Made by a program: the position numbers and the translations under genes. Shown piece by piece: positions 1 to 64,000 of a DNA stretch of 64,000 nucleotides. Origin of the DNA: Bacteroidota bacterium (GTDB taxonomy: Bacteria; Bacteroidota; Bacteroidia; B-17B0; Aurantibacillaceae). Every line of letters begins with the position of its first letter. The stretch's first letter is position 1. The stretch lies in assembly GCA_013297775.1 (NCBI GenBank), contig JAAFIL010000002.1:1-64000 (forward strand). The letters run 5' to 3'. The notes beneath the pieces are model-generated. The model saw nothing but the letters and a program-made list of their open reading frames with translations, was not told where the DNA came from and did not search any database.

Positions 1-421
1 GTTGTTTTCCAATTGTAAAGCCTAATTCGTTGTTGTGTAAATCCATCACCGAGCCAATGCTGTCGGGCATTTCTCCATCTTCTAATTGGCGTTTTAAAAA
101 CTGTTGGTAGTTTCCTTTTTCGTGCGCTTCACCCAAACGTCTTAGCTTTTGAATGGAAAACCGTTGCGCAAAAGCAGCCATAAAAAAGGTATGCCTAAAC
201 GCATCGAGCAAGCCTCCATTCGAGAACGTATCTAACTGTTGCCGAACGCTCGGGGCATTGTAAAAGTGATAGCATGTTTTAGAAATGCCCTTTAATTGAA
301 GTGCTAAAAACGGATGAAAAATAGCCCAACGTTTTTCGTAGCGCGACCATTTTTTAAATTGCGCCGATGTAGGAAATACCAATAAAAAAACAAGTAAATA
401 CGTGTAAGTAAATTTTATCAC
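1..421 (-). CDS. DUF6973-like exported protein, C-terminus beyond window
   Basis: The minus strand is open from a GTG at 421 to the window edge (140 codons). An in-frame TAA lies two codons upstream, so this GTG is the only start that keeps the N-terminal hydrophobic segment (about residues 7-17) and a likely signal peptidase site near TSAQ (18-21). Motifs in order are DAFRH (73-77), GEAHE (97-101) and MDLHNNELG (126-134). I associate this order with the uncharacterised DUF6973 family, whose conserved His residues might bind metal; no function is established. The product is probably exported. It points away from the next gene. The coding frame is clear; the family name is less certain. Confidence 0.6.
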   Translation of the reverse strand, partial: MIKFTYTYLLVFLLVFPTSAQFKKWSRYEKRWAIFHPFLALQLKGISKTCYHFYNAPSVRQQLDTFSNGGLLDAFRHTFFMAAFAQRFSIQKLRRLGEAHEKGNYQQFLKRQLEDGEMPDSIGSVMDLHNNELGFTIGKQ

Positions 422-525
422 TAGTTAAAGGTACTTACAATTTTGATTAATCTTTTAAAAAGTGAATTAACACGTTGTTGTTAGCAAACTCATCGAAAAA
501 GAAGTGTATGGCGATGAATTACTTT

Positions 526-533
526 TAAATTTG
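526..533 (+). promoter_or_regulatory. -7 box TAAATTTG upstream of the 546 gene
   Basis: TAAATTTG matches the Bacteroidota sigma factor -7 consensus TAnnTTTG and lies 12 bases before the ATG at 546. I see no convincing -33 TTG at the right spacing, so this is a partial promoter call. Confidence 0.4.
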
Positions 534-545
534 TAGTACGTTGTT

Positions 546-812
546 ATGAAAACCGATTTACTTAAAAAAATATTTACGAAGCAACAAACAGGCTTAGTAG
601 TTAGTATTAACGATTTGCGCGATAAAGAATTTAGCGGTCAACGTTTAAGTTCGGATGAGAAATTAGCTTTGGCCAATTATGATCGTTACCGTATTTCGGT
701 TTTAAATGCGCAAACCGACGAAGAACAATTCCATTATTTTTACCGTCAATTGCAAGTTGTAGCCAATTTGGGCGATTGGCACGAGTTTTTAAAAGAAGAA
801 TTTCAATCGTAA
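546..812 (+). CDS. hypothetical 88-aa protein
   Basis: A small charged protein with no signal peptide or membrane segment, probably a cytoplasmic helical protein. It is rich in Lys, Asp, Glu and aromatic residues (NYDRYR, FHYFYRQLQ). I do not recognise a named family. Support for coding comes from an ATG start 12 bases after a TAnnTTTG box, codon use like the neighbours, and its place as a stand-alone gene between divergent and codirectional envelope genes. No function is proposed. Confidence 0.55.
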   Translation: MKTDLLKKIFTKQQTGLVVSINDLRDKEFSGQRLSSDEKLALANYDRYRISVLNAQTDEEQFHYFYRQLQVVANLGDWHEFLKEEFQS

Positions 813-851
813 AGCCTATCATTCTTTAACATTTTAGCACAAACATTTAAT

Positions 852-859
852 TACCTTTG
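852..859 (+). promoter_or_regulatory. -7 box TACCTTTG, fixes the start at 869
   Basis: TACCTTTG matches TAnnTTTG. It overlaps a possible TTG start at 857, so that codon would sit inside the promoter. The ATG at 869, nine bases downstream of the box, is the better start. Confidence 0.5.
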
Positions 860-868
860 CCGCGTTTT

Positions 869-1849
869 ATGACTGCACAGGGACTATCCAAATTTATTTA
901 TTGCTATTTACTTTTTAGTTTTTTTAATGTAAAGGTGAACGCTCAAAGCGATACTTCTTATATAGACTCGTATTACCATACCATTGTGCCACGCGGTGTT
1001 TATACGTTTAAGGAACAAACCATCATAATAGATTCCTATGTAAATGCAAACAATTACAACAGCGAGGATTTTAGTACGGGAGACCAACATTTTTTAGGTG
1101 CCGATGTCGGTTACAAATGGATGACCTTGGGTTATAGCTTTGGCATAAACGCCCAAAACACCAATCGAAATTTAGATTTGCGTTTTTCGACCACTTACAG
1201 ACCTTTTAATTTTCAGGCTAATTATACCCAACTCGATAACTTAACGTATTCTTATTTTGATACTGCTTTCACCGAAAAGTCAACATTTAAGCCTATTAAT
1301 AATACGTTTGTTAACATCGGCTTTAAAGTAGATTACATTTTTAATTACAAAAAATACTGTTATTCTGCTGGGTTTTCGCAAGGCGGGAAACAATTAAAAA
1401 GTAAAGGGTCGCTGATAGGAACCTTGGCTTATACCGAAAGTAATTTTGCCATTGGCGATATTCCTTCTAATTTGAATAGAGACTCTACCATTTTTAATAT
1501 TTTAAAAATTAACGCCATCAAAAATCATTTAATGGAGTTAGGTGCGGGCTATGCTTACAATTGGGTTATTCAAAAACATTTTTTAATAGCGTTTTCAGAA
1601 GTACCTTGCATTGGCTTTCAACAACTCAATGTAGGTCGGCAAGGCGAGCTTTCAAGAACGTATAACCGCGTGTCGTTTGTTAATTATTTTCGCTTGGGCT
1701 TGGTGTGGCATGTTAACCAATTTTTTACGGGTCTTTCGGTTTATAATACCATTCGTTTTAGCGAGGTAGATAAATTTGATTACACTCAAAATAATGTGAA
1801 CGTAGCGTTATACGCTGGTTGGATATTTAATACCAAACCCAAAAAATAA
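869..1849 (+). CDS. DUF4421-like outer-envelope protein
   Basis: A 326-aa protein starting at ATG 869. Residues 1-29 look like a signal peptide (hydrophobic YCYLLFSFFNV, then VNAQ). The mature part is rich in alternating aromatic and polar residues and ends in an aromatic beta-strand (ALYAGWIF), as expected of an outer-membrane beta-barrel. The N-terminal region (YIDSYYHTIVPRGVYTFKEQ) and the repeated GYSFG-type strands resemble the DUF4421 family of Bacteroidota, which has no known function. It is monocistronic, with its own -7 box. A porin-like or assembly-linked role is inference. Confidence 0.55.
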   Translation: MTAQGLSKFIYCYLLFSFFNVKVNAQSDTSYIDSYYHTIVPRGVYTFKEQTIIIDSYVNANNYNSEDFSTGDQHFLGADVGYKWMTLGYSFGINAQNTNRNLDLRFSTTYRPFNFQANYTQLDNLTYSYFDTAFTEKSTFKPINNTFVNIGFKVDYIFNYKKYCYSAGFSQGGKQLKSKGSLIGTLAYTESNFAIGDIPSNLNRDSTIFNILKINAIKNHLMELGAGYAYNWVIQKHFLIAFSEVPCIGFQQLNVGRQGELSRTYNRVSFVNYFRLGLVWHVNQFFTGLSVYNTIRFSEVDKFDYTQNNVNVALYAGWIFNTKPKK

Positions 1850-1990
1850 ACGGGCTTTTTTGTTAGAGATAAAACAAGCGATAAGTCTATTGCTTGGTCT
1901 TTCTCCTATTGTAATTCATGCGTTTATAAAATGAGCATTACTACTATTTATAGCACTTAGGCTTCAAAAAAAAGTTTTACTTTGTAAAGG

Positions 1991-3364
1991 ATGTTTGCAA
2001 TTATAGATATTGAAACGTGTGGCGGTAAATTTACTTATCCCAATGGGCGTATTACCGAAATTTGTATTTTAGTTCACGATGGCTTACAAGTAACCGAAAC
2101 GTTTAGTTCACTCATTAATCCCGAGTGTTGGATATCGCCTTACTTTACCCAATTAACGGGCATTACCAACGAAATGGTGCAAACCGCACCTACCTTTGCA
2201 CAAGTGGCTAAAGAAATAATAAGGTTTACCGAAAATAGAATTTTTGTGGCGCATAATGCTGCTTTCGATTATGGGTTTATTAAATCGGAGTTTACTTCGA
2301 TGGGTTATACCTATAAGCGCGATACGCTTTGTACGGTGCGATTGAGCCGGAAATTATTACCTGGTAAAGTATCGTATAGTTTAGGTAATTTATGTCAGAG
2401 TTTAGGTATTCCTAATTTAGCTCGCCACCGAGCACAAGGCGATGCTACGGCCACGGCTCAGTTGTTTGATCAGTTATTGTTTTTAAAAAGTCAGCATCCA
2501 ACCTATAAAAACCAAGGTATAGAAGTTTTGATGGCGCGTAAGATTGATAAGATAAAACCTTACATTCTCAACAAAATTCCGGAAACGTGCGGGGTGTATT
2601 ATTTTCGTAACAAAACACACGACATCATTTATATTGGAAAAAGCAAAAACATGTATAACCGCGCTATTAGCCATTTTAATAGCAAAGAAACCAAAGCTAG
2701 TAAATTATTACACGAATTGCACAATGCCGATGTGATAGAAACAGGCAGCGAACTGGTGGCGTTGTTGCTAGAGTCGGAAGAGATAAAACGCTACAAGCCG
2801 CGTTATAACCGTAAAAGTAAAGACGATGCGTTTACACACGCCATAGATTGGTATAAAACCCAAGAAGGGATTATTAGTTTTAAAATTGTGAGCGAAGACG
2901 AAGCCGAACAAACCTTGCAACGTTTTACCTCTTACACTTCGGCCAGAGCCTTACTCGAAAGTTGGATAGACCGTTACACTTTATGTTTAAGGTATTGCCA
3001 TTTAACCGATAGCGATGCTGTTTGTTTTCGGCATCAAATTAAATCGTGTTTTGGTATTTGCGCTGGCGAAGAAACCGTTGAGTTGTATAATCAACGGGCT
3101 CAACTTATACTAAACGAGTTTCAGTTAACCGAAACCAATGGATTTATAATAGATAGAGGCAGACACAGCCAAGAACGGTCTATTATTTATTTAGAGAATG
3201 GCCACTACAAAGGCTATGGGTATTTAGATACCTCCGAAACAATTCAAACGGCTGAGGCTATGAAAGAGGTATTACAGTATAAAAGATATTATCCTGATGC
3301 GGATGTAATTGTGAGGCAATGGTTAAAACAAAACAGAGCTTCAGTTAAATGGATTCCTATTTAG
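1991..3364 (+). CDS. DnaQ-like 3'-5' exonuclease fused to a GIY-YIG endonuclease domain
   Basis: A 457-aa protein with two nuclease domains. Residues 1-165 are a DEDDh exonuclease: Exo I DIE (D6, E8), Exo II HNAAFDYGF, and Exo III HRAQGDATATAQ. From about residue 195 a GIY-YIG domain follows (CGVYYFRNK, then IIYIGKS and the Arg in NRAISHF), as in the UvrC N-terminus. The last 170 residues contain CFRHQIKSCFGIC, a Cys-containing stretch also seen in UvrC-like proteins. Such epsilon-UvrC fusions (compare Cho and mycobacterial homologues) are thought to act in nucleotide excision or alternative DNA repair. All catalytic acidic residues appear present. It is a single gene with repeats downstream. 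Confidence 0.85.
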   Translation: MFAIIDIETCGGKFTYPNGRITEICILVHDGLQVTETFSSLINPECWISPYFTQLTGITNEMVQTAPTFAQVAKEIIRFTENRIFVAHNAAFDYGFIKSEFTSMGYTYKRDTLCTVRLSRKLLPGKVSYSLGNLCQSLGIPNLARHRAQGDATATAQLFDQLLFLKSQHPTYKNQGIEVLMARKIDKIKPYILNKIPETCGVYYFRNKTHDIIYIGKSKNMYNRAISHFNSKETKASKLLHELHNADVIETGSELVALLLESEEIKRYKPRYNRKSKDDAFTHAIDWYKTQEGIISFKIVSEDEAEQTLQRFTSYTSARALLESWIDRYTLCLRYCHLTDSDAVCFRHQIKSCFGICAGEETVELYNQRAQLILNEFQLTETNGFIIDRGRHSQERSIIYLENGHYKGYGYLDTSETIQTAEAMKEVLQYKRYYPDADVIVRQWLKQNRASVKWIPI

Positions 3365-3371
3365 TGTTTAA

Positions 3372-3531
3372 TACCAATATCGGTTCTAAAAGATACAAGT
3401 TGAACTAGAATTATTTTTCTTTTAGGCGACGAAAAAATTATAGGCGTAGCAAGGCTTACGGGTATAATTTTTGAGGAAGTATAAGAGAAAAAGAAACTGG
3501 GTCAACGTATCTTTTAGAAATGATGTTGGTA
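3372..3531. repeat. 160-bp near-palindromic element R1, copy A
   Basis: It begins TACCAATATCGG and ends GATGTTGGTA. The whole 160 bp is an imperfect inverted repeat, with outer arms of about 25 bp (the inner part of each arm is TTCTAAAAGATAC or its complement) and a centre at AAGGCTT. Copies B (32920-33079) and C (49052-49211) differ from it at only three positions. If the end is taken as CCAA, every copy is flanked by TA, as for IS630/Tc1-mariner elements. No coding capacity; probably a non-autonomous mobile element (MITE). Confidence 0.8.
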
Positions 3532-3600
3532 TTAGTAATAACTCCAAATGGTTTGTTATCGTTGTCGTTTTAAGTGTTTATAGAATACGAATGAGTATAA

Positions 3601-3765
3601 TACCAAATTTCTAGAAAGAGTAACTTTAGAATAAAATATATAACTCGATTAAATAATAGATTGTACTAAAGATAGCACGCAAAGGCGCAGAGTTCGCAAA
3701 GACGGAAACCAAATTTTAAAAAAGGATTTTAGAACAAATCATTGCCTTTATTAACTGCTATAAGT
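3601..3765. repeat. dispersed repeat R2, copy 1 (with the GCACGCAAAG motif)
   Basis: TACCAAATTTC, CTTTAGAATAAAA, AGCACGCAAAG, TTCGCAAAGA and AAATTTTAAAAAAGG occur in this order here and again at 33083-33245. Both copies lie just downstream of an R1 element, so R1 and R2 recur as a compound unit. In this copy 69 bp separate them; in the other, 3 bp. No open frame. A partial inverted copy is at 16640-16705. Confidence 0.65.
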
Positions 3766-3925
3766 TAAGTTGTATGGAAAGCAAATATATTTTAGTCTAA
3801 TCTTTTGATAAAAATGGGTGTTATAAAAATTTTTCGAGGAGTAAAAAATACCTTTGTTATAAATGGAATTGTATTACATAATTACGAAGTAAAGAAATTG
3901 TGCAAGTTGATAAAGGAGAAATAAA

Positions 3926-3953
3926 AAAACCGCCTGTTTTAGAGGCGGTTTTC
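3926..3953 (-). terminator. intrinsic terminator of the zinc-ribbon gene
   Basis: AACCGCCT, loop GTTTTAG, AGGCGGTT forms a perfect 8-bp stem with an A-run on the plus strand (a U-run for minus-strand transcripts), just after the stop at 3957. Confidence 0.8.
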
Positions 3954-3956
3954 AAA

Positions 3957-4733
3957 TTAAGCTTGTAAAGCATCAATATTGTCTGGGATTAATAACCCAT
4001 CTACTAAAATGCGCCCACAATGCTCGCACACGATAATTTTTTTATTGGTGCGAATATCTAATTGACGTTGCGGTGGAATTTTATTATAACATCCGCCACA
4101 GGCATCGCGTTCAACGGCTACAACGGCCAAACCGTTTTTAGTATTAGAACGAATGCGGCGGTAAGCATTTAATAAGCGGTCTTCAATAATTTTAGAGGCT
4201 ATTTCGCTTTGTTTTAATAAATCTTGCTCATCTTTTTCAGTTTCAGCAATAATTTCATCTAACTCTGCTTTTTTAACTTGTAAATCTTTACTGCGCTCTT
4301 CAAATTCAATTTTACTATTTTCTAATAAATCGGTTCGCGATTGAATTTGGAATTTCGCTTCTTTCATGCGTTTTTCGGCTAATTGAATTTCTAAGTTTTG
4401 AAATTCAATTTCCTTTGTAATCGCATCGTACTCGCGATTATTACGCACTTTAGTTTGTTGCGCTTCGTACTTTTTAATATTGGCTTGGTAATCTTTTATA
4501 GCCTGTTTTTTTTCGTTTAACTGATTTTCGAGTTCTTCCATCTCGCCAGTAGCATTGGCTAAACGGGTTTCTAGACCAGTTACTGTATCTTCAAGATCAG
4601 CTACCTCTAAAGGTAACTCGCCGCGTATGGTACGCAAACGATCAATTTTACTGTCAATTAATTGCAATTCGTATAAGGCACGTAATTTACCTTCTACCGA
4701 AGCATCCATTTTTTCTTTGATTTTAGCGCTCAT
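3957..4733 (-). CDS. coiled-coil protein with C4 zinc ribbon (CdsZ / DUF164-like)
   Basis: A 258-aa cytoplasmic protein. Residues about 15-195 are a long charged coiled coil (runs such as ELENQLNEKKQAIKDY). The C-terminus carries CGGC and CEHCG about 24 residues apart, a C4 zinc ribbon. This architecture is typical of the zf-RING_7/DUF164 family, often found beside Nif3-like genes as here. The molecular function is unresolved; nucleic-acid or protein binding through the ribbon is likely. It starts 2 bases after the stop of the upstream nif3-like gene, so the two are almost certainly cotranscribed and probably translationally coupled. Confidence 0.85.
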   Translation of the reverse strand: MSAKIKEKMDASVEGKLRALYELQLIDSKIDRLRTIRGELPLEVADLEDTVTGLETRLANATGEMEELENQLNEKKQAIKDYQANIKKYEAQQTKVRNNREYDAITKEIEFQNLEIQLAEKRMKEAKFQIQSRTDLLENSKIEFEERSKDLQVKKAELDEIIAETEKDEQDLLKQSEIASKIIEDRLLNAYRRIRSNTKNGLAVVAVERDACGGCYNKIPPQRQLDIRTNKKIIVCEHCGRILVDGLLIPDNIDALQA

Positions 4734-4735
4734 TT

Positions 4736-5830
4736 TTAAAAATAATTTACCGGATTGGTATTAACTTTCGATAAATAGGCTGCAAATTTAGGAAATTTAT
4801 TTTGAATAATCTCATAAAAAATTTCGGGGGTGAATTGTTCAGTTTCATAATGCCCAGCATCAATTAATAACAATTGCCCTTCTGCATCAAAAAACTCGTG
4901 GTATTTAAAGTCGGCGGTAAGGTAGGCATCGGCTTTAGCGGCTATTGCAGCTTTTAATAAAAACTGTCCGCTTCCACCACAAAGTGCCACTTTTTGGATG
5001 GGTTTTTGAGTTAAAGCGGTGTGCTTTAAGAGACCTGCTTTTAGTTTATCTTTTACTAAGCTTAAAAAAGTTGTTTCAGACATGGCTTCAGGTAATTCGC
5101 CAACTAAACCGCTTCCAACCGTGTTTAAGAGGTTATCGAGCCAATAAATATCGTAGGCCACTTCTTCGTAAGGATGACTGTTCAAGAGTGCTTTTAAAAT
5201 TCGATTTTCTAAATGGGCATTAAACACCAGTTCAATACGAATTTCGGGTTCTTCGTGCAATTGCAAAGGCTCGCCAACAAAGGGATTAGTAGCTGCATTG
5301 CCTTTAAAAGTGCCAGTACCTTGCATATTAAAACTGCAATTGTCATAGTTGCCAATGTGCCCAGCTCCTGCTTCAAACAACGCTTTTCTAACTTGATGTG
5401 CTTCTTTTTCGGGTACAAAGGTTACGAGTTTCTTCAATAACTGTTTTTTAGGTTGTAAAATTTGTGTTTTAACGAGGCCTAATTTTTGAGCAATTTTAGC
5501 ATTTACGCCATTGGCTACATTATCTAAATTGGTGTGTGCAGCATAAATGGCAATTTGGTGTTGTATGGCTTTAATGAGTGTTCGTTCTACATAATTGCTT
5601 CCCGTAATTTTTTTTAATCCACTAAAAATAATAGGGTGGTGTGCAATAACAACATTGCAGCCCATTGAAATGGCTTCGTCTAAGGTGGCTTCGATGCAAT
5701 CTAAACTTAAAAGTGCACCCGTTGCCTCCGCTAAAGGATTACCAGTAATCAATCCAGCATTATCATACGCCTCTTGATAGGATAAAGGCGCGTAAGTTTC
5801 TAAAACAGTAATAAGATCTTTTATTAACAT
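4736..5830 (-). CDS. Nif3-like dinuclear metal-centre protein (YqfO type)
   Basis: A 364-aa member of the Nif3/YbgI family. Metal-ligand motifs are visible: HHPIIFSG near residue 65, AHTNLD near 98, and DAGHYETEQ near the C-terminus. At 364 residues it has the longer YqfO architecture, with a PII/CutA-like insert (about residues 130-235) splitting the two Nif3 halves. The family forms hexameric toroids with a two-metal site; GTP cyclohydrolase-type annotation in databases is weakly supported and I do not adopt it. It is the middle gene of murQ - nif3 - zinc ribbon; the 4-base gap to murQ supports an operon. Confidence 0.9.
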   Translation of the reverse strand: MLIKDLITVLETYAPLSYQEAYDNAGLITGNPLAEATGALLSLDCIEATLDEAISMGCNVVIAHHPIIFSGLKKITGSNYVERTLIKAIQHQIAIYAAHTNLDNVANGVNAKIAQKLGLVKTQILQPKKQLLKKLVTFVPEKEAHQVRKALFEAGAGHIGNYDNCSFNMQGTGTFKGNAATNPFVGEPLQLHEEPEIRIELVFNAHLENRILKALLNSHPYEEVAYDIYWLDNLLNTVGSGLVGELPEAMSETTFLSLVKDKLKAGLLKHTALTQKPIQKVALCGGSGQFLLKAAIAAKADAYLTADFKYHEFFDAEGQLLLIDAGHYETEQFTPEIFYEIIQNKFPKFAAYLSKVNTNPVNYF

Positions 5831-5834
5831 GGTT

Positions 5835-6659
5835 TTATTTTTTTATAGCGTTTGGGTTTAAATAAAATTCACTTGCTTTTCGAACACTACCGAATTGTAA
5901 GAGTAACGCTTTTGCCATTTCATAATCTGCAAGGCCTGTATTTTTCATGAGCATCTGCGTACCACGCTCTACCAATTTGTGGTTACTCAGTTGCATGTCC
6001 ACCATTTTATTTCCTTTCACATGACCCAGTTTAATCATCACACTCGTCGAAATCATATTCAATACTAGTTTTTGCGCGGTTCCACTTTTCATGCGGGTAG
6101 AGCCCGTAACAAACTCGGGGCCTACAATTATTTCGATGGGTAATTGCGCAGTTTGAGCCACTACACTTTGACTATTACAAACAATGCAAGCCGTTAAAAT
6201 GCCTTGTTCGTTGCATGTTTTAAGTGCCCCACTAACATAAGGTGTAGAGCCACTAGCGGCAATGCCAATAACAGCATCTAAATTAGAAATATGATGTGCT
6301 TGCAAATCTTTCCAACCTTGTGTAACATCATCCTCTGCAAATTCAACGGCTTTTCTAATGGCTGCATCGCCTCCTGCAATTAAGCCAATCACACGCCCGT
6401 GTTCAATGCCATAAGTAGGCGGGCATTCGCTGGCATCAACTATACCTAAGCGCCCGCTTGTACCTGCACCCATGTAAAACAAGCGTCCACCTTTGTGCAT
6501 GCGTTCGTAAACCCCTTGTACCACTTTTTCAATTTGAGGTAGGGCTTTTTCAATAGCAAAGGGTACTGTTTTATCTTCTTTATTTATGTTGCCAAGTAAA
6601 TCGGCAACACTCATATTTTCTAAATCAGAATAATAACTATCGGCTTCTGTCGTCTTCAT
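5835..6659 (-). CDS. murQ: N-acetylmuramic acid 6-phosphate etherase
   Basis: A 274-aa SIS-domain protein. It cleaves the D-lactyl ether of MurNAc-6-phosphate to give GlcNAc-6-phosphate and lactate, in cytoplasmic recycling of cell-wall sugars. GAGTSGRLG (64-72) is the sugar-phosphate loop, DASECPPTYG (75-84) carries the catalytic-type Glu78, and TGSTRMKSGTAQK is the second family signature. The length is slightly shorter than the E. coli enzyme (298), with a trimmed N-terminus. First gene of the murQ - nif3 - zinc-ribbon run. No MurNAc kinase or phosphotransferase gene lies nearby. Confidence 0.93.
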   Translation of the reverse strand: MKTTEADSYYSDLENMSVADLLGNINKEDKTVPFAIEKALPQIEKVVQGVYERMHKGGRLFYMGAGTSGRLGIVDASECPPTYGIEHGRVIGLIAGGDAAIRKAVEFAEDDVTQGWKDLQAHHISNLDAVIGIAASGSTPYVSGALKTCNEQGILTACIVCNSQSVVAQTAQLPIEIIVGPEFVTGSTRMKSGTAQKLVLNMISTSVMIKLGHVKGNKMVDMQLSNHKLVERGTQMLMKNTGLADYEMAKALLLQFGSVRKASEFYLNPNAIKK

Positions 6660-6775
6660 CTTTTAAAATTACGGAATGCTTTATAGGTTAAAGAAACGAG
6701 TTACTTAAAAATATGAACGAAACAATTAACAAATTAGAGGCTTGTTTTTCGTGAGATAATACCTAATTTTGAAGC

Positions 6776-7171
6776 GTGAGGTTAATTGCTAGTATATTGA
6801 TTTTAGCGTTTGTTGGTGTGTTGACGCAAAAATTAGTTATCTACGTGAATTACCTTCACAATAAAACGTATTATGCAACCGAACTGTGTGTTAATAAAGA
6901 GGAACCTGAGTCGTGTTGCGAAGGAAAATGTGAGTTGAAAAAAGAATTGGACGCATTAGACTCGCAAAGTGGCGAGTTAGCTACCACATCTAATAAAGAC
7001 AGTACCCCTAAAACAATCAAATACGAAAAAAATGAAGAAACACTTCTAAGCCAAACCTATTTTTTTATGTTAGCAAAAGAGGCTGTAAATATTTCCACCC
7101 ATTACCAAGTCAATTATCCCACTGGTAAAACAACAGAGTTAGATTACCCACCCCAATATCATTTATCTTAG
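6776..7171 (+). CDS. small Cys-rich membrane-anchored protein, probably metal-linked
   Basis: A 131-aa protein starting with GTG. A hydrophobic N-terminal segment (about residues 3-22) is followed by a Cys cluster: C at LCVN, then ESCCEGKCELKKEL. Small Bacteroidota proteins with one N-terminal segment and a C...CC/C-x-G-x-C-x-L-K-K pattern often sit beside copper or other metal-handling genes. It lies just upstream of the MbnP/MbnH-like cluster on the same strand, though 354 bases away. A metal-binding or sensing role is inference. The C-terminal half is polar and has no recognisable domain. Confidence 0.55.
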   Translation: MRLIASILILAFVGVLTQKLVIYVNYLHNKTYYATELCVNKEEPESCCEGKCELKKELDALDSQSGELATTSNKDSTPKTIKYEKNEETLLSQTYFFMLAKEAVNISTHYQVNYPTGKTTELDYPPQYHLS

Positions 7172-7525
7172 TGGTGTTTGGGTTAATCCTTTCCTCAATG
7201 TTGAACTTTGAACTGAAAAGCCTATGAGTTTCGTACATCCCTTTTTTGTTCGGTTTCTTGATTAACAGATTAACATTCATCCCACTATCCTAGCTTAATA
7301 GATTATTAATAATTTATTAGCAGTCCCTTATAAATTTTTAAAATTGAAAGAAATGATGAGTTGTGTTAAAATCAAAACTTACTATTTCTCTAAATGGAAG
7401 TGATTTATAAACTTTACATTCAAATTAACAAAAAATAATGAGGCAATGCGGCAACTTATTGAGGCTGTAAATTGTTTCACAACTAACTTAATAGTAATTT
7501 TAGATAATCAAATAAATAAATTCTT
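7172..7525. other. intergenic gap, no gene seen
   Basis: 354 bases of AT-rich sequence with no open frame that looks coding, no clear hairpin terminator and no exact TAnnTTTG box. It probably contains the control region of the MbnP/MbnH cluster, but I cannot mark a site. Confidence 0.4.
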
Positions 7526-8305
7526 ATGAAAAAGATCTTCATCTTATTCTCAATACTTAGTTTTACTGCTTTTGTGGCCTGTAAAAAAGAAGAAAAAGCA
7601 CCAGTTACAACACCTTCACCTTCACCAACACCTGCGGGTGGAAGTGTTAATTTAGAATTTGCCAACATGGTGGGCAATCAACCGCTTGTGTTTAATACAG
7701 GCTATAAAGTAATGGGCGGCGACTCCTTTAGGGTAACCAAATTCAACTATTATATTACCAATGTTAAACTCATCAAAGACGATAATTCGATTTATTCAGA
7801 ACCCAATTCTTATCATTTACTCGAACACTCTAACCCAGCCAGCACTTTAATTAACTTAGCAAATGTTCCAACGGGTTCTTATAAATCCGTTTCCTTTCAA
7901 CTAGGGGTAGATAGCGCATTAAATGTTTCAGGTGCTAAACCAGGCGACTTAGATCCAATAAATGGTATGTTTTGGAGTTGGAACTCAGGCTACATTATGC
8001 TAAAATTTGAAGGGTCATCTCCAGTTTCTACAGCCTCTAATAAAGGTTTAGTTTTCCATGTGGGCGGCTTTAGCGGCGTTAATAAAGTTCAAAGAACGAT
8101 CACTATTAATTTGGGTTCTACCACGGCTAACGTTAATAACTCTACACCTAAAATTAAAGTATCAGCCGATGCCATGGATTTATTTGTGGCTCCTAATGCC
8201 ATTAGTTTTGCAACTTTAAATACAGTTCACATGCCTGGTACTAATGCTAAATTAATAGCTGATAATTATGCCAACATGTTTAGTCTAATTAGCGTAACTA
8301 ATTAA
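7526..8305 (+). CDS. MbnP-like copper-associated lipoprotein
   Basis: A 259-aa lipoprotein with signal peptide and lipobox FVAC (Cys19), then a Pro/Thr-rich linker. The body (VNLEFANMVGNQPLV, FRVTKFNYYITNVKL, MFWSWNSGYIMLKFEG, FHVGGF) matches the MbnP family, named from methanobactin operons but widespread outside them. Family members are periplasmic copper-binding partners of a MauG-like di-haem enzyme; in studied cases a Trp of MbnP is oxidised to kynurenine. The Trp pair in FWSW is a candidate site (inference). The MbnH-like partner starts 7 bases downstream, so the pair is an operon. No methanobactin precursor is visible. Confidence 0.8.
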   Translation: MKKIFILFSILSFTAFVACKKEEKAPVTTPSPSPTPAGGSVNLEFANMVGNQPLVFNTGYKVMGGDSFRVTKFNYYITNVKLIKDDNSIYSEPNSYHLLEHSNPASTLINLANVPTGSYKSVSFQLGVDSALNVSGAKPGDLDPINGMFWSWNSGYIMLKFEGSSPVSTASNKGLVFHVGGFSGVNKVQRTITINLGSTTANVNNSTPKIKVSADAMDLFVAPNAISFATLNTVHMPGTNAKLIADNYANMFSLISVTN

Positions 8306-8312
8306 CGGCTTC

Positions 8313-9377
8313 ATGCAAATTTGTAAAACGATACCTTTAACCACCTTAGCAGTTTTGGCACTAGCTATGGGTTTTACCATGTGTAAGGTAGATCCTAAGA
8401 TAGTGCCAACTTTGCCTGTTAACGACATAAAAGAAATAATACCCGAAGGTTGGCCGCAACCCGTTTACCGCTTTGAACGCAACCCTTTAACGGAAAAGGG
8501 ATTTGCTTTGGGACGAGAGTTATTTTATGATCCAATTCTCTCCAAAGATAACACCATTTCGTGTGGTACTTGCCACCAACAATTTGTTGCGTTTGCCAAC
8601 GCCGATCATGCACTTAGCCATGGCATTGATGGAAAGTTTGGAACACGAAACTCGCCGGGGCTGTTCAATCTTACTTGGCATCCGTCTTTTATGCACGATG
8701 GGGGAGTTAATCATATCGAAAACCAACCCTTAGCACCGGTCGAAAATCCAGTTGAAATGGATGAGAAAATGGCGAATGTGATTGCTAAACTTCAAAGCAG
8801 CGCTAAATACCGCCGGCTATTTAACGATGCCTTCGGAAGCGAAGAAGTGAACTACCAACGTTTTGCTTTTGCTTTTACCCAATTTATGGGCATGATGTAT
8901 TCTTACAACAGCAAGTACGATGCCGTTAAACGAAAAGAAGGAACCAGTGCTTTTAACGCCTCTGAACAAAAGGGATATGATTTATTTATTGCCAAATGTA
9001 ACAGTTGCCATAAAGAACCTTTGTTTAGCGATTTCTCGTTCAGAAACAATGGCTTATCGGTTAATCCGAATTTAAAAGATAGCGGTCGGGCGCACATCAC
9101 GTTAAATCCACTCGATATTTACAAATTTAAAGTACCCAGTTTACGAAATATAGCACTAACAAGACCGTATATGCACGACGGTCGTTTTGAAACATTAGAA
9201 GAATGCCTTAATCATTACACCAGTGGCGTAACCAATCTATTAAATCTTGACCCTCAATTGCAAAATGGCATTAGCCTTTCTGACCAAGATAAGCAAGATA
9301 TAATTGCATTCTTAAAAACGCTCACTGATTATAAATTTTTATTCGATAAAAAATTTGCAGATCCAAATGGACAATAA
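8313..9377 (+). CDS. MbnH-like di-haem cytochrome c peroxidase / MauG family protein
   Basis: A 354-aa lipoprotein (lipobox FTMC, Cys24) with two c-type haem motifs, CGTCH (84-88) and CNSCH (229-233). The bacterial cytochrome c peroxidase signatures are present: GKFGTRNSPGLFN, HDGGVN, and the late FKVPSLRNIALTRPYMHDG. The family reduces peroxide or, in MauG/MbnH enzymes, uses a bis-Fe(IV) state to oxidise residues of a partner protein. Its location directly behind the MbnP-like gene makes the MbnH role more likely than generic peroxidase. Its 3' end overlaps the next start by 11 bases. Confidence 0.88.
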   Translation: MQICKTIPLTTLAVLALAMGFTMCKVDPKIVPTLPVNDIKEIIPEGWPQPVYRFERNPLTEKGFALGRELFYDPILSKDNTISCGTCHQQFVAFANADHALSHGIDGKFGTRNSPGLFNLTWHPSFMHDGGVNHIENQPLAPVENPVEMDEKMANVIAKLQSSAKYRRLFNDAFGSEEVNYQRFAFAFTQFMGMMYSYNSKYDAVKRKEGTSAFNASEQKGYDLFIAKCNSCHKEPLFSDFSFRNNGLSVNPNLKDSGRAHITLNPLDIYKFKVPSLRNIALTRPYMHDGRFETLEECLNHYTSGVTNLLNLDPQLQNGISLSDQDKQDIIAFLKTLTDYKFLFDKKFADPNGQ

Positions 9378-9750
9378 ACGTTTCAGTAAAACATTACTCT
9401 TGGTGATGTTTGGCCTTATTTTTTTTCAATGTAAAAAAAATAAAATAGGAGGCACGGCCGAAATAAGTGGGCGCGTTTTTCATCACGCCAAACCCATTGC
9501 CAACGCCAGCATTTTTATTAAATACAACGCTAAAGAATTTCCGGGCAACGATACCACAAAATACGATGAACGCTTAAAAGCCGACGCACAAGGAAACTAT
9601 ACCATTAAAGTTTATAAAGGCGATTATTTCCTATTCGCCTTCGGAAAAGACTTTGACATTCCTGCGCCGTATTATGTAAAGGGAGGTATATCCGTTTCTA
9701 TTCGAAACCGCGAAAAAGTAGAAATGAATTTAGCCATTACTGAAGAGTAA
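9367..9750 (+). CDS. carboxypeptidase-regulatory-like lipoprotein in the MbnP/MbnH cluster
   Basis: A 127-aa protein from ATG 9367, which overlaps the peroxidase stop by 11 bases; this coupling favours it over the TTG at 9355. Signal peptide with a lipobox near FFQC, then GGTAEISGRVFHHAKPIANA and a beta-sandwich pattern typical of CarboxypepD_reg-like domains. These domains are structural or binding modules, not peptidases. Probably an accessory periplasmic protein of the copper-linked operon; its exact role is unknown. Confidence 0.65.
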   Translation: MDNKRFSKTLLLVMFGLIFFQCKKNKIGGTAEISGRVFHHAKPIANASIFIKYNAKEFPGNDTTKYDERLKADAQGNYTIKVYKGDYFLFAFGKDFDIPAPYYVKGGISVSIRNREKVEMNLAITEE

Positions 9751-9851
9751 ATCTATTAGGGTCTGTTTATTTTTTATAAAGCCATAGGCTTATTTTATTT
9801 ATAAACGCATAACAATATGCGGTGTAACGATTGGGCTAAACACCAATCTTT

Positions 9852-10850
9852 ATGACAAATAAATTAATTTTTAGCTTCCTTTTGGTGATGAGCCATATAG
9901 GTTACGCTTGCGATATATGTGGCAATTTTATGGGCTTAACCCCATTCGATGGACGCAATTACATTCAACTCTTACACCGCTACCGTTTGTTTAATGGGTA
10001 TCACGTATATCAACAACCCAGCAAACTAATAGTGCCAGGGGCTTACCGAAGCCTATTGCATGGCGATGACACGCTTGCAAACCATGCTTCCAATACCAAC
10101 AATACTTACAGCACATTTGATTACGAGTCGTATAAAGTTTTAGAGTTGCGTGGCAAATGGTTTTTTCATTCAAGATGGGAATTAAACGTTATTGCACCCA
10201 TTGTTCAAAATAAATCGAAGAAAAATAATAACAGTAAATCGGTAACCGCACTCAGCGATCCTACGTTCATGTTGGCTTACCACTTAGTAAAAAAATTAGA
10301 CCACCCTTACTTAAAACATCGGCTAATTTTAGGCTTAGGTTATAAACCACATTTAGCCTCGGCGCAGTTTAAAAGTAAAGATGGGCAACGCATAGATTTA
10401 TTGATGCAACCTGGCACAGGCAGCAGCGATTTATCTTATTACCTCAATTATATAAGCACCTATAAAAATTTTGGATGTAACTTTAATACACTTTTCAAAC
10501 ATAGTTTTGTAAACAAGTATGGCGAACAATTAATGCCCGCATTTAATCACACTTGGGTTTTATTTTATAAACTCAATTTTAAAAATATAACGGTTATTCC
10601 TTCCATCACCAGCAATTACGAGTACACCGAAGGATTAAGAGTAGGAGGCACACTTCAAAAAGGAACGGGGATGCGCGTTGCATTAAGTGGCCCATCAATA
10701 GACCTTGTACTTAAACGGTTTACATTTAGTGGAGGCTATCAACTGCGCGTTATGGAGCGCGTTTCGTCGGCTAGTAATCTATCTAACGTAAGTCGCTTTT
10801 TTGTAGCTGTAACCTTTGGTTTTGATAAAACAGCTTATGTTTTTAAATAA
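9852..10850 (+). CDS. 'CDICG' envelope protein of the MbnP/MbnH cluster
   Basis: A 332-aa protein with an N-terminal signal peptide ending near Ala19, followed at once by the Cys pair CDICGNFMG. The rest is a beta-rich, aromatic pattern (LLHRYRLFNGYH, LELRGKWFFHSRWELNVIAPI, LILGLGYKPH) ending in an F/V-rich strand, consistent with an outer-membrane barrel of transporter-like type. I recall Bacteroidota proteins starting CDICGC in similar settings with MbnP-like genes, but no function is proven. It is the last gene of the cluster, 101 bases after the previous one. A surface copper uptake or exchange role is inference. Confidence 0.6.
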   Translation: MTNKLIFSFLLVMSHIGYACDICGNFMGLTPFDGRNYIQLLHRYRLFNGYHVYQQPSKLIVPGAYRSLLHGDDTLANHASNTNNTYSTFDYESYKVLELRGKWFFHSRWELNVIAPIVQNKSKKNNNSKSVTALSDPTFMLAYHLVKKLDHPYLKHRLILGLGYKPHLASAQFKSKDGQRIDLLMQPGTGSSDLSYYLNYISTYKNFGCNFNTLFKHSFVNKYGEQLMPAFNHTWVLFYKLNFKNITVIPSITSNYEYTEGLRVGGTLQKGTGMRVALSGPSIDLVLKRFTFSGGYQLRVMERVSSASNLSNVSRFFVAVTFGFDKTAYVFK

Positions 10851-11743
10851 TACCAAATTTCAAGAAATCCTTAATCTAACTTGGATTGAACGATAGATAA
10901 AGTTTGTATAACGTCATCTACTGATTATTTTTTGGGCGTGTCCCCTTGTCTATTAATCAGGTTCGTTTTAGCCATTAGCCTATTGAGTAGTTAAAATGGT
11001 AGGTCTAAAATTTAAGTCGGGGTCGGGCTATCGGCTCTAGCCAATGCGGCTTTGGCGGTTTTTGTTGCGGCTGCGGTAGCTTCTGAGGTCGCTTCCTCGC
11101 TCGCACAAAACCACGCCAACGCCTGCATTGGGCTGCCGCCTCTATCCCTCACGCAAAAAAGTTTCTTCTAAATTTTAAGACCCACTTGCCTTATCTCGTC
11201 CTTGTTTAGCGAAGCGTAACGAGGACGTTTGAGAACTGCGTTTATAACGCAGATAAAGTAATGTTGTGGGCGTTACAAACGCCCGTTTAGCCCGTCCTCG
11301 TTTCCGCTAACGCTCAAACAAAGACGAGGGGGAGTGTTGCTTTACACTTTACTGCTTTTGAGGTGGATAAAAATACACCATACATTTAATAAACTTCTTT
11401 CATCCTGAGGACTAGTTCGCAAAACAGCTAGCAATTGCATCTTTAATTTCATTGCCATTCTTGACCTTTAAGCAACTTTCATAGGAACTGGTTAGGGCTT
11501 ACCTCACAGAAAAAGAATTTACATTAACAAAAGCCTTCACACTAACAGCTATTGAGTTTACTTTGAAGAGTCGAAGTTATTTTTCACATCCAAGCAATAA
11601 AAAATAAACACATAATGAGTTCCAAAACTTTTTTTTAAAACATAAAGATGAATAAGATGAGTAAATGGAACTAAATTATAAATCCGATAACTAGGCGGCC
11701 TAATTTCATTTTTTTTTCGCATATTAGCCAAAAATCTACTTTT
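10851..11743. other. 893-bp gap with repeats and a GC-rich island
   Basis: No coding frame is supported. It starts with a short R2-like end (TACCAAATTTCAAG at 10851). A markedly GC-richer patch at about 11020-11160 is unlike its AT-rich surroundings, and repeat R3 follows at 11215-11321. The last 400 bases are AT-rich and featureless and should contain the promoter of the 11744 gene. Confidence 0.5.
11215..11321 (+). repeat. dispersed repeat R3, copy 1
   Basis: About 107 bp that recur in inverted orientation at 34198-34304. Shared blocks include TTTGAGAACTGCGTTT, GTGGGCGTTACAAA, CGTTTAG..CGTCCT and GTTTCCGCT. The sequence contains overlapping short inverted repeats (CGTAACGAGGACG against CGTCCTCGTTTCCGC). 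Origin unknown. Confidence 0.65.
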
Positions 11744-13264
11744 ATGTTCAGTAAAAATTATATTTCATTCAGGTTCATCATCATTTTTTTATTCAGTACA
11801 TTTTATATTAACGCACAAGTAATTACACAAACAGTAACCTATGCCGCAGGGATTCAAACGTTAGCAATACCTGCATGTGTACCCTTTGTTACTATTACTT
11901 GCTATGGTGCCAGCGGTGCCGACGGAACAATAGGTGCCAATAACGCACCCGGTGGAGTAGGCGGTAAAGGCGCTATTGCAAGAGGTGTGTATTCGATTAC
12001 GCCAACAGCTTCTGTTTTAAATATTTATACAGGTGGAGTAGGCACAGGTACATTAGGAGGATTTAACGGCGGTGGCGGTGCCGGAAATGGTTTGGGTATT
12101 GGCGGTGCAGGCGGCGGTTCTACCGATGTTAGAGTAGGGGGCATTGCAATTGCTAACCGCATTATTGTAGCTGGCGGCGGCGGCGGCGGCGGCAATGCGG
12201 GTTGCGCAACCGCTACCATAGGTGGTGGCAATGGTGGCAATGGCGGTGGCAGTGCAGGGTTAAATGGCAGCAGCATAACCTCAGGAACAGACATTGTAAC
12301 AGGCGGATTTGGAGGGGTGGGTCAAACCGCTGGAACTTTAGCAATCGGTTGTTCAACCTTAGTTACAGCCGCCACAAACGGCGGAGGAAATACTTCGGGC
12401 GTTGGTGGCAAAGGCGGTTTCAGTACTTCTACATTGTGTTGTTGCAGTTCTATTGTTAGCGGCGGCGGCGGCGGCGGGGGTTACCGTGGCGGCGGTGGTG
12501 GTGCGGCAGGTGCAATGGGTTCGGCTAATTGTGTATTAAGCGACCGAGCCTCGGGTGGCGGTGGCGCTGGGGGGACTAACTTTTTTGCAGCAGGTTTTAC
12601 TTCAACCCTAGTGAGCGTAGCCTCATTTACAGGAAATGGTTTTGTAGAAATTGCGTATCAAACAGTACCTGTGCCAACCATAACGGTTAACAGTGGCACT
12701 GTGTGCGAGGGTTCGGCTTTTAGCATCGTGCCTTCGGGAGCTGTTTCCTACATCTATCAAGGCGGTTCAGCTTCGGTGAGTCCGCCATCTACTTCTATTT
12801 ATACAGTAGTTGGTAACAACGGCTTGAACTGCGTCAGTGCGTCTGTATCCAGCACGGTTACTGTTATTCCACGACCCGTTCTATCCATTTCTCCAGCAAA
12901 CAATCCCATTTGTTCTAACACCTCTTACATTGCCATACCCGCTGGTGCTAATATTTATACGTTCTCCATTGGTCCCTCTTCTGTTATTGGCACAACAGCC
13001 AATATACCTGGCCCAACCAATACCACAACGCTAAACATTGTAGGAAGCAATACCCTAACCACTTGTTTAAGTTTACCCATTTCAGTAGTGTTCACCGTTA
13101 TTCCACGCCCAGTTGTAACCGTTAACAGCGGCTCTATTTGTGCGGGCAATTCTTATACCATTGTGCCAAGTGGTGCGGTTACTTACAGCATTCAAGGCGG
13201 TTCATTTGCCGTTAGCCCAACAGCAATTATTCGGTTACAGGAACAGGAACAAACGGCTGTTTGA
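11744..13264 (+). CDS. glycine-rich T9SS surface protein, N-terminal part (frameshifted gene)
   Basis: 506 codons before a premature stop. After a signal peptide (about 1-24, INAQ) comes a glycine-rich region (about residues 35-300, with runs of up to nine Gly) of the Gly_rich type, introduced by VTITCYGASGADG. Three Ig-like or PKD-like repeats of about 80 residues follow, each opening PxxxVNSG.xCxG and containing SYxxxGG. The last residues, IIRLQEQEQTAV, break the repeat pattern, and the next frame restores it. It is one gene with 13261-13767. The likely product is a secreted, cell-surface structural or adhesive protein; its role is inference. Confidence 0.7.
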   Translation: MFSKNYISFRFIIIFLFSTFYINAQVITQTVTYAAGIQTLAIPACVPFVTITCYGASGADGTIGANNAPGGVGGKGAIARGVYSITPTASVLNIYTGGVGTGTLGGFNGGGGAGNGLGIGGAGGGSTDVRVGGIAIANRIIVAGGGGGGGNAGCATATIGGGNGGNGGGSAGLNGSSITSGTDIVTGGFGGVGQTAGTLAIGCSTLVTAATNGGGNTSGVGGKGGFSTSTLCCCSSIVSGGGGGGGYRGGGGGAAGAMGSANCVLSDRASGGGGAGGTNFFAAGFTSTLVSVASFTGNGFVEIAYQTVPVPTITVNSGTVCEGSAFSIVPSGAVSYIYQGGSASVSPPSTSIYTVVGNNGLNCVSASVSSTVTVIPRPVLSISPANNPICSNTSYIAIPAGANIYTFSIGPSSVIGTTANIPGPTNTTTLNIVGSNTLTTCLSLPISVVFTVIPRPVVTVNSGSICAGNSYTIVPSGAVTYSIQGGSFAVSPTAIIRLQEQEQTAV

Positions 13265-13767
13265 GTTTACCCGCCATTAGTAATGTATCAGTAGCACCTT
13301 TGCCCAACATTGGTATTCAAAGTTCGGCTAGTTTAATTTGTGTTGGACAAAGTGCCGTTTTAACCCCAAGCGGAGCCGTAAGTTATAGCATTAGTGGCGG
13401 CAACTTTACCATTAGTCCTACGGTTACTACTTCTTACACCATTCAAGCAACAGCCGCTAGTTCGTGTAGCAATTCGGTGGTTTATACGCAAAATGTAAGT
13501 GCTTGCACATCGCTTCAATCCACCTCTCAAAACCTTGAGCGCATTAAAGTGTATCCCAATCCAGTTCAAACATTTTTAAACATCGAAGTAAATGCAACCA
13601 CTTCTGCTACACTAGAAATTATTAATCCATTGGGCCAGGTTATTCAACGCATTAGTTTAGAAGAATCTCTCTATCAATTGAACATGGCAGAATTAGAGTC
13701 AGGGTTGTATTTATTAAAAATTAATCAATCTAATGAACAACGTATTATTAAAGTTATTAAAAATTGA
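13225..13767 (+). CDS. C-terminal part of the same T9SS protein, with sorting domain
   Basis: From 13225 the +1 frame reads NYSVTGTGTNGCLSLPAIS, which completes the broken repeat. A fourth Ig-like repeat (PNIGIQSSASLICVG..) and a typical T9SS type A sorting domain of about 75 residues follow: IKVYPNPVQTFLNIEV, GQVIQRISL, GLYLLKINQ, RIIKVIKN. A separate translation start at GTG/ATG near 13261 would give an exported domain with no signal peptide, so it is not an independent gene. Restoring one A in the short A-run near 13224 would join both parts into about 675 residues. Confidence 0.7.
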   Translation, partial: NYSVTGTGTNGCLSLPAISNVSVAPLPNIGIQSSASLICVGQSAVLTPSGAVSYSISGGNFTISPTVTTSYTIQATAASSCSNSVVYTQNVSACTSLQSTSQNLERIKVYPNPVQTFLNIEVNATTSATLEIINPLGQVIQRISLEESLYQLNMAELESGLYLLKINQSNEQRIIKVIKN

Positions 13768-13867
13768 TGCGTTTCTGAATCAGAAAATACAAGCAGCGTT
13801 AAAAATAAGTTAAGTAAAAGCATTCTAGTCGTTGATTCAAAAAACGAATGAATTGCCGTTTATTTTA

Positions 13868-13875
13868 TACATTTG
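13868..13875 (+). promoter_or_regulatory. -7 box TACATTTG before the YfhO-like gene
   Basis: TACATTTG matches TAnnTTTG and lies 13 bases before the ATG at 13889. The -33 element is not clear. Confidence 0.45.
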
Positions 13876-13888
13876 CTTCACCTAAAAA

Positions 13889-16477
13889 ATGGATATGAAA
13901 TTGAATATGAAGCAAGTTTTGCCTTACTTAACGGCATTGGTTTTGTTTATTGTTATCACCTTATTTTATTTTAAACCACTCCTATCGGGCAAAATCATTT
14001 ATCAACACGATATTGTGCAAGCCAAAGGCATGAGTAAAGAGTTGGTAGATTATAGAACGAGCGAAAACAAAGAAGCCGTATGGACCAACGCCATGTTTGG
14101 GGGGATGCCAGCCTATCAAATTTCCACTTTATACCCAGGCAATTGGTTAGGTAATTTAGATAAAGCCGTAAAATTATTTTTACCGCATCCATCGGGTTAT
14201 GTTTTCTTTTGCTTTCTAGGCTTTTTTATTTTATTGCTATGCCTCGATATTAACCCGTGGTTGGCTATTGCTGGGGCATTGGCATTTGGCTTTTCGTCTT
14301 ACCTACTTATTGTTTTAGAGGCTGGGCACAACTCTAAAATAAATGCAGTTGGGTATTTGCCACCTGTTATTGGAGGTGTTATTTTGTTATTTAAAGGGCG
14401 TTTTTGGCTTGGAACTGCTGTAACTGCTTTTTTTATGGCACTCGAAATAAACGCTAATCACGTTCAAATTACTTATTACGGATTTATGTTGATAGGTGGC
14501 ATTGTAGCCGCTTATTTTTATTACGCTTTAAAAAATAAACAACTGACTATTTTTTTTAAATCCATTTCATTTTTTGTAGTGGCCGCTGTGGTAGCTTTGT
14601 TACCTAACATAGGCAGCTTGTGGTGTACCTACGAATATGGTAAATACACCACACGTGGGCAAACCGAATTAACGATAGATGCAGACATGCGCAGCAATAA
14701 AACCATTGCCACATCGGGTTTAGATAAAGCCTACGTTACACACTGGAGTTACGGCGTTAGCGAAACTATAAACTTTTTTATTCCCAATTACAAAGGCGGC
14801 GGCAGTTCTATCAGCATCAATGAAACGGATAAAAATGCCGTTGAAAAAGTGAATCCAGATTTACGGCAGCAAATTGGCAATTCGCCGGCTTACTTTGGCG
14901 ACCAACCCGGAACAGGCGGACCTTCGTATGTGGGAGCTATCATCATGTTTTTAGCCGTACTTGGTTTATTTATTATTAAACATCCCATTAAATGGGGGGT
15001 AGTAGCAGTAACCCTTTTATGTATTGCCTTGGGGTGGGGAAAAAATTTCATGGGCTTAACTAATTTTTTTCTGGATTATGTGCCAGGCTACAACAAGTTT
15101 AGAGCCGTTACTATTATTATGGTTATTCCCGAAATTACCATTCCACTTTTGTCCATGTTAGCGGTAAACGAGTTGCTAAAGTTTAAATCGTTAAACGATA
15201 CCGTGAAATTAATGTGGCGAGAAAAAGGAGTAGAATTGAAAAAGATTTTAGTGATTGCCTTTGCATTAACGGGCGGTTTTGCTTTGATAGGGTATGTGAT
15301 GCCTAATTTGGTAAACACCTTTACGGCCGAAAACGAAGCCCAACAACTATTGGGGCAATACCTAGAAGCGAATTACCCAAAGCAAGAAGCCGAAGGAGCG
15401 GTGATGCAAGTGATGGAACAATTAACGATAGCCCGCGTTGCTATTTTTAAAGCCGATGCCATGCGTTCGTTTTTACTCATTGCCTTAGCTTTTGGTTTAT
15501 TGTGGGTTTTATTAATGCAAAAAATAAATCGTAATGCGGTGTTTGCAGGTTTAGGTATTTTAATTTTGGTGGATATGTGGACGGTTGATAAACGCTACTT
15601 AAATGATAAATCGTTTGAGTCGAAAGCGCAATACGAAGAACGCTTTGCTAAAACCCAAGCCGATGAAGAAATTTTGAAAGATACCTCTCCCAATTACAGG
15701 GTGTTAAACCTCACCAAATCGTGGACCAACGATGCCAGCACTTCGTATTGGCACAAATCGGTGGGTGGTTACCATGGTGCAAAACTTAAAAAATACCAAG
15801 AGTTAATAGAGTTTCAATTACAAAAAGACGTGTCCAAATTTTACAATGGGCTGAACCAAGCCATGTCCAACGATTCTACTCGACGTGTATTTTTTGAAAG
15901 TTTGAAAATTTTGAACATGTTAAATACCAAATACTTTATAGTACCTGGTGGCGAACGTGGCGAAATGGCTTTACCACTTGCCAACCCAGCAAGTTATGGT
16001 AATGCGTGGTTAATTAAATCGTTGCAAACTGTTGCTAATGCCGATAGCGAAATTGTTGAGTTAGGGCGCATAGATACCCGCAACCAAGCTATTTTACAAG
16101 CTAAAAATCAAGAAGGACTTAATTTAAAAAAGGAGTATTTGGCAACAGGTACAGTTTCATTGAGTGCGTATAAACCCAATTATTTAACGTATAATTTTGA
16201 ATCGGGAACCGATGAATTTGTTGTGTTTTCAGAAATTTATTACCCGAAAGGTTGGAATGCTTACGTGGACGGGCAATTGCAACCTCACATTAACGTAAAC
16301 TATGTGTTGAGAGGAATGCCCATTGCCGCTGGTAAACATAAGATTGAATTTAAGTTTGAACCACAAGCCTATAAAACAGGAAACAGTATTGCTCGAATAG
16401 GTTCTATTGCTTTATTTGGTTTAATTGGAGCGTGCTTATTTTTTTGGTATCGCCAAACAAAAACGCAGCCAAAGTAG
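13889..16477 (+). CDS. YfhO-like polytopic membrane protein
   Basis: An 862-aa inner-membrane protein with about 12 hydrophobic segments. These include residues 13-28, a block at 95-230, and four or five between 350 and 575. They are separated by outer loops, and a soluble C-terminal region (about 600-830) and a last segment near 835-855 follow. Conserved pieces such as QHDIVQAKGM, NAMFGGMPAYQ, EAGHNSKINA and the late YYPKGWNAYVDGQ fit the Bacteroidota YfhO family. YfhO-type proteins are linked to glycosylation of cell-envelope polymers in Gram-positives; the substrate here is unknown. Monocistronic, with its own -7 box. Confidence 0.75.
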   Translation: MDMKLNMKQVLPYLTALVLFIVITLFYFKPLLSGKIIYQHDIVQAKGMSKELVDYRTSENKEAVWTNAMFGGMPAYQISTLYPGNWLGNLDKAVKLFLPHPSGYVFFCFLGFFILLLCLDINPWLAIAGALAFGFSSYLLIVLEAGHNSKINAVGYLPPVIGGVILLFKGRFWLGTAVTAFFMALEINANHVQITYYGFMLIGGIVAAYFYYALKNKQLTIFFKSISFFVVAAVVALLPNIGSLWCTYEYGKYTTRGQTELTIDADMRSNKTIATSGLDKAYVTHWSYGVSETINFFIPNYKGGGSSISINETDKNAVEKVNPDLRQQIGNSPAYFGDQPGTGGPSYVGAIIMFLAVLGLFIIKHPIKWGVVAVTLLCIALGWGKNFMGLTNFFLDYVPGYNKFRAVTIIMVIPEITIPLLSMLAVNELLKFKSLNDTVKLMWREKGVELKKILVIAFALTGGFALIGYVMPNLVNTFTAENEAQQLLGQYLEANYPKQEAEGAVMQVMEQLTIARVAIFKADAMRSFLLIALAFGLLWVLLMQKINRNAVFAGLGILILVDMWTVDKRYLNDKSFESKAQYEERFAKTQADEEILKDTSPNYRVLNLTKSWTNDASTSYWHKSVGGYHGAKLKKYQELIEFQLQKDVSKFYNGLNQAMSNDSTRRVFFESLKILNMLNTKYFIVPGGERGEMALPLANPASYGNAWLIKSLQTVANADSEIVELGRIDTRNQAILQAKNQEGLNLKKEYLATGTVSLSAYKPNYLTYNFESGTDEFVVFSEIYYPKGWNAYVDGQLQPHINVNYVLRGMPIAAGKHKIEFKFEPQAYKTGNSIARIGSIALFGLIGACLFFWYRQTKTQPK

Positions 16478-16639
16478 CAAAAGGGTTTTATCTAAAACGA
16501 AACACAGGCACAAACGCATTTAACCAAAAGCTATTCTTTCTGTTTAAAAAATACGCGCTAAGGTTTTTATTATGTCCAAAATTTAATTTCCGTTTGTTGA
16601 AAATTAATAGGCTATGAGTACCAACACTTTACTCATAGC

Positions 16640-16705
16640 TCCCTTTGCATACTTTGCGCCTTTGCGTGCCATATCCGAGATTTTAGTTGTTATTCTAAAG
16701 CAAGG
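16640..16705 (-). repeat. partial inverted copy of repeat R2
   Basis: Read on the minus strand, CTTTAGAATAA followed by GGCACGCAAAGGCGCAAAG matches the middle of R2 at 3601-3765. The ends are missing. Confidence 0.45.
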
Positions 16706-16800
16706 CTTTTTTCAAATTAAGTATAAGTGATCCATTCAATTTTAAGGCCATTAAATAAAAATTGTTATAATAGTATTACTATTACTAAACATTGTTTAAC

Positions 16801-16808
16801 TATCTTTG
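16801..16808 (+). promoter_or_regulatory. -7 box TATCTTTG of the tetR - exporter operon
   Basis: TATCTTTG matches TAnnTTTG. It overlaps the TTG at 16806, which rules that codon out as a start, and sits 24 bases before ATG 16833. Confidence 0.45.
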
Positions 16809-16832
16809 TTAAAAGTAAGGATATTAAACAAA

Positions 16833-17504
16833 ATGAACGTTTTTGTTAACTTAAAAATAAATCAAAAACTATTTTTGAAAAACCCTGTCGAAACAGAGTT
16901 AGGTCGAAAAATAGTTGGTCAATCTATTTTTTTAATTGATAAAATTGGTTTTGAAACCTTCACTTTTAAAAAATTGGCTCAAGCCATTGAAACTACCGAA
17001 GCCAGCATTTACCGCTATTTTGAAAACAAGCATCAGTTATTATTATATTTAACTTCTTGGTATTGGGGATATCTCGATTTCAAAATTGAATACAGCACCA
17101 CCCATTTAAAATCGGCACGGCAACGTTTAAAACTCATTTTAAAAATAATTACCGAAAATCAAGTTGATGATTTGAATGATGAATACATTCACTTGGGTAG
17201 GCTTCAAAAGATTATTGTTTCTGAAGCCACCAAATCTTACCTTGTAAAAAATGTAGATGACATCAATAAATACGGTGCATTTAGCGAATATAAAGCGTTA
17301 AGTCAACGCATCTGCAAAGCTATATTAGACTTAGACCCCAAAGCCCGTTACGCCAAATCTATTGCCAGTATGTTGCTCGAAACCGCTCGGCAGCAATTAT
17401 TTTTTGCCGAGCATTTACCAGCGCTAACCGATGTAAAAAAACATAAAAACGAAGAAATAGCACACTTGTTAGAGCATATTATATTTAATTTAGTAGAAGA
17501 ATAA
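16833..17504 (+). CDS. TetR/AcrR-family transcriptional regulator
   Basis: A 223-aa protein from ATG 16833. The N-terminal helix-turn-helix (about residues 30-75) shows the TetR pattern: LIDKIGFETFTFKKLAQAIE, then TTEASIYRYFENKHQLL. The C-terminal helical domain would bind ligand or dimerise and is not recognisably similar to a named subgroup. First gene of a five-gene run; the next start is 5 bases downstream. It probably represses its own operon, which encodes a CutA-like protein and a tripartite exporter. The inducer is unknown. I see no clear palindromic operator in the 30 bases around the -7 box. Confidence 0.85.
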   Translation: MNVFVNLKINQKLFLKNPVETELGRKIVGQSIFLIDKIGFETFTFKKLAQAIETTEASIYRYFENKHQLLLYLTSWYWGYLDFKIEYSTTHLKSARQRLKLILKIITENQVDDLNDEYIHLGRLQKIIVSEATKSYLVKNVDDINKYGAFSEYKALSQRICKAILDLDPKARYAKSIASMLLETARQQLFFAEHLPALTDVKKHKNEEIAHLLEHIIFNLVEE

Positions 17505-17509
17505 AACGT

Positions 17510-17824
17510 ATGATAAATGTATGTATAGCCCATCCCCATGAGGCAAATGCCCGTAAAATGGCTAACGAATTATTGCAACATAAGCTAGTAGCGCGTTTGA
17601 GTATAGATTATGACAACCATGTATTTGAAGTAGATGAGAACGATGTTGTACGCGAAGTTTCTATTTCATTGGTAACCGCACAAACAAAAGCCATTTTGTT
17701 TCAAGAAATTTTAAACTTTGTTCATCAAAATTATGGCGATGACATTCCCGTTTATTCGCTGCCAATTACGCAAGGTAACGAAGAATTAACCCGCATTATT
17801 CGCGAAAAAACAAAAAAATTTTAG
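17510..17824 (+). CDS. CutA-like protein
   Basis: A 104-aa protein with a CutA/PII-like ferredoxin-type fold pattern: an N-terminal strand, AHPHEANARKMANELLQHKLVAR, then SIDYDNHVFEVDENDVVREVS, then DIPVYSLPITQGNEELTRIIREK. Bacterial CutA1 forms trimers and has been tied to divalent cation tolerance, though its biochemistry is unsettled. The usual Trp-rich motif is replaced by YDNHVFEVDEN, so it is a divergent member. It is placed tightly between tetR (5-base gap) and the ABC exporter gene (3-base gap), which suggests a link to that exporter, perhaps sensing a metal. Confidence 0.65.
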   Translation: MINVCIAHPHEANARKMANELLQHKLVARLSIDYDNHVFEVDENDVVREVSISLVTAQTKAILFQEILNFVHQNYGDDIPVYSLPITQGNEELTRIIREKTKKF

Positions 17825-17827
17825 ACA

Positions 17828-19858
17828 ATGATTCAGTTAAATGCCTTTCATATTTACCACGCGGTTTATGGCTTACCCGAGTTTATAACCGTATCCGAAA
17901 CTTTACGAAAACAAATGAATAAGGCCAAGTTAAAACCTTATTCGGATTTATTTCATTTGGCCGAGCAGCTAAACACCGAACAAATTGGTAATGCCGTTCA
18001 TTTTCAAGAAAGCCACGTTAGCATTAATCAGTTAATCGAGTTTGGCGAAAGTTCTTCTTTACCGCTTATTGTATTTAAAGGAGAACCTGGTAGTTTACAA
18101 GCATTTTTGCTAATTCACAACCAAAAGGAAATAACAGAAATTCATTTAGGAAACGGCGCAACAAAAGTTTTTAAAACAAATGTTTACGATTACCAAGCCT
18201 TGTACATTACCGAAACGGCAAGCAATTGCATTACTATTACTCCCTTCGAAAGTGTTTACACTAAATTAGTGCAAGATAAACCCGATTCTAATGCGTTTAA
18301 AAAATTGTTTTCGATTCTGCGCATGGATCGGAAAGATATTTTTAATTTATTTTTCTACGCAACCTTAGGAGGTCTCATTAGTTTGGCTATTCCGCTTGGG
18401 ATTCAGAGTTTAATTAATTTTTTGCAAACCGGACAAATTACCGCCAGTGGTGTTATTCTCATTGCCATTATTATTTTCTCGGTGCTGTTTAGTGGCTTAC
18501 TGCAAATTATTCAATTGTGGTTAATGGAAATATTGCAACAACGCTTGTTTGCCAAAGTAGCCCTCGATTTTGTTTACCGTTTACCTAAACTTTCGTTCGA
18601 GAAAAATAAACATTTATTTGGTCCCGAAGTGATGAATCGTTTCTTCGATATTGTTTCGCTTCAAAAAGGATTAAGTAGTGTGTTGATAGATTTAACGGCT
18701 TCCATTTTACAGGTTGTATTTGGTTTACTTATTTTATCGTTCTATCACCCAGTATTTATAGCCTTTAGTGCGTTTCTTATCATTATCATTTATTTAATTA
18801 TTCGGTTTACTGGTAATAAAGGTTTAGAGTACAGCTTAAAAGAAAGTAAAATAAAATATTACACGGCTTCTTGGTTACAAACGGTTGCTCGCAGTCGTTT
18901 TTCGTTTCAAATGTCCGAAACAAATAATTTACACTCGCGCCGCATGGATACGCTGGTGGGCGAATACATTATGGCACGAAAAAAACATTTCAAAGTTTTG
19001 GTAACTCAATATTTAGCGTTTGTTATTTTTTCAGTATTAATTACGGGTGGTTTACTTATCATCGGGTATTATTTGTTATTAGCCGAAGAGATAACACTTG
19101 GTCAATTTGTAGCAGCCGAAATTATTATTTTATTAATTGTAAACTCGGTCGAAAAAAGTATTCTTAAAATTGAAAGCGTTTACGATATATTAACAAGCGT
19201 CGAAAAAATAACGCAAGTGGCGGCCTTACCGCTCGAACAAAATAAAAATGGAATTGCGTTTAAAAAGCAAGAGCCTTTACACTTAAAATTAGAGCAACTT
19301 AAAGTTGGAAACACGACCATAAATGAAGCCATTAATTCGGGGCAATACATTAGTTTAATATTAAACAATCAACTCGAAAAAGATGAATTGGTAGAAATTT
19401 TAGCAAAAACAAATACTCATTATTCGGGGAGTATTTTTGTAAATGGTATCCATTACGAGTTATTGGATAAGTCGTTTTTAGTGAAAAAAATTGCTTTCTC
19501 AACCGAGCAAGAGTTGTTGTTTGATGGAACTATTTTAGAAAACATAACCATGGGGCATCACGATATTGATGAACACCAAGTGCGGCAAGTATTTACCGAT
19601 TTGAATGCTTTAGAATTTATTAATCGCTTTCCACATGGATTTAATACCGAAATTATTGGTGGTCACTATGCCGACCAACACGAACTTTATCACTATTGTT
19701 TATTAGCCCGAATGATTTTGAAGAAAGCTGGCATTATGGTTTACGATACAGCTTTATTACCTCAAACCATTCTCAAAAAACAAGTAGAAAATTATTTAAA
19801 AACGATTAATAAAGATGCAATTATCATTGCTTTAAATTTAAAAGAAGATGGACAGTAA
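17828..19858 (+). CDS. type I exporter-like ABC protein with degenerate ATPase domain
   Basis: A 676-aa protein. Residues 1-160 form a soluble N-terminal region that could be a relic of a C39-like domain. A six-helix ABC exporter domain spans about 170-450. The nucleotide-binding domain (about 480-676) keeps the overall order (SGSIFVNG, LLFDGTILENITMG, FINRFPHGFNTEIIGG) but lacks the key motifs. There is no P-loop GxxGxGK; SGQYISLILNNQ stands in its place. The LSGGQ signature is YADQHELYHYC. Walker B reads IMVYDTALLP with no catalytic Glu, and the H-loop reads IIALN. ATP hydrolysis is therefore unlikely. It overlaps the hlyD-like gene by 11 bases. Export driven by another ATPase, or a non-transport role, is open. 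Confidence 0.8.
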   Translation: MIQLNAFHIYHAVYGLPEFITVSETLRKQMNKAKLKPYSDLFHLAEQLNTEQIGNAVHFQESHVSINQLIEFGESSSLPLIVFKGEPGSLQAFLLIHNQKEITEIHLGNGATKVFKTNVYDYQALYITETASNCITITPFESVYTKLVQDKPDSNAFKKLFSILRMDRKDIFNLFFYATLGGLISLAIPLGIQSLINFLQTGQITASGVILIAIIIFSVLFSGLLQIIQLWLMEILQQRLFAKVALDFVYRLPKLSFEKNKHLFGPEVMNRFFDIVSLQKGLSSVLIDLTASILQVVFGLLILSFYHPVFIAFSAFLIIIIYLIIRFTGNKGLEYSLKESKIKYYTASWLQTVARSRFSFQMSETNNLHSRRMDTLVGEYIMARKKHFKVLVTQYLAFVIFSVLITGGLLIIGYYLLLAEEITLGQFVAAEIIILLIVNSVEKSILKIESVYDILTSVEKITQVAALPLEQNKNGIAFKKQEPLHLKLEQLKVGNTTINEAINSGQYISLILNNQLEKDELVEILAKTNTHYSGSIFVNGIHYELLDKSFLVKKIAFSTEQELLFDGTILENITMGHHDIDEHQVRQVFTDLNALEFINRFPHGFNTEIIGGHYADQHELYHYCLLARMILKKAGIMVYDTALLPQTILKKQVENYLKTINKDAIIIALNLKEDGQ

Positions 19859-21197
19859 TACTCACACCCCCATATCCTTGCATTTACTGAAAACGCCAAG
19901 GTTTATGCGTCGCTTTAGCAACGTGTTATGGATGCTTATTGGTTTCTTGGTTATCTTTTTATTTTTGCCATGGACTCAAAATATAAACGTGAAAGGAAAA
20001 CTCACGTCTTTGAGTCCGGCTGATAGACCGCAAACCATACAAAGTACCATTGCTGGCCGAATTGAAAAATGGTTTATTATGGAAGGGCAGCCCGTAAAAA
20101 AAGGCGATACCATTTTGTTTTTGAGTGAGATTAAAGACAAGTATTTTGATCCCGATTTTTTAATTCGTATTCGGGAACAAATTAAAGCTAAAGAAAGTGC
20201 TTTAGGAAGTACTCGCCAAAAGAGTGAGGCCCTTGGTAAACAAATTAAAGCGTTAGAAAGTGGGTTACAATTTAGTTTAAATAAAGCGCGTAACAAAGTA
20301 ACGCAAGGCAAACTTAAAATTCAAAGTGATAGCATTGATTTTATAGCGGCAAAAACCAATTATACAATTGCTAAAGATCAGTTTGACCGACAAGTAAAAT
20401 TATTTGAACAAGGTACAAAAAGTAAAACCGAACTCGAAATGCGCGAGTTAAAATTTCAAGAGGCACAAGCTAAGTTATTGAGTAGCGAGAATAAATTTTA
20501 TACGACCAAAAATGAATTTTTAAATGCCATCATTGAGTTAAATAGTATTGAAGCGGAGTACTTAGATAAAATAAGTAAAAGTGAAAGTGAGTTAAACTCT
20601 ACTTTAGCTTATTTTTATGACACCGAAGGACAAATTAGTAAAATGAACAATGAGTTTGCCAATATGCAAATTAGAAATTCGTTTTATTACATTACGGCAC
20701 CACAAGATGGTATTGTTGTTAAAGCCCTCAAAACAGGCGTTGGCGAAACCATTAAAGAGAACGATGAGGTAGTGAGTATAATGCCCAACAATCCGCAGTT
20801 AGCGGTTGAAGTGTATGCTAACGCTATGGATGTAAACTTATTAAACATTGGCGATGAAATTCGCGTTCAGTTCGACGGTTGGCCAGCACTCGTTTTTAGC
20901 GGTTGGCCCGGCGTTACCTTTGGTACGTTTGGTGCTAAGGTAACAGCCATTGACCGATTTGATACCAAAGGCAAGTTCCGTATTTTAGCCACGCCCCTCG
21001 AAGATAAAGCTCACATGTGGCCGCGTATTTTGCGCTTAGGCACGGGCGTTAAAGGCTGGGCCATGCTTAACACAGTTCCTATTTGGTACGAGTTATGGCG
21101 ACAATTAAATGGGTTCCCTCCCGATTTTACCGAAAGTTTTTCGGAAGAGGCTAATTATATTAAACAAGCAAAAAAAGCAAGTAAAACCGATGAGTAA
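19848..21197 (+). CDS. HlyD-family membrane fusion (periplasmic adaptor) protein
   Basis: A 449-aa protein with one membrane segment (about residues 24-42, LWMLIGFLVIFLFLPW). A barrel/lipoyl half (IEKWFIMEGQPVKKGDTIL) follows, then a long coiled-coil hairpin (about 105-270) and the second lipoyl half (YYITAPQDGIVVKALKTGVGETIKENDEVVSI). This is the standard adaptor of type I or tripartite export systems, linking the inner-membrane exporter to a TolC channel. The start overlaps the ABC gene by 11 bases and the end overlaps the tolC-like start by 8, so all three are translationally coupled. Confidence 0.88.
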   Translation: MDSNTHTPISLHLLKTPRFMRRFSNVLWMLIGFLVIFLFLPWTQNINVKGKLTSLSPADRPQTIQSTIAGRIEKWFIMEGQPVKKGDTILFLSEIKDKYFDPDFLIRIREQIKAKESALGSTRQKSEALGKQIKALESGLQFSLNKARNKVTQGKLKIQSDSIDFIAAKTNYTIAKDQFDRQVKLFEQGTKSKTELEMRELKFQEAQAKLLSSENKFYTTKNEFLNAIIELNSIEAEYLDKISKSESELNSTLAYFYDTEGQISKMNNEFANMQIRNSFYYITAPQDGIVVKALKTGVGETIKENDEVVSIMPNNPQLAVEVYANAMDVNLLNIGDEIRVQFDGWPALVFSGWPGVTFGTFGAKVTAIDRFDTKGKFRILATPLEDKAHMWPRILRLGTGVKGWAMLNTVPIWYELWRQLNGFPPDFTESFSEEANYIKQAKKASKTDE

Positions 21198-22626
21198 ACA
21201 AAATAGCATACTTCTATTTTTTAGTACAATTCTTTTTTTGGTAAGTTCGCCTCTATCAAAAGCACAAAGCGATACCGTGTTTTTAGGAGTAAATGGGTTT
21301 ATGAATTATCTTAAAAATTACCATCCGATTTTACAAAAGTATCGTTTGGTAACTGAGCAGGCCAAACAACAACTTTTACAAAGCAAAGGGCAGTTTGACC
21401 CCAATGTAAAAGTTAATTACGATCAGAAAAATTTTGAAGATAAAAACTACTACAATGATTTGTATGGGCAGTTAAAAGTGCCCACATGGTATGGACCCGA
21501 TTTTAAATTGGGTTATGAAAACAACAGTGGACAGTTTATAAATCCAGAAAGTTTAACGCCTAGCGAAGGCTTACTAAGTGCAGGGTTTAGTATGCCATTG
21601 GCGCAAGGGCTTATTATAAACGACCGTTTGGCCACTTTAAAACAGGCGAAGATATTTGTGCGAATGGCAGGAGCCGAACGTACCAAGTTCATTAATAAAT
21701 TTTTGTTTAGTGCTATTAAGCAGTATTGGGAGTGGTACGTTAATTACAACAAATTACAACGCTTTAACGAGAGTTATGCCTTTGCCAATCAACGGTATTT
21801 ATTAAGTGTGCAGCGCGCTTTACAAGGCGACCTTGCACCCATTGATACAGTAGAAGCGGCTATTCAACGGCAAAATATGTTGATGAACCGCACTAATGCC
21901 GAAGTAGATTATTTTAATGCTACCATGATGCTGAATAACTATTTATGGAAAGATGAACAAACGCCATTAGAATTGAGCAGTAATGTTGTGCCTCTAAATA
22001 GTAACGAAACCGATCCGCGTTTTATTACCGATACGCTTCAACGGTCTTTGCAATGGGCGGGTTTAAATAATCCTGAAATTCAAAAGTTACGGTTTAAAAT
22101 AGATCAGTTAGATGTAGAAAAACGCTTTGCTCAAAATAAATTATTACCAAAAATTAATTTAGATTATAATTGGTTGAGTTCTTATAACAATTTCTCGGAT
22201 GCGAAAAGTGGGTTTAATGCCAACAATTCAAAACTTGGTGGTTCGTTGGCAATGCCCATTTTTTTGAGAGCCGAGCGCGGAAAATTAAATCAAACGAAAA
22301 TAAAATTGTTAGAGGCCAATTACGAATTGCAACAAGGGCAAAAAGAGTTAGATGCTGGATTAAAGGCTATTGCCAATGAGTGTAATGGTTTGTGGCGGCA
22401 AATTGGACTTCAAGATAATGTTGTTCGAAACTCGGTGAAACTAAGAAATGCCGAACAACTTAATTTCGACAATGGCGAAAGTTCTTTGTTTTTAATTAAT
22501 ACCCGCGAAACGAGTTTATTAAACAATCAGTTAAAATTTTACGACATCATTGGTAAATACGAAAAAGCCAAAGCTTCGTTTTATGTAACTGCTGGCAATT
22601 TGGGGCAAGTGTATGGCATTGAGTAA
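21190..22626 (+). CDS. TolC-family outer-membrane channel protein
   Basis: A 478-aa protein. ATG 21190 (ATGAGTAA overlapping the upstream stop) is chosen over an upstream in-frame start because it gives a clean signal peptide (about 1-25, LSKAQS). The mature protein has long helices and the repeated TolC half-structure: FMNYLKNYHPILQKYRLVTEQAKQ near the start, then RALQGDLAPIDTVEAAIQRQ, and NFDNGESSLFLINTRETSLL in the second half. It forms the outer-membrane end of the export complex with the two preceding products. Last gene of the operon. Confidence 0.87.
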   Translation: MSKQNSILLFFSTILFLVSSPLSKAQSDTVFLGVNGFMNYLKNYHPILQKYRLVTEQAKQQLLQSKGQFDPNVKVNYDQKNFEDKNYYNDLYGQLKVPTWYGPDFKLGYENNSGQFINPESLTPSEGLLSAGFSMPLAQGLIINDRLATLKQAKIFVRMAGAERTKFINKFLFSAIKQYWEWYVNYNKLQRFNESYAFANQRYLLSVQRALQGDLAPIDTVEAAIQRQNMLMNRTNAEVDYFNATMMLNNYLWKDEQTPLELSSNVVPLNSNETDPRFITDTLQRSLQWAGLNNPEIQKLRFKIDQLDVEKRFAQNKLLPKINLDYNWLSSYNNFSDAKSGFNANNSKLGGSLAMPIFLRAERGKLNQTKIKLLEANYELQQGQKELDAGLKAIANECNGLWRQIGLQDNVVRNSVKLRNAEQLNFDNGESSLFLINTRETSLLNNQLKFYDIIGKYEKAKASFYVTAGNLGQVYGIE

Positions 22627-22658
22627 ATAGGTTATTACCTCTGTTGACCATTTTTTTC

Positions 22659-22685
22659 CATGAGGGATAATTTCGACTCCGCTCA
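22659..22685 (+). repeat. short dispersed repeat shared with 48699-48725
   Basis: TGAGGGATAATTTCGACT with CCGCTCA here, and TGAGGGATTATTTCGACT with TCGCTCA at 48699-48725. About 25 bp with two or three differences. It directly precedes the 159-bp palindromic element here. Confidence 0.5.
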
Positions 22686-22691
22686 CTATAA

Positions 22692-22850
22692 TACCAAGTG
22701 AACTTATATTTTAGTCCAATCTACTCGTTCTTTTTCATCATTACTTCTTTAAAAATTTGTTCCGTAGGCTATGCTATGCAACAAATTTTTTCATCGTACT
22801 GATAAAAAATAACTTCGCATCTTTGGACTAAAATATAAGTTCACTTGGTA
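22692..22850. repeat. 159-bp palindromic element with perfect 28-bp inverted ends (relative of R1)
   Basis: Begins TACCAAGTGAACTTAT and ends with its exact inverse; the ends match over 28 bp (22692-22719 and 22823-22850). The interior is also an imperfect palindrome. Length, TACCAA/TTGGTA ends and the central CCGTAGGC..TGCTA block match R1 read on the other strand, so it is a diverged member of the same superfamily. Flanking TA is compatible with an IS630/Tc1-type target. No coding capacity. Confidence 0.8.
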
Positions 22851-22956
22851 TAAATTCAGCAGCAGCCCAATGCGAACCTTTGCGTGATTTTGTGAAGTTG
22901 AGGGTACAAAAATTCAATGAATTTATGAGCCAGCGTTTACGGAAGCAGATTAAAAG

Positions 22957-23167
22957 GGGTCAGGGTTAAAAGTTGGGGATAAAGTTGGAATTAATTTTAA
23001 CGACAAAATAAGCGAGCCAAACTCGCTTTCGTATTGAAATGAGAATAAGTCGCCAACGCACTATCCTACGTTGACTTATTACCCATTTCAACACGACATC
23101 AAATAAATCATATTTATTTTAATTTTTTGATTTCATTTTTCTAATCCCCAACTTTTAACCCTGACCC
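22957..23167. mobile_element. 211-bp MITE with 24-bp perfect inverted repeats and 8-bp target duplication
   Basis: The left end GGGTCAGGGTTAAAAG.. (22957-22980) is repeated exactly in inverse at 23144-23167. The element is flanked on both sides by ATTAAAAG (22949-22956 and 23168-23175), an 8-bp target-site duplication. Inside are two hairpins, AGCGAG-CCAAA-CTCGCT at 23011-23027 and a longer one at 23034-23091. No transposase frame fits. It must have been moved by a transposase encoded elsewhere. Confidence 0.85.
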
Positions 23168-23192
23168 ATTAAAAGCCACCGAAGCCATTACA

Positions 23193-23226
23193 AAAAAGAG
23201 GCCATCTTTTCAGACAGCCTCTTTAT
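23193..23226 (-). terminator. intrinsic terminator of pnp
   Basis: AAAGAGGC and GCCTCTTT form an 8-bp stem, with an A-run on the plus strand, 22 bases past the pnp stop. Confidence 0.75.
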
Positions 23227-23247
23227 ACATTGTTTTTAAACTACGAT

Positions 23248-25404
23248 TTAATTTTCTGTTTTTTCGCGACGCTCTTTTTCAACGTAGCCATCGGGTTTAG
23301 GTAATAATACCTTGCGGCTTAATTTGATTTTTTTGGTTTTAGGGTCGTTGCCAACGTATTTCACTTGCACAATATCGCCCTCTTTAACCACGCCTTCTAA
23401 GGTATCCATGCGCTTCCAGTCGTATTCGCTGATGTGTAACAAACCATCTTTGCCCGGTAAAATTTCAACAAAAGCCCCATAAGCCATAATGGTTTTTACT
23501 TTAGCTTCGTAAATATCTCCAATTTCGGGAACGGCTACAATGCCTTTGATGCGGTTAAGAGCCGCGGTTAGATCTTCTTTGTTGTTACCAAATATTTCCA
23601 CAATACCGTTTTTACCTTCTTCGGTAATAATAATGGTGGTGTTGGTGGCTTTTTGCATTTCTTGAATGACTTTACCACCTGGGCCAATGATGGCACCAAT
23701 AAATTCGCCAGCAATTACAATTTTCTCGAAACGAGGTGCATGTGGTTTATAGTCTTCACGAGGGGTATCCATGGTTTTCATCATTTCGTTCATGATGTGT
23801 AAACGCCCTGCTTTGGCTTGGTTTAAGGCTTCTTCCATTACTTGGTAGGGTAGGCCGTTTACTTTTAAATCCATTTGAACGGCGGTAATACCATCTTTTG
23901 TACCACACACTTTAAAATCCATATCGCCTAAGTGGTCTTCGTCTCCTAAGATATCGGATAAGATTGAATAATTGCCTTTATCGTCGGTAATTAAGCCCAT
24001 GGCAATACCTGCAACGGGTTTGGCTATTTTAACACCTGCATCCATTAAAGCCAAAGTACCTGCACAAACAGTAGCCATACTCGATGAGCCATTGCTTTCT
24101 AAAATATCGCTTACAATACGAATGGTATAACCTGTATCCATCGGAACTACTTTTTTGAGCGCGCGGCAGGCTAAGTTGCCATGACCAATTTCGCGACGGC
24201 TAGAGCCACGATTGGGTTTGGCTTCGCCTGTGCTAAAGCCTGGGAAGTTGTAATGCAATAAAAATTTATCATCGCCTTGGTTAAAGGCACCATCAATCAT
24301 CATGGCATCTTTAGGTGTGCCTAAGGTAACTGTGGTTAACGATTGGGTTTCGCCACGCGTAAACACGGCACTTCCATGAGGCCCTGGTAAATACCCTACT
24401 TCGGCCCAAATAAATCGGATGTCGGTAGTTTTGCGACCATCTAAGCGTACTTTTTCATCTAACGCTAAACGACGCACGGCTTGATATTCTACATCGTGAT
24501 AATATTTATTAATTAAACTTTCTTTTTGAGCCAACTCTTCGGGCGAGAAGGTAGCTTTGTACTCGTTTAAAACGGCTTTAAAATCTTCTTTACGAGCGTT
24601 TTTGTTAGCCTGTAATTTTTTGGCCACGGCATATACTTTATCGTAAGTGTCGGCAAGTACTTTTGCTTTTAACTCGGCATCGTTTGTTTCGTGGTTATAA
24701 GTACGTTTAGCGGGGGCATTGGCTTTAATGGCAAATTCTTTAATCGCTTGAATTTGAATTTTAATAGCGGCGTGTGCAAACTGAATGGCTTCTAACATTT
24801 CAGCTTCGCTAATTTCGTTCATTTCGCCTTCTACCATTACGATATCGGCTTCGCTGGCCGCTACAATCATATCTAACGTAGAAAGGGCTAATTGCGATTT
24901 ACCGGGGTTGATGCAAAGTTTTCCATCAATTTTACCAACGCGTACTTCGCTAATAGGCCCGTTAAAAGGAATATCGCTAACGGCAATGGCTGCCGAAGCT
25001 GCTAAACCTACTAAGGCATCGGGTAGGGTTTCTTGGTCGGAAGAGATTAACGATAACATTAGTTGTGTATCGGAGTGATAATCTTCTGGAAATAAAGGGC
25101 GTATGGCGCGGTCAACAATGCGGCAGATTAAGACTTCGTAATCTGATAATCGTGCTTCGCGGCGGAAAAAGCCTCCTGGAATGCGACCAGTAGAGGCGTA
25201 TTTTTCTTGATAATCAACAGTAAGTGGTAAAAAATCAACACCTTCTTTTGCATCTTTATTGCTAACAATGGTTGCTAAAATCATGGTGTCGCCTAATTTA
25301 ACAACTACCGAACCATCGGCTTGTTTGGCTAGTTTTCCGGTTTCGAGGGTTACAGTTCTACCGTCTCCGAGGTTAAAACTGTGGGTGATTCCAATTTGTG
25401 ACAT
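23248..25404 (-). CDS. pnp: polyribonucleotide nucleotidyltransferase (PNPase)
   Basis: A 718-aa protein, full family length. Two RNase PH domains (about 1-220 and 310-540; [65 protein letters not shown]) are separated by the helical domain. A KH domain ([14 protein letters not shown], about 565-620) and an S1 domain ([32 protein letters not shown], about 630-700) follow. It degrades RNA 3'-5' using phosphate, normally in a degradosome or alone in the cytoplasm. It lies downstream of rpsO, the usual order, with a leaky-looking hairpin between them. Confidence 0.97.
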
Positions 25405-25501
25405 AGTTTGTCTTTATATTTCTTAATTCGTTCATCGTAAAATATCCTCGTTAGTTAAACCTCCGATGAACGAGAAGAAGAGTGTAACTAACGTTTGTAA
25501 A

Positions 25502-25542
25502 TAAAAAGGCATTTCAGATTACTCTAAAATGCCCTTTTTACT
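25502..25542 (-). terminator. hairpin between rpsO and pnp
   Basis: AAAAAGGCATTT and AAATGCCCTTTTT form a stem with one bulged base, just downstream of the rpsO stop. It may end the short rpsO transcript and limit read-through into pnp. Confidence 0.65.
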
Positions 25543-25562
25543 TAAATTACATCGTAAAAAAA

Positions 25563-25832
25563 TTATTTACGAATATCTAATGTTTTGATAATAGCGCGGT
25601 AACGCATTAAATCGTTCTTTTTAAGAAAATCTAATAACGCCCGACGTTTACCTACTAAGTTAAGTAGTGCCCGTTGCGTACCAAAATCTTTTTTATTCTT
25701 TTTTAAATGACCTGTTAAATGGTCTATACGGTGGGTAAACAAAGATACTTGTGCTTCAGGCGTTCCTGTGCTTTTTTCGCTACCAGCGTATTTTTTGAAA
25801 ATGTCTTTTTTTACTTGTGAAGTTAAATACAT
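25563..25832 (-). CDS. rpsO: 30S ribosomal protein S15
   Basis: An 89-aa protein, the canonical S15 length, starting MYLTSQVKKDIF at 25832. Signature blocks are STGTPEAQVSLFTHRIDHLTGHLK, RALLNLVGKRRALLDFLKKND and YRAIIKTLDIRK. A longer open frame reaches 25892 but would cross the promoter at 25861, so the shorter start is right. It binds 16S rRNA helices 20-22 early in 30S assembly and in many bacteria represses its own translation. pnp lies next downstream. Confidence 0.97.
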   Translation of the reverse strand: MYLTSQVKKDIFKKYAGSEKSTGTPEAQVSLFTHRIDHLTGHLKKNKKDFGTQRALLNLVGKRRALLDFLKKNDLMRYRAIIKTLDIRK

Positions 25833-25860
25833 GTTATCAATCTTTATAAATTTCGAATGG

Positions 25861-25893
25861 CAAATATACGGTAAATAATGAAATGATAGCAAA
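25861..25893 (-). promoter_or_regulatory. rpsO promoter
   Basis: On the minus strand the -7 box is TATATTTG (25861-25868) and the -33 box is TTTG (25890-25893), with a 21-base spacer. The predicted transcript start leaves a leader of about 20 bases before ATG 25832. Confidence 0.55.
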
Positions 25894-25985
25894 ATCGCAG
25901 AAAAAATATTTGAAGTACCTCATTTGGCTATCATTTTGAGGGCAATGGTTTGAAACGTGCCAATAGGTTGGCGAAACGAAGGGTT

Positions 25986-26621
25986 TTACTTTTTTATTCG
26001 GGCAAACAAGGCCACTTTGCTTTCTTGTTTTTTTAGCAAACGAATAATATTTTTTCGATGTGTAATAACCAGTAAAATGGCAACGGCTATCGAAAATAAA
26101 ACTAAGGTTTTGTTATGATTGTGCAAAATTAGATTAAGAATAAATGGATAGCTTAGACCTGCACACATCGAAGATAATGAAACGTAGCGCGTAGATATAA
26201 GTACTATTAAAAAGATAATCAAACTTAACGAACAGGAAATAGGGGTAATGCACACCACAATTCCTAAAATGGTGGCAACGCCTTTGCCGCCTCTAAAACC
26301 CGCAAATATTGGAAAAATATGCCCCATTAAGGCAGCTATACCCAAACCCAGTTGTAGATTAATAAACGGAATGCTATCGGGTTGTAATTCGGATAAATAG
26401 CTTAAAGCCACCGCCGCAGTACCTTTTAATATATCTATGATTAGAACGGGAATGCCTGCTTTTTGCCCTAACACCCTAAATGTGTTGGTTGCACCAGCAT
26501 TGCCACTACCAAACTCGCGAACATCAATGCCGTAAAATGCTTTCCCTATCCACACCGCAGTAGGAATAGAGCCGATAAGATAAGCACTTAAAACTAAAAT
26601 AAGAACGACTACTGTTTCCAA
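25986..26621 (-). CDS. plsY: acyl-phosphate:glycerol-3-phosphate acyltransferase
   Basis: A 211-aa inner-membrane protein with five or six hydrophobic segments. The PlsY motifs are clear: GSGNAGATNTFRVLG after the first segment, GHIFPIFAGFRGGKGVAT in the middle, and the late ITHRKNIIRLLK. It transfers the acyl group from acyl-phosphate to glycerol-3-phosphate, the first step of phospholipid synthesis. A single gene with a -7 box just upstream. Length is normal for the family. Confidence 0.95.
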   Translation of the reverse strand: METVVVLILVLSAYLIGSIPTAVWIGKAFYGIDVREFGSGNAGATNTFRVLGQKAGIPVLIIDILKGTAAVALSYLSELQPDSIPFINLQLGLGIAALMGHIFPIFAGFRGGKGVATILGIVVCITPISCSLSLIIFLIVLISTRYVSLSSMCAGLSYPFILNLILHNHNKTLVLFSIAVAILLVITHRKNIIRLLKKQESKVALFARIKK

Positions 26622-26641
26622 ATGGTTAATTTTTAGTGAAG

Positions 26642-26649
26642 CAAAGATA
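26642..26649 (-). promoter_or_regulatory. -7 box TATCTTTG of plsY
   Basis: On the minus strand TATCTTTG (26642-26649) matches TAnnTTTG, 20 bases before the plsY ATG. A TTTG 15 bases further upstream is closer than the usual spacing. Confidence 0.45.
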
Positions 26650-26665
26650 CATTATTTATTTAAAC

Positions 26666-26714
26666 AAAAAAGGTGTTTAAAAATGAAGGACTAATCATTT
26701 TAAACACCTTTTTA
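26666..26714 (-). terminator. terminator of gdhA
   Basis: AAAAAGGTGTTTAAAA and TTTTAAACACCTTTTT form a long stem around a 17-base loop, about 30 bases past the gdhA stop. It could act on both strands. Confidence 0.8.
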
Positions 26715-26740
26715 AACACTTTTGGTTAATTTTAATTAAT

Positions 26741-28018
26741 TTAGTACGAACCCTTCAACTTAACACCTTGTTCAATTTTTTGAAGAGCGGTAATATAGGC
26801 CGCAATGCGCATGCCTGTTTTGAATTGGTTAGCATTATTCCAAACGGCTTCGAAGGCAATTTCCATTTTTAAATCGTGTTTGGTGTTCACTTCTTCTTCG
26901 GTCCAGTAATATCCTGCTTTGTTTTGCACCCATTCGAAGTAGCTTACCGTTACACCACCCGCGTTAGCTAAAATATCGGGTACACAAATTATTTTTTTGT
27001 CGTTTAATATAGGATCTGCTTCGGGGGTAGTTGGGCCATTGGCACCTTCTACAATTAATTTAGCTTGAATTTTAGGGGCGTTTTCTTCGGTAATTACATT
27101 TTGTAAAGCGGCAGGTACCAATACATCACATTGGCAAGTTAGCAATTCGGCGTTTGTAATTTCGGTTCCGCCAGTAAAGCCTTTTAAGGTTCGGTTATTT
27201 TTGGCGGTGTATTCTAAAGCCGCTTTAATATCTATGCCGTTGGTGTTATAAAATGCGCCTGTGTGGTCGCTAATGGCAATTATTTTAATGCCTTTTTCGT
27301 TTAATAAACGGGCGGCGTGCGAGCCAACATTACCAAAGCCTTGCACCGCAGCGGTAACAGCGTTTGGATTTAATCCCATTTTTTTAAGGGCGGCTAGGGT
27401 ATTTACCATAACGCCACGTCCGGTTGCGGCATCGCGCCCTAGGGAACCACCAATAGCAATAGGCTTACCAGTAATAACGCCTGGGCTATCTTCGCCAGTA
27501 ATCTTATTAAATTCATCTACTATCCAAGCCATTTCACGGCCGCTTGTGCCCATGTCTGGTGCAGGAATATCTTTATTAACACCAAATATGTCTTTCATAG
27601 CTTTGGTGTAAGCGCGTGTTAAACGCTCAAGTTCGCCAACACTCATGCTGCGCGGGTCGCATTTAATGCCGCCTTTGGCACCTCCATAAGGTAAATTGGC
27701 TACTGCACATTTGAAACTCATCCAAGCGGCTAAAGCCATAACTTCGTCGCTATTTACATCCATTGCATAGCGAATGCCGCCTTTGCTAGGGCCTAAATGG
27801 GTCGAGTGAACCACACGGTAGCCTTCAAAAACTTGAATTTTCCCATTATCCATCATCACGGGTAAACTTACTTTTACTTGCTTCGAAGGATTTCTCAAAA
27901 CGTGGGCCACATCATCGCTTAAGTTCATCAGTTTAGCCGCCACGTCGAGGCGGGCTAAAACAGCTTCAAACATACTTTCTTCGTGAGTAACCACTGCATT
28001 TGCAATCTGTGTTGACAT
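26741..28018 (-). CDS. gdhA: glutamate dehydrogenase (Glu/Leu/Phe/Val family)
   Basis: A 425-aa hexameric-type enzyme converting glutamate to 2-oxoglutarate and ammonia. The substrate domain has GGIRYAMDVNSDEVMALAAWM and the catalytic Lys in LPYGGAKGGIKCDP. The Rossmann domain starts at AAVQGFGNVGSHAARLL (about 220), and ANGPTTPEAD and NAGGVTVSYFEW follow. Length and motifs are close to NAD-linked catabolic GDHs such as RocG/GudB; cofactor choice cannot be read with certainty. Monocistronic, with a good promoter and terminator. The symbol is the general one for the family. Confidence 0.92.
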   Translation of the reverse strand: MSTQIANAVVTHEESMFEAVLARLDVAAKLMNLSDDVAHVLRNPSKQVKVSLPVMMDNGKIQVFEGYRVVHSTHLGPSKGGIRYAMDVNSDEVMALAAWMSFKCAVANLPYGGAKGGIKCDPRSMSVGELERLTRAYTKAMKDIFGVNKDIPAPDMGTSGREMAWIVDEFNKITGEDSPGVITGKPIAIGGSLGRDAATGRGVMVNTLAALKKMGLNPNAVTAAVQGFGNVGSHAARLLNEKGIKIIAISDHTGAFYNTNGIDIKAALEYTAKNNRTLKGFTGGTEITNAELLTCQCDVLVPAALQNVITEENAPKIQAKLIVEGANGPTTPEADPILNDKKIICVPDILANAGGVTVSYFEWVQNKAGYYWTEEEVNTKHDLKMEIAFEAVWNNANQFKTGMRIAAYITALQKIEQGVKLKGSY

Positions 28019-28049
28019 ATCTATATTTTTTGATAAGTTTCTTGGGGGG

Positions 28050-28080
28050 CAAAGTTACACTTTTTACTTAATGCCACCAA
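28050..28080 (-). promoter_or_regulatory. gdhA promoter
   Basis: On the minus strand the -7 box is TAACTTTG (28050-28057) and the -33 box TTG (28078-28080), with a 20-base spacer, 32 bases before the gdhA ATG. Confidence 0.55.
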
Positions 28081-28162
28081 TTTGCCTTCACTTTTACTTA
28101 ACATTTGCATATTGATAACCTATTTTTAGACCAATAACATTTATTAACCGTTTAGTTAAACC

Positions 28163-28189
28163 TTGGTTTAGCATACATTGTTACTTTTG
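28163..28189 (+). promoter_or_regulatory. promoter of the 28197 gene
   Basis: TTG (28163-28165), 16-base spacer, TACTTTTG (28182-28189). The GTG start is only 7 bases after the -7 box, so the transcript would be leaderless or nearly so. Confidence 0.45.
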
Positions 28190-28196
28190 ATAATCA

Positions 28197-28667
28197 GTGT
28201 CTGAGTTTTTTAAAATAGTTTCGGTAATGTTTAGTTGCGCCCTTTTTTTTGGAAAGGTGGGTATGCCAGCGGCGGTGATTGTGTTTGAGTTCGATTTTGT
28301 AAAAGTTATTTTGGTTAGCTGCTCGGGAGGTATTATTGGCACCATTGTGTTTACTTACCTGAGTGCGGGGCTTTTAAAATGGTGGAAAACATTCAAGAAT
28401 AAACGGTTTCCATCTACCCAAACCAGTACATTTAAAAAATCGAATCGTCGAATTGTGCGCCTCAAAAACCGTTTTGGCTTAACAGGCATTGCCGTATTAA
28501 CCCCATTTTTATTATCTATACCCGTTGGGGCTTTTATTGCCGAAAGGTTTTACAAAGACAAGAAAAAAGTGATTACCGCCATTAGTATATCGGTGGTGGC
28601 TTGGAGTTTTTTACTGTATGGCGTGTTTTATTTATTTTACAATCAATTGCAGGGATGGATTTTTTAA
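28197..28667 (+). CDS. small multi-spanning membrane protein, unknown function
   Basis: A 156-aa protein with three or four hydrophobic segments: about 7-24, 34-57 (ILVSCSGGIIGTIVFTYLSA), 97-117 (GIAVLTPFLLSIPVGAFIA) and 130-152. A basic loop at about 62-95 (KRFPSTQTSTFKKSNRR) separates the halves. The GLTGIAVLTPFLLSIPVGAF block resembles the small multidrug export/YqaA-like group, but I cannot assign a substrate. GTG start; an ATG ten codons later is the alternative. It overlaps the next gene by 13 bases, which implies coupling. Confidence 0.7.
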   Translation: MSEFFKIVSVMFSCALFFGKVGMPAAVIVFEFDFVKVILVSCSGGIIGTIVFTYLSAGLLKWWKTFKNKRFPSTQTSTFKKSNRRIVRLKNRFGLTGIAVLTPFLLSIPVGAFIAERFYKDKKKVITAISISVVAWSFLLYGVFYLFYNQLQGWIF

Positions 28668-29359
28668 ATCAAGTAAAACACATTTTTTTTGATTTAGACG
28701 ATACGTTGTGGGATTTTGAGGCCAATTCTAAACACGTTTTACAACAATTGTTTGATGAGTTTGATTTGGATAAAAAATTAAACACCGATTTTAATACGTT
28801 TCATACGGGTTATAAAAAAGTAAATGCGGCACTTTGGCGAGCATATTACCAAAAAGAGTTGAGTAAAGAAGACTTACGCGATCAACGGTTTAATACCACT
28901 TTTCGAGATTTTGGATACATTGCTTTTGAAGAGAGTAAAACCATTTCGGAAGTGTATTTAAGTCGCTCGCCCCAAGGTAAATTATTAAAGCCAGGGTGTT
29001 TGGAGGTGCTTCAATATTTGTGTCAAAAAAATTACCAGTTACACATTATTACCAATGGTTTTAAAGAGGTGCAACGCCTTAAACTAGATGCGGCTGGGTT
29101 AACGCCTTATTTTAATACCGTTATCATTAGCGAAGAACATGGCCATACTAAACCCGACACAGAGTTATTCCGTATTGCAGAGGTGTTAACGAATTCCAAA
29201 GCTCATACAAATTTAATGATAGGAGATAATTTAGAAAGCGATATAGTAGGAGGGAAGCGAGCCGGCTGGAAAACCATTCATTTTAATGATACTAAAACCT
29301 TGTTTGCCAATGCTGGTAAAAGCATTAAGCAACTCGATGAGCTAAAAGTTTTGTTATAA
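28655..29359 (+). CDS. YjjG-family HAD nucleotidase
   Basis: A 234-aa HAD hydrolase. Motif I is FFDLDDTLWDFEAN (nucleophile and acid/base Asp), motif II IITNGF, motif III the Lys in HTKPDTELF, and motif IV LMIGDNLESDIVGGKRAGW. The DTLWDFEANS signature and the small helical cap (about 15-85) match the YjjG/YfnB group, which dephosphorylates 5'-nucleoside monophosphates and non-canonical pyrimidine nucleotides. ATG 28655 follows a GCAGGG purine stretch and puts the protein at normal family length; upstream in-frame codons fall within the preceding gene. Confidence 0.88.
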   Translation: MDFLNQVKHIFFDLDDTLWDFEANSKHVLQQLFDEFDLDKKLNTDFNTFHTGYKKVNAALWRAYYQKELSKEDLRDQRFNTTFRDFGYIAFEESKTISEVYLSRSPQGKLLKPGCLEVLQYLCQKNYQLHIITNGFKEVQRLKLDAAGLTPYFNTVIISEEHGHTKPDTELFRIAEVLTNSKAHTNLMIGDNLESDIVGGKRAGWKTIHFNDTKTLFANAGKSIKQLDELKVLL

Positions 29360-29435
29360 TTCTCAATCGAACGGCGTTAATTTTTTCCAACAAAAAAAAG
29401 ATTTTACGTTCCTAAGACCGATTATATTTTCTTCT

Positions 29436-30659
29436 TTAGATACTTTGTTGCAACAAATCATTTTTGGTAAAAACTCTAACTGGGTATAAGGCGGCAAAAA
29501 AACCAATTGCTAAAATGAGTAAGCTAATCCAAACTAAATCGCTCCACCGCAATTCGATGGGATAAAAATCTATAATAAAATTGCTCCCAAATTTGACAAC
29601 ATGAAATTTTATCTGAACAAAACAAACCGCTAAGCCTACCAATAAGCCTATCAAGGCTCCAAAAATAGTAATGAGTAAACCTTCGCGCATAAAAATGGAA
29701 CGTATCAAAGCCCGATTGGCACCCAAACAATACAAGGTTCTAATATCTTTTTGTTTTTCAATAATAAGCATGGTTAAGGCTCCTATTATATTGAAAGTGG
29801 CAATTAATAAAACAAAACCTAAAATAATAAAGGTTACTAATTTCTCGGTTTCGAGCGATTTGAATAGAACATCATTGGCTTGGTATTTGGTTTTTATTTC
29901 ATAATCTGTTCCTAAATAATTAACTATGGATTGCTTCACCGCATTTATATCGGCATTAGGTTCGCAAGCCAGTTCAACACGGGTGTAACGGGTTGGTTCT
30001 TCTAACAAGTGGCGTGCTGTTTCTAAATCAATAAACACATATTTAAAATCGAAATCGTCGTTTATCGAAAATACACCTGCGGGTGTAACATACACTTGCG
30101 AAAAATTAGCATCGGGGTTTAACCCTGTTGCTTTGCCTTTTTTGGGACTAAACAAAGCCAACTGATCTATAAAATTAGAAGGGTTAATTTGTAATTGTCC
30201 CGCTATACCACGACCAATAAATGCAAAATGTGTTTTTCCGTTTTGCAATAAAAAAGTACCATCAATAACCGAGGTATCAATGCGAACTACGTTAGTGTAA
30301 GTAATTGGCACGCCTTTAATGCTTACTAAACCTTGCAAATCGCCATTTTTTAACAAGGCTTTATCTTGCAAGCATACCGATAACTCTTTTACGCCTGGCC
30401 ATTTTTTCAGCGTGTTCATTTGTACACTATCCCATTCAAAATGCTTGCCTTTGGTGTAAGTAATATTCAAATCGGGTTCAAACGAGTTGTATAGAGTAGA
30501 TACCATTGAAGTTAAACCGTTCATAGCCGATAAAATAATAATTAACGCCGCTGTGGTAACCGCAATGGCACTAATACTAATCCAACTAATAATGGTAATG
30601 GCGTTATTCGATTTTTTTGAGAATAAATACCTTCGTGCTATAAAAAACGAAAGATTCAA
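29436..30659 (-). CDS. LolC/E-like FtsX-family ABC permease
   Basis: A 407-aa inner-membrane protein. An N-terminal helix (about 20-45, ITIISWISISAIAVTTAALIII) precedes a large periplasmic MacB-like domain (about 50-270). Three helices of the FtsX domain follow (about 278-300, 325-350, 375-395). The N-terminal FFIARRYLFSKKSNNAITIISW is typical of LolC/LolE. Those proteins release lipoproteins from the inner membrane with the LolD ATPase; no ATPase gene is adjacent, so the substrate is inferred from family only. It lies 3 bases after rbfA, a common Bacteroidota order. Confidence 0.82.
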   Translation of the reverse strand: MNLSFFIARRYLFSKKSNNAITIISWISISAIAVTTAALIIILSAMNGLTSMVSTLYNSFEPDLNITYTKGKHFEWDSVQMNTLKKWPGVKELSVCLQDKALLKNGDLQGLVSIKGVPITYTNVVRIDTSVIDGTFLLQNGKTHFAFIGRGIAGQLQINPSNFIDQLALFSPKKGKATGLNPDANFSQVYVTPAGVFSINDDFDFKYVFIDLETARHLLEEPTRYTRVELACEPNADINAVKQSIVNYLGTDYEIKTKYQANDVLFKSLETEKLVTFIILGFVLLIATFNIIGALTMLIIEKQKDIRTLYCLGANRALIRSIFMREGLLITIFGALIGLLVGLAVCFVQIKFHVVKFGSNFIIDFYPIELRWSDLVWISLLILAIGFFAALYPVRVFTKNDLLQQSI

Positions 30660-30662
30660 AAC

Positions 30663-31001
30663 TTATTTTTTTAGCAATTCATCAATTTTTTGAGCGTAAT
30701 CGAGCGAGTCGTCAATGAAAAATTGTAATTCAGGAACCACGCGTAATTGCTTCCCCACAATTAAACCTAATTTTTTTCGCAGTAAAAATTGTTGCGCTTC
30801 GATGCTTGCAAAAACAGCTTTTACATCTTTAGTAGCCATAATACTAACATATATTTTGGCTACTCCCAAATCTGGACTCACCCTCACAACGGTAACTGTA
30901 ATGAACGCTCCATTAAACATTGTTCGCGCTTCGGCGCGGAATAATTCGGCAAATTCTTTTTGTAATAACTTAGCAACCTTTTGCTGACGCACACTTTCCA
31001 T
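30663..31001 (-). CDS. rbfA: ribosome-binding factor A
   Basis: A 112-aa protein with a KH-type fold. The start is MESVRQQKVAKLLQKEFAELF, followed by ITVTVVRVSPDLGVAKIYVS and LRVVPELQFFIDDSLDYAQKIDELL, all RbfA signatures. It binds the 30S subunit and helps 16S rRNA 5' end maturation, notably in the cold. Divergent from the MsbA-like gene and cotranscribed with the LolC-like permease. Confidence 0.93.
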   Translation of the reverse strand: MESVRQQKVAKLLQKEFAELFRAEARTMFNGAFITVTVVRVSPDLGVAKIYVSIMATKDVKAVFASIEAQQFLLRKKLGLIVGKQLRVVPELQFFIDDSLDYAQKIDELLKK

Positions 31002-31046
31002 GCGCTAAAGGTAATTAAATTTTATGTAGTATATTCGTGTTTTTGA

Positions 31047-32891
31047 ATGAAGCAACTCTTCTCAGTATTAAAATATACGAAAAACTACAAACGTTATGTG
31101 GTTTTAAATGTTGTCTTCAACATTTTATTTGCCATTTTTTCGGCACTAACTTTAGCATTAGTGGCTCCATTTATTCAACTCATTTTTAAAACCGATATGG
31201 TTGAGTTGAATCGCATTGCCGCCCTGGGCATAGAGCCATTCCACCTCAGTGGCGATTATTTTAATAAAGGATTTAATTACCTTTTTGCTAAATTAATTGT
31301 GGTGAAAGGTAAAGAAGGAGCTTTACTACTTATTTGCTTTGCCGTGGTGGTAGTTACTCTTTTAAAAAATCTGAGTCGTTATATGGCCATGTATTTTATT
31401 GCGCCCATTCGTAATGGGGTGGTGCGCGATTTGCGAAATAAAATGTATAACAAAGCCATGCAATTGCCGCTTAGTTATTATAGCGAAGAAAAGAAGGGCG
31501 ATATTATGAGCCGCTTAACTACCGATGTGCAAGAGATTGAATGGAGCATTATGCAAACCTTAGAAATGATTTTTAGAGAGCCTCTAACCATTATCATTTT
31601 ATTTAGCATCATGTTGGCCATTAGTCTTAAACTAACTTTATTCATTGTGTTGTTACTGCCCATTGCCGCTTTGTGTGTGGTTCTCATTGGTCGTCAACTT
31701 AAAAATGCTTCGCGTCGAACCAAAGAAACATTAGGGCAATTGGTGAGTGTAATGGAAGAAACTTTAGGTAGCTTAAAAATAATAAAAGCGTTTCGGGCCG
31801 AGCCACACATGAAAACTAAGTTTGAAACCCTTAACGAAAAATTTTATAAGCAATCGGTAAGCGTTTATCGCCGAGTAGATTTAGGTTCGCCACTTAACGA
31901 AACTATTGTGATGGCGATACTGATGCTCATTTTATATTTGGGTGGGCAAATGGTTTTTGAAAGCAATGGCACTTTTGCCGCACTATTTATTACTTATTTT
32001 GGATTGGCCTCGCAACTTATTCCGCCAATTAAACAAATTACGCAATCGTATAATAATATACAAAAGGGCTTGGCTAGCGAAGAACGCATCAACAAAATTT
32101 TAGATGCCGAAATCGGAATTTTAGAAGCCAGTAATCCTCAAAGTTTTACAAAATTGCAAACGGGCATCACATTTAATGCGGTGAGTTTTTCTTACAAAAA
32201 AGGAGATGAAGGGTATGTATTAAAAAATATAAACTTATCTATTGCGAAAGGTAAACGCGTGGCTTTAGTTGGCCAAAGCGGCAGTGGCAAAACCACCTTA
32301 GCCGATATGATTTTAAGATTTTATGATGCCGATAAAGGTGCTTTGTTGATAGATGGGATAGACATTCGTGCTTTAAAATTAAACGATTTACACGCCCGCA
32401 TTGCGGTGGTTACTCAAGAAAGTATTTTATTTAACGACACCGTTTATAACAATATTGCTTTTGGTTTAAACGATGTAACAACCGAACAAGTGATGCAAGC
32501 CGCTCAAATTGCGAATGCGCATGAGTTTATTACCCAATTGCCTTTGGGCTACGAAACCACCATTGGCGACCGTGGTGGCAAATTAAGTGGTGGTCAGCGG
32601 CAACGGTTAAGCATTGCCCGTGCGGTTTTGCGTAATCCCGATATTTTAATTTTAGATGAGGCCACCTCTGCTTTAGATACAGAAAGTGAGCGCATGGTGC
32701 AAGATGCGTTGAATAAGTTAATGGAACAACGAACCAGTTTAATTATAGCCCACCGTTTATCTACCATAATGCACGCCGATGAAATTATAGTATTGCAACA
32801 TGGCGAAATCATTGAGCGCGGCACACATACCGAACTTTTTCAAAAAAATGGTGTGTACCGAAAACTATGCGATATGCAAAGCTTTGGCTAA
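31047..32891 (+). CDS. MsbA-like ABC exporter (ATPase fused to membrane domain)
   Basis: A 614-aa half-transporter. Six helices span about 20-325. The ATPase domain is complete: Walker A GQSGSGKTT, Q-loop VTQESILF, signature LSGGQRQRLS, Walker B ILILDEATSALD, and H-loop IIAHRLS. Similar proteins flip lipid A or export drugs and lipids. A role as the essential lipid A flippase MsbA is plausible but the sequence alone does not prove it. Its intact motifs contrast with the degenerate exporter at 17828-19858. Monocistronic; repeat R1 follows 28 bases after the stop. Confidence 0.9.
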   Translation: MKQLFSVLKYTKNYKRYVVLNVVFNILFAIFSALTLALVAPFIQLIFKTDMVELNRIAALGIEPFHLSGDYFNKGFNYLFAKLIVVKGKEGALLLICFAVVVVTLLKNLSRYMAMYFIAPIRNGVVRDLRNKMYNKAMQLPLSYYSEEKKGDIMSRLTTDVQEIEWSIMQTLEMIFREPLTIIILFSIMLAISLKLTLFIVLLLPIAALCVVLIGRQLKNASRRTKETLGQLVSVMEETLGSLKIIKAFRAEPHMKTKFETLNEKFYKQSVSVYRRVDLGSPLNETIVMAILMLILYLGGQMVFESNGTFAALFITYFGLASQLIPPIKQITQSYNNIQKGLASEERINKILDAEIGILEASNPQSFTKLQTGITFNAVSFSYKKGDEGYVLKNINLSIAKGKRVALVGQSGSGKTTLADMILRFYDADKGALLIDGIDIRALKLNDLHARIAVVTQESILFNDTVYNNIAFGLNDVTTEQVMQAAQIANAHEFITQLPLGYETTIGDRGGKLSGGQRQRLSIARAVLRNPDILILDEATSALDTESERMVQDALNKLMEQRTSLIIAHRLSTIMHADEIIVLQHGEIIERGTHTELFQKNGVYRKLCDMQSFG

Positions 32892-32919
32892 ACAGAGATT
32901 ATGCAATAGAAATCTGTTA

Positions 32920-33079
32920 TACCAATATCGGTTCTAAAAGATACAAGTTGAACCAGAATTATTTTTCTTTTAGGCGACGAAAAAATTATAGGCGTAGCAA
33001 GGCCTACGGGTATAATTTTTGAGGAAGTATAAGAGAAAAAGAAACTGGATCAACGTATCTTTTAGAAATGATGTTGGTA
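32920..33079. repeat. 160-bp near-palindromic element R1, copy B
   Basis: Identical over all 160 bp to copy C at 49052-49211 and three bases different from copy A at 3372-3531. Same TACCAA/TTGGTA ends and palindromic body. It lies directly downstream of the MsbA-like gene and could form a hairpin at its 3' end. Confidence 0.85.
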
Positions 33080-33082
33080 TTA

Positions 33083-33245
33083 TACCAAATTTCAGGAAAG
33101 AGGGTCTTTAGAATAAAAGCTATAACACAATTAAATACTAGCACGCAAAGTTCGCAAAGAAAAAAAATAATTTATTGTTGGCTTTAAATTTTAAAAAAGG
33201 GATTTTGAATACATCATTTGTGATACTAATTAATATGAGTTAGGT
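33083..33245. repeat. dispersed repeat R2, copy 2
   Basis: Matches 3601-3765 in order: TACCAAATTTC, CTTTAGAATAAAA, AGCACGCAAAG, TTCGCAAAGA, AAATTTTAAAAAAGG. It sits 3 bases after R1 copy B. A further AAATAAAAGCTATA copy and a TTGGTA end at about 33310-33336 may mark the far edge of the compound unit. Confidence 0.65.
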
Positions 33246-33357
33246 TCTTGGGAATAAACTTTAAAAATCTGTTACGCTTTAACCGTCATTTCAAGAATAG
33301 ATTTCTCTAAAATAAAAGCTATAAATCAAGTTGGTATAAGTTGCCATTAGTATCGCC

Positions 33358-33831
33358 TCAATTGTCTTTTTTATAAACGTATTCAAATCTTATTTCTTTA
33401 TCTAAATTAAAATCGTTTGTTATTGTATCATAATGAAGATTAACATAACTATTGTGCCGCGGCTGATAGCCTTGGTGAAACGTAACCACCAAAAAATCGG
33501 CTTTATGGATTTCAAATTTTAATTCAACGATATTTATTAAAACAAATGCTGGCTGGTTTTGGGGTTTGGTTTTACCTGTTTCGTTAGCTTGCACGATAAT
33601 TATTTTATCTTCTATAACCAATGGTAATTTAATTTCTGGAAACGCTTCGTGATGCCCAATGTATAACGTATCAAAGTGGTGTTCTTTATTTCTTGTTACT
33701 GCTTTTATGTATTCGCTAATTACTTGGCAATAGGCTTTTGTTTGTTGCGTTGGAGATGGCACAAATGGTACTTGCCCCAACATTGATAAGGTAAACACTA
33801 AAAAAAGAAATAACCATTTTTGCATGGGCAT
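33358..33831 (-). CDS. hypothetical exported protein, 157 aa
   Basis: The N-terminal signal peptide is about residues 4-20 (KWLFLFLVFTLSMLGQ). The mature part is mixed alpha/beta with many His and Tyr residues (NKEHHFDTLYIGHHEAF, FHQGYQPRHNSYVNLHYD); no named domain is recognised. Start at 33831, or two codons later. The first 17 or so codons also occur as a remnant at 45916-45968, next to an intact SnoaL-like gene, while here a broken SnoaL-like copy lies upstream. So this gene and the SnoaL-like gene were once neighbours that were duplicated together. Confidence 0.65.
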   Translation of the reverse strand: MPMQKWLFLFLVFTLSMLGQVPFVPSPTQQTKAYCQVISEYIKAVTRNKEHHFDTLYIGHHEAFPEIKLPLVIEDKIIIVQANETGKTKPQNQPAFVLINIVELKFEIHKADFLVVTFHQGYQPRHNSYVNLHYDTITNDFNLDKEIRFEYVYKKDN

Positions 33832-33876
33832 ATAGGTATAAGTAAAATTAGAATAAGTTTATTTTAACTTTTCATT

Positions 33877-34192
33877 TTAGGGCTTCTGCTCACTTTCAAA
33901 ATTATCGTAATAGGTTAAATCCTAAACAGACAGTTCAAAAGAGGAAACTGTCTGCGATTAATTATCTGTAAGGGTTTCAAGGTAAATCATTTGTAAGAAA
34001 TCCTCACAGTTACTAAATCGGGATTATCCACACTAAGACAGATAGTTCACCAAAAAATTTGGCTTCTGCTGTCTAATTCCATCTAACTCATTTTTAAATG
34101 TTGATTTTAAGCATTGTACAGAGTTAGATATTTTATTCTAAAGAACTTCTTTCTTGAAATTGCGGTTAAATCTTTTGTGATTTTACCGTCTC
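33877..34192 (-). pseudogene. remnant of a SnoaL-like gene (paralogue of 45998-46474)
   Basis: On the minus strand 34192-34173 encodes DGKITKD and 33921-33877 encodes DLTYYDNFESEQKP-stop, which match the C-terminus of the intact gene at 45998. A 242-bp insert (33922-34163) separates the parts, and GGTTAAATC occurs at both junctions (33913-33921, 34164-34172). Upstream of 34192 the homology stops where repeat R3 begins. The rest of the gene is lost. Confidence 0.75.
33922..34163. mobile_element. 242-bp insertion flanked by 9-bp direct repeats
   Basis: Compared with the intact copy near 46060, this sequence interrupts the SnoaL-like remnant. GGTTAAATC is duplicated at both edges, as a target duplication would be. 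There is an inner hairpin (CAGACAGTT / AACTGTCTG at about 33928-33955) but no matching inverted ends and no open frame. It is probably a small inserted element; its type is unknown. Confidence 0.55.
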
Positions 34193-34197
34193 TCGTC

Positions 34198-34304
34198 ATT
34201 GTTTGGGTGTCAGCGGAAACAAGGACGCGCTAAACACGCTTTTGTAACGCCCACTCCGTCACTTTGTTCGCGGTACAAACGCAGTTCTCAAAAGTCCTTG
34301 TTAC
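34198..34304 (-). repeat. dispersed repeat R3, copy 2
   Basis: The reverse complement matches 11215-11321 over about 107 bp: TTTGAGAACTGCGTTT, GTGGGCGTTACAAA, GTTTCCGCT. It replaces the 5' part of the SnoaL-like remnant. Confidence 0.65.
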
Positions 34305-34314
34305 GATTTCTCGT

Positions 34315-34971
34315 TTAAATAACAATTTCTGGAATTTCGCCTTCCACAATTAATTGACCAGCCGTAGCATTTCGGATGTGTTCAATACTTACGCCAGGTG
34401 CACGCTCTAATAACTTAAATCCACCTTGTGGCAAAATATCGTAAACACCTAATTCAGTTACCACTTTTTTAATGCAATGAATGCCTGTTAAAGGTAAGGT
34501 GCATTTAGAGAGCAATTTACTTTCTCCGGCTTTATTAACCTGTTGCATGGCTACAATAATATTTTTAGCACTAGCCACTAAATCCATGGCACCGCCCATA
34601 CCTTTTACCATTTTACCCGGAATTTTCCAATTGGCAATGTCGCCTGTTTCGCTTACTTCCATTGCCCCTAAAATAGTTAAGTCCACTTTTTGAGCCCGTA
34701 TCATTCCAAAGCTAAGCGCACTATCAAAAATACTAGCGCCTTTTAATAAGGTAACCGTTTGTTTACCTGCATTAATTAAATCGGCATCTTCTTCGCCTTC
34801 AAAAGGAAAAGGTCCCATGCCCAAAATACCGTTTTCAGATTGAAGCACCACTTTAAAACCTTCGGGTATATAATTGGCCACTAGGGTAGGGATGCCAATG
34901 CCCAAGTTAACATAGGTTCCATCTTTTACTTCTTTTGCAATGCGTTTTGCTATCCCGTCTTTATCTAGCAT
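34315..34971 (-). CDS. scoB: 3-oxoacid CoA-transferase, subunit B
   Basis: A 218-aa beta subunit. The key signature is LQSENGILGMGPFP, which carries the catalytic Glu that forms the CoA thioester. YVNLGIGIPTLVANYIPEG and GGAMDLVASAKNIIVAMQQ also match the family. With subunit A it moves CoA from succinyl-CoA to acetoacetate or a similar 3-oxoacid, in ketone-body or fatty-acid use. Unusually, subunit A (37412-38110) is not adjacent: an MBOAT and an SGNH-like gene lie between on the same strand. It starts 6 bases after the SGNH-like stop. Confidence 0.9.
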   Translation of the reverse strand: MLDKDGIAKRIAKEVKDGTYVNLGIGIPTLVANYIPEGFKVVLQSENGILGMGPFPFEGEEDADLINAGKQTVTLLKGASIFDSALSFGMIRAQKVDLTILGAMEVSETGDIANWKIPGKMVKGMGGAMDLVASAKNIIVAMQQVNKAGESKLLSKCTLPLTGIHCIKKVVTELGVYDILPQGGFKLLERAPGVSIEHIRNATAGQLIVEGEIPEIVI

Positions 34972-34977
34972 ATTTTC

Positions 34978-36003
34978 TTATTTTTTTAATACGACTTCTA
35001 ATTGTTGCGCTAATTTTTTTGCTAAACTTTTCCGTCCACCGCAACTATAATGTTCGGTTGTCCAATTTTTTTCTGTAAAACAAATGGTATTTAAACCTTC
35101 CATATTATTAAGAACTAAGGTGTTTTTATCCGTATAACGCTCTTGTAGAAAAGTAACATTTCGACGCATTAAAAATACTAAATCCTTGTTAACTAAACTA
35201 TCGGCATAGGTAATATTTTCGGGAATGATGTGAAAACATAATTTGACTTTATTGTTTTTAGCCCAAGCTGCAATCTCATCAAAATCTTTTAAACGTGGGT
35301 TATCGGGTTTAATAGTAAAAGCAAATCCTTTCACGTAATGGCAGGCTAAACTTATTTTTTCCATATCCCAACTTCCATCGGGTTTTAAATGGCTGCCATT
35401 GCCTTGAATAGAGTCCCACTGTTTTACACACTTATACTTAGTTTCGTAAGGAAAATCAAGTGTTTGATGTTGCCAATCGAATTTCACTCGCTTTTCGCGA
35501 ATAGAGTCGGGGGTGTTATCATACGCTTTTAACGAAAGCATAAACCGATTGATTATATTCGGATACGCTTGTGCTAAAACAACCGATTCTCGCAAGGGGG
35601 TTTCTAAAGGTGAGTTAATCCAATCGCTATTAAAACTTCGTAAACCAATGGTTACAACTATTACTTTAGGTTTCCAATCACTAAAGTTTAAATGCTTTAA
35701 CCACCACTTAAAAATACCAGCATGCGAAGCAGATTTATCTATGGAAATCATTTTCAATTTCGGAAAATAAGTGTTTAAATGTTCGACAACACTTTGTTGG
35801 CAAGAGTCACCTTCAACGGTGTTAGTATTTGAACAATCGGATAAATAAATTAAATCAGGACGTGTTTCTTCTAATTGTATAGCTTCAAGTACCTTATCAC
35901 TTTTTAGTTCTAAATCGTTTGGATAAAGAAATAAGGTGTAAGCCACGTTAGCCAATGCCAACACTAGTATTAAACTCACTATTTTAAGGGTTACCTTTTT
36001 CAT
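34978..36003 (-). CDS. SGNH/DltD-like membrane-anchored partner of the MBOAT protein
   Basis: A 341-aa protein with one N-terminal membrane anchor (about 7-27) and a periplasmic domain. DLIYLSDCSNTNT (about 50-62) sits where DltD and AlgJ/X-like proteins carry the GDSL-type Ser, and late residues NWTTEHYSCGGRKSLAKKLAQQL resemble the DxxH block region, with H at TEHYS. I cannot assign the catalytic triad with certainty. It shares one base with the MBOAT stop (TAATG), so the two are coupled. Probably transfers or removes acetyl groups on an envelope glycan. Confidence 0.65.
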   Translation of the reverse strand: MKKVTLKIVSLILVLALANVAYTLFLYPNDLELKSDKVLEAIQLEETRPDLIYLSDCSNTNTVEGDSCQQSVVEHLNTYFPKLKMISIDKSASHAGIFKWWLKHLNFSDWKPKVIVVTIGLRSFNSDWINSPLETPLRESVVLAQAYPNIINRFMLSLKAYDNTPDSIREKRVKFDWQHQTLDFPYETKYKCVKQWDSIQGNGSHLKPDGSWDMEKISLACHYVKGFAFTIKPDNPRLKDFDEIAAWAKNNKVKLCFHIIPENITYADSLVNKDLVFLMRRNVTFLQERYTDKNTLVLNNMEGLNTICFTEKNWTTEHYSCGGRKSLAKKLAQQLEVVLKK

Positions 36004-37412
36004 TAAAAACGAAAATAAATAAATTCTAATTGTTCAAGTCCCGACATACCCAGTAAAAAAAATAGGAGTATGAAATAAAACGTCCAACGCAATGCCATAG
36101 GTTTAGGTTCTATCCATTTATCGAATCGTGTGTTGTACAATAACAGTTCACATACTATTAATACAAATACGAAAAAGAAGGTATATCCATACGTTGGTAT
36201 TGCAGTAACAGAAAAGCCATTATGTATTAAGGCTTTAAAAATAGACACTACTTTTTCCCAAGAGTCTGCTCGAAAAAAAACAAAAATAAATGCAACCACA
36301 AAAAATGTTTTTAATTTCAAAAAGCTATTTAAAAGGCTTTGTTTATTTTGAATTTCAAACTTAAAAACTTTAGAGGTTAACCGTTCTAACAAACACACTG
36401 CTCCATGAAGCAGTCCCCACATTACAAAATTCCACGAAGCACCATGCCATAAGCCACTCAATGCAAACACAATTAAAAAATTAACAGCCATTCGTGTTTT
36501 CCCATTTTTACTTCCGCCTAACGGAAAATAAACATACTCTCGAAACCAATTGGTTAAAGATATATGCCAACGTCGCCAATAATCGTTAAGGCTATTGGCT
36601 AAAAGCGGAGTTTTAAAATTATCCATTAACGGAATACCCATTAAACGCGCTGCTCCTATAGCAATGGTTGAGTAGCCATAAAAATCGGCATAGATTTGAA
36701 AAGGAAAAAGTAAGATGGCCACCAACACCTGCAACGAACTATAATCTTGTGGGGCATCAAAAACAACATTAACAACGGGCGCAATGGTATCGGCCACCGT
36801 CATTTTCACAAACAAACCAAATAAAATAAGCCGAAAACCATTGGCAAAGTTTTCGTATAGTGGTTTTACGGGTTGTTTTAAGGAATGCCCTAAGGTGCTA
36901 TATTTTTCGATAGGCCCAGCCACCATTTGCGGAAAAAATAAAACGTAATTTGCAAAATACCCCAAATGCGTTTCGGCTTTTTGATGACCTCGATACACCT
37001 CAATAGTGTAGGCCATAGACTGAAAGGTGTGAAACGATAAGCCAATAGGAAATAAAATAGACAGCGTTTTAAACGTATAGTCTAAGCCCATGAGCGATGT
37101 TAGTTGGGCTATGTTTTCATTTAAAAAATTATAGTATTTAAAAAAACATAAAATACCAAGGTTCGAAACCAGACTTAATACAAGGTACCCTTTTTTTAGT
37201 TTTGGCTTTGTGGTTCCTTCGATGGCTTTGGCTGTAAAAAAATCAATTAAAATTATAGCAAAAAGAATTAAGATGTAAGCAGGCACAAAGGCCATGTAAA
37301 AATAACAACTTGCTATAAAGATTAGTAACCAACGGTAAGTGGCTGGCAAAGCATAAAATAAACCAATAAAAACTGGTAAAAAAAATAAAAAATGTATTGA
37401 GTTAAACAGCAT
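36003..37412 (-). CDS. MBOAT-family O-acyltransferase (AlgI/DltB-like)
   Basis: A 469-aa inner-membrane protein with about ten hydrophobic segments. The MBOAT core is plain: FPQMVAGPIEKY, YADFYGYSTIAIGAARLMG, LNDYWRRWHISLTNWFREYVYFPLGGS, and the active-site His in LSGLWHGASWNFVMWG. Such proteins pass acyl groups across the membrane for O-acetylation of polysaccharides. Its partner is the SGNH-like protein next downstream. It sits between CoA-transferase subunits A and B, sharing one base with subunit A's stop. The acceptor glycan is unknown. Confidence 0.9.
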   Translation of the reverse strand: MLFNSIHFLFFLPVFIGLFYALPATYRWLLIFIASCYFYMAFVPAYILILFAIILIDFFTAKAIEGTTKPKLKKGYLVLSLVSNLGILCFFKYYNFLNENIAQLTSLMGLDYTFKTLSILFPIGLSFHTFQSMAYTIEVYRGHQKAETHLGYFANYVLFFPQMVAGPIEKYSTLGHSLKQPVKPLYENFANGFRLILFGLFVKMTVADTIAPVVNVVFDAPQDYSSLQVLVAILLFPFQIYADFYGYSTIAIGAARLMGIPLMDNFKTPLLANSLNDYWRRWHISLTNWFREYVYFPLGGSKNGKTRMAVNFLIVFALSGLWHGASWNFVMWGLLHGAVCLLERLTSKVFKFEIQNKQSLLNSFLKLKTFFVVAFIFVFFRADSWEKVVSIFKALIHNGFSVTAIPTYGYTFFFVFVLIVCELLLYNTRFDKWIEPKPMALRWTFYFILLFFLLGMSGLEQLEFIYFRF

Positions 37413-38110
37413 TACTTGCGTTTAACCGTTCGTTGTTCAATTCGTTTTTCGTAATTAACACCTTGAAAAATGCGATGTACATAAATACCTGGCGTATGAA
37501 TTTGAGCGGCATCTAATTCGCCAATTTCTACTAACTCTTCTACTTCAGCAATGGTAATTTTACCACCTAAACTCATCGGTTGATTAAAATTGCGGGCGGT
37601 GCTTCTAAAAATTAAGTTCCCAGCTGTATCTCCTTTCCAAGCTTTTACAATGGCAAAATCGGCTTCAAAGGCTTCTTCCATTAAATAATCGCGTCCTTTC
37701 CAATTAATAAGTTGCTTTCCAATGGCTACCTCTGTGCCAACGCCAGCGGGAGTCGGGAAAAAAGGAATGCCATAACCAGCCATCATGCAACGTGTGGCCA
37801 AAGTACCTTGTGGCACTAACTCTACTTCGAGTTCGCCACTTAACATTTGCCGTTCAAACTCCGCATTTTCGCCAACATAACTCGAAATCATTTTTTTAAT
37901 TTGACGCGTTTGCAAAAGTAAACCCAAGCCAAAATCATCAACGCCAGCGTTGTTACTGATACAAATTAAATCTTTTACCTCGGTTTTCATCAAGGCACTA
38001 ATGCAGTTTTCAGGAATGCCACATAATCCAAATCCTCCCACCATTAGCGTCATTCCGCTTTTAATATCTTTAATAGCTTCTTCTGCGTTTTTTACACTCT
38101 TGTTAATCAT
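37412..38110 (-). CDS. scoA: 3-oxoacid CoA-transferase, subunit A
   Basis: A 232-aa protein from ATG 38110, the normal family start ([19 protein letters not shown]); an in-frame extension to 38164 is not conserved-looking. [18 protein letters not shown] is the CoA-binding signature; [15 protein letters not shown] and [29 protein letters not shown] also fit. It pairs with subunit B 2.4 kb downstream. First gene of the four-gene minus-strand operon scoA - MBOAT - SGNH-like - scoB. Confidence 0.92.
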
Positions 38111-38323
38111 TGGTCTATTCGCTAAATTATTTATCTTGTTTGCTTTGGGTATCAACTCAAGCAATCGTTTTATTTCTTGAAGTTAAAATTAGGCATTATC
38201 TCTAAAACTTTATCTATACCTCTAAATAAATTTAAAAAATACACTAGACACTTTGAAACCAAACCTTAAACTAATTGAGTTGTTTTATGACGTTTTTATA
38301 TTGGGGTAGAACCGTAAACGATT

Positions 38324-39895
38324 TCATTCTACTTTTGTAGTTGATAGTTGGTACAACACACAATAATTATTTGTAGAGGTAAATAATTTATAGCCATGTT
38401 GGGCGATGCAATTTTTTATGGGTCTGTACTCTGGATTATCCAAACGGCTTTGATCGCCAAATATCAAAATATAGTCAGGTAATTTTTTTACTTGCGTTGA
38501 GTCGTAAGCCGTAACGCTTTGCCTTAGTTTCTTAATTTTATTTTTGTTACGCCATTTTAAAGGAAACCAATCTAAATCGGCTTGATAATTTTCAAGTAAA
38601 ACAATGGGTCTATTTAAAACGGCATAACTTGCAAAATGCGCTTCGAGCCATCCGACATTAAGTGCAATAGGCATAACATACGAATGCGAACGTATGTATT
38701 TAGAACATTGCATCACTTCTTTAGCTTTTCCTGAAACATCTCTTAAAGTTGGTGCTTTAATTTTTATACAAATGCTATTACCTAAACACACCATACCTAT
38801 TGAAAGGTAAAGTAAAGGGCGCGAAAACTCAGTTTGAATGGAAATCCAAAGGACTAAAAAATAAAAGCACATAAATAGTAGGCGTATGGTAAGCATGCCA
38901 CTCAACCATCCATCTTTTGTGATAAAAACTAAAATCAACATGAGTGCGGCAATTATTAAAAAAAAATTTTGAGGGCGTTTAGTCAACTGAAAAAATACAC
39001 TATATCTTTTCTTACTTAAAAAAGTAGTTAACAGCGCACCAATTAATAAAACAATGAAAACAACTCCCGATAATTCGTCATCGCCATACCCAATAAAAAG
39101 ACTACCTTTTACAATAGATTCTATTTTTTTAAAAATCGCAGAATCATACGAGAAGTTAGGGATGTTAAATTGATGTTGAAATAAAAAGAATAGAACTAAA
39201 GATAGTCCACTTAATCCAAGCACCCATAAGGATTGCTTTATTAAAATTTTCCAATCCGATCGAAGGTAAATGAGCAGTAGAAAAGGAGTAAGTACACAGC
39301 CTAATACATAAACCATGGCGTGTGCGTAAAACAGAACTAATGAATTGATAACAAAAGCCAGCTTCCATGCTAGTGTTTCTCGTTGTTTTAAAAACGTGTG
39401 TAAAATAATTAAATGCAGGTTTAACGCAATGAAGGCTAAGTTAAAATTATAAAAGCCAACAATAAGTAGCACATTAAATGCAAATGGAAATATAAGCAAG
39501 GTAAATTTAGCTTTGTGTTCTGAATAAACGTTAACCAATTGCCTAAATGTTAGAGGTAAAAACACTACAATTAAACTCAAAACAATTTTTTCAGCTACTA
39601 TTAATCCTGTGAAATACGAACATTTACTAATTAAAAAACTGCATAAATAATTCGATAAGAAGGAGCCATTATTCAAAAAATTAGCTTGAATAAACGCATC
39701 TGTTTCCATTAAATTAAGTAAACCTGCGTTTTGGGTATGCGTTGAGCCATCAAATGTAGGAAACGTATAAACCGACCAAATAACGCCTACATTAAAAATG
39801 AGTAGCCCAAGAAAAATAATTTTTTCAACTAAGTTTTCATTTGATTTAATAAACTGAATTGATGCTTTCAAATGTAACCCTATTGGTTTTCTCAT
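38324..39895 (-). CDS. polytopic membrane protein, glycosyltransferase-like
   Basis: A 523-aa protein with about 11 hydrophobic segments: 27-45, 95-115, 125-160, 175-215, 225-245, 285-305, 325-375 and others. A C-terminal periplasmic part (about 395-523) follows. The layout and the early loop with FDGSTHTQNAGLLNL resemble GT-C fold membrane glycosyltransferases or Bacteroidota PMT-like proteins, but no catalytic signature is clear. Monocistronic, between the PBP and the scoA operon on the same strand. Substrate unknown. Confidence 0.6.
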   Translation of the reverse strand: MRKPIGLHLKASIQFIKSNENLVEKIIFLGLLIFNVGVIWSVYTFPTFDGSTHTQNAGLLNLMETDAFIQANFLNNGSFLSNYLCSFLISKCSYFTGLIVAEKIVLSLIVVFLPLTFRQLVNVYSEHKAKFTLLIFPFAFNVLLIVGFYNFNLAFIALNLHLIILHTFLKQRETLAWKLAFVINSLVLFYAHAMVYVLGCVLTPFLLLIYLRSDWKILIKQSLWVLGLSGLSLVLFFLFQHQFNIPNFSYDSAIFKKIESIVKGSLFIGYGDDELSGVVFIVLLIGALLTTFLSKKRYSVFFQLTKRPQNFFLIIAALMLILVFITKDGWLSGMLTIRLLFMCFYFLVLWISIQTEFSRPLLYLSIGMVCLGNSICIKIKAPTLRDVSGKAKEVMQCSKYIRSHSYVMPIALNVGWLEAHFASYAVLNRPIVLLENYQADLDWFPLKWRNKNKIKKLRQSVTAYDSTQVKKLPDYILIFGDQSRLDNPEYRPIKNCIAQHGYKLFTSTNNYCVLYQLSTTKVE

Positions 39896-39949
39896 CGTAA
39901 CGGTGTTGCTTAAACAAACTAAATTAAAATACGCATTTAAAAAGTGAAT

Positions 39950-42190
39950 TTAATCCATTCCACCATTAAATTCATTGTCTTCTAACAAACCTTCAACTGG
40001 TTCGGCATCATATTTACTGCAATCTACTTCTAAATTTTCTGGAAAATTTTTTGGTTTCTTAAACTCGCTTTTACTTACTTTTAGTTGTTTATCGGCATAA
40101 ACTTTCTGAAAAAATTTACCCCAAATAGGAAGTGCCATAGCCGCACCTTGCCCTTGAGCGGTGCTGTTAAAGTGTACGCTTCTATCTTCGCCCCCTACCC
40201 AAGCACCCGCTACCAAATCGGGGGTTAATCCAATAAACCAACCATCGGCATTGTATTGTGTAGTGCCTGTTTTACCTGCAATTTGATTGGTTAATTTATA
40301 ACGACCCCGCAAGCGCGCACCTGTTCCATAGTCAACCACACCTCGCATCAATTGTATCATGGTATAGGCTTTCTCTTCGCTAAATACCTCATCGCTATTG
40401 GGTACAAACTCTTCTAATACTTTTCCATTTTTATCTTCGATGCGGGTAATAAAAGTAGGTTGCACATAAGTGCCTTTGTTGGCAAAAGTAGAATTAGCCG
40501 CCACCATCTCAAACACATTAATATCGGCCGTGCCTAAGCAAATAGAAGGCACTAAAGGAATATCGGAAGTTACCCCTAAACGTTTTACTAAATTAACTGT
40601 TGCCTGCGGACCATATTGTTTCATAACCCAAGCTGTTACATAGTTTATAGACAAGGCCAAGGCTCGGCGCAAGGTAATCATTTGCCCAGTGCCTTTATTA
40701 CCATCGCTGTTATCGGGACACCAATCGCGTCCGTCGGCAGTTTGAATGCACGTGCGCACGTTGGGTACTTGATAACACGGCGAAAGTCCTTCTTGAATAG
40801 CTAAAGCATACACAAAAGGTTTAAAGGTTGAACCTACTTGCCGGCGGCTCACCTTCACGTGGTCGTATTGGTAGTGTCGGTGATTAATACCTCCTACCCA
40901 AGCTTTCACATAACCTGTTTGTGGCTCCATGGCCATAAATCCGGTTTGAAGAAAACTTTTATAATATTTAATGCTATCCCAAGGCGATAAAACAGTATCC
41001 ACATCTCCACGCAAACTATAAACGGTCATAGGCACTTTAACTTTAAAATTGGCTAAAATTTGCGTTTGTGTTAAACCGCTGTCTTTTAACGAACGGTAGC
41101 GGTCGCTGCGTTTTACAGCCGATAGCATTAATTTTTCAATCTCATCCTTACTCACATTCCACGCAAAAGGTGCATTTTTTTTGGTTTTACATTCTTTTAA
41201 AAACGATTTATTTAAATCACTCATGTGCTCGGCGACGGCTTCTTCGGCATGGTGTTGCATACGCGAGTCGAGTGTGGTGTAAATACGCAAACCATCTTTG
41301 TAAATGTTATAAGGTTTATTAGTTTCTGGATTGATATGTTTTTCGCACCAACTCTTCAAAAAATTATCGCGCAAATACTCTCGAAAATAAGGGGCTAAAC
41401 CATCGTTATGATCTTCGGGATGAAATTTAATACCTAAGTCTTTTGTTTTTAATGAGTCGAATTGCGCCTTGGTTATATAGCCATACTTCACCATTTGACT
41501 CAACACTACATTGCGTCGGTGCTTGGCTTTTTCGGCTTTACGAATGGGGTTATACAAACTCGGGTTTTGAGCCATTCCTACCAACAAGGCCGCTTCTTCA
41601 ATTTTCAAACTATCGGGGGTGGTGTTATAATAAATTTTAGCCGCCGATTTAATGCCAACGGCAAGATTTAAAAAATCGAAACGGTTAAGGTACATGGCCA
41701 TAATTTCTTCTTTTGTATAATTCCGTTCGAGGCGAACCGCAATAACCCATTCTTTTATTTTCCGAATCACCAATTCTAGTTTATTAAGTTTATCGCGCGG
41801 AAACATCATCTTAGCCAATTGCTGTGTTATGGTGCTACCTCCACCATTACCGCCTACTTTAAAAACGGCTCTGGCCACGGCTTTAAAATCTATACCGCTG
41901 TGTTCGTAGTAACGGGCATCCTCTGTGGCAATTAGTGCATTGGCTACATCTTGATCCAAATCGGCATAACGTATGTTTACACGGTTTTCGCTGTAATACT
42001 TCCCCAAAATTTCCATATCGCCGCTATACACTACCGTTGCCAAATTACTTTTCGGGTTTTGAAGTTCCTCAACACTTGGTAAACTCCCAAACAATCCCAA
42101 AGCGGTAAGCATAACCAGTAAAAGCAAAGCCAATACTGGACTCCAAATTCCAATCCAAACGTATTTAATGTATTTTTTATTAACTGACAT
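39950..42190 (-). CDS. class A penicillin-binding protein (PBP1a-like)
   Basis: A 746-aa bifunctional peptidoglycan synthase. One N-terminal anchor (about 12-34). The GT51 transglycosylase domain (about 60-235) has EDARYYEHSGIDFKAVARA with the catalytic Glu, GGSTITQQLAKMMF and KIKEWVIAVRLERNYTKEEI. In the transpeptidase domain (about 400-700) the SxxK nucleophile is in VGSTFKPFVYALA, SxN is SINYV, and KTG is AGKTGTTQYNADGWFIG. All active-site motifs are present. It polymerises glycan strands and cross-links stem peptides in the periplasm. Monocistronic. Confidence 0.95.
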   Translation of the reverse strand: MSVNKKYIKYVWIGIWSPVLALLLLVMLTALGLFGSLPSVEELQNPKSNLATVVYSGDMEILGKYYSENRVNIRYADLDQDVANALIATEDARYYEHSGIDFKAVARAVFKVGGNGGGSTITQQLAKMMFPRDKLNKLELVIRKIKEWVIAVRLERNYTKEEIMAMYLNRFDFLNLAVGIKSAAKIYYNTTPDSLKIEEAALLVGMAQNPSLYNPIRKAEKAKHRRNVVLSQMVKYGYITKAQFDSLKTKDLGIKFHPEDHNDGLAPYFREYLRDNFLKSWCEKHINPETNKPYNIYKDGLRIYTTLDSRMQHHAEEAVAEHMSDLNKSFLKECKTKKNAPFAWNVSKDEIEKLMLSAVKRSDRYRSLKDSGLTQTQILANFKVKVPMTVYSLRGDVDTVLSPWDSIKYYKSFLQTGFMAMEPQTGYVKAWVGGINHRHYQYDHVKVSRRQVGSTFKPFVYALAIQEGLSPCYQVPNVRTCIQTADGRDWCPDNSDGNKGTGQMITLRRALALSINYVTAWVMKQYGPQATVNLVKRLGVTSDIPLVPSICLGTADINVFEMVAANSTFANKGTYVQPTFITRIEDKNGKVLEEFVPNSDEVFSEEKAYTMIQLMRGVVDYGTGARLRGRYKLTNQIAGKTGTTQYNADGWFIGLTPDLVAGAWVGGEDRSVHFNSTAQGQGAAMALPIWGKFFQKVYADKQLKVSKSEFKKPKNFPENLEVDCSKYDAEPVEGLLEDNEFNGGMD

Positions 42191-42373
42191 ATTTTTTAAA
42201 ACCTTTTTTTAAGGAAATCGAATATTAAAATTAAGTAAAAGTAAAGCTAATATTTCACATGCAAAAGTTAGGGTGTTGTATTCATAAAATTTATGGGATC
42301 ACACACTGCATCGCACTTCTCTTTGAAGTTGTTTAAAGTTGAAATAAATTAGATTCAAGAGAACCTCAAAAAA

Positions 42374-44851
42374 TTATTCTTTCTTGTTCAGTTTTAATAC
42401 AATGCTACTTCCCTTATCTGCTGTATATTTCAGAAAATACAGACCAGGTTTTTCTTTTAGTAAATCTATTTTTCCACCATTTCCATCCGATACTCCATTA
42501 GAAATAATTCGACCTGTGCCATCAAAAATACTATATGTTCCGGTAGGTAAAGTATGGTTAAAAAAATCATTAGAAGGGTTAGGATAAATGACTGTATTAG
42601 GAAGAGATTCAACTTCATTAACGTTTGTGCACAAATCAACGGTAACGGTAACAACAGTTGAAGAAACACAACACCCAATAACGTATTGTGCTGAATAGGT
42701 ATAGGAAGTGGTTACACTCGGAGAAACAGAACCCAACGAAGAAGTAAATGGTGTACTAATCCATTGTTGATTAGTTACTTGTCCTGGACCTGATGTGCCA
42801 GGATAGCCACTCAGCATTGCCGATTGTCCGATGCAAATCGTAGAAGGATAAGCAACAGCAGCAACTTGGAAAGGTGTACCGATTGAACTGCCAACAACCA
42901 TAGAGGAGGTGCCACAACCCGGAACAGGCTGAGTAGTGGTTAATGTAAATTGAGGTGTTAACGTGTACTCTCCCGAACCAAGTGTGTAAACGACACTACT
43001 ACCCGTAGGGCTACTGTATAGTCCAGTACCGCCGCTCCATACAATACTGGAAGGGGGATTTGAATTTGCTTGAAACGTTGCAGAATTAGCTCCTGTGCAA
43101 AATAAATAAGAAAATGAAGTAGAAATGGAAGCAGGATTGTTTAACTGAACCAACACCGAATCTTTTGTCGTTAAACAATTACCCGTATTGGTTAGGTAAA
43201 ATGTTAATGAGTTTAAAAATAAGTCAGCCGAAGAAAGTGAATAGGTTGTATTAACAAGATTGGTATTAGAGATATATGGGGCAAATGTCCCCGTACCGTT
43301 AGCGGTAGTCCAAATGCCATTAGGGGTATTACCCGAAATAAAGCCGCTTAGTGTTAACGTATTAGCCCCTCCTTTACAAGCGGCGGTTGGTGTAGAAGCA
43401 AGCGATATTTCAACATTACCAGTAAACGAAGCACTTTCGTAATAGGACGATCCAGTTCCTGTTCCGCCTTCTGTAACTCTTATAACAAAAGAACCAGCCG
43501 CATTGGATAGCCTGTAATTCCCGATAGGCAAAGGTGTTACTGTTCCAGCAATTATTTTGGCAACAACAGAGTAGGGGGTAATAAGTGTATTGCTACCCGC
43601 AACAGGCACAAAACTTAACGAAGAAATAGAAATAGGTGTATTAGCGGCATCGGTAAGTGTAAATGTGCTTTGTATTGTGTTCGGGCAAATGATATCAATT
43701 TCCATTCCTTGCAAGCTATACCGACTAAAGGAATGTGAGTTAATGCCTGAGCAGTTAGCAGGTGTTAAAAGTTCAGCACTCATCTCGCAACCTACGCCTG
43801 CTAAAAACCAGCAGTAGCTAGGTGCACTACAAGTTACTGAGGCCGACGGCGTAGTTAGATTATAGTAAAACATAGAACCTTTATTAAGCGAAGCCGTTGT
43901 GGTAGAAATGCCATTATTAAAACTGATTTGTGTATTGTTTTGTGTAGCCAAAATATAGGCACCAGCGGGTGTATTGGTAAAGGTACTGGTTTTAACTAAA
44001 ATATATTTACTCCCCGTTTTCTGAACAGGGACGAGTTGATTGCCAACCAAGTCGAAACACCCGGAGTTAAGACCTCGAAACGCATCGTCGGCTAACGTTA
44101 CAGCAATGGGTTTATTAGAAGTAATTTCGCAACCCGATAAATTATTTCCTATCGTTGCTGTGGATGCACTTACATTTTCAATGGCATAACAATCGCCAGC
44201 ATTTATAAGCAAAACACTATGGGTTGTGTTGGCCGAATAGCCATTAATAGCGCAAGGTGGGGTTATCCACACGGTGGTGTTGGCTTTAGAGGCTACTATC
44301 GCAATTTTTTGCCGTGTTGGTGTCAAAATGCCATCTCCATTTAAGTCTGAAGGTAAGAACTGATTATAACCTTGATTTGAAAAGGGACAGAGGAAGTGAG
44401 TACCTAAAGCATTACTACCTTTGAGGGAAAAGGATTCTGGATTAAAAAAATTAGGACTACGACTTAGCATCGCATAAATTACCCGTATTTTAGAGCTCGA
44501 CGAAATTTTTAAACCGTAAGGAACAACGGTGTTGATTGGTCTCACTTCTAAAGAGTCGAAACCCAGCGAAAGCGGCGAGGCAAATTTATGTTGCCATAAA
44601 TCGTAGTTAAATGTTGAGTTAGCACCAATTACCAAAGTTGTATCGTATTTGCTGTTACCCGCAATACCTGGTTGGTGGATGCGCACCGTAGCCGAGCCGC
44701 TTACAGTTGAAATTTGTAGTTTAATATCATCTTTCCACCAAGCATCGGGCGAAATAGCTGGGGCGGCAAACCAAAACGTAGTATCTGTTTGCGCGAATGA
44801 ACTGGATAAACTTAATAAAATAAAAAGCAGCGAATAAATAATTTTTAGCAT
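42374..44851 (-). CDS. IgGFc-binding-like T9SS-secreted protein
   Basis: An 825-aa protein with a signal peptide (about 1-20, SSSFAQ). Residues 21-360 fit the IgGFc_binding N-terminal domain: TDTTFWFAAPAIS, ATVRIHQPG, GLKISSSSKIRVIYA. A beta-sandwich/PKD-like middle (about 360-740) follows. It ends with a type IX sorting domain: VIYPNPSNDFFNHTLPTG, GTGRIISNGV, PGLYFLKYTADKG, VLKLNKK. Exported by the T9SS and anchored to or released from the surface. 'IgGFc-binding' is only a family name and says nothing about antibody binding here. Cys pairs in the middle suggest disulphides. Confidence 0.82.
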   Translation of the reverse strand: MLKIIYSLLFILLSLSSSFAQTDTTFWFAAPAISPDAWWKDDIKLQISTVSGSATVRIHQPGIAGNSKYDTTLVIGANSTFNYDLWQHKFASPLSLGFDSLEVRPINTVVPYGLKISSSSKIRVIYAMLSRSPNFFNPESFSLKGSNALGTHFLCPFSNQGYNQFLPSDLNGDGILTPTRQKIAIVASKANTTVWITPPCAINGYSANTTHSVLLINAGDCYAIENVSASTATIGNNLSGCEITSNKPIAVTLADDAFRGLNSGCFDLVGNQLVPVQKTGSKYILVKTSTFTNTPAGAYILATQNNTQISFNNGISTTTASLNKGSMFYYNLTTPSASVTCSAPSYCWFLAGVGCEMSAELLTPANCSGINSHSFSRYSLQGMEIDIICPNTIQSTFTLTDAANTPISISSLSFVPVAGSNTLITPYSVVAKIIAGTVTPLPIGNYRLSNAAGSFVIRVTEGGTGTGSSYYESASFTGNVEISLASTPTAACKGGANTLTLSGFISGNTPNGIWTTANGTGTFAPYISNTNLVNTTYSLSSADLFLNSLTFYLTNTGNCLTTKDSVLVQLNNPASISTSFSYLFCTGANSATFQANSNPPSSIVWSGGTGLYSSPTGSSVVYTLGSGEYTLTPQFTLTTTQPVPGCGTSSMVVGSSIGTPFQVAAVAYPSTICIGQSAMLSGYPGTSGPGQVTNQQWISTPFTSSLGSVSPSVTTSYTYSAQYVIGCCVSSTVVTVTVDLCTNVNEVESLPNTVIYPNPSNDFFNHTLPTGTYSIFDGTGRIISNGVSDGNGGKIDLLKEKPGLYFLKYTADKGSSIVLKLNKKE

Positions 44852-45378
44852 TCAGAGAATTATAATCAGTTTTAAAAATAGGGTTTTTTATTAGTTTCTT
44901 CAAAAATAATGGGTTAGATGTAAAAGCTATCAATAATTAATTTGATTTCTTGTTAGCTTTTTTTGATGGATGTTGTGTTAGTTTTTTTCGATAATGTTGA
45001 CTTTATTAGATCTCTAAAATTTACTTAGACTACACCGAAAATGAGCATTAATAAATTCATTACACAAATCACATACAACCTCTAAGAGGAACTAGTAAAT
45101 AAAGTTAAATAGAGTTGAAAAAGAGAAATAATACTAGAAAGGTTTCTAGAGAAAACCATTAGATGGGATTATTAATAGCGCAGCATTAACAAAAACGATA
45201 AACCATCTAAGGCCATTTTATTTTTATCATTTCCATAAGAATTAGTAAAACCTTGGTACTTTAGAAAAGAAAGGTGTTATGTTAGTGTTAATATTTTAGA
45301 AAGCCAACTTTTTACAAGTACTAATTTTGTATTTCTAGTAAAAAACCAGTAGTTTTGATAAAACTTAAAAATTTACAC
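44852..45378. other. 527-bp AT-rich gap, no gene seen
   Basis: It lies between divergent genes. No coding frame, hairpin terminator or repeat is evident in 44852-45320. The promoter of the small lipoprotein is at its right end. Confidence 0.4.
45322..45329 (+). promoter_or_regulatory. -7 box TAATTTTG of the small lipoprotein gene
   Basis: TAATTTTG matches TAnnTTTG, 49 bases before ATG 45379. Confidence 0.4.
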
Positions 45379-45600
45379 ATGAAAAAATTAACAATTTTAG
45401 CGGTTGCTGCTTTAGCAATTAGTTTTGCATCTTGCAAAAAAGATTATACATGCGAGTGTACAGCAACAGGTAATGGTTCAACTGCAACTACCACTGTTAC
45501 TATTAAAGACACTAAAAAGAAAGCTGAAGATGCTTGTTCAGCAAAAACAACTGCATCAAGTGGTGGTACTTCAGTTTCTACAACTTGTAAAATCAAGTAA
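45379..45600 (+). CDS. small lipoprotein, 73 aa
   Basis: From ATG 45379: a signal peptide with the lipobox FASC (Cys19, then KK), and a short mature part rich in Thr, Ser and Lys with four more Cys (YTCECTATG, DACSAK, TTCKIK), probably disulphide-bonded. A strong terminator follows 17 bases after the stop, so it is a single, probably well expressed gene. Similar tiny lipoproteins are common in Bacteroidota; function unknown. An in-frame start eight codons upstream would spoil the signal peptide. Confidence 0.7.
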   Translation: MKKLTILAVAALAISFASCKKDYTCECTATGNGSTATTTVTIKDTKKKAEDACSAKTTASSGGTSVSTTCKIK

Positions 45601-45614
45601 TCAGTATCTAATTA

Positions 45615-45651
45615 AAAAAGGTCATTTCAACATTTGAAATGACCTTTTTTA
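45615..45651 (+). terminator. intrinsic terminator of the small lipoprotein gene
   Basis: AAAAGGTCATTTCAA and TTGAAATGACCTTTT form a near-perfect stem of 14-15 bp with a short loop, followed by T residues. Confidence 0.9.
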
Positions 45652-45737
45652 TTTTAAGTCAGTCCCAATAAACAGGTTTGTTATAACTCGCTTTTTTCTT
45701 CGGTAAACCTTTTTAAATTTTCGGTTTTCAAAATTTT

Positions 45738-45815
45738 GGAAATAAATAATAAGTTTTACTATTAAACATAAAAGACCCGAAGCCATTATTTCGAGTTTTA
45801 GTTCTATAATTTATC
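45738..45815. repeat. decayed copy of the metK 3' flank and terminator
   Basis: About 78 bp match 60784-60862 with a handful of differences: GGAAATAAATAATA, ATTAAACATAAAA, ACCCGAAGCCATT, TTCTATAATTTAT. In this copy the terminator stem is broken (TTTCGAGTT instead of CTTCGGGTT), and no gene is attached to it. Confidence 0.7.
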
Positions 45816-45915
45816 ACTTCAAACCGACTAATTTTTTAATAATGTAAATTTGTGTTTACTACGACATAAAAAGACATGATGGTAAAATACAGAAATAAAA
45901 TTAGTCGGACAGCCA

Positions 45916-45968
45916 GTAACATTGATAAGGTAAATATTAAAAAAAGAAATAACCATTTTTGCATGGGC
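45916..45968 (-). pseudogene. 5' remnant of the 157-aa hypothetical gene (paralogue of 33358-33831)
   Basis: On the minus strand from 45968 the sequence reads MPMQKWLFLFLIFTLSML, nearly identical to the start of the intact gene at 33831. It then runs into unrelated sequence. The intergenic bases between this start and the SnoaL-like stop also match the 33.83-33.88 kb copy. Confidence 0.75.
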
Positions 45969-45997
45969 ATGCAGGTATAAGTAAAATCAGAATAACT

Positions 45998-46474
45998 TTA
46001 TTTTAACCCTCCATTTAAGGGCTGCTGCTCACTTTCAAAATTATCGTAATAGGTTAAATCTTTTGTGATTTTACCGTCTTTAATTTCAAAAATAGTACAT
46101 ATCGGTAATTCAAATTTGGTTTGGTCGGGCATCGTTCCTGTGGATACAAACTCAACAATCACGTTGTCGCCAGCTTCATACAGCGTTACAATTTCATCGT
46201 GTACATCTGGTATAAGATGTTGGAGTTCTGTATATTTTTTTACGATTTCGGCTTGGGTCATTTTAACAGCTTTGGTACCATAAACTGGATCTTTTAATTC
46301 GGGCGTTTCCACATATAAGGCTGCCATTTTTTGCCAGTTATGTGTATTAAAAATTTGATAATAGTTTTCAATCAAGCGTTTGTTGAGCGATTCCGTCGTT
46401 GAAGCCTGCTGAACTTTTATATGGCACGAAGCCAAAATACTACCAATTGCAATTGAAAAAATGAAACGAAGCAT
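45998..46474 (-). CDS. SnoaL-like / NTF2-fold lipoprotein
   Basis: A 158-aa protein. The start at 46474 gives a signal peptide with lipobox ILASC (Cys17). The body has the NTF2-like pattern of SnoaL/ester-cyclase proteins: NKRLIENYYQIFNTHNWQKMAALYVE, LIPDVHDEIVTLYEAGDNVIVEFVSTGT, and the C-terminal strand KDGKITKDLTYYDNF. Members are small cone-shaped barrels that bind hydrophobic ligands; catalytic function here is unknown. A broken paralogue lies at 33877-34192. Confidence 0.7.
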   Translation of the reverse strand: MLRFIFSIAIGSILASCHIKVQQASTTESLNKRLIENYYQIFNTHNWQKMAALYVETPELKDPVYGTKAVKMTQAEIVKKYTELQHLIPDVHDEIVTLYEAGDNVIVEFVSTGTMPDQTKFELPICTIFEIKDGKITKDLTYYDNFESEQQPLNGGLK

Positions 46475-46712
46475 AGATTTAATTTTACTTTCAAGATACA
46501 AAAAAATAGAATGTAAGCGCTCGAATAATTTTAAAGATTTTTTTGGATGGAAAATAGATTTATGTTGGTATAAATAGAAAGATATACGTTAACATAATCA
46601 GTTGATTTTATACAGTTGGAATTGTATTTTCTAAAAACTAAGGGTAAAAATATCCTTGAAAACACTAAATAATATCACTTAAACAGATGAGTTTTATCTT
46701 TTTTGAAGTCTT

Positions 46713-46720
46713 TAAATTTG
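46713..46720 (+). promoter_or_regulatory. -7 box TAAATTTG in front of the CBASS operon
   Basis: TAAATTTG matches TAnnTTTG and lies 14 bases before ATG 46735, inside the extra N-terminal reading frame from 46687. It favours the 46735 start. No matching -33 box is clear. Confidence 0.4.
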
Positions 46721-46734
46721 AAGAAAAAATTAAT

Positions 46735-47610
46735 ATGGTGAATTTACACACTTCATTCAAGAAATTCGAAGCTCAAATTTCTTTAACTTCCACTCAATTG
46801 GATTTGATTAAAAAAAGGCATGCTGCACTACGTGGAGTCATAACTGATTACTTTAAACAAAAAAATAGCATTTCAACTCCAGATTTTTTTATTCAAGGTT
46901 CCTATAAAATGGGTACAATGGTTCAAAAAAAAGATGGAAGTTTTGATGTTGATTTGGGTGTATTTTTTCCTGATAAACCGAGCTTAACGCCAACAACTAT
47001 GCAAAATCATATTTTGGAGGCTGTAAAAAATCAAACACATAACGGGGCACAGCATTTAAAGAAATGTATCCGCGTAAATTATAGCGGCGAATTTAATGCA
47101 GACTTACCCGTTTATTATCAAATTAGTTCAAATACTCAATCATACTTGGCTGTTAAAAATGGAGATTGGATAAAAGACGATCCAGAACAATTTATAAATT
47201 GGGTCAATGCGCACCGCCGATCGAAGGAGATAGATAATGATGGTCAATTATTACGCATAATAAAATACTTAAAAGTATGGGCTAATTTACTTTCGTTTAA
47301 AACACCTAGTGGCGTAGCTTTAACGGTTTGGGCTTGTGAGCATTTTATTGCTGTGAAAGATAGAGATGATAAGGCTTTATCAAAAACAATAGATGGCATC
47401 TATTCTAATTTTTATTGGTCTGTCTCTTGTAAATGTCCAGTTGAACCGTTTGACGATTTATTAAGTAATTTAGATAGCATTCAAAAGGATAAATTCAAAG
47501 AATCTTTAAAAAACTTTAAGGAAGATGCCAGTAAGGCTATAGACTCGTCGGATGTAAACTCAGCACTTTGGTATTGGAGTAAACATTTAGGTAGTAAATT
47601 TCAAAAGTAA
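46735..47610 (+). CDS. CD-NTase (cGAS/DncV-like nucleotidyltransferase) of a CBASS system
   Basis: A 291-aa protein from ATG 46735; an ATG at 46687 would add 16 residues of little conservation. It has a polymerase-beta-like active site: GSYKMGT (55-61), FDVDLGVFF with D71 and D73, and the third acidic residue in ADLPVYY (D123). The C-terminal helical domain carries LLRIIKYLKVWANLL and ends WYWSKHLGSKF. In CBASS such enzymes are switched on by phage infection and make a cyclic oligonucleotide; with STING effectors the known product is cyclic di-GMP (clade E enzymes). The effector gene follows after 4 bases. No Cap2/Cap3 or HORMA/TRIP13 accessory gene is present, so this is a minimal type I layout. 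Confidence 0.88.
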   Translation: MVNLHTSFKKFEAQISLTSTQLDLIKKRHAALRGVITDYFKQKNSISTPDFFIQGSYKMGTMVQKKDGSFDVDLGVFFPDKPSLTPTTMQNHILEAVKNQTHNGAQHLKKCIRVNYSGEFNADLPVYYQISSNTQSYLAVKNGDWIKDDPEQFINWVNAHRRSKEIDNDGQLLRIIKYLKVWANLLSFKTPSGVALTVWACEHFIAVKDRDDKALSKTIDGIYSNFYWSVSCKCPVEPFDDLLSNLDSIQKDKFKESLKNFKEDASKAIDSSDVNSALWYWSKHLGSKFQK

Positions 47611-47614
47611 AGGA

Positions 47615-48550
47615 ATGAGTCTTCTTAAACCAAAATTATTTATAGGCTCTTCTAGGTCGAACTTAAGTATTGCAGAGAAAGTAAAAAGTTACTTATCAAG
47701 TAATGTAGATTGTTCTATTTGGAATAGTCCAGAAATATGGGAAATTAACCAAAGTACTTTTGATAATTTATTGCGCTGCGTGTCTTACTTCGATTTCGGC
47801 TTATTTATAGCAACTGCAGATGATTGGACGCTTACAAAAGATAAAATTGTTATTGAACCCAGAGATAATGTCATTTTAGAAATGGCATTATTTTGTGGGG
47901 CGTTAGGAAGAGACAAATCATTCTTGATGGTGGAAGAGGGGATTAAACTCCCTACTGATTTTGACGGTATTTATATGCCATATTTTAAAAAAGAGGATGA
48001 AAAATCTATTCAAAGTGCCTGCGACGCCTATTCAAAAAGGATAACACAGCATTACCGATTGGGGTATCTTAGTTTATATCCCACAACGGCTTTGGCTATT
48101 GGTTATTATAAAAATTTTATTTCAGGGCTTGTTGAACGAATAAATGAAGCAGAAGAAATTATAATTGACGGTAAAAGATATTCAGATTTTAAACTAAAAG
48201 TAGTTCTCCCTAAAGATTTAAAAGGTAACATTCGCGAAAGAGCAACTTTATTTTATAAGCGGAACAATCTTTTATCGAATTCGTTAAACACAAAATATAG
48301 ACCCTATCCTTCGTGGTTTATGTTTGATGCTGCTCAAGCACCACAAGCCTTTTTGTACGATATGCCAACCACGTTAACTGGAATTGACGATGCTATTGAA
48401 CTCATTTTACAAAAAACATTTCATGGGAGAACCAACTTGCAAGAGATTATTGAACAAAGGGAATTAAGTAACTTTAAGCGTGTGCTAAAAATGCAAATTG
48501 ATAAAAGTCCGTTTGCGCAGGAAATAGTAGAAATTATAGATGAATTTTAG
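47615..48550 (+). CDS. TIR-STING effector of a CBASS system
   Basis: A 311-aa protein. Residues 6-145 form a TIR-like domain: KLFIGSSRSNLSIAEKV, then the NADase-type motif PRDNVILEMALFCGALGRDKSF with the likely catalytic Glu89. Residues about 156-311 match bacterial STING: TALAIGYYKNFISGLVERI (158-176) as the first helix, RPYPSWFMFD (229-238), and DMPTTLTGIDDAI (249-261), which should lie in the cyclic di-GMP pocket. In studied homologues ligand binding makes STING filaments that activate TIR to destroy NAD+, killing the infected cell. Coupled to the CD-NTase by a 4-base gap. Function here is by family and context. Confidence 0.88.
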   Translation: MSLLKPKLFIGSSRSNLSIAEKVKSYLSSNVDCSIWNSPEIWEINQSTFDNLLRCVSYFDFGLFIATADDWTLTKDKIVIEPRDNVILEMALFCGALGRDKSFLMVEEGIKLPTDFDGIYMPYFKKEDEKSIQSACDAYSKRITQHYRLGYLSLYPTTALAIGYYKNFISGLVERINEAEEIIIDGKRYSDFKLKVVLPKDLKGNIRERATLFYKRNNLLSNSLNTKYRPYPSWFMFDAAQAPQAFLYDMPTTLTGIDDAIELILQKTFHGRTNLQEIIEQRELSNFKRVLKMQIDKSPFAQEIVEIIDEF

Positions 48551-49331
48551 AACGGTAGTCCTAATCTAGATTTGGACCTTTCTATTTATTATTATAAAAA
48601 ATTGGAGTAAAAGACTAAACGTTAGCTAATAGTTTGTCCGTTTAACAGATAGAACACACTATTAAAATTAAAACCTCGATATTAAATATCCCCTCAACGT
48701 GAGGGATTATTTCGACTTCGCTCAAAATAAATTCTGCAATAGCCTACGAAGGGCTTTTGCGAACAGATACGCGAGCGGCTGAGTTTGCGCACGAGGACCC
48801 CCGAACGCCGCAGTAAATGTAGCAAAAGACCAAGCAGCTAAAGCAAGTTCAACCCTTCAATAGAGTTCTGCATTAACTTAAATAGAACAGTGTTAGAGAC
48901 TCTCTATCTGCCAACAAACCTTATATAGAACACGCCATTAAAAAAATAAATGTTGAATCGCTCACGTTCTTAATGAATCGTTAATGGATTTATACTCAAG
49001 AAAAGTTTTCTACAAATTTAAGTTCAGCCCTTTCCTCTCCATTTAGTGTTATACCAATATCGGTTCTAAAAGATACAAGTTGAACCAGAATTATTTTTCT
49101 TTTAGGCGACGAAAAAATTATAGGCGTAGCAAGGCCTACGGGTATAATTTTTGAGGAAGTATAAGAGAAAAAGAAACTGGATCAACGTATCTTTTAGAAA
49201 TGATGTTGGTATTAAACATTGCTGACGGAACCGCCCTCTGTTTCATAAAATTTTATAAGGTTTATAAACACAAGCACCCGCAATCGAAAGTTTTACCTTA
49301 AATTTAACCTGATATTTTTCATCTACTCACT
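48551..49331. other. 781-bp gap with repeats beside the CBASS operon
   Basis: No coding frame is supported. It holds a short dispersed repeat at 48699-48725 (shared with 22659-22685), a GC-richer patch at about 48740-48835 and R1 copy C at 49052-49211. No tRNA or integrase that would mark a larger island edge. Confidence 0.5.
49052..49211. repeat. 160-bp near-palindromic element R1, copy C
   Basis: Identical to copy B at 32920-33079 over all 160 bp, which points to recent copying or gene conversion. It lies between the CBASS operon and the AsmA-like gene. Confidence 0.85.
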
Positions 49332-52148
49332 ATGGCATCAACAGTAAAAAAAAGCATTTTTAAACGCCTTTTAAAATGGACGGGCATTGGTTTCTTAGTA
49401 ATCATTATTGCATTAATAGCAATTCCTTTTTTATTCAAAGATAAGTTAGTGGCGTTGGCTAAAGCCGAAGCCAACAAAAGCCTCAACGCCAAGGTTGATT
49501 TTGGAGAGTTTGATTTAACTGTATTTTCTTCTTTCCCCGATTTGCGTTTTAAAATTAATAACGTGCAAGTGATCGGGATTAATGAATTTAAAAACGATAC
49601 CCTCGCCAATATTGGTCAACTTAGCACCGATATAAATCTCAAAAGTTTATTTGGCGATAAATACCAAATTAATTCTATAGTGATTGATAAGGCTCGCTTG
49701 CAGGCCAAAGTGCTTTTTAATGGTAAAGCCAATTGGGATATTGCCAAACCATCTACCGACAGCTTGGGTCAACCAACCCCCGAAAGTACCGAGCCTTCTA
49801 AGTTTGCCATGAAGCTAAAAGAGCTCAAAATTAAAGACGCTTATATTGTTTACGACGAACAACAAAGCAATATGTATAGCAAACTCGAAGGGTTTAATTA
49901 CGATTTATCGGGCGATTTTACGCAAGATAATTTTGTTCTTTCTAACTTATTAGATATTGCCAAAACAACTTTTAAAATGGGCGGCGTGGCGTATTTAAAC
50001 GAAGCACACACACGCTTTAAAGCCGATTTAGAAGCGGATATGCCTCAATTGAAATTTACTTTTAAAGATAACCAACTCGATCTTAACGATTTGGGTTTGG
50101 GCTTTAATGGCTTTGTGGCTTTGCCCGATACCAATGTAGATATGGACCTAACGTTTAACGCCAAACAAACAGCATTTAAATCGATCTTATCTCTTATACC
50201 TAGCGTTTACAGTAAAGATTTTGCGAATGTTAAAACAGAAGGCAATCTTCGTTTAAAAGGTTTTGCTAAAGGTCGTTACAACGGTGCTTCGATGCCCGCT
50301 TTTGGCCTCGATTTAGGCATTCAAAATGCAATGTTTAAATACCCCTCTTTACCCAAAAGTGTCAACAATATTAACGTAGATGTAAACGTCAACAATCCCA
50401 ATGGTCAATTAGATAATACGACTATTGATGTCAATACATTTCACATCGAAATGGCTGGCAATCCAATAGACTTAACGGCGCATGTTAAAACGCCCATCTC
50501 AGATCCTAATTTGCAAGCCAATGTAAAAGGCATTATTGTACTTAGCAGCGTTAAAGAATTTATTCCGCTCGAAAAAGGCGACGACATGAATGGCACAATT
50601 AAAGCAGATGTAAGCGTAGCCGGACGCATGAGCTCTATTGAAAAAAAACAATATGAAAATTTTAAAGCCAGTGGTGCTTTAGAAATAGATAAAATGAATT
50701 ATAAAACAACAACTTTACCTTACGAAGTTATTTTAAACACCATGAAATTGAACTTCTCTAATCAGTTTGTAGAACTAGCTGCTTTTGATGCTTTGATGGG
50801 CAAAAGTGATGTGCAAGCCAATGGTAAGATTGAAAATTTTATGCAGTATATTTTTAAAGACGATTTAATTAAAGGGAGTTTTAATTTAACCTCTAAGTTG
50901 ATGGATCTCAATCAACTGATGGCATCGTCAAGTTCGTCGGTGGCAGCCACAAACACAGCAGCACCAAGTTCTACGGCAGCAACAGGGCCAGTTGAAGTGC
51001 CAGGTAATATTGATTTTGTATTGAACTCTAAACTTGGCAAAGTGCTTTATACCAATTTAGAATTAAACAATGTAGATGGCACCATTATTGTTCGCGAACG
51101 TAAAGTGGATATGAGTAATTTACAAATGAACACGATGGGAGGCGCGCTAACAGTAAATGGCTATTACGAAACTACTAATCCTAAAAAACCAACCACCTCT
51201 TTAAATTTAAAGGTAGAGAATTTCGATATTCAACAATCGTTTAAAACGTTTAATACGGTTCAAAAATTAGCACCTGCCGCCGAGTACGCTAAAGGTTTAT
51301 TTACGGCCACTCTCGAAAACTTTAAAGTGGGTTTAAACGAAAAAATGGAGCCCGATTTAAGTACGGTTAATGCCCGTGGTACTTTTAAAACCAATGCCGT
51401 AAGTGTGGGAGGTTTTCCACCTTTTGTAAAATTAGGCGAGGCCCTTAAATTAGAACAATTGAAAAATGTAGATGTCAAAAATTTGAGTTTGGATTATTTT
51501 ATCAAAGATGGACGTATCAACTTTAAACCTTTTACGACTAAGATTGCGAACATTCCGGCCAACATCGAAGGCAGTACAGGCTTAGACCAAACGATTGATT
51601 ATAAATGGAAAATGGAAGTGCCTCGTGCCATGTTTGGTGCGGGTGCCAATTCGGTTGTTAATGGATTGTTGGGGCAGGCCAATGCCGCAGCAGGCACCAA
51701 CCTGCAATTGGGCGAAAAAATTAATGTTACGGCTCTGTTTGGAGGCACCGTTACCAAGCCAACCATTAAAACAGGCCTAAAAGACGAAGCGAAATCGGCT
51801 GTAGCCACGGTAACTACGCAAGCCCTCAACACGGCTATTAACAAGGCGCAAGAAGAAGCACAAAAAATACTCGACGATGCCAAAGTGCAGGTAGATAAAT
51901 TAAAAGCCGATGCGCAAACTCTAGCCGATAAAACCCGAACAGAAGGGTATGCCGCTGCCGATAAATTAGTAGAGGAGGCTAATAACCCAATTGCTAAAAT
52001 AGCGGCGCGCAAGGCTGCCGAAGTAGCTAAAAAAGAGGTGGATAAAAAAGTTCAGAAAGCCTTAGACGAGAGCGATGCCCGCGCCAATAAAATTTTAGAA
52101 GATGCCAAAGCCAAAGCCGATGCTAAAGCCAATGAAGCTAAAAAATAA
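49332..52148 (+). CDS. AsmA-family protein with charged helical tail
   Basis: A 938-aa protein. One N-terminal membrane segment (about 17-36) is followed by a long beta-rich periplasmic region of AsmA/TamB type: AKAEANKSLNAKVDFGEFDLTVFSSFPDLRFKINNV near the start and DYKWKMEVPRAMFG near residue 755. AsmA-like proteins bridge the membranes and are linked to lipid transport to the outer membrane. The last 120 residues (about 820-938) form a charged Ala/Lys/Asp helical tail with heptad-like repeats (KAQEEAQKILDDAKVQVDKLK). A Ser/Ala/Thr linker at about 530-550 splits the body. Monocistronic. Confidence 0.85.
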   Translation: MASTVKKSIFKRLLKWTGIGFLVIIIALIAIPFLFKDKLVALAKAEANKSLNAKVDFGEFDLTVFSSFPDLRFKINNVQVIGINEFKNDTLANIGQLSTDINLKSLFGDKYQINSIVIDKARLQAKVLFNGKANWDIAKPSTDSLGQPTPESTEPSKFAMKLKELKIKDAYIVYDEQQSNMYSKLEGFNYDLSGDFTQDNFVLSNLLDIAKTTFKMGGVAYLNEAHTRFKADLEADMPQLKFTFKDNQLDLNDLGLGFNGFVALPDTNVDMDLTFNAKQTAFKSILSLIPSVYSKDFANVKTEGNLRLKGFAKGRYNGASMPAFGLDLGIQNAMFKYPSLPKSVNNINVDVNVNNPNGQLDNTTIDVNTFHIEMAGNPIDLTAHVKTPISDPNLQANVKGIIVLSSVKEFIPLEKGDDMNGTIKADVSVAGRMSSIEKKQYENFKASGALEIDKMNYKTTTLPYEVILNTMKLNFSNQFVELAAFDALMGKSDVQANGKIENFMQYIFKDDLIKGSFNLTSKLMDLNQLMASSSSSVAATNTAAPSSTAATGPVEVPGNIDFVLNSKLGKVLYTNLELNNVDGTIIVRERKVDMSNLQMNTMGGALTVNGYYETTNPKKPTTSLNLKVENFDIQQSFKTFNTVQKLAPAAEYAKGLFTATLENFKVGLNEKMEPDLSTVNARGTFKTNAVSVGGFPPFVKLGEALKLEQLKNVDVKNLSLDYFIKDGRINFKPFTTKIANIPANIEGSTGLDQTIDYKWKMEVPRAMFGAGANSVVNGLLGQANAAAGTNLQLGEKINVTALFGGTVTKPTIKTGLKDEAKSAVATVTTQALNTAINKAQEEAQKILDDAKVQVDKLKADAQTLADKTRTEGYAAADKLVEEANNPIAKIAARKAAEVAKKEVDKKVQKALDESDARANKILEDAKAKADAKANEAKK

Positions 52149-52251
52149 ATGTTGTATAAAGTGCCTTCTTGAAATTTGGCAATAAATCTAAGTAATTGAC
52201 CATCAAATTATTGTATATCAACTAAAAACTAGTACTTCGGGTTAATTTTAA

Positions 52252-52259
52252 TAACTTTG
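52252..52259 (+). promoter_or_regulatory. -7 box TAACTTTG upstream of the TPR gene
   Basis: TAACTTTG matches TAnnTTTG. It lies 107 bases before ATG 52367, so a leader of about 100 bases is expected; I see no clear regulatory fold in it. Confidence 0.35.
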
Positions 52260-52366
52260 TAATCGTAAAAAAAGAGTTTTATTTGTTAACTAGAAATCTA
52301 CAAAACAATTTAATGCTGCTTTTTTTGAAACAATGCTTAATTATTTAATACGAACAGGAATATAGT

Positions 52367-53773
52367 ATGAGTGAATTTGAGAACGATGGACCCGATAACG
52401 ACGAGTTTGAAGAAAGTCTAAAACGTTTCGAAGAAATGGTAAGCACTGGAAATCCCGCTTTTTTTGATGTGGATGAACTGTGCGATATAATAGATTATTT
52501 TATGCAATGGGCCAATTACGAAATGGCTAAAAAAGCAATTGACTATGGCTTAGAACGATTCACCTATTCGAGTGCCATTAAAATAAAACAAGCCCAATAT
52601 TTATCTACTCAACATTTTACACACGAAGCCTTAACGCTTCTAAATGAAGTGGAACAAATTGAACAAAATAATTTCGATTTATACATGGCGCGTGGCTACA
52701 TCTACAGCCAAATGGGATTGGGCGAACAAGCCATCGAAAATTTTAAAAATGCTTTGCCTTTGGCCGAATATAAAGACGATGTTTACCTCGCTTTAGGAAT
52801 TGAATTTTTAAACGAAGATAAACCCGACGATGCTTTGTTTTACCTCAAAAAAGCCCTTAAAACCAATCCTAAAAACGAAGTAGCCTTAAACGAATTAAGT
52901 TTGTGCTACGATTTAACTGGAAAAAGCGAAGAGGCCATTCAATTTTTTGAACAGTACATTGATCAATTTCCATACAGTTATTATGCTTGGTTTAATTTAG
53001 GTTTAGCCTATAGCCGTTTTCAATTATTCGAAAAAGGAATTGAAGCGTATGATTATGCAATTGCCATTAACGAGCAATTTAGTTCGGCTTACTTTAACAA
53101 AGCCAATGCCCTAGCGCAATTAGATCGTTACAAAGAAGCCATTGACGTTTATAAAGAAACCTTTAAGTACGAAGAACACGATGCCATGACGCATTATTAC
53201 ATTGGCGAGTGTTACGAAAACCTGCAACAATGGGAAGAAGCCTTAATTCATTATAACAAATCGGTTAAACTCGACCCCGCCCATGGCGACTCGTGGTTAG
53301 CCATAGGTGTGGTGCTCGATGCGTTGAACCGCCTAACCGAAAGCGTACATTACGTTAAAAAAGCACTCGAAATAAATCCGAACGATCCCGAATATTGGTA
53401 CGTGTTTGCCGAAGTGCAACAAAAATTAGGCTTCTTAGAAGAGTCGGCTATGGCGTTTCAACGGGTAATAGAATTGGAATATACCGATTACGACGTGTGG
53501 CTCGATTATGCTAGTTTGCTGCACGAAGCAGGGTATATTAAAGATTGCTTAGAAGCCTTGGCCGAAGGTATTAAACTCTTCCCCGATGTACCCGAACTGT
53601 ATTACCGCATGGGTATTGTTTTGCTGCACCAAGCCGAGCGCGAAGAAGCGTTTGGTTTTTTACACAAAGCCCTCCAAATGGATTTTAGTAAACACGAAGC
53701 CCTTTTTGAATATGCTCCTTTGGTTATGCACGACCAAGAAGTTATGCAATTAATCAATCATTATAAAAAATAA
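52367..53773 (+). CDS. tetratricopeptide repeat protein
   Basis: A 468-aa cytoplasmic protein with no signal peptide, built of about 11-12 TPR units from residue 45 on (for example AYIYSQMGLGEQAIENFKNALPL-like units; YYAWFNLGLAYSRFQLFEKGIEAYDYAI; DSWLAIGVVLDALNRLTESVHYV). The first 30 residues are very acidic. TPR arrays serve as protein-binding scaffolds; the partner is unknown. The phosphosulfolactate-synthase-like gene starts 17 bases downstream, so the two are probably cotranscribed. Confidence 0.88.
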   Translation: MSEFENDGPDNDEFEESLKRFEEMVSTGNPAFFDVDELCDIIDYFMQWANYEMAKKAIDYGLERFTYSSAIKIKQAQYLSTQHFTHEALTLLNEVEQIEQNNFDLYMARGYIYSQMGLGEQAIENFKNALPLAEYKDDVYLALGIEFLNEDKPDDALFYLKKALKTNPKNEVALNELSLCYDLTGKSEEAIQFFEQYIDQFPYSYYAWFNLGLAYSRFQLFEKGIEAYDYAIAINEQFSSAYFNKANALAQLDRYKEAIDVYKETFKYEEHDAMTHYYIGECYENLQQWEEALIHYNKSVKLDPAHGDSWLAIGVVLDALNRLTESVHYVKKALEINPNDPEYWYVFAEVQQKLGFLEESAMAFQRVIELEYTDYDVWLDYASLLHEAGYIKDCLEALAEGIKLFPDVPELYYRMGIVLLHQAEREEAFGFLHKALQMDFSKHEALFEYAPLVMHDQEVMQLINHYKK

Positions 53774-53790
53774 GACCCCAACTTTCACCC

Positions 53791-54576
53791 ATGAATACAT
53801 TACTTTCTCATCTCCCGCAACGTACGCAAAAGCCCCGCAGCAATGGTTTAACCATGATAATGGACAAAGGCATTAGCTTACGCCAAGCCGAAGACTTAAT
53901 TAGTGCAGGCAGCGATTATATAGATTTTGTTAAACTTGGCTTTGGAACTTCGCTTGTTTCTAAGCATGTAAAAGAAAAAGTAAAACTTTACCAAGCGGCT
54001 AACATTAAAGTATATGTGGGTGGCACATTACTTGAGGCATTTGTAATACGCAACCAATTCGATAATTATTTACGCTACATCGAAAACTTGGGTTTAGATA
54101 GTGCCGAAGTAAGCGACGGCAGCATTGAATTGAACCACGATAAAAAATGCGAATACATACACACCCTTTCTAAAAACTATACCGTGTTAAGCGAAGTAGG
54201 AAGCAAAGAAGAAGGCGTCATTATTCATCCGGCACGTTGGATTAAAATGATGCAATCGGAACTAGAAGCGGGTTCGTTTAAAGTGATTGCCGAAGCCCGC
54301 GAAAGTGGAACGGTGGGCATCTTCCATAAAAATGGGAGTGCACACACGATGCTCATTAATCGTATTGTTAACAAAGTTAAGATTGAAAATATAATTTGGG
54401 AAACCCCTCAAAAATCTCAACAAGTTTATTTTTTAAAATTGTTTGGAGCCAATGTTAACGTTGGTAACATTGGGGTTGATGATATTATTCCACTCGAAAC
54501 CTTGCGCATTGGTTTAAGAGGCGATACCTTTTTTACCTTTTTGCCCGAGGCTATGAAAAATCCGATTGAAAACTAA
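53791..54576 (+). CDS. phosphosulfolactate synthase-like protein (ComA family)
   Basis: A 261-aa TIM-barrel protein of the ComA family: GLTMIMDKGISLRQAEDLI, YIDFVKLGFGTSLV, IKVYVGGTLLEAFVIRNQF, AEVSDGSIEL and VIAEARESGTVGIFH. ComA joins sulfite to phosphoenolpyruvate to give phosphosulfolactate, first step of coenzyme M synthesis in methanogens. Bacterial homologues must serve other ends; sulfonate or sulfonolipid metabolism is a possibility but unproven. A rhodanese-domain gene, another sulfur-related protein, follows 99 bases downstream. Confidence 0.85.
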   Translation: MNTLLSHLPQRTQKPRSNGLTMIMDKGISLRQAEDLISAGSDYIDFVKLGFGTSLVSKHVKEKVKLYQAANIKVYVGGTLLEAFVIRNQFDNYLRYIENLGLDSAEVSDGSIELNHDKKCEYIHTLSKNYTVLSEVGSKEEGVIIHPARWIKMMQSELEAGSFKVIAEARESGTVGIFHKNGSAHTMLINRIVNKVKIENIIWETPQKSQQVYFLKLFGANVNVGNIGVDDIIPLETLRIGLRGDTFFTFLPEAMKNPIEN

Positions 54577-54675
54577 TTAAACAAAACCTTACAAAATAGC
54601 CATGTTTGCCGAACACAAACACTTGATGATGATAAACTGGCTATTCCATGTATCAATTAAAAAATAAATATTATT

Positions 54676-54975
54676 ATGAAAGAGATTACACCCACCGAAC
54701 TAAAGCACTTGCAAGATACTAAAGCCGATTTTCAATTAATTGATGTGCGCGAAGTTTATGAATTTGAAGAAGACAACTTGAATGGTGAATTAATGCCCGT
54801 TAGCGAAATCATTGCTAACGTTGAACGGGTTAGCCGCGATAAACAAGTCATCGTGCATTGCCGCAGCGGTGCGCGTAGTGCTAATGTTGTTAAATTATTA
54901 GAAGCGCAACATGGCTTTACCAATTTATACAATTTAAAAGGGGGCATTATGGCTTACCGCAGCGAAATAGGCTAA
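54676..54975 (+). CDS. single-domain rhodanese
   Basis: A 99-aa protein, one rhodanese domain: LIDVREVYEFEEDNL at the start, MPVSEI, and the active-site loop HCRSGARS with the persulfide-forming Cys. Short rhodaneses of this kind (GlpE/PspE-like) carry sulfane sulfur in the cytoplasm. No signal peptide. It follows the ComA-like gene on the same strand and may share its transcript. Confidence 0.9.
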   Translation: MKEITPTELKHLQDTKADFQLIDVREVYEFEEDNLNGELMPVSEIIANVERVSRDKQVIVHCRSGARSANVVKLLEAQHGFTNLYNLKGGIMAYRSEIG

Positions 54976-55037
54976 ACCATTTTTTGTTTCAAAGTGTATA
55001 TTTTACACTTTGAACGTTTAATTAATTTATACGAACT

Positions 55038-55490
55038 ATGAAAAATATATTTGATAAAAACGAGGTAGAAACATACATTTCGCGTATTAATCAATTAAGC
55101 CCTGAGGCAAAACCCACTTGGGGTAAAATGTCGGTGGCACAAATGTTAGCCCATTGCAATGTAACCTACGAATTGGTTTATGATAACAAACACCCTAAAC
55201 CTGGTGCATTTACAAAACTGATCATGAAACTTTTTGTAAAAAATATTGTAGTTAGCGAAAAGCCTTATAAACAAAGTTCGCAAACGGCACCCGAATTTAT
55301 AATTAAGGACGAACGTAACTTTGAGCCCGAGCGTCAACGTTTAATTGAACACATTCAAAAAACACAGGCTTTAGGTAAAACACATTTTGAAGGCAAAGCG
55401 TCGCATGCGTTTGGTGCTTTAAGTTCAGTAGAATGGAATAATTTATTTACCAAACATTTAGAGCATCATCTGACTCAATTTGGGGTTTAA
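55038..55490 (+). CDS. DUF1569 (DinB-like) protein
   Basis: A 150-aa protein. PTWGKMSVAQMLAHCNVTYE near residue 30 and the late HFEGKASHAFGALSSVEWNNLFTKHLEHHLTQFGV fit DUF1569, a branch of the DinB/YfiT four-helix metal-binding superfamily; His residues at AHC and HLEHHL could bind a divalent metal. Function unknown. It lies 62 bases after the rhodanese gene. Confidence 0.8.
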   Translation: MKNIFDKNEVETYISRINQLSPEAKPTWGKMSVAQMLAHCNVTYELVYDNKHPKPGAFTKLIMKLFVKNIVVSEKPYKQSSQTAPEFIIKDERNFEPERQRLIEHIQKTQALGKTHFEGKASHAFGALSSVEWNNLFTKHLEHHLTQFGV

Positions 55491-55923
55491 CTTAAATGAA
55501 AGGTAGAGGTACTTTGGGCGTTATCTATTCTTGCTGAACTTAATCACCTCTAATATTGGATGCCTAAATTCTAAAGCGAATAAAAATAAAATGTTGGCTT
55601 TGGAAAAAGGGAGTCGCTTATTCAATCCAATGAAATTATTGTATTGTACTCATTTTTATTTTTGGTAATATCAATTAGAACAAAGAAAAAATTAATGACT
55701 CATACCAAAAGCAAGCGGGTAGGCCGGGGGCAGAGAACGTTTACGCTTTGCAGATTTTTCACCTCCATAAAAACAGTTGTACTTTTTAAAAATGTATTAG
55801 AATAACATAAGTTATATTTTGTAAGCCCATCTAATTGTGTGTGCAAACAATACTGGAGGTATTATATTTAGTAGATTTATAGTTTAGTTTAAAGAGGCAA
55901 ACTTACTTCTCATCTGTAAAAAG
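55491..55923. other. 433-bp gap, nothing recognised
   Basis: AT-rich with a short GC-richer patch around 55715-55745. No open frame, repeat from the other families, or terminator hairpin was found. Confidence 0.35.
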
Positions 55924-56661
55924 ATGAAAAATAGCTTTATGAAACCAGCATTATCTATACTACTTATTCTAGTTCTATTCGTAAATAGAATTTTTTCTCA
56001 AAATGTTGATTTGGGTAGTTGGAATATTTTGAATTTGAAATACAACCCTACTGAAAAGTGGAGTGTATTTGCTGAAGCCCAATTACGTTCATTAAAATTT
56101 TATGATAACTTTCATTATTACGAGTATAAGGGCGGTATCAATTACGGATTACATAAAAACGTAAAATTAACTTTAGCTGCGGGCAGCTACCAAACTTATA
56201 AAGAAGGCGGAGATTTTGTTTTACCAAAAAATAATGATGAATTTCGACTTTGGCCTCAGGTTATTCTTTTTCAATCCGTAGGTAAGTTGAAAATAGAACA
56301 ACGTTACCGTGCAGAGTTTAGATTTACAAGTAATGGCTACCGCAACCGTTTTCGTTACAGACTTGGCGTTGCTTACGCATTTGGAAAGGAGCGAACTACT
56401 TACAAACCGTTTCAAATCAACGTCAGTAATGAATTATTTTTTACAGACCAAGAACCTTACTTTGAGCGCAACAGATTTTTAGTAGCTTTTAATTACAAAC
56501 CCTCGAAAGCAACAACTTTACAAATTGGGTATTTACACCAGTTCGACTATAAAATAAATGACGAAACGGGTCGTGATTTTTTACAAATAGGTTATTTTAT
56601 AGAATTGTTTCGACGTAAATCTTCTAACACTTCTGTTGTTACAGACATCAAGGATAATTAA
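55924..56661 (+). CDS. DUF2490 outer-envelope protein
   Basis: A 245-aa protein with a signal peptide (about 1-25, RIFSQ). LGSWNILNLKYNPTEKWSVFAEAQLRS and RFRYRLGVAYAFGKE are typical of DUF2490, predicted to be an outer-membrane beta-barrel. The end region FLQIGYFIELFRRKS fits a last strand plus short tail. It converges with the next gene; the two stop codons overlap in a TTAA. Function unknown. Confidence 0.8.
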   Translation: MKNSFMKPALSILLILVLFVNRIFSQNVDLGSWNILNLKYNPTEKWSVFAEAQLRSLKFYDNFHYYEYKGGINYGLHKNVKLTLAAGSYQTYKEGGDFVLPKNNDEFRLWPQVILFQSVGKLKIEQRYRAEFRFTSNGYRNRFRYRLGVAYAFGKERTTYKPFQINVSNELFFTDQEPYFERNRFLVAFNYKPSKATTLQIGYLHQFDYKINDETGRDFLQIGYFIELFRRKSSNTSVVTDIKDN

Positions 56662-57389
56662 TTTGCTTGGGCCAATATTGTTTTTAACTCGCGCTTGTAA
56701 CGGGGCTTACGAAACCCATAGAATCGTCCATCTTGTAAAATTTGATGAATGTCGAGCCACACACCGTAACCAAAAAATAAGCCATTAAAATTAAGTTTAG
56801 GATTTCGATCTAAAACGTGACGGTAGCCACCAGTGCCGCTAATTCCTATCCATTTTATGGGCTTTAAAATTAAGGTTAAGCCCAACGAACTAGGCACTAT
56901 TCCTCCCATTTTTTTAAGTGCCGGACGGGTTCGGTTTATATCTTGAGTAGTTATTTCGTAGCGTCCTAGCCCTAATTGAGTTGGCATAAAAAGAGCCAAG
57001 TAGCGGTTGTTAACGAAGGAGTATTGGTAAAAAAAAGAAATATAACGTAAGCTAGTTCGTTCGAGTACGTTAACGCTATCTCTGAACCGAGTTATTAGTT
57101 TGCGTTTATCTTGCGCAATAACGCCATTTGTTCCAATCCCAAAAACATGAACATTTTTATACCATACACCAACACTTAGCCCTCGTAGGGTTACCAAATT
57201 CTCATCCAAATAAGTTTGGTATTGGTCCACATCAAAGTAAGGTCTGAAAACTTTAAATCGGTAAATATATGCAGAGTCCTTTTGAAAATTTAATAGTAAC
57301 GAATCTTTTGAGGCTTGCGTGGTTTGGGTAAAACTACTCAAAGTAGCAAACACCATTAAGGTTAAAAAAACAATTTTTTTTAATAGCAT
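56658..57389 (-). CDS. hypothetical exported beta-rich protein coupled to the RND gene
   Basis: A 243-aa protein with a signal peptide (about 1-21, SSFTQ). The mature part is rich in Tyr, Phe and Arg with alternating patterns (YRHVLDRNPKLNFNGLFFGYGVW), suggesting an envelope beta-barrel or sandwich. I do not recognise the family. Its start shares one base with the stop of the RND/MMPL gene (TAATG), so it is translationally coupled and may work with that transporter. Confidence 0.65.
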   Translation of the reverse strand: MLLKKIVFLTLMVFATLSSFTQTTQASKDSLLLNFQKDSAYIYRFKVFRPYFDVDQYQTYLDENLVTLRGLSVGVWYKNVHVFGIGTNGVIAQDKRKLITRFRDSVNVLERTSLRYISFFYQYSFVNNRYLALFMPTQLGLGRYEITTQDINRTRPALKKMGGIVPSSLGLTLILKPIKWIGISGTGGYRHVLDRNPKLNFNGLFFGYGVWLDIHQILQDGRFYGFRKPRYKRELKTILAQAN

Positions 57390-59818
57390 TAGGGTTTAGA
57401 TGTAGGCTCAAGTGAAGGGTTTAAAGGCTCATCTAATAATTGTTCATCATCTACTAAGGGTTCGGCTTCTATAAATGTTTTATCGGTAAGTCGTTTTTCT
57501 AACGATAAAAGGAAAGCAGGCAATAAGATAAGATTAGAGCAATACGCTACAATTAAAGTAAAGGAAATGAGAATACCTAGTGCTTGCGTGCCTCCAAAAC
57601 CAGAAAGGGCAAACATGCCAAACCCAAAAAATAAAACAATGGCTGTATAAACCATGCTTACACCAGTTTCTCTAATAGTCAGGCGCACGGCATCGCCAAT
57701 ACTTAATTTATTTTTACGGATTTCGTGCCGGTACTTGGTTAAAAAATACAGTGTGCCATCGCTACTTATGCCAAACGCAATACTAAACACCAAAATAGTG
57801 CTGGGTTTAAGTGGGATGTTTAAAAAGCCCATCAATCCTGCGGTAATTAACAAGGCAATTAAACTGGGAATGGTTGAAATTAAAATCATGCGGAAGGAAG
57901 TAAAAAGGGTCAACATAAAAATAGCAATGAGTACAATGGCTAACACTACACTTTCGATGAGGTTGTTGACTAAAAAGGTACTTCCTTTTAAAAATACAAT
58001 GCAATTTCCGGTTAACCGCACATCGTATTGTTCCCCTTTTGGTAACCAGGTTTTGGCTTCATCGTCATAATTAAAAATGCTATCTAAGCGTGGTTTAATT
58101 TCGGTAGTAAGTTCGCTAACGCGTGTAGAACCCACGTCAGCAATTTGAATAGCAATACGTGTGTAGCGTTTGGTAGAATCTATGAAAGCAGATAATTGAT
58201 TTTGTTTTTCTTTCTCTGTTTTTACATACTCTGCAATATTTTTTAAATCGGTTGCGGCGGGCAATTTATAAAATTTTTCTTCGCCGCCTTTGTAACTTTG
58301 ATATAAAAATTTAACCCCTTCTACTATGGATAAGGGCCTACTTAGTTCTTCGTATTTACTGAGCATTTTTTGTGCTCGGTTAATTTTATAAAGTGTGCGG
58401 GCGTTGTTGGCAAATACACCGTTTTCTTTTTTTGTATCTATGGTTACTTCAAAAGGTAAAACCCCTCCGTAGTTTTTTTCAAAATATTTTAAATCTTGAA
58501 TTAAGACATCTTTTTTAGGAATGTCATCTACTACAAACCCGAAAGCTCTGATTTTAAACAAGCCTATGCCGCATATCACCGATAAAATAATTACAGATAT
58601 ATAAATGACTTGACGATTGTTTTGGGTAATGAGGGCTACTTTATCTAAAATTAAACGTAAGCGTTTGGCATCTAAGTGATTTAAGTGTTTGGGCGAGGGT
58701 TGTTTGAGGTAAGAAAAAATACTGGGTACCAGAAGTACCGAAAATAAATAAGTAATCATCACACTTAGGGAAGAGATGATACCAAACTCGAAAAATAAGT
58801 GGTTTTGAATGGCACAAAAAACGGCGAAGCCAATAGAGGTAGTAATGTTAGCAAAAAATAAAGAAGTGGTTGAGCGTTGAATAGCTAGGTGTAACGCATC
58901 GTGTTTAGATAAACCTAAAACGAGTTCAGTGTGGTATTTATTTAAAATTAGAATGCAATTGGGTACACCAATAACAATAATAAGCGGTGGAATTAATCCT
59001 GATAGCACAGATATTTTATAACCAAATAATACAATTAAACCTAAAGAGGCAATAACCCCGCAAGCCACCACCAATAACGAGTAAATAACGGGGCCAAACG
59101 AACGGAAAAATAAAAATAACAAACCTGCTGTAACCACCAATGCCACTCCTAAAAAGAACGACATCTCATCGCGTATCTTACGCATAACTGTTGTGCGAAT
59201 GTAAGGTAAGCCCGAAAAATGGGTTTCAATTTGAGTTTTTTTCGAGAATTGATTGACTACCGAATAAATATCATCTACAATTTGAAGACGACGTTTACTG
59301 TTTACATCTTTCTCGTAAAACGTAATGGCCATTAATGTTGAATTGGTTTTCGTGTTATAAATAAATCCTTCGTAAAATTTAAGCGATTGCAATCTAAATA
59401 ACAAGTCGTCTAACTCATCTTGTGTGGTGGGGTTTAAGCCTTTCAAGGGTTTAAATTCAAACTTTCCGAGGCTGTCGTTCAACACCAAATCGTTAACGCG
59501 CGCCACCGATACCACACTTTTTATTCCTGCTAAATTTTTTATACTGTCGCCTAAACTGGCCCAAGCTTGGTAATTACTAAGGGTATTTAAGGCATCTTTT
59601 TTTATACCAACTACTAAAACGGTGCCATCTTGACCAAAGTATTTTTTGAAGTTATCGTAATCTATACTGGTTGAATCGTTGTCGGGTAGGAGCTTTGCAA
59701 AATGATAAGTAATTTCAACTTTAGAGGCGAAAAACCCCATTACTGCCGTGGCAATGGCAACCGATAAAATAATCGCAAAGCGGAAACGTAATATAAAATC
59801 AGCTAGTTTCTTTAACAT
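57389..59818 (-). CDS. RND/MMPL-family membrane transporter
   Basis: An 809-aa protein from ATG 59818 (an extension to 59848 adds ten hydrophobic residues and is less likely). Twelve-segment RND plan: segment 1 at about 10-28, a periplasmic domain to about 215, segments 2-6 at about 220-370, segment 7 near 405, a second periplasmic domain, and segments 8-12 at about 620-775. The conserved block FSIAFGISSDGTLYFLTKYRHE is the SSD-like/MMPL signature. Uses the proton gradient to move lipids or hydrophobic compounds; hopanoid, lipid or drug substrate unknown. Operon with the 56658 gene. Confidence 0.85.
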   Translation of the reverse strand: MLKKLADFILRFRFAIILSVAIATAVMGFFASKVEITYHFAKLLPDNDSTSIDYDNFKKYFGQDGTVLVVGIKKDALNTLSNYQAWASLGDSIKNLAGIKSVVSVARVNDLVLNDSLGKFEFKPLKGLNPTTQDELDDLLFRLQSLKFYEGFIYNTKTNSTLMAITFYEKDVNSKRRLQIVDDIYSVVNQFSKKTQIETHFSGLPYIRTTVMRKIRDEMSFFLGVALVVTAGLLFLFFRSFGPVIYSLLVVACGVIASLGLIVLFGYKISVLSGLIPPLIIVIGVPNCILILNKYHTELVLGLSKHDALHLAIQRSTTSLFFANITTSIGFAVFCAIQNHLFFEFGIISSLSVMITYLFSVLLVPSIFSYLKQPSPKHLNHLDAKRLRLILDKVALITQNNRQVIYISVIILSVICGIGLFKIRAFGFVVDDIPKKDVLIQDLKYFEKNYGGVLPFEVTIDTKKENGVFANNARTLYKINRAQKMLSKYEELSRPLSIVEGVKFLYQSYKGGEEKFYKLPAATDLKNIAEYVKTEKEKQNQLSAFIDSTKRYTRIAIQIADVGSTRVSELTTEIKPRLDSIFNYDDEAKTWLPKGEQYDVRLTGNCIVFLKGSTFLVNNLIESVVLAIVLIAIFMLTLFTSFRMILISTIPSLIALLITAGLMGFLNIPLKPSTILVFSIAFGISSDGTLYFLTKYRHEIRKNKLSIGDAVRLTIRETGVSMVYTAIVLFFGFGMFALSGFGGTQALGILISFTLIVAYCSNLILLPAFLLSLEKRLTDKTFIEAEPLVDDEQLLDEPLNPSLEPTSKP

Positions 59819-59838
59819 AAAGAACAGCGAATATAACA

Positions 59839-59866
59839 AAAAAAGCATCGTGTTAAGATGCTTTTA
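59839..59866. terminator. hairpin upstream of the RND gene, AAAAGCATC/GATGCTTTT
   Basis: AAAAAAGCATC, loop GTGTTAA, GATGCTTTT: a 9-bp stem with T/A runs on both strands. It lies at the 5' end of the RND gene rather than at a 3' end, so it may be a leader attenuator or a leftover terminator. Confidence 0.55.
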
Positions 59867-60295
59867 CACGTGTTTTTTAAACCTAAGTTTAGTCTAAATA
59901 AATTAATGCCATGCGATGAGTTTATGCGTGGTTGACGGTTGTAATTACCAATTTGGTTAAACCAATTGTTCCATACTTGATTGAGAATTTGTGTTTCGCG
60001 CCCTCAGGTATTAAACTGGTTATAATGATTGGAGGTGTGTATTTTTGTTTATGTAAAAATATAAAATGAAAAAAAGGAGCAGAAAAAAATAAGAATTTTT
60101 TATAGTGTTAACGGGATGTTTAGAGGGTATTAGTGAGTGCCATTATTGGTTTTAATAAATAGGCTGTTGAATTTACTTTTAAAGAATAGTTTAATAGTAT
60201 TGCTTTTAAAATGAATGCGTTAAAGAACCTTGTAAATGCGATAAGTTTTTATAATAACAAGGCGATTATAAAATTTATTTATTTTTTGAAGTTTT
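59867..60295. other. 429-bp AT-rich gap, nothing recognised
   Basis: No coding frame, tRNA fold or member of the repeat families listed here. It contains a short inverted motif at about 59948-59972 (ACCAA/TTGGT). The right end runs into the tRNA promoter. Confidence 0.35.
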
Positions 60296-60327
60296 TTTGT
60301 GAGAATAAAATTAATTACATACATTTG
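60296..60327 (+). promoter_or_regulatory. tRNA-Asp promoter
   Basis: -33 TTTG (60296-60299), 20-base spacer, -7 TACATTTG (60320-60327). Both boxes match the Bacteroidota consensus, and the tRNA starts 22 bases after the -7 box. Confidence 0.65.
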
Positions 60328-60349
60328 CACACCCAAATAAGAAGTATTT

Positions 60350-60423
60350 GGATTGGTAGTTCAGCTGGTTAGAACGCCGCCCTGTCACGGCGGAGGTCGC
60401 GGGTTCGAGTCCCGTCCAGTCCG
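60350..60423 (+). tRNA. tRNA-Asp (anticodon GTC)
   Basis: A 74-nt cloverleaf: acceptor GGATTGG pairs with CCAGTCC, discriminator G, anticodon stem CCGCC/GGCGG around loop CTGTCAC (anticodon GTC), and T-arm GCGGGTTCGAGTCCCGT. CCA is not encoded. Asp identity elements (discriminator G, GTC) are present. A single tRNA with its own promoter and terminator. Confidence 0.96.
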
Positions 60424-60425
60424 CA

Positions 60426-60464
60426 AAAAGGACTTAGTGTTTTCAGTAATGCTAAGTCCTTTTT
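60426..60464 (+). terminator. terminator of tRNA-Asp
   Basis: AAAAAGGACTTAG and CTAAGTCCTTTTT form a 13-bp perfect stem around a 13-base loop, directly after the tRNA. Confidence 0.9.
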
Positions 60465-60502
60465 CTTTTATAGCCAAATTGCCTGAAAAATAGGTGATTA
60501 AA

Positions 60503-60741
60503 GGATCAAACGGAAAAGTTGATAAGATTTAACACCATTGCCAAATCAATAAGAGAGCAACATAATGCTATTTTAAACTACTTAGAAAATAGAAGCACTA
60601 ACGCTTCGGCTAATCTTTCAATGCTAAAATTAAAGCCTTCGGTACTTTTTTTAGAGGTATCAAAAACGGATGCTTCTACCTTTTTAGACTCTCCAATATT
60701 TATGCTTAGATTTTATCCCCCCCAACTTTTCCGATTGATCC
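60503..60741 (+). mobile_element. 239-bp relic of an ISL3-like insertion sequence
   Basis: Near-perfect 19-bp inverted ends: GGATCAAACGGAAAAGTTG (60503-60521) and its inverse at 60723-60741 with one mismatch. Inside is only the transposase C-terminus: FNTIAKSIREQHNAILNYLENRSTNASA, then after a frameshift near 60611 ESFNAKIKAF, FRGIKNGCFYLFRLSNIYA-stop. This matches the end of the DDE domain of ISL3/ISAon1-type transposases, which are common in Bacteroidota. The N-terminal 80 percent is deleted. No clear target duplication is seen. Not autonomous; it could still be moved in trans. Confidence 0.8.
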
Positions 60742-60816
60742 TAAGTACTTACAAACTCTTCAATTATTTAGTAGGTTGATAGTGGAAATAAATAATACGC
60801 TTTACCATTAAACATA

Positions 60817-60845
60817 AAAAACCCGAAGCCATTGCTTCGGGTTTT
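60817..60845 (-). terminator. terminator of metK
   Basis: AAAACCCGAAGC, loop CATT, GCTTCGGGTTTT: a perfect stem, 25 bases after the metK stop. A decayed copy is at 45738-45815. Confidence 0.85.
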
Positions 60846-60870
60846 AATTCTATAATTTATAAAAACCGAA

Positions 60871-62124
60871 TTATTTAATCTTAAAAGCGGCTTTTACTTT
60901 CGATACATAATCTAACTTTTCCCAAGTAAACAATTCAACTTTCATTGTTTTTGTTTTACCATCGGGCGATTTGAATGTTTTAGTAATGACCTCGTTTTTA
61001 CGTCCCATGTGTCCGTAAGCCGCTGTTTCGCTATACATAGGTGAACGCAATTTTAAACGTTGTTCAATAAAGTATGGACGCATGTCAAATACTTTTTCAA
61101 CAATTTTGGCAATTTCGCCATCGGTCATTTTTACTTTAGCTGTATTGTAAGTATTGATATAAATACCCATTGGTTGAGCCACCCCAATAGCGTAAGATAC
61201 TTGAACTAAAACTTCGGAGCATACCCCTGCGGCTACTAAATTTTTGGCAATATGACGAGTAGCGTAAGCCGCACTACGATCTACCTTACTTGGGTCTTTA
61301 CCCGAAAAAGCACCACCACCGTGCGCACCTTTGCCGCCATAAGTATCTACAATAATTTTACGGCCTGTTAAACCAGTATCGCCATGTGGGCCACCAATTA
61401 CAAATTTACCAGTTGGATTAATGTGGTAATTGATTTTATTGTTAAAGAGATGAGCATATTTGGGATAATTCTTTTTAACACGTGGAATAAGTATTTCAAC
61501 AATGTCTTTCTTAATTTTTGCCAACATTTTTGGTTCCGAATCAAAATCATCGTGTTGCGTAGAAACAACAATTGCATCAATGCGAACGGGTTCGTTATTA
61601 TCGTTATATTCTAAAGTTACTTGCGATTTGGCATCGGGGCGCAAGTATTTAATTTCTTTGTTCTCGCGACGTAAGGCAGCTAATTCAATCAATACAGCAT
61701 GTGCTAAATCTAAAGCCAAAGGCATATAATTAGCCGTTTCGTTAGTGGCATAACCAAACATCATACCTTGATCACCTGCGCCTTGGTCTTCCTTCTTTTT
61801 ACGCTCAACGCCTTGGTTAATGTCGGCCGATTGCTCGTGTATGGCCGATAAAATACCACAAGAGTTAGCTTCAAACATATATTCAGATTTGGTGTACCCA
61901 ATTTTACGAATAACTCCACGCGCAATTTCTTGCACATCTAAATAGGCTTTCGACTTCACTTCGCCAGCCAAAACAACTTGACCAGTAGTAACTAATGTTT
62001 CGCAAGCTACTTTACTATTGGCATCAAATGCTAAAAAATTATCAATTAAAGCATCCGATATTTGATCGGCTACTTTGTCTGGATGCCCTTCCGATACAGA
62101 CTCAGAGGTAAATAAATACGCCAT
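60871..62124 (-). CDS. metK: S-adenosylmethionine synthetase
   Basis: A 417-aa protein that makes S-adenosylmethionine from ATP and methionine. Signatures: [22 protein letters not shown] at the start, [12 protein letters not shown], and [22 protein letters not shown]. It is slightly longer than E. coli MetK (384), with an insert of about 25 residues near 205-240 and a typical Bacteroidota C-terminus. ATP-binding Lys and phosphate-binding loops are intact. Followed by a terminator; no riboswitch-like SAM motif is visible in the short leader. Confidence 0.97.
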
Positions 62125-62198
62125 TTTTTTATAAATTTATTTTATAGATTTTTTGAATAATTTGCGAATGTAAGTTTATTCTTTTGAATAACGAAAAT

Positions 62199-62543
62199 TT
62201 AAAGCACCGAAAGTTTAAATTCGTACGATTCCATAATTTGATTGCACAATAATTTTTTACAGGCTTCGTCAACTTTAGCTTTAGCCTCCTCTTCCGATGT
62301 GGCTTCAATTTCGAGGGTAATGTGTTTCCCAATTCTTACATTTTCGATTTCGGGTAAGCCCAAATTTTTCATAGAACCCGTTACCGCCTTGCCTTGTGGG
62401 TCTAACAATGCTTTTAAAGGCATAATATCAATATCAGCTAAAAATTTCATATCCGTTACGTTAAGTTTTTTAAGCGACGCTAAATTAGTAAAATCAACCT
62501 TTTTATTAGTAACTGTTTTGATAATAGTTACAAACAATTTCAC
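62199..62543 (-). CDS. purS: phosphoribosylformylglycinamidine synthase subunit PurS, extended form
   Basis: A 114-aa protein. Residues about 40-114 match PurS: LLDPQGKAVTGSMKNLGLPEIENVRIGKHITLEIEA, then CKKLLCNQIMESYEF. PurS is a small subunit that bridges PurQ and PurL in purine synthesis. Normal PurS is about 80 residues; the extra N-terminal 35 (KTVTNKKVDFTNLASLKKLN) is an odd feature, possibly lineage-specific. purQ and purL are not nearby. It lies 75 bases upstream of metK, same strand. Confidence 0.8.
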   Translation of the reverse strand: MKLFVTIIKTVTNKKVDFTNLASLKKLNVTDMKFLADIDIMPLKALLDPQGKAVTGSMKNLGLPEIENVRIGKHITLEIEATSEEEAKAKVDEACKKLLCNQIMESYEFKLSVL

Positions 62544-62601
62544 TCAAGCAGTAAACGACTTCTAAATTATTTATTGTATTTTTAATCATTAAATCAATCG
62601 C

Positions 62602-64000
62602 ATGAAAAATCGTTTATATCTTGCTTTAGTTGGTGTAGTTTTGACCGTTGTTTCTACTTACGCTCAAATTAATAAAACATTGCCATCTGCTCCTGTTCCA
62701 GCCATACCAGCTAATTTGCCTTTATCTACCATAAGTGCTGCCATTCAACGCCAATGCGGTACCGCCGTTCCTGACGAAAAATGGAATAGTTGGTTTAACG
62801 AACAAGTTGAATTATTTAAAGCCAATTTAAAAACAGGAAAATCTAAAGCTGCGTCTTACCGCATTCCTATTATTGTGCATGTTATTCATGGTGGAGAAGC
62901 CATTGGTGTTTATCCCAATATATCAGCAGCACAAATTACTTCTCAAATTCGGGTATTAAATGCCGATTTTGCAGGAGCGGGTTTAAGTGTTGGTAATTAT
63001 GCTTCTACGGGGTTTAGTTCTAATGTGCCTATTGCTAATTGCGAGATCAGCTTTTGCGCAGCCACTATTGACCCTAACGGTAATACCTTGGCAGAACCAG
63101 GCATTGAACGCATCAATTATATATCTAAAGGGTGGACTGACCCCGCCTCAGGTTCATTTAATTCGTCGGCTAGTTTTCAGAATTATGTAAACACTACGAT
63201 GAAACCTGGCACTATTTGGGATCCGAACCGCTACTTAAATATTTGGATAAGTGACGTTAATTCTGTTGTTGGCTTATTAGGTTTTGCCACTTATCCAGGC
63301 AATACAGGTCTATCAGGTATTAACTCTTTTATTGGCACAACTAGTACCGATGGGGTTTGGAATTGGTCAAGAGCTTATGGAGATGTTGGAACCTTGAGTC
63401 CGCCTTATAACAGAGGACGCACAGCTACACACGAAATTGGCCATTGGCTAGGTTTACGGCATATTTGGGGAGACGGGAATTGCGTAACCGATTTTTGCAA
63501 CGATACTCCACCTGCATCGGGTCAAAATTTGAATTGCCCTATTTATCCCCATCGTGCTAACTCTTGTGGTAGTCAAAATCCGCTTGGAGATATGTTTATG
63601 AATTTTATGGATTACACCGACGATGTGTGTATGTACATGTTTACAAACGACCAAAAAGCGCGCATGCAAACCGCTATGCAATTGGGGCAGTTTAGAACAA
63701 ATTTACAAAGCAACGTTAACACGGTTTGTGGCACTTCTGGACCAGCCAGTTGCTCCACGCTAACAGCCGTTGCGCCGACGCATAGTTTAAATGCTTTTAT
63801 TGCTTCTCCTGATGTAAATGCAGCAGGTTGTTCACCCAAAGCTGGTTATATTTATGGCACCAATTGTTACGGCGATAAAGAAAAGGCAGAGTTTTTTCCT
63901 GGCTCGCTTTATGGAAATACCGCAGGGCAGTTAAAAGAAGCAACGGTACTATTTTTTCAAACCAATACCTTGGGTACTTTTGGTAACTCAGTAACACCTG
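62602..64000 (+). CDS. M43-family (pappalysin-like) zinc metalloprotease, C-terminus beyond window
   Basis: 466 codons visible without a stop. Signal peptide about 1-22 (STYAQ), a propeptide-like stretch, then YRIPIIVHVIHGG and the zinc site HEIGHWLGLRHIWGDGNC, the HExxHxxGxxH motif of metzincins with a C-terminal flank typical of M43. The Met-turn is in FMNFMDYTDD. Two or three Cys pairs (NDTPPASGQNLNC, ANSCGS) fit family disulphides. In Bacteroidota these are secreted proteases, usually with a T9SS sorting domain; that end is outside the window. Upstream is divergent purS. Confidence 0.9.
   Translation, partial: MKNRLYLALVGVVLTVVSTYAQINKTLPSAPVPAIPANLPLSTISAAIQRQCGTAVPDEKWNSWFNEQVELFKANLKTGKSKAASYRIPIIVHVIHGGEAIGVYPNISAAQITSQIRVLNADFAGAGLSVGNYASTGFSSNVPIANCEISFCAATIDPNGNTLAEPGIERINYISKGWTDPASGSFNSSASFQNYVNTTMKPGTIWDPNRYLNIWISDVNSVVGLLGFATYPGNTGLSGINSFIGTTSTDGVWNWSRAYGDVGTLSPPYNRGRTATHEIGHWLGLRHIWGDGNCVTDFCNDTPPASGQNLNCPIYPHRANSCGSQNPLGDMFMNFMDYTDDVCMYMFTNDQKARMQTAMQLGQFRTNLQSNVNTVCGTSGPASCSTLTAVAPTHSLNAFIASPDVNAAGCSPKAGYIYGTNCYGDKEKAEFFPGSLYGNTAGQLKEATVLFFQTNTLGTFGNSVTP

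Follow-up and report, generated by a model that had tools for sequence, protein, structure and literature searches.

An ABC exporter-like family of the Bacteroidia with degenerate or deleted nucleotide-binding domains, predicted to work without ATP hydrolysis

The gene at positions 17828-19858 of the window, that is, of the whole 64,000-nucleotide stretch of Bacteroidota DNA analysed here, encodes an ABC exporter of the HlyB/PCAT type with a transmembrane domain (TMD) and a nucleotide-binding domain (NBD), and the ATPase motifs of the latter have been lost. The first-pass annotation had described this loss in the single gene; judging from the relatives now aligned, the finding is larger, as some of them have deleted the entire NBD, and the family in the Bacteroidia very probably no longer hydrolyses ATP. 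We put the probability that these proteins are secondary transporters, driven by protons or a gradient, rather than scaffolds, gated channels or exporters energised by an ATPase in trans, at about 0.5. No description of this exporter family was found in the literature searched, in which subscription journals were thinly covered.

The exporter-like gene and its operon

Five genes in the order tetR, cutA-like, ABC-like, hlyD and tolC, joined by overlaps or by gaps of a few bases, make up the operon. These genes and the parts of the exporter-like protein are as follows.

16806..17504, + strand: TetR/AcrR-family regulator (Pfam TetR_N, 32.6 bits; in-frame ATG at 16833)
17510..17824, + strand: CutA1-like protein with a PII-like fold (Pfam CutA1, 22.3 bits, cut-off 22.4)
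17828..19858, + strand: ABC exporter-like protein with an NBD predicted to be hydrolysis-dead (open reading frame, Pfam, NCBIfam, predicted structure, motif scan)
17828..18283, + strand: N-terminal degenerate domain, aa 1-152 (about 150 aa before the TMD; no Pfam match)
18284..19237, + strand: six-helix ABC exporter TMD, aa 153-470 (Pfam ABC_membrane; helix pLDDT about 90)
18584..18643, + strand: region of coupling helix 1, aa 253-272 (eroded in the fusions that lack an NBD)
18875..18931, + strand: region of coupling helix 2, aa 350-368 (eroded in the fusions, and shorter there)
19118..19120, + strand: Glu431 in TM6 (about 100% conserved in NBD-bearing and NBD-less members)
19238..19855, + strand: degenerate NBD, shortened C-terminally, aa 471-676 (alignment, model)
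19361..19387, + strand: former Walker A, LNNQLEKDE, aa 512-520 (motif column alignment)
19670..19696, + strand: former ABC signature, ADQHELYHY, aa 615-623 (motif column alignment)
19733..19759, + strand: former Walker B, IMVYDTALL (Asp retained, Glu replaced by Thr)
19829..19846, + strand: former H-loop, ALNLKE (motif column alignment)
19848..21197, + strand: HlyD-family periplasmic adaptor (Pfam HlyD_3 and Biotin_lipoyl_2; TIGR01843)
21190..22626, + strand: TolC-family outer membrane channel (Pfam OEP, 92.4 bits)

The exporter-like gene has an ATG start and encodes 676 aa without internal stops, and its open reading frame spans exactly the interval given in the first-pass annotation. The Pfam ABC_membrane model matches with 30.9 bits and so passes its threshold, but ABC_tran, for which 25 bits are required, gives 13.5 bits, and the gene is not among the 41 matches obtained when the whole genome was searched with ABC_tran. 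The peptide-export ABC models of NCBIfam cover both the TMD and the NBD. The NBD had been said to align end to end with active ones; the NCBIfam models do span it, but it stops just past the H-loop and is about 40 residues shorter than the NBDs of relatives. The predicted structure, built on an alignment of 55 sequences, is a confident ABC exporter fold (pLDDT close to 90 for the greater part of both TMD and NBD) with PCAT1 as the nearest PDB structure; by sequence, the closest solved relatives of the TMD are ComA, HlyB and PCAT1, and its identity to the TMDs of other families reaches 47%. The N-terminal domain, fast evolving and modelled with low confidence, occupies the place of a C39-like domain, and some HlyB/PCAT systems likewise carry a domain before the TMD.

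Pattern scans of the full-length protein gave no match to [AG]xxxxGK[ST], LSGGQ or hhhhDE, and neither a P-loop nor LSGGQ was found in any of the three forward frames; identical tests recover all three motifs in an intact exporter in the window (31047-32891). As no forward frame holds a P-loop or LSGGQ, the motifs are neither displaced nor frameshifted, and this explanation, which the first-pass annotation had named as a way in which its reading could fail, was rejected. Column by column, LSGGQ, the Walker B Glu and the H-loop His are gone as reported, while the P-loop Lys, reported as lost too, is still present as K518 in a column in which all glycines and the Ser/Thr have disappeared; in two other species of the genus (G014 and G036) the Lys has been lost as well. 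The Q-loop column reads STEQE, and the segments SGSIFVNG (533-540) and LLFDGTILENI (563-573) are present as quoted earlier. The window protein thus lacks the Walker A, LSGGQ and Walker B motifs of an active ABC transporter. Measured against type I secretion systems such as HlyB-HlyD-TolC and those of the PCAT kind, the likeness lies in the type IV ABC exporter TMD, the HlyD adaptor and the TolC channel within one operon, and the difference in the absence of functional ATPase motifs.

The HlyD and TolC partners were recovered as described. The start of hlyD overlaps the exporter-like gene by 11 bases and the ATG of tolC at 21190 overlaps the end of hlyD, a longer tolC frame starting at 21109. 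Three further species of the genus (G027, G014 and G036) share this order of five genes, and all four species are without an intact P-loop, so that the motif loss is conserved together with its operon context. Among the loci of relatives, tetR adjoins the exporter gene in most, HlyD is retained in nearly all and TolC in most. No substrate gene of the exporter was recognised.

Other elements of the window may be recorded here. Just downstream of the operon lies a 161-bp palindromic element (22691-22851) with 29-bp perfect terminal inverted repeats, a MITE-like repeat of which about ten long copies at 85-100% identity and many fragments occur elsewhere in the genome. A second palindromic element of 217 bp (22954-23170), with 27-bp inverted repeats (GGGTCAGGGTTAAAAGTTGGGGAT), has five near-full copies and one partial copy elsewhere in the genome at 96-100% identity. 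At 11744-13767, two open reading frames of 506 aa and 168 aa, which overlap and are not in the same frame, encode a glycine-rich surface-type protein, the shorter ending in a sorting-like C-terminal domain, and the pair could be a single gene broken by a frameshift.

Motif loss and NBD deletion across the family

An initial search of the genome contigs with the single protein gave no match, and an alignment used as query yielded 80 named loci. With a profile of the TMD, the family was found in 97 out of 395 genomes sampled evenly across the phylum. Of the 210 distinct TMD sequences gathered, 175 carry an NBD, comprising a Bacteroidia set of 163 and an outgroup of 12 from other classes. The P-loop GK is retained in 147 of the 163 Bacteroidia-set NBDs, Walker B DE is found in five, the H-loop His in four and the Q-loop Gln in eight, and none of the 163 combines GK, DE and His. 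In the 12 outgroup NBDs, GK is present in all, DE in 11 and His in eight, with all three together in eight. LSGGQ is absent from all 175, the closest form being LSTGQ in the outgroups. Intact motifs in the same context, which the first-pass annotation had taken as a sign of local decay, are thus confined to the outgroup classes of the phylum and do not point to decay; the alignment rather traces the catalytic loss to the root of the Bacteroidia set and not to the window genome. As the H-loop mutant H662A of HlyB has less than 0.1% activity (PMC9751043), the family's loss of hydrolysis can be strongly inferred, and the retention of the P-loop where the catalytic residues have gone suggests that selection has favoured binding of the nucleotide but not its turnover. 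Several further branches besides the window clade show a change in the P-loop Lys or in the residues around it. In one subgroup (family f31; L244, L246, L247, L249, L254, L257 and L260) Asn, Glu or Asp takes the place of the Ser/Thr after the GK, a change which, from the sequence, should impair the binding of Mg-ATP.

The genus of the window carries the family in 23 of 40 species. Four of these have a dead NBD, and in the remaining species the TMD and HlyD are joined in one open reading frame of about 740-840 aa from which the NBD is absent (17 distinct TMD-HlyD sequences, genes cut by contig ends left out). Since TM6 ends in the cytosol and HlyD opens with a helix running from cytosol to periplasm, such a fusion would be topologically coherent, and as HlyB and HlyD occur at 6:6 in the HlyA system (PMC9751043), a 1:1 fusion would keep that ratio. 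In a second clade the gene stops at most about 10 residues after the TMD, and hlyD overlaps it or starts within 70 bases; this TMD-only clade comprises 17 distinct sequences in three families, counted from the examined part of a larger list of open frames of TMD-only size in many more genomes. Its loci are L161-L166, L224-L232, L239, L241, L243, L248 and L262. One further candidate (L242) has its NBD in another frame and was left out, the break being ascribed to a frameshift or to a mistake in the assembly. Compared with the HlyB/PCAT systems, the family has therefore lost the hydrolysis residues in the whole Bacteroidia set, the P-loop in the window clade, and the entire NBD in two lineages, once as a TMD-HlyD fusion.

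An orphan NBD of the family was not found in 12 NBD-less genomes searched with the family NBD profile. Four control genomes, which carry the domain, give 226-321 bits with this profile; in the twelve the score does not exceed 171 bits, and the top matches there fall in other full-length exporters. A 282-aa ABC ATPase encoded near one TMD-only gene (L166) has an ordinary P-loop and an LSLGQ signature, and was rejected as an orphan NBD because it belongs to another family. That relatives have deleted the entire domain speaks against an indispensable role of the NBD, even one as a pseudo-ATPase scaffold.

In the TMD trees (FastTree and mixture model; INDEPENDENCE), the fusions, the TMD-only members and the window clade form three clades with full support each, and the HlyD tree agrees. 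In approximately unbiased (AU) tests on TMD and HlyD together, a single clade of fusions and window members is rejected (p = 0.0075), as is one of fusions and TMD-only members (p = 1.5e-89); with the TMD alone, the fusion and window grouping is not rejected (p = 0.26), and all these p values are weakened by the choice of groups after the first tree had been seen. The idea that the dead NBD of the window is the step before the fusions of the same genus was discarded, as the TMD, HlyD and concatenated trees separate the two. The phylogenies thus indicate that the NBD has been deleted in two independent lineages, and that the P-loop loss in the window clade is separate from the fusions.

Selection, coupling surfaces and the source of energy

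Between the window protein and its relative in G027, 87% of the TMD and 61% of the NBD are identical, with no indels. Synonymous sites are saturated, so that pairwise dN/dS between the window gene and its relatives is unusable, and closer pairs elsewhere in the family were taken instead. These show strong purifying selection: omega of the TMD is 0.034 in an NBD-less fusion pair, 0.049 in a TMD-only pair and about 0.02 in NBD-bearing pairs. The C-terminal part of members with a degenerate NBD gives 0.02-0.10, which indicates that this domain, where retained, is still constrained, usually less than the TMD.

Conservation of the coupling helices was expressed as identity in the regions of coupling helices 1 and 2 relative to the TM helices. 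The ratios are 1.16 and 1.05 in the outgroup, 0.99 and 0.85 in members with a P-loop, 0.81 and 0.76 in those with a dead P-loop, 1.11 and 0.73 in the TMD-only clade, and 0.33 and 0.24 in the fusions. By this measure the docking surface for an NBD appears to be lost in the fusions only. In the TMD-only genes coupling helix 1 is as conserved as in NBD-bearing relatives, and no docking partner was found for it. This retention is unexpected if nothing docks there, and counts against an ATP-free mode of action.

Members with and without an NBD alike conserve residues E234, E431, E442, K443 and D453; the Glu431 column holds Asn in aligned ComA. The acids are also present in the outgroup with its near-intact NBDs, where E234 is Asp or Glu, and are hence no consequence of NBD loss; their gain after that loss was rejected, the acids being ancestral. 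They may have a structural role, and they are, from their conservation, candidate ion-coupling residues.

Taken together, we propose that the window protein is the inner-membrane component of a tripartite complex of TMD, HlyD and TolC that resembles type I secretion systems and would operate without ATP hydrolysis. In a first step in the Bacteroidia, the catalytic residues would have been lost and the P-loop retained, ATP binding probably persisting for some time in a structural role or as a signal for gating; later, several lineages, the window's included, would have lost the P-loop and two would have deleted the NBD. The conserved working part would be the TMD dimer beneath HlyD and TolC, with transport most likely driven by the proton motive force or the substrate's own gradient, and the conserved buried TMD acids would be the candidate coupling residues, as in peptide import by SbmA. 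The closest mechanistic precedent is, by analogy, this NBD-less, ABC-TMD-derived protein, which is proton-driven via a glutamate ladder and has no coupling helices; YddA, its ABC cousin, carries part of that ladder (PMC13316013). The NBD-less members of the family resemble the SbmA/BacA (SLiPT) proteins in their ABC-derived TMD without an NBD, in the loss of coupling helices (in the fusion clade) and in conserved TM glutamates (PMC13316013), but they differ in their export-type operon with HlyD and TolC and in the lack of extra TM0 helices. The absence of an NBD that marks SLiPT proteins holds for the fusion and TMD-only relatives, while the window protein keeps a degenerate one. Pfam SbmA_BacA had no match in the NBD-less members tested, and the only transporter-domain match of the TMD, in these and in the window protein, is ABC_membrane (below cut-off in the fusion tested); by membership this is therefore not a SLiPT.

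It is conceivable, and in our view unlikely, that the TMD merely anchors and organises HlyD under TolC and moves nothing, the substrate entering from the periplasm or the membrane. The near-constant presence of HlyD, the frequent presence of TolC and the fusion of HlyD to the TMD are all compatible with such a role, for which no ATPase would be necessary. However, HlyD has a membrane anchor of its own, a six-helix domain held at omega 0.03-0.05 is much for an anchor, and charged residues in or near the helices are conserved at about 100%.

ABC exporter folds can work other than as pumps, as in CFTR (ABCC7), which retains hydrolysis at one of its sites and works without tripartite partners. A comparable pore, opened by ATP binding in those members that keep the P-loop, and in the others by a different cytosolic ligand or partner (in this genus the CutA-like protein), would account for the retention of GK in spite of the lost hydrolysis residues. 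All four dead-NBD species have the CutA-like gene in the operon, and it lies beside or near at least 10 fusion genes of the genus, although these belong to different exporter clades. Relatives in G010 and G014 exceed the Pfam CutA1 cut-off that the window protein narrowly misses, and a profile of the operon-linked set matches solved CutA structures (E 3.7e-9). Solved CutA proteins are trimers. In 15 genomes of the genus, the Pfam CutA1 profile gave just one weak partial match outside the operon gene. In two separate clades of the exporter, the CutA1-like genes either precede the exporter gene or follow tolC (L031-L033, L042, L043, L045, L047, L050, L195-L198 and L200). A role as regulatory partner of the exporter is possible; the more specific arrangement in which, in this genus, a trimeric CutA-like protein docks as a regulatory gate beneath the three-fold complex, at the former NBD site, would be highly improbable. 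Against a gated channel in general stand the lack of any CutA neighbour outside the genus among the contexts listed, and the loss of the signature loop which contacts bound ATP across the dimer, and we rate it as rather improbable.

There is a slim chance that ATPase activity is supplied in trans, either through pairing with an intact ABC exporter in a heterodimer, or by a stand-alone NBD docked on the coupling helices. The coupling helix 1 retained in the TMD-only clade would suit such an arrangement, other ABC exporters are present in every genome searched, and there are known heterodimers in which one site is degenerate (PMC12038006). Heterodimeric exporters such as TM287/288, BmrCD and MsRv1273c/72c share with the family a replaced catalytic Glu, often by Asp, and a degenerate signature; in contrast, they keep one active site, whereas the NBDs of the family are all degenerate and the operons hold neither a partner subunit nor any second ABC gene. 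The lack of an orphan NBD in the 12 NBD-less genomes and the eroded coupling helices of the fusions argue in the same direction.

Local decay of a pseudogene being lost, for which the roughly threefold faster amino acid change of the NBD against G027 (dN 0.305, TMD 0.097) could speak, has a negligible probability in view of the identical state in four species, the absence of stops and indels against G027 at saturated synonymous sites, the pattern across the family and class, and the purifying selection on dead and NBD-less members, all of which bear out the earlier impression of a selected gene.

ABC exporters and type I secretion systems are textbook ATP-driven machines. The present family occurs in roughly one in four of the sampled genomes of this phylum, and its Bacteroidia members have lost the hydrolysis motifs. 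Among Bacteroidia proteins for which the annotation would read ABC transporter ATP-binding protein, many are probably no ATPases. The natural series from near-intact through ATP-binding only and dead to deleted and fused NBDs offers a test of how the TMD, HlyD and TolC function without ATP. It is a tentative proposal, which we consider somewhat doubtful, that ABC exporters have repeatedly been turned into ATP-free secondary exporters via HlyD and TolC, independently of SbmA. If true, the family would be the export counterpart to SbmA, the established ABC-derived secondary transporter, which is an importer.
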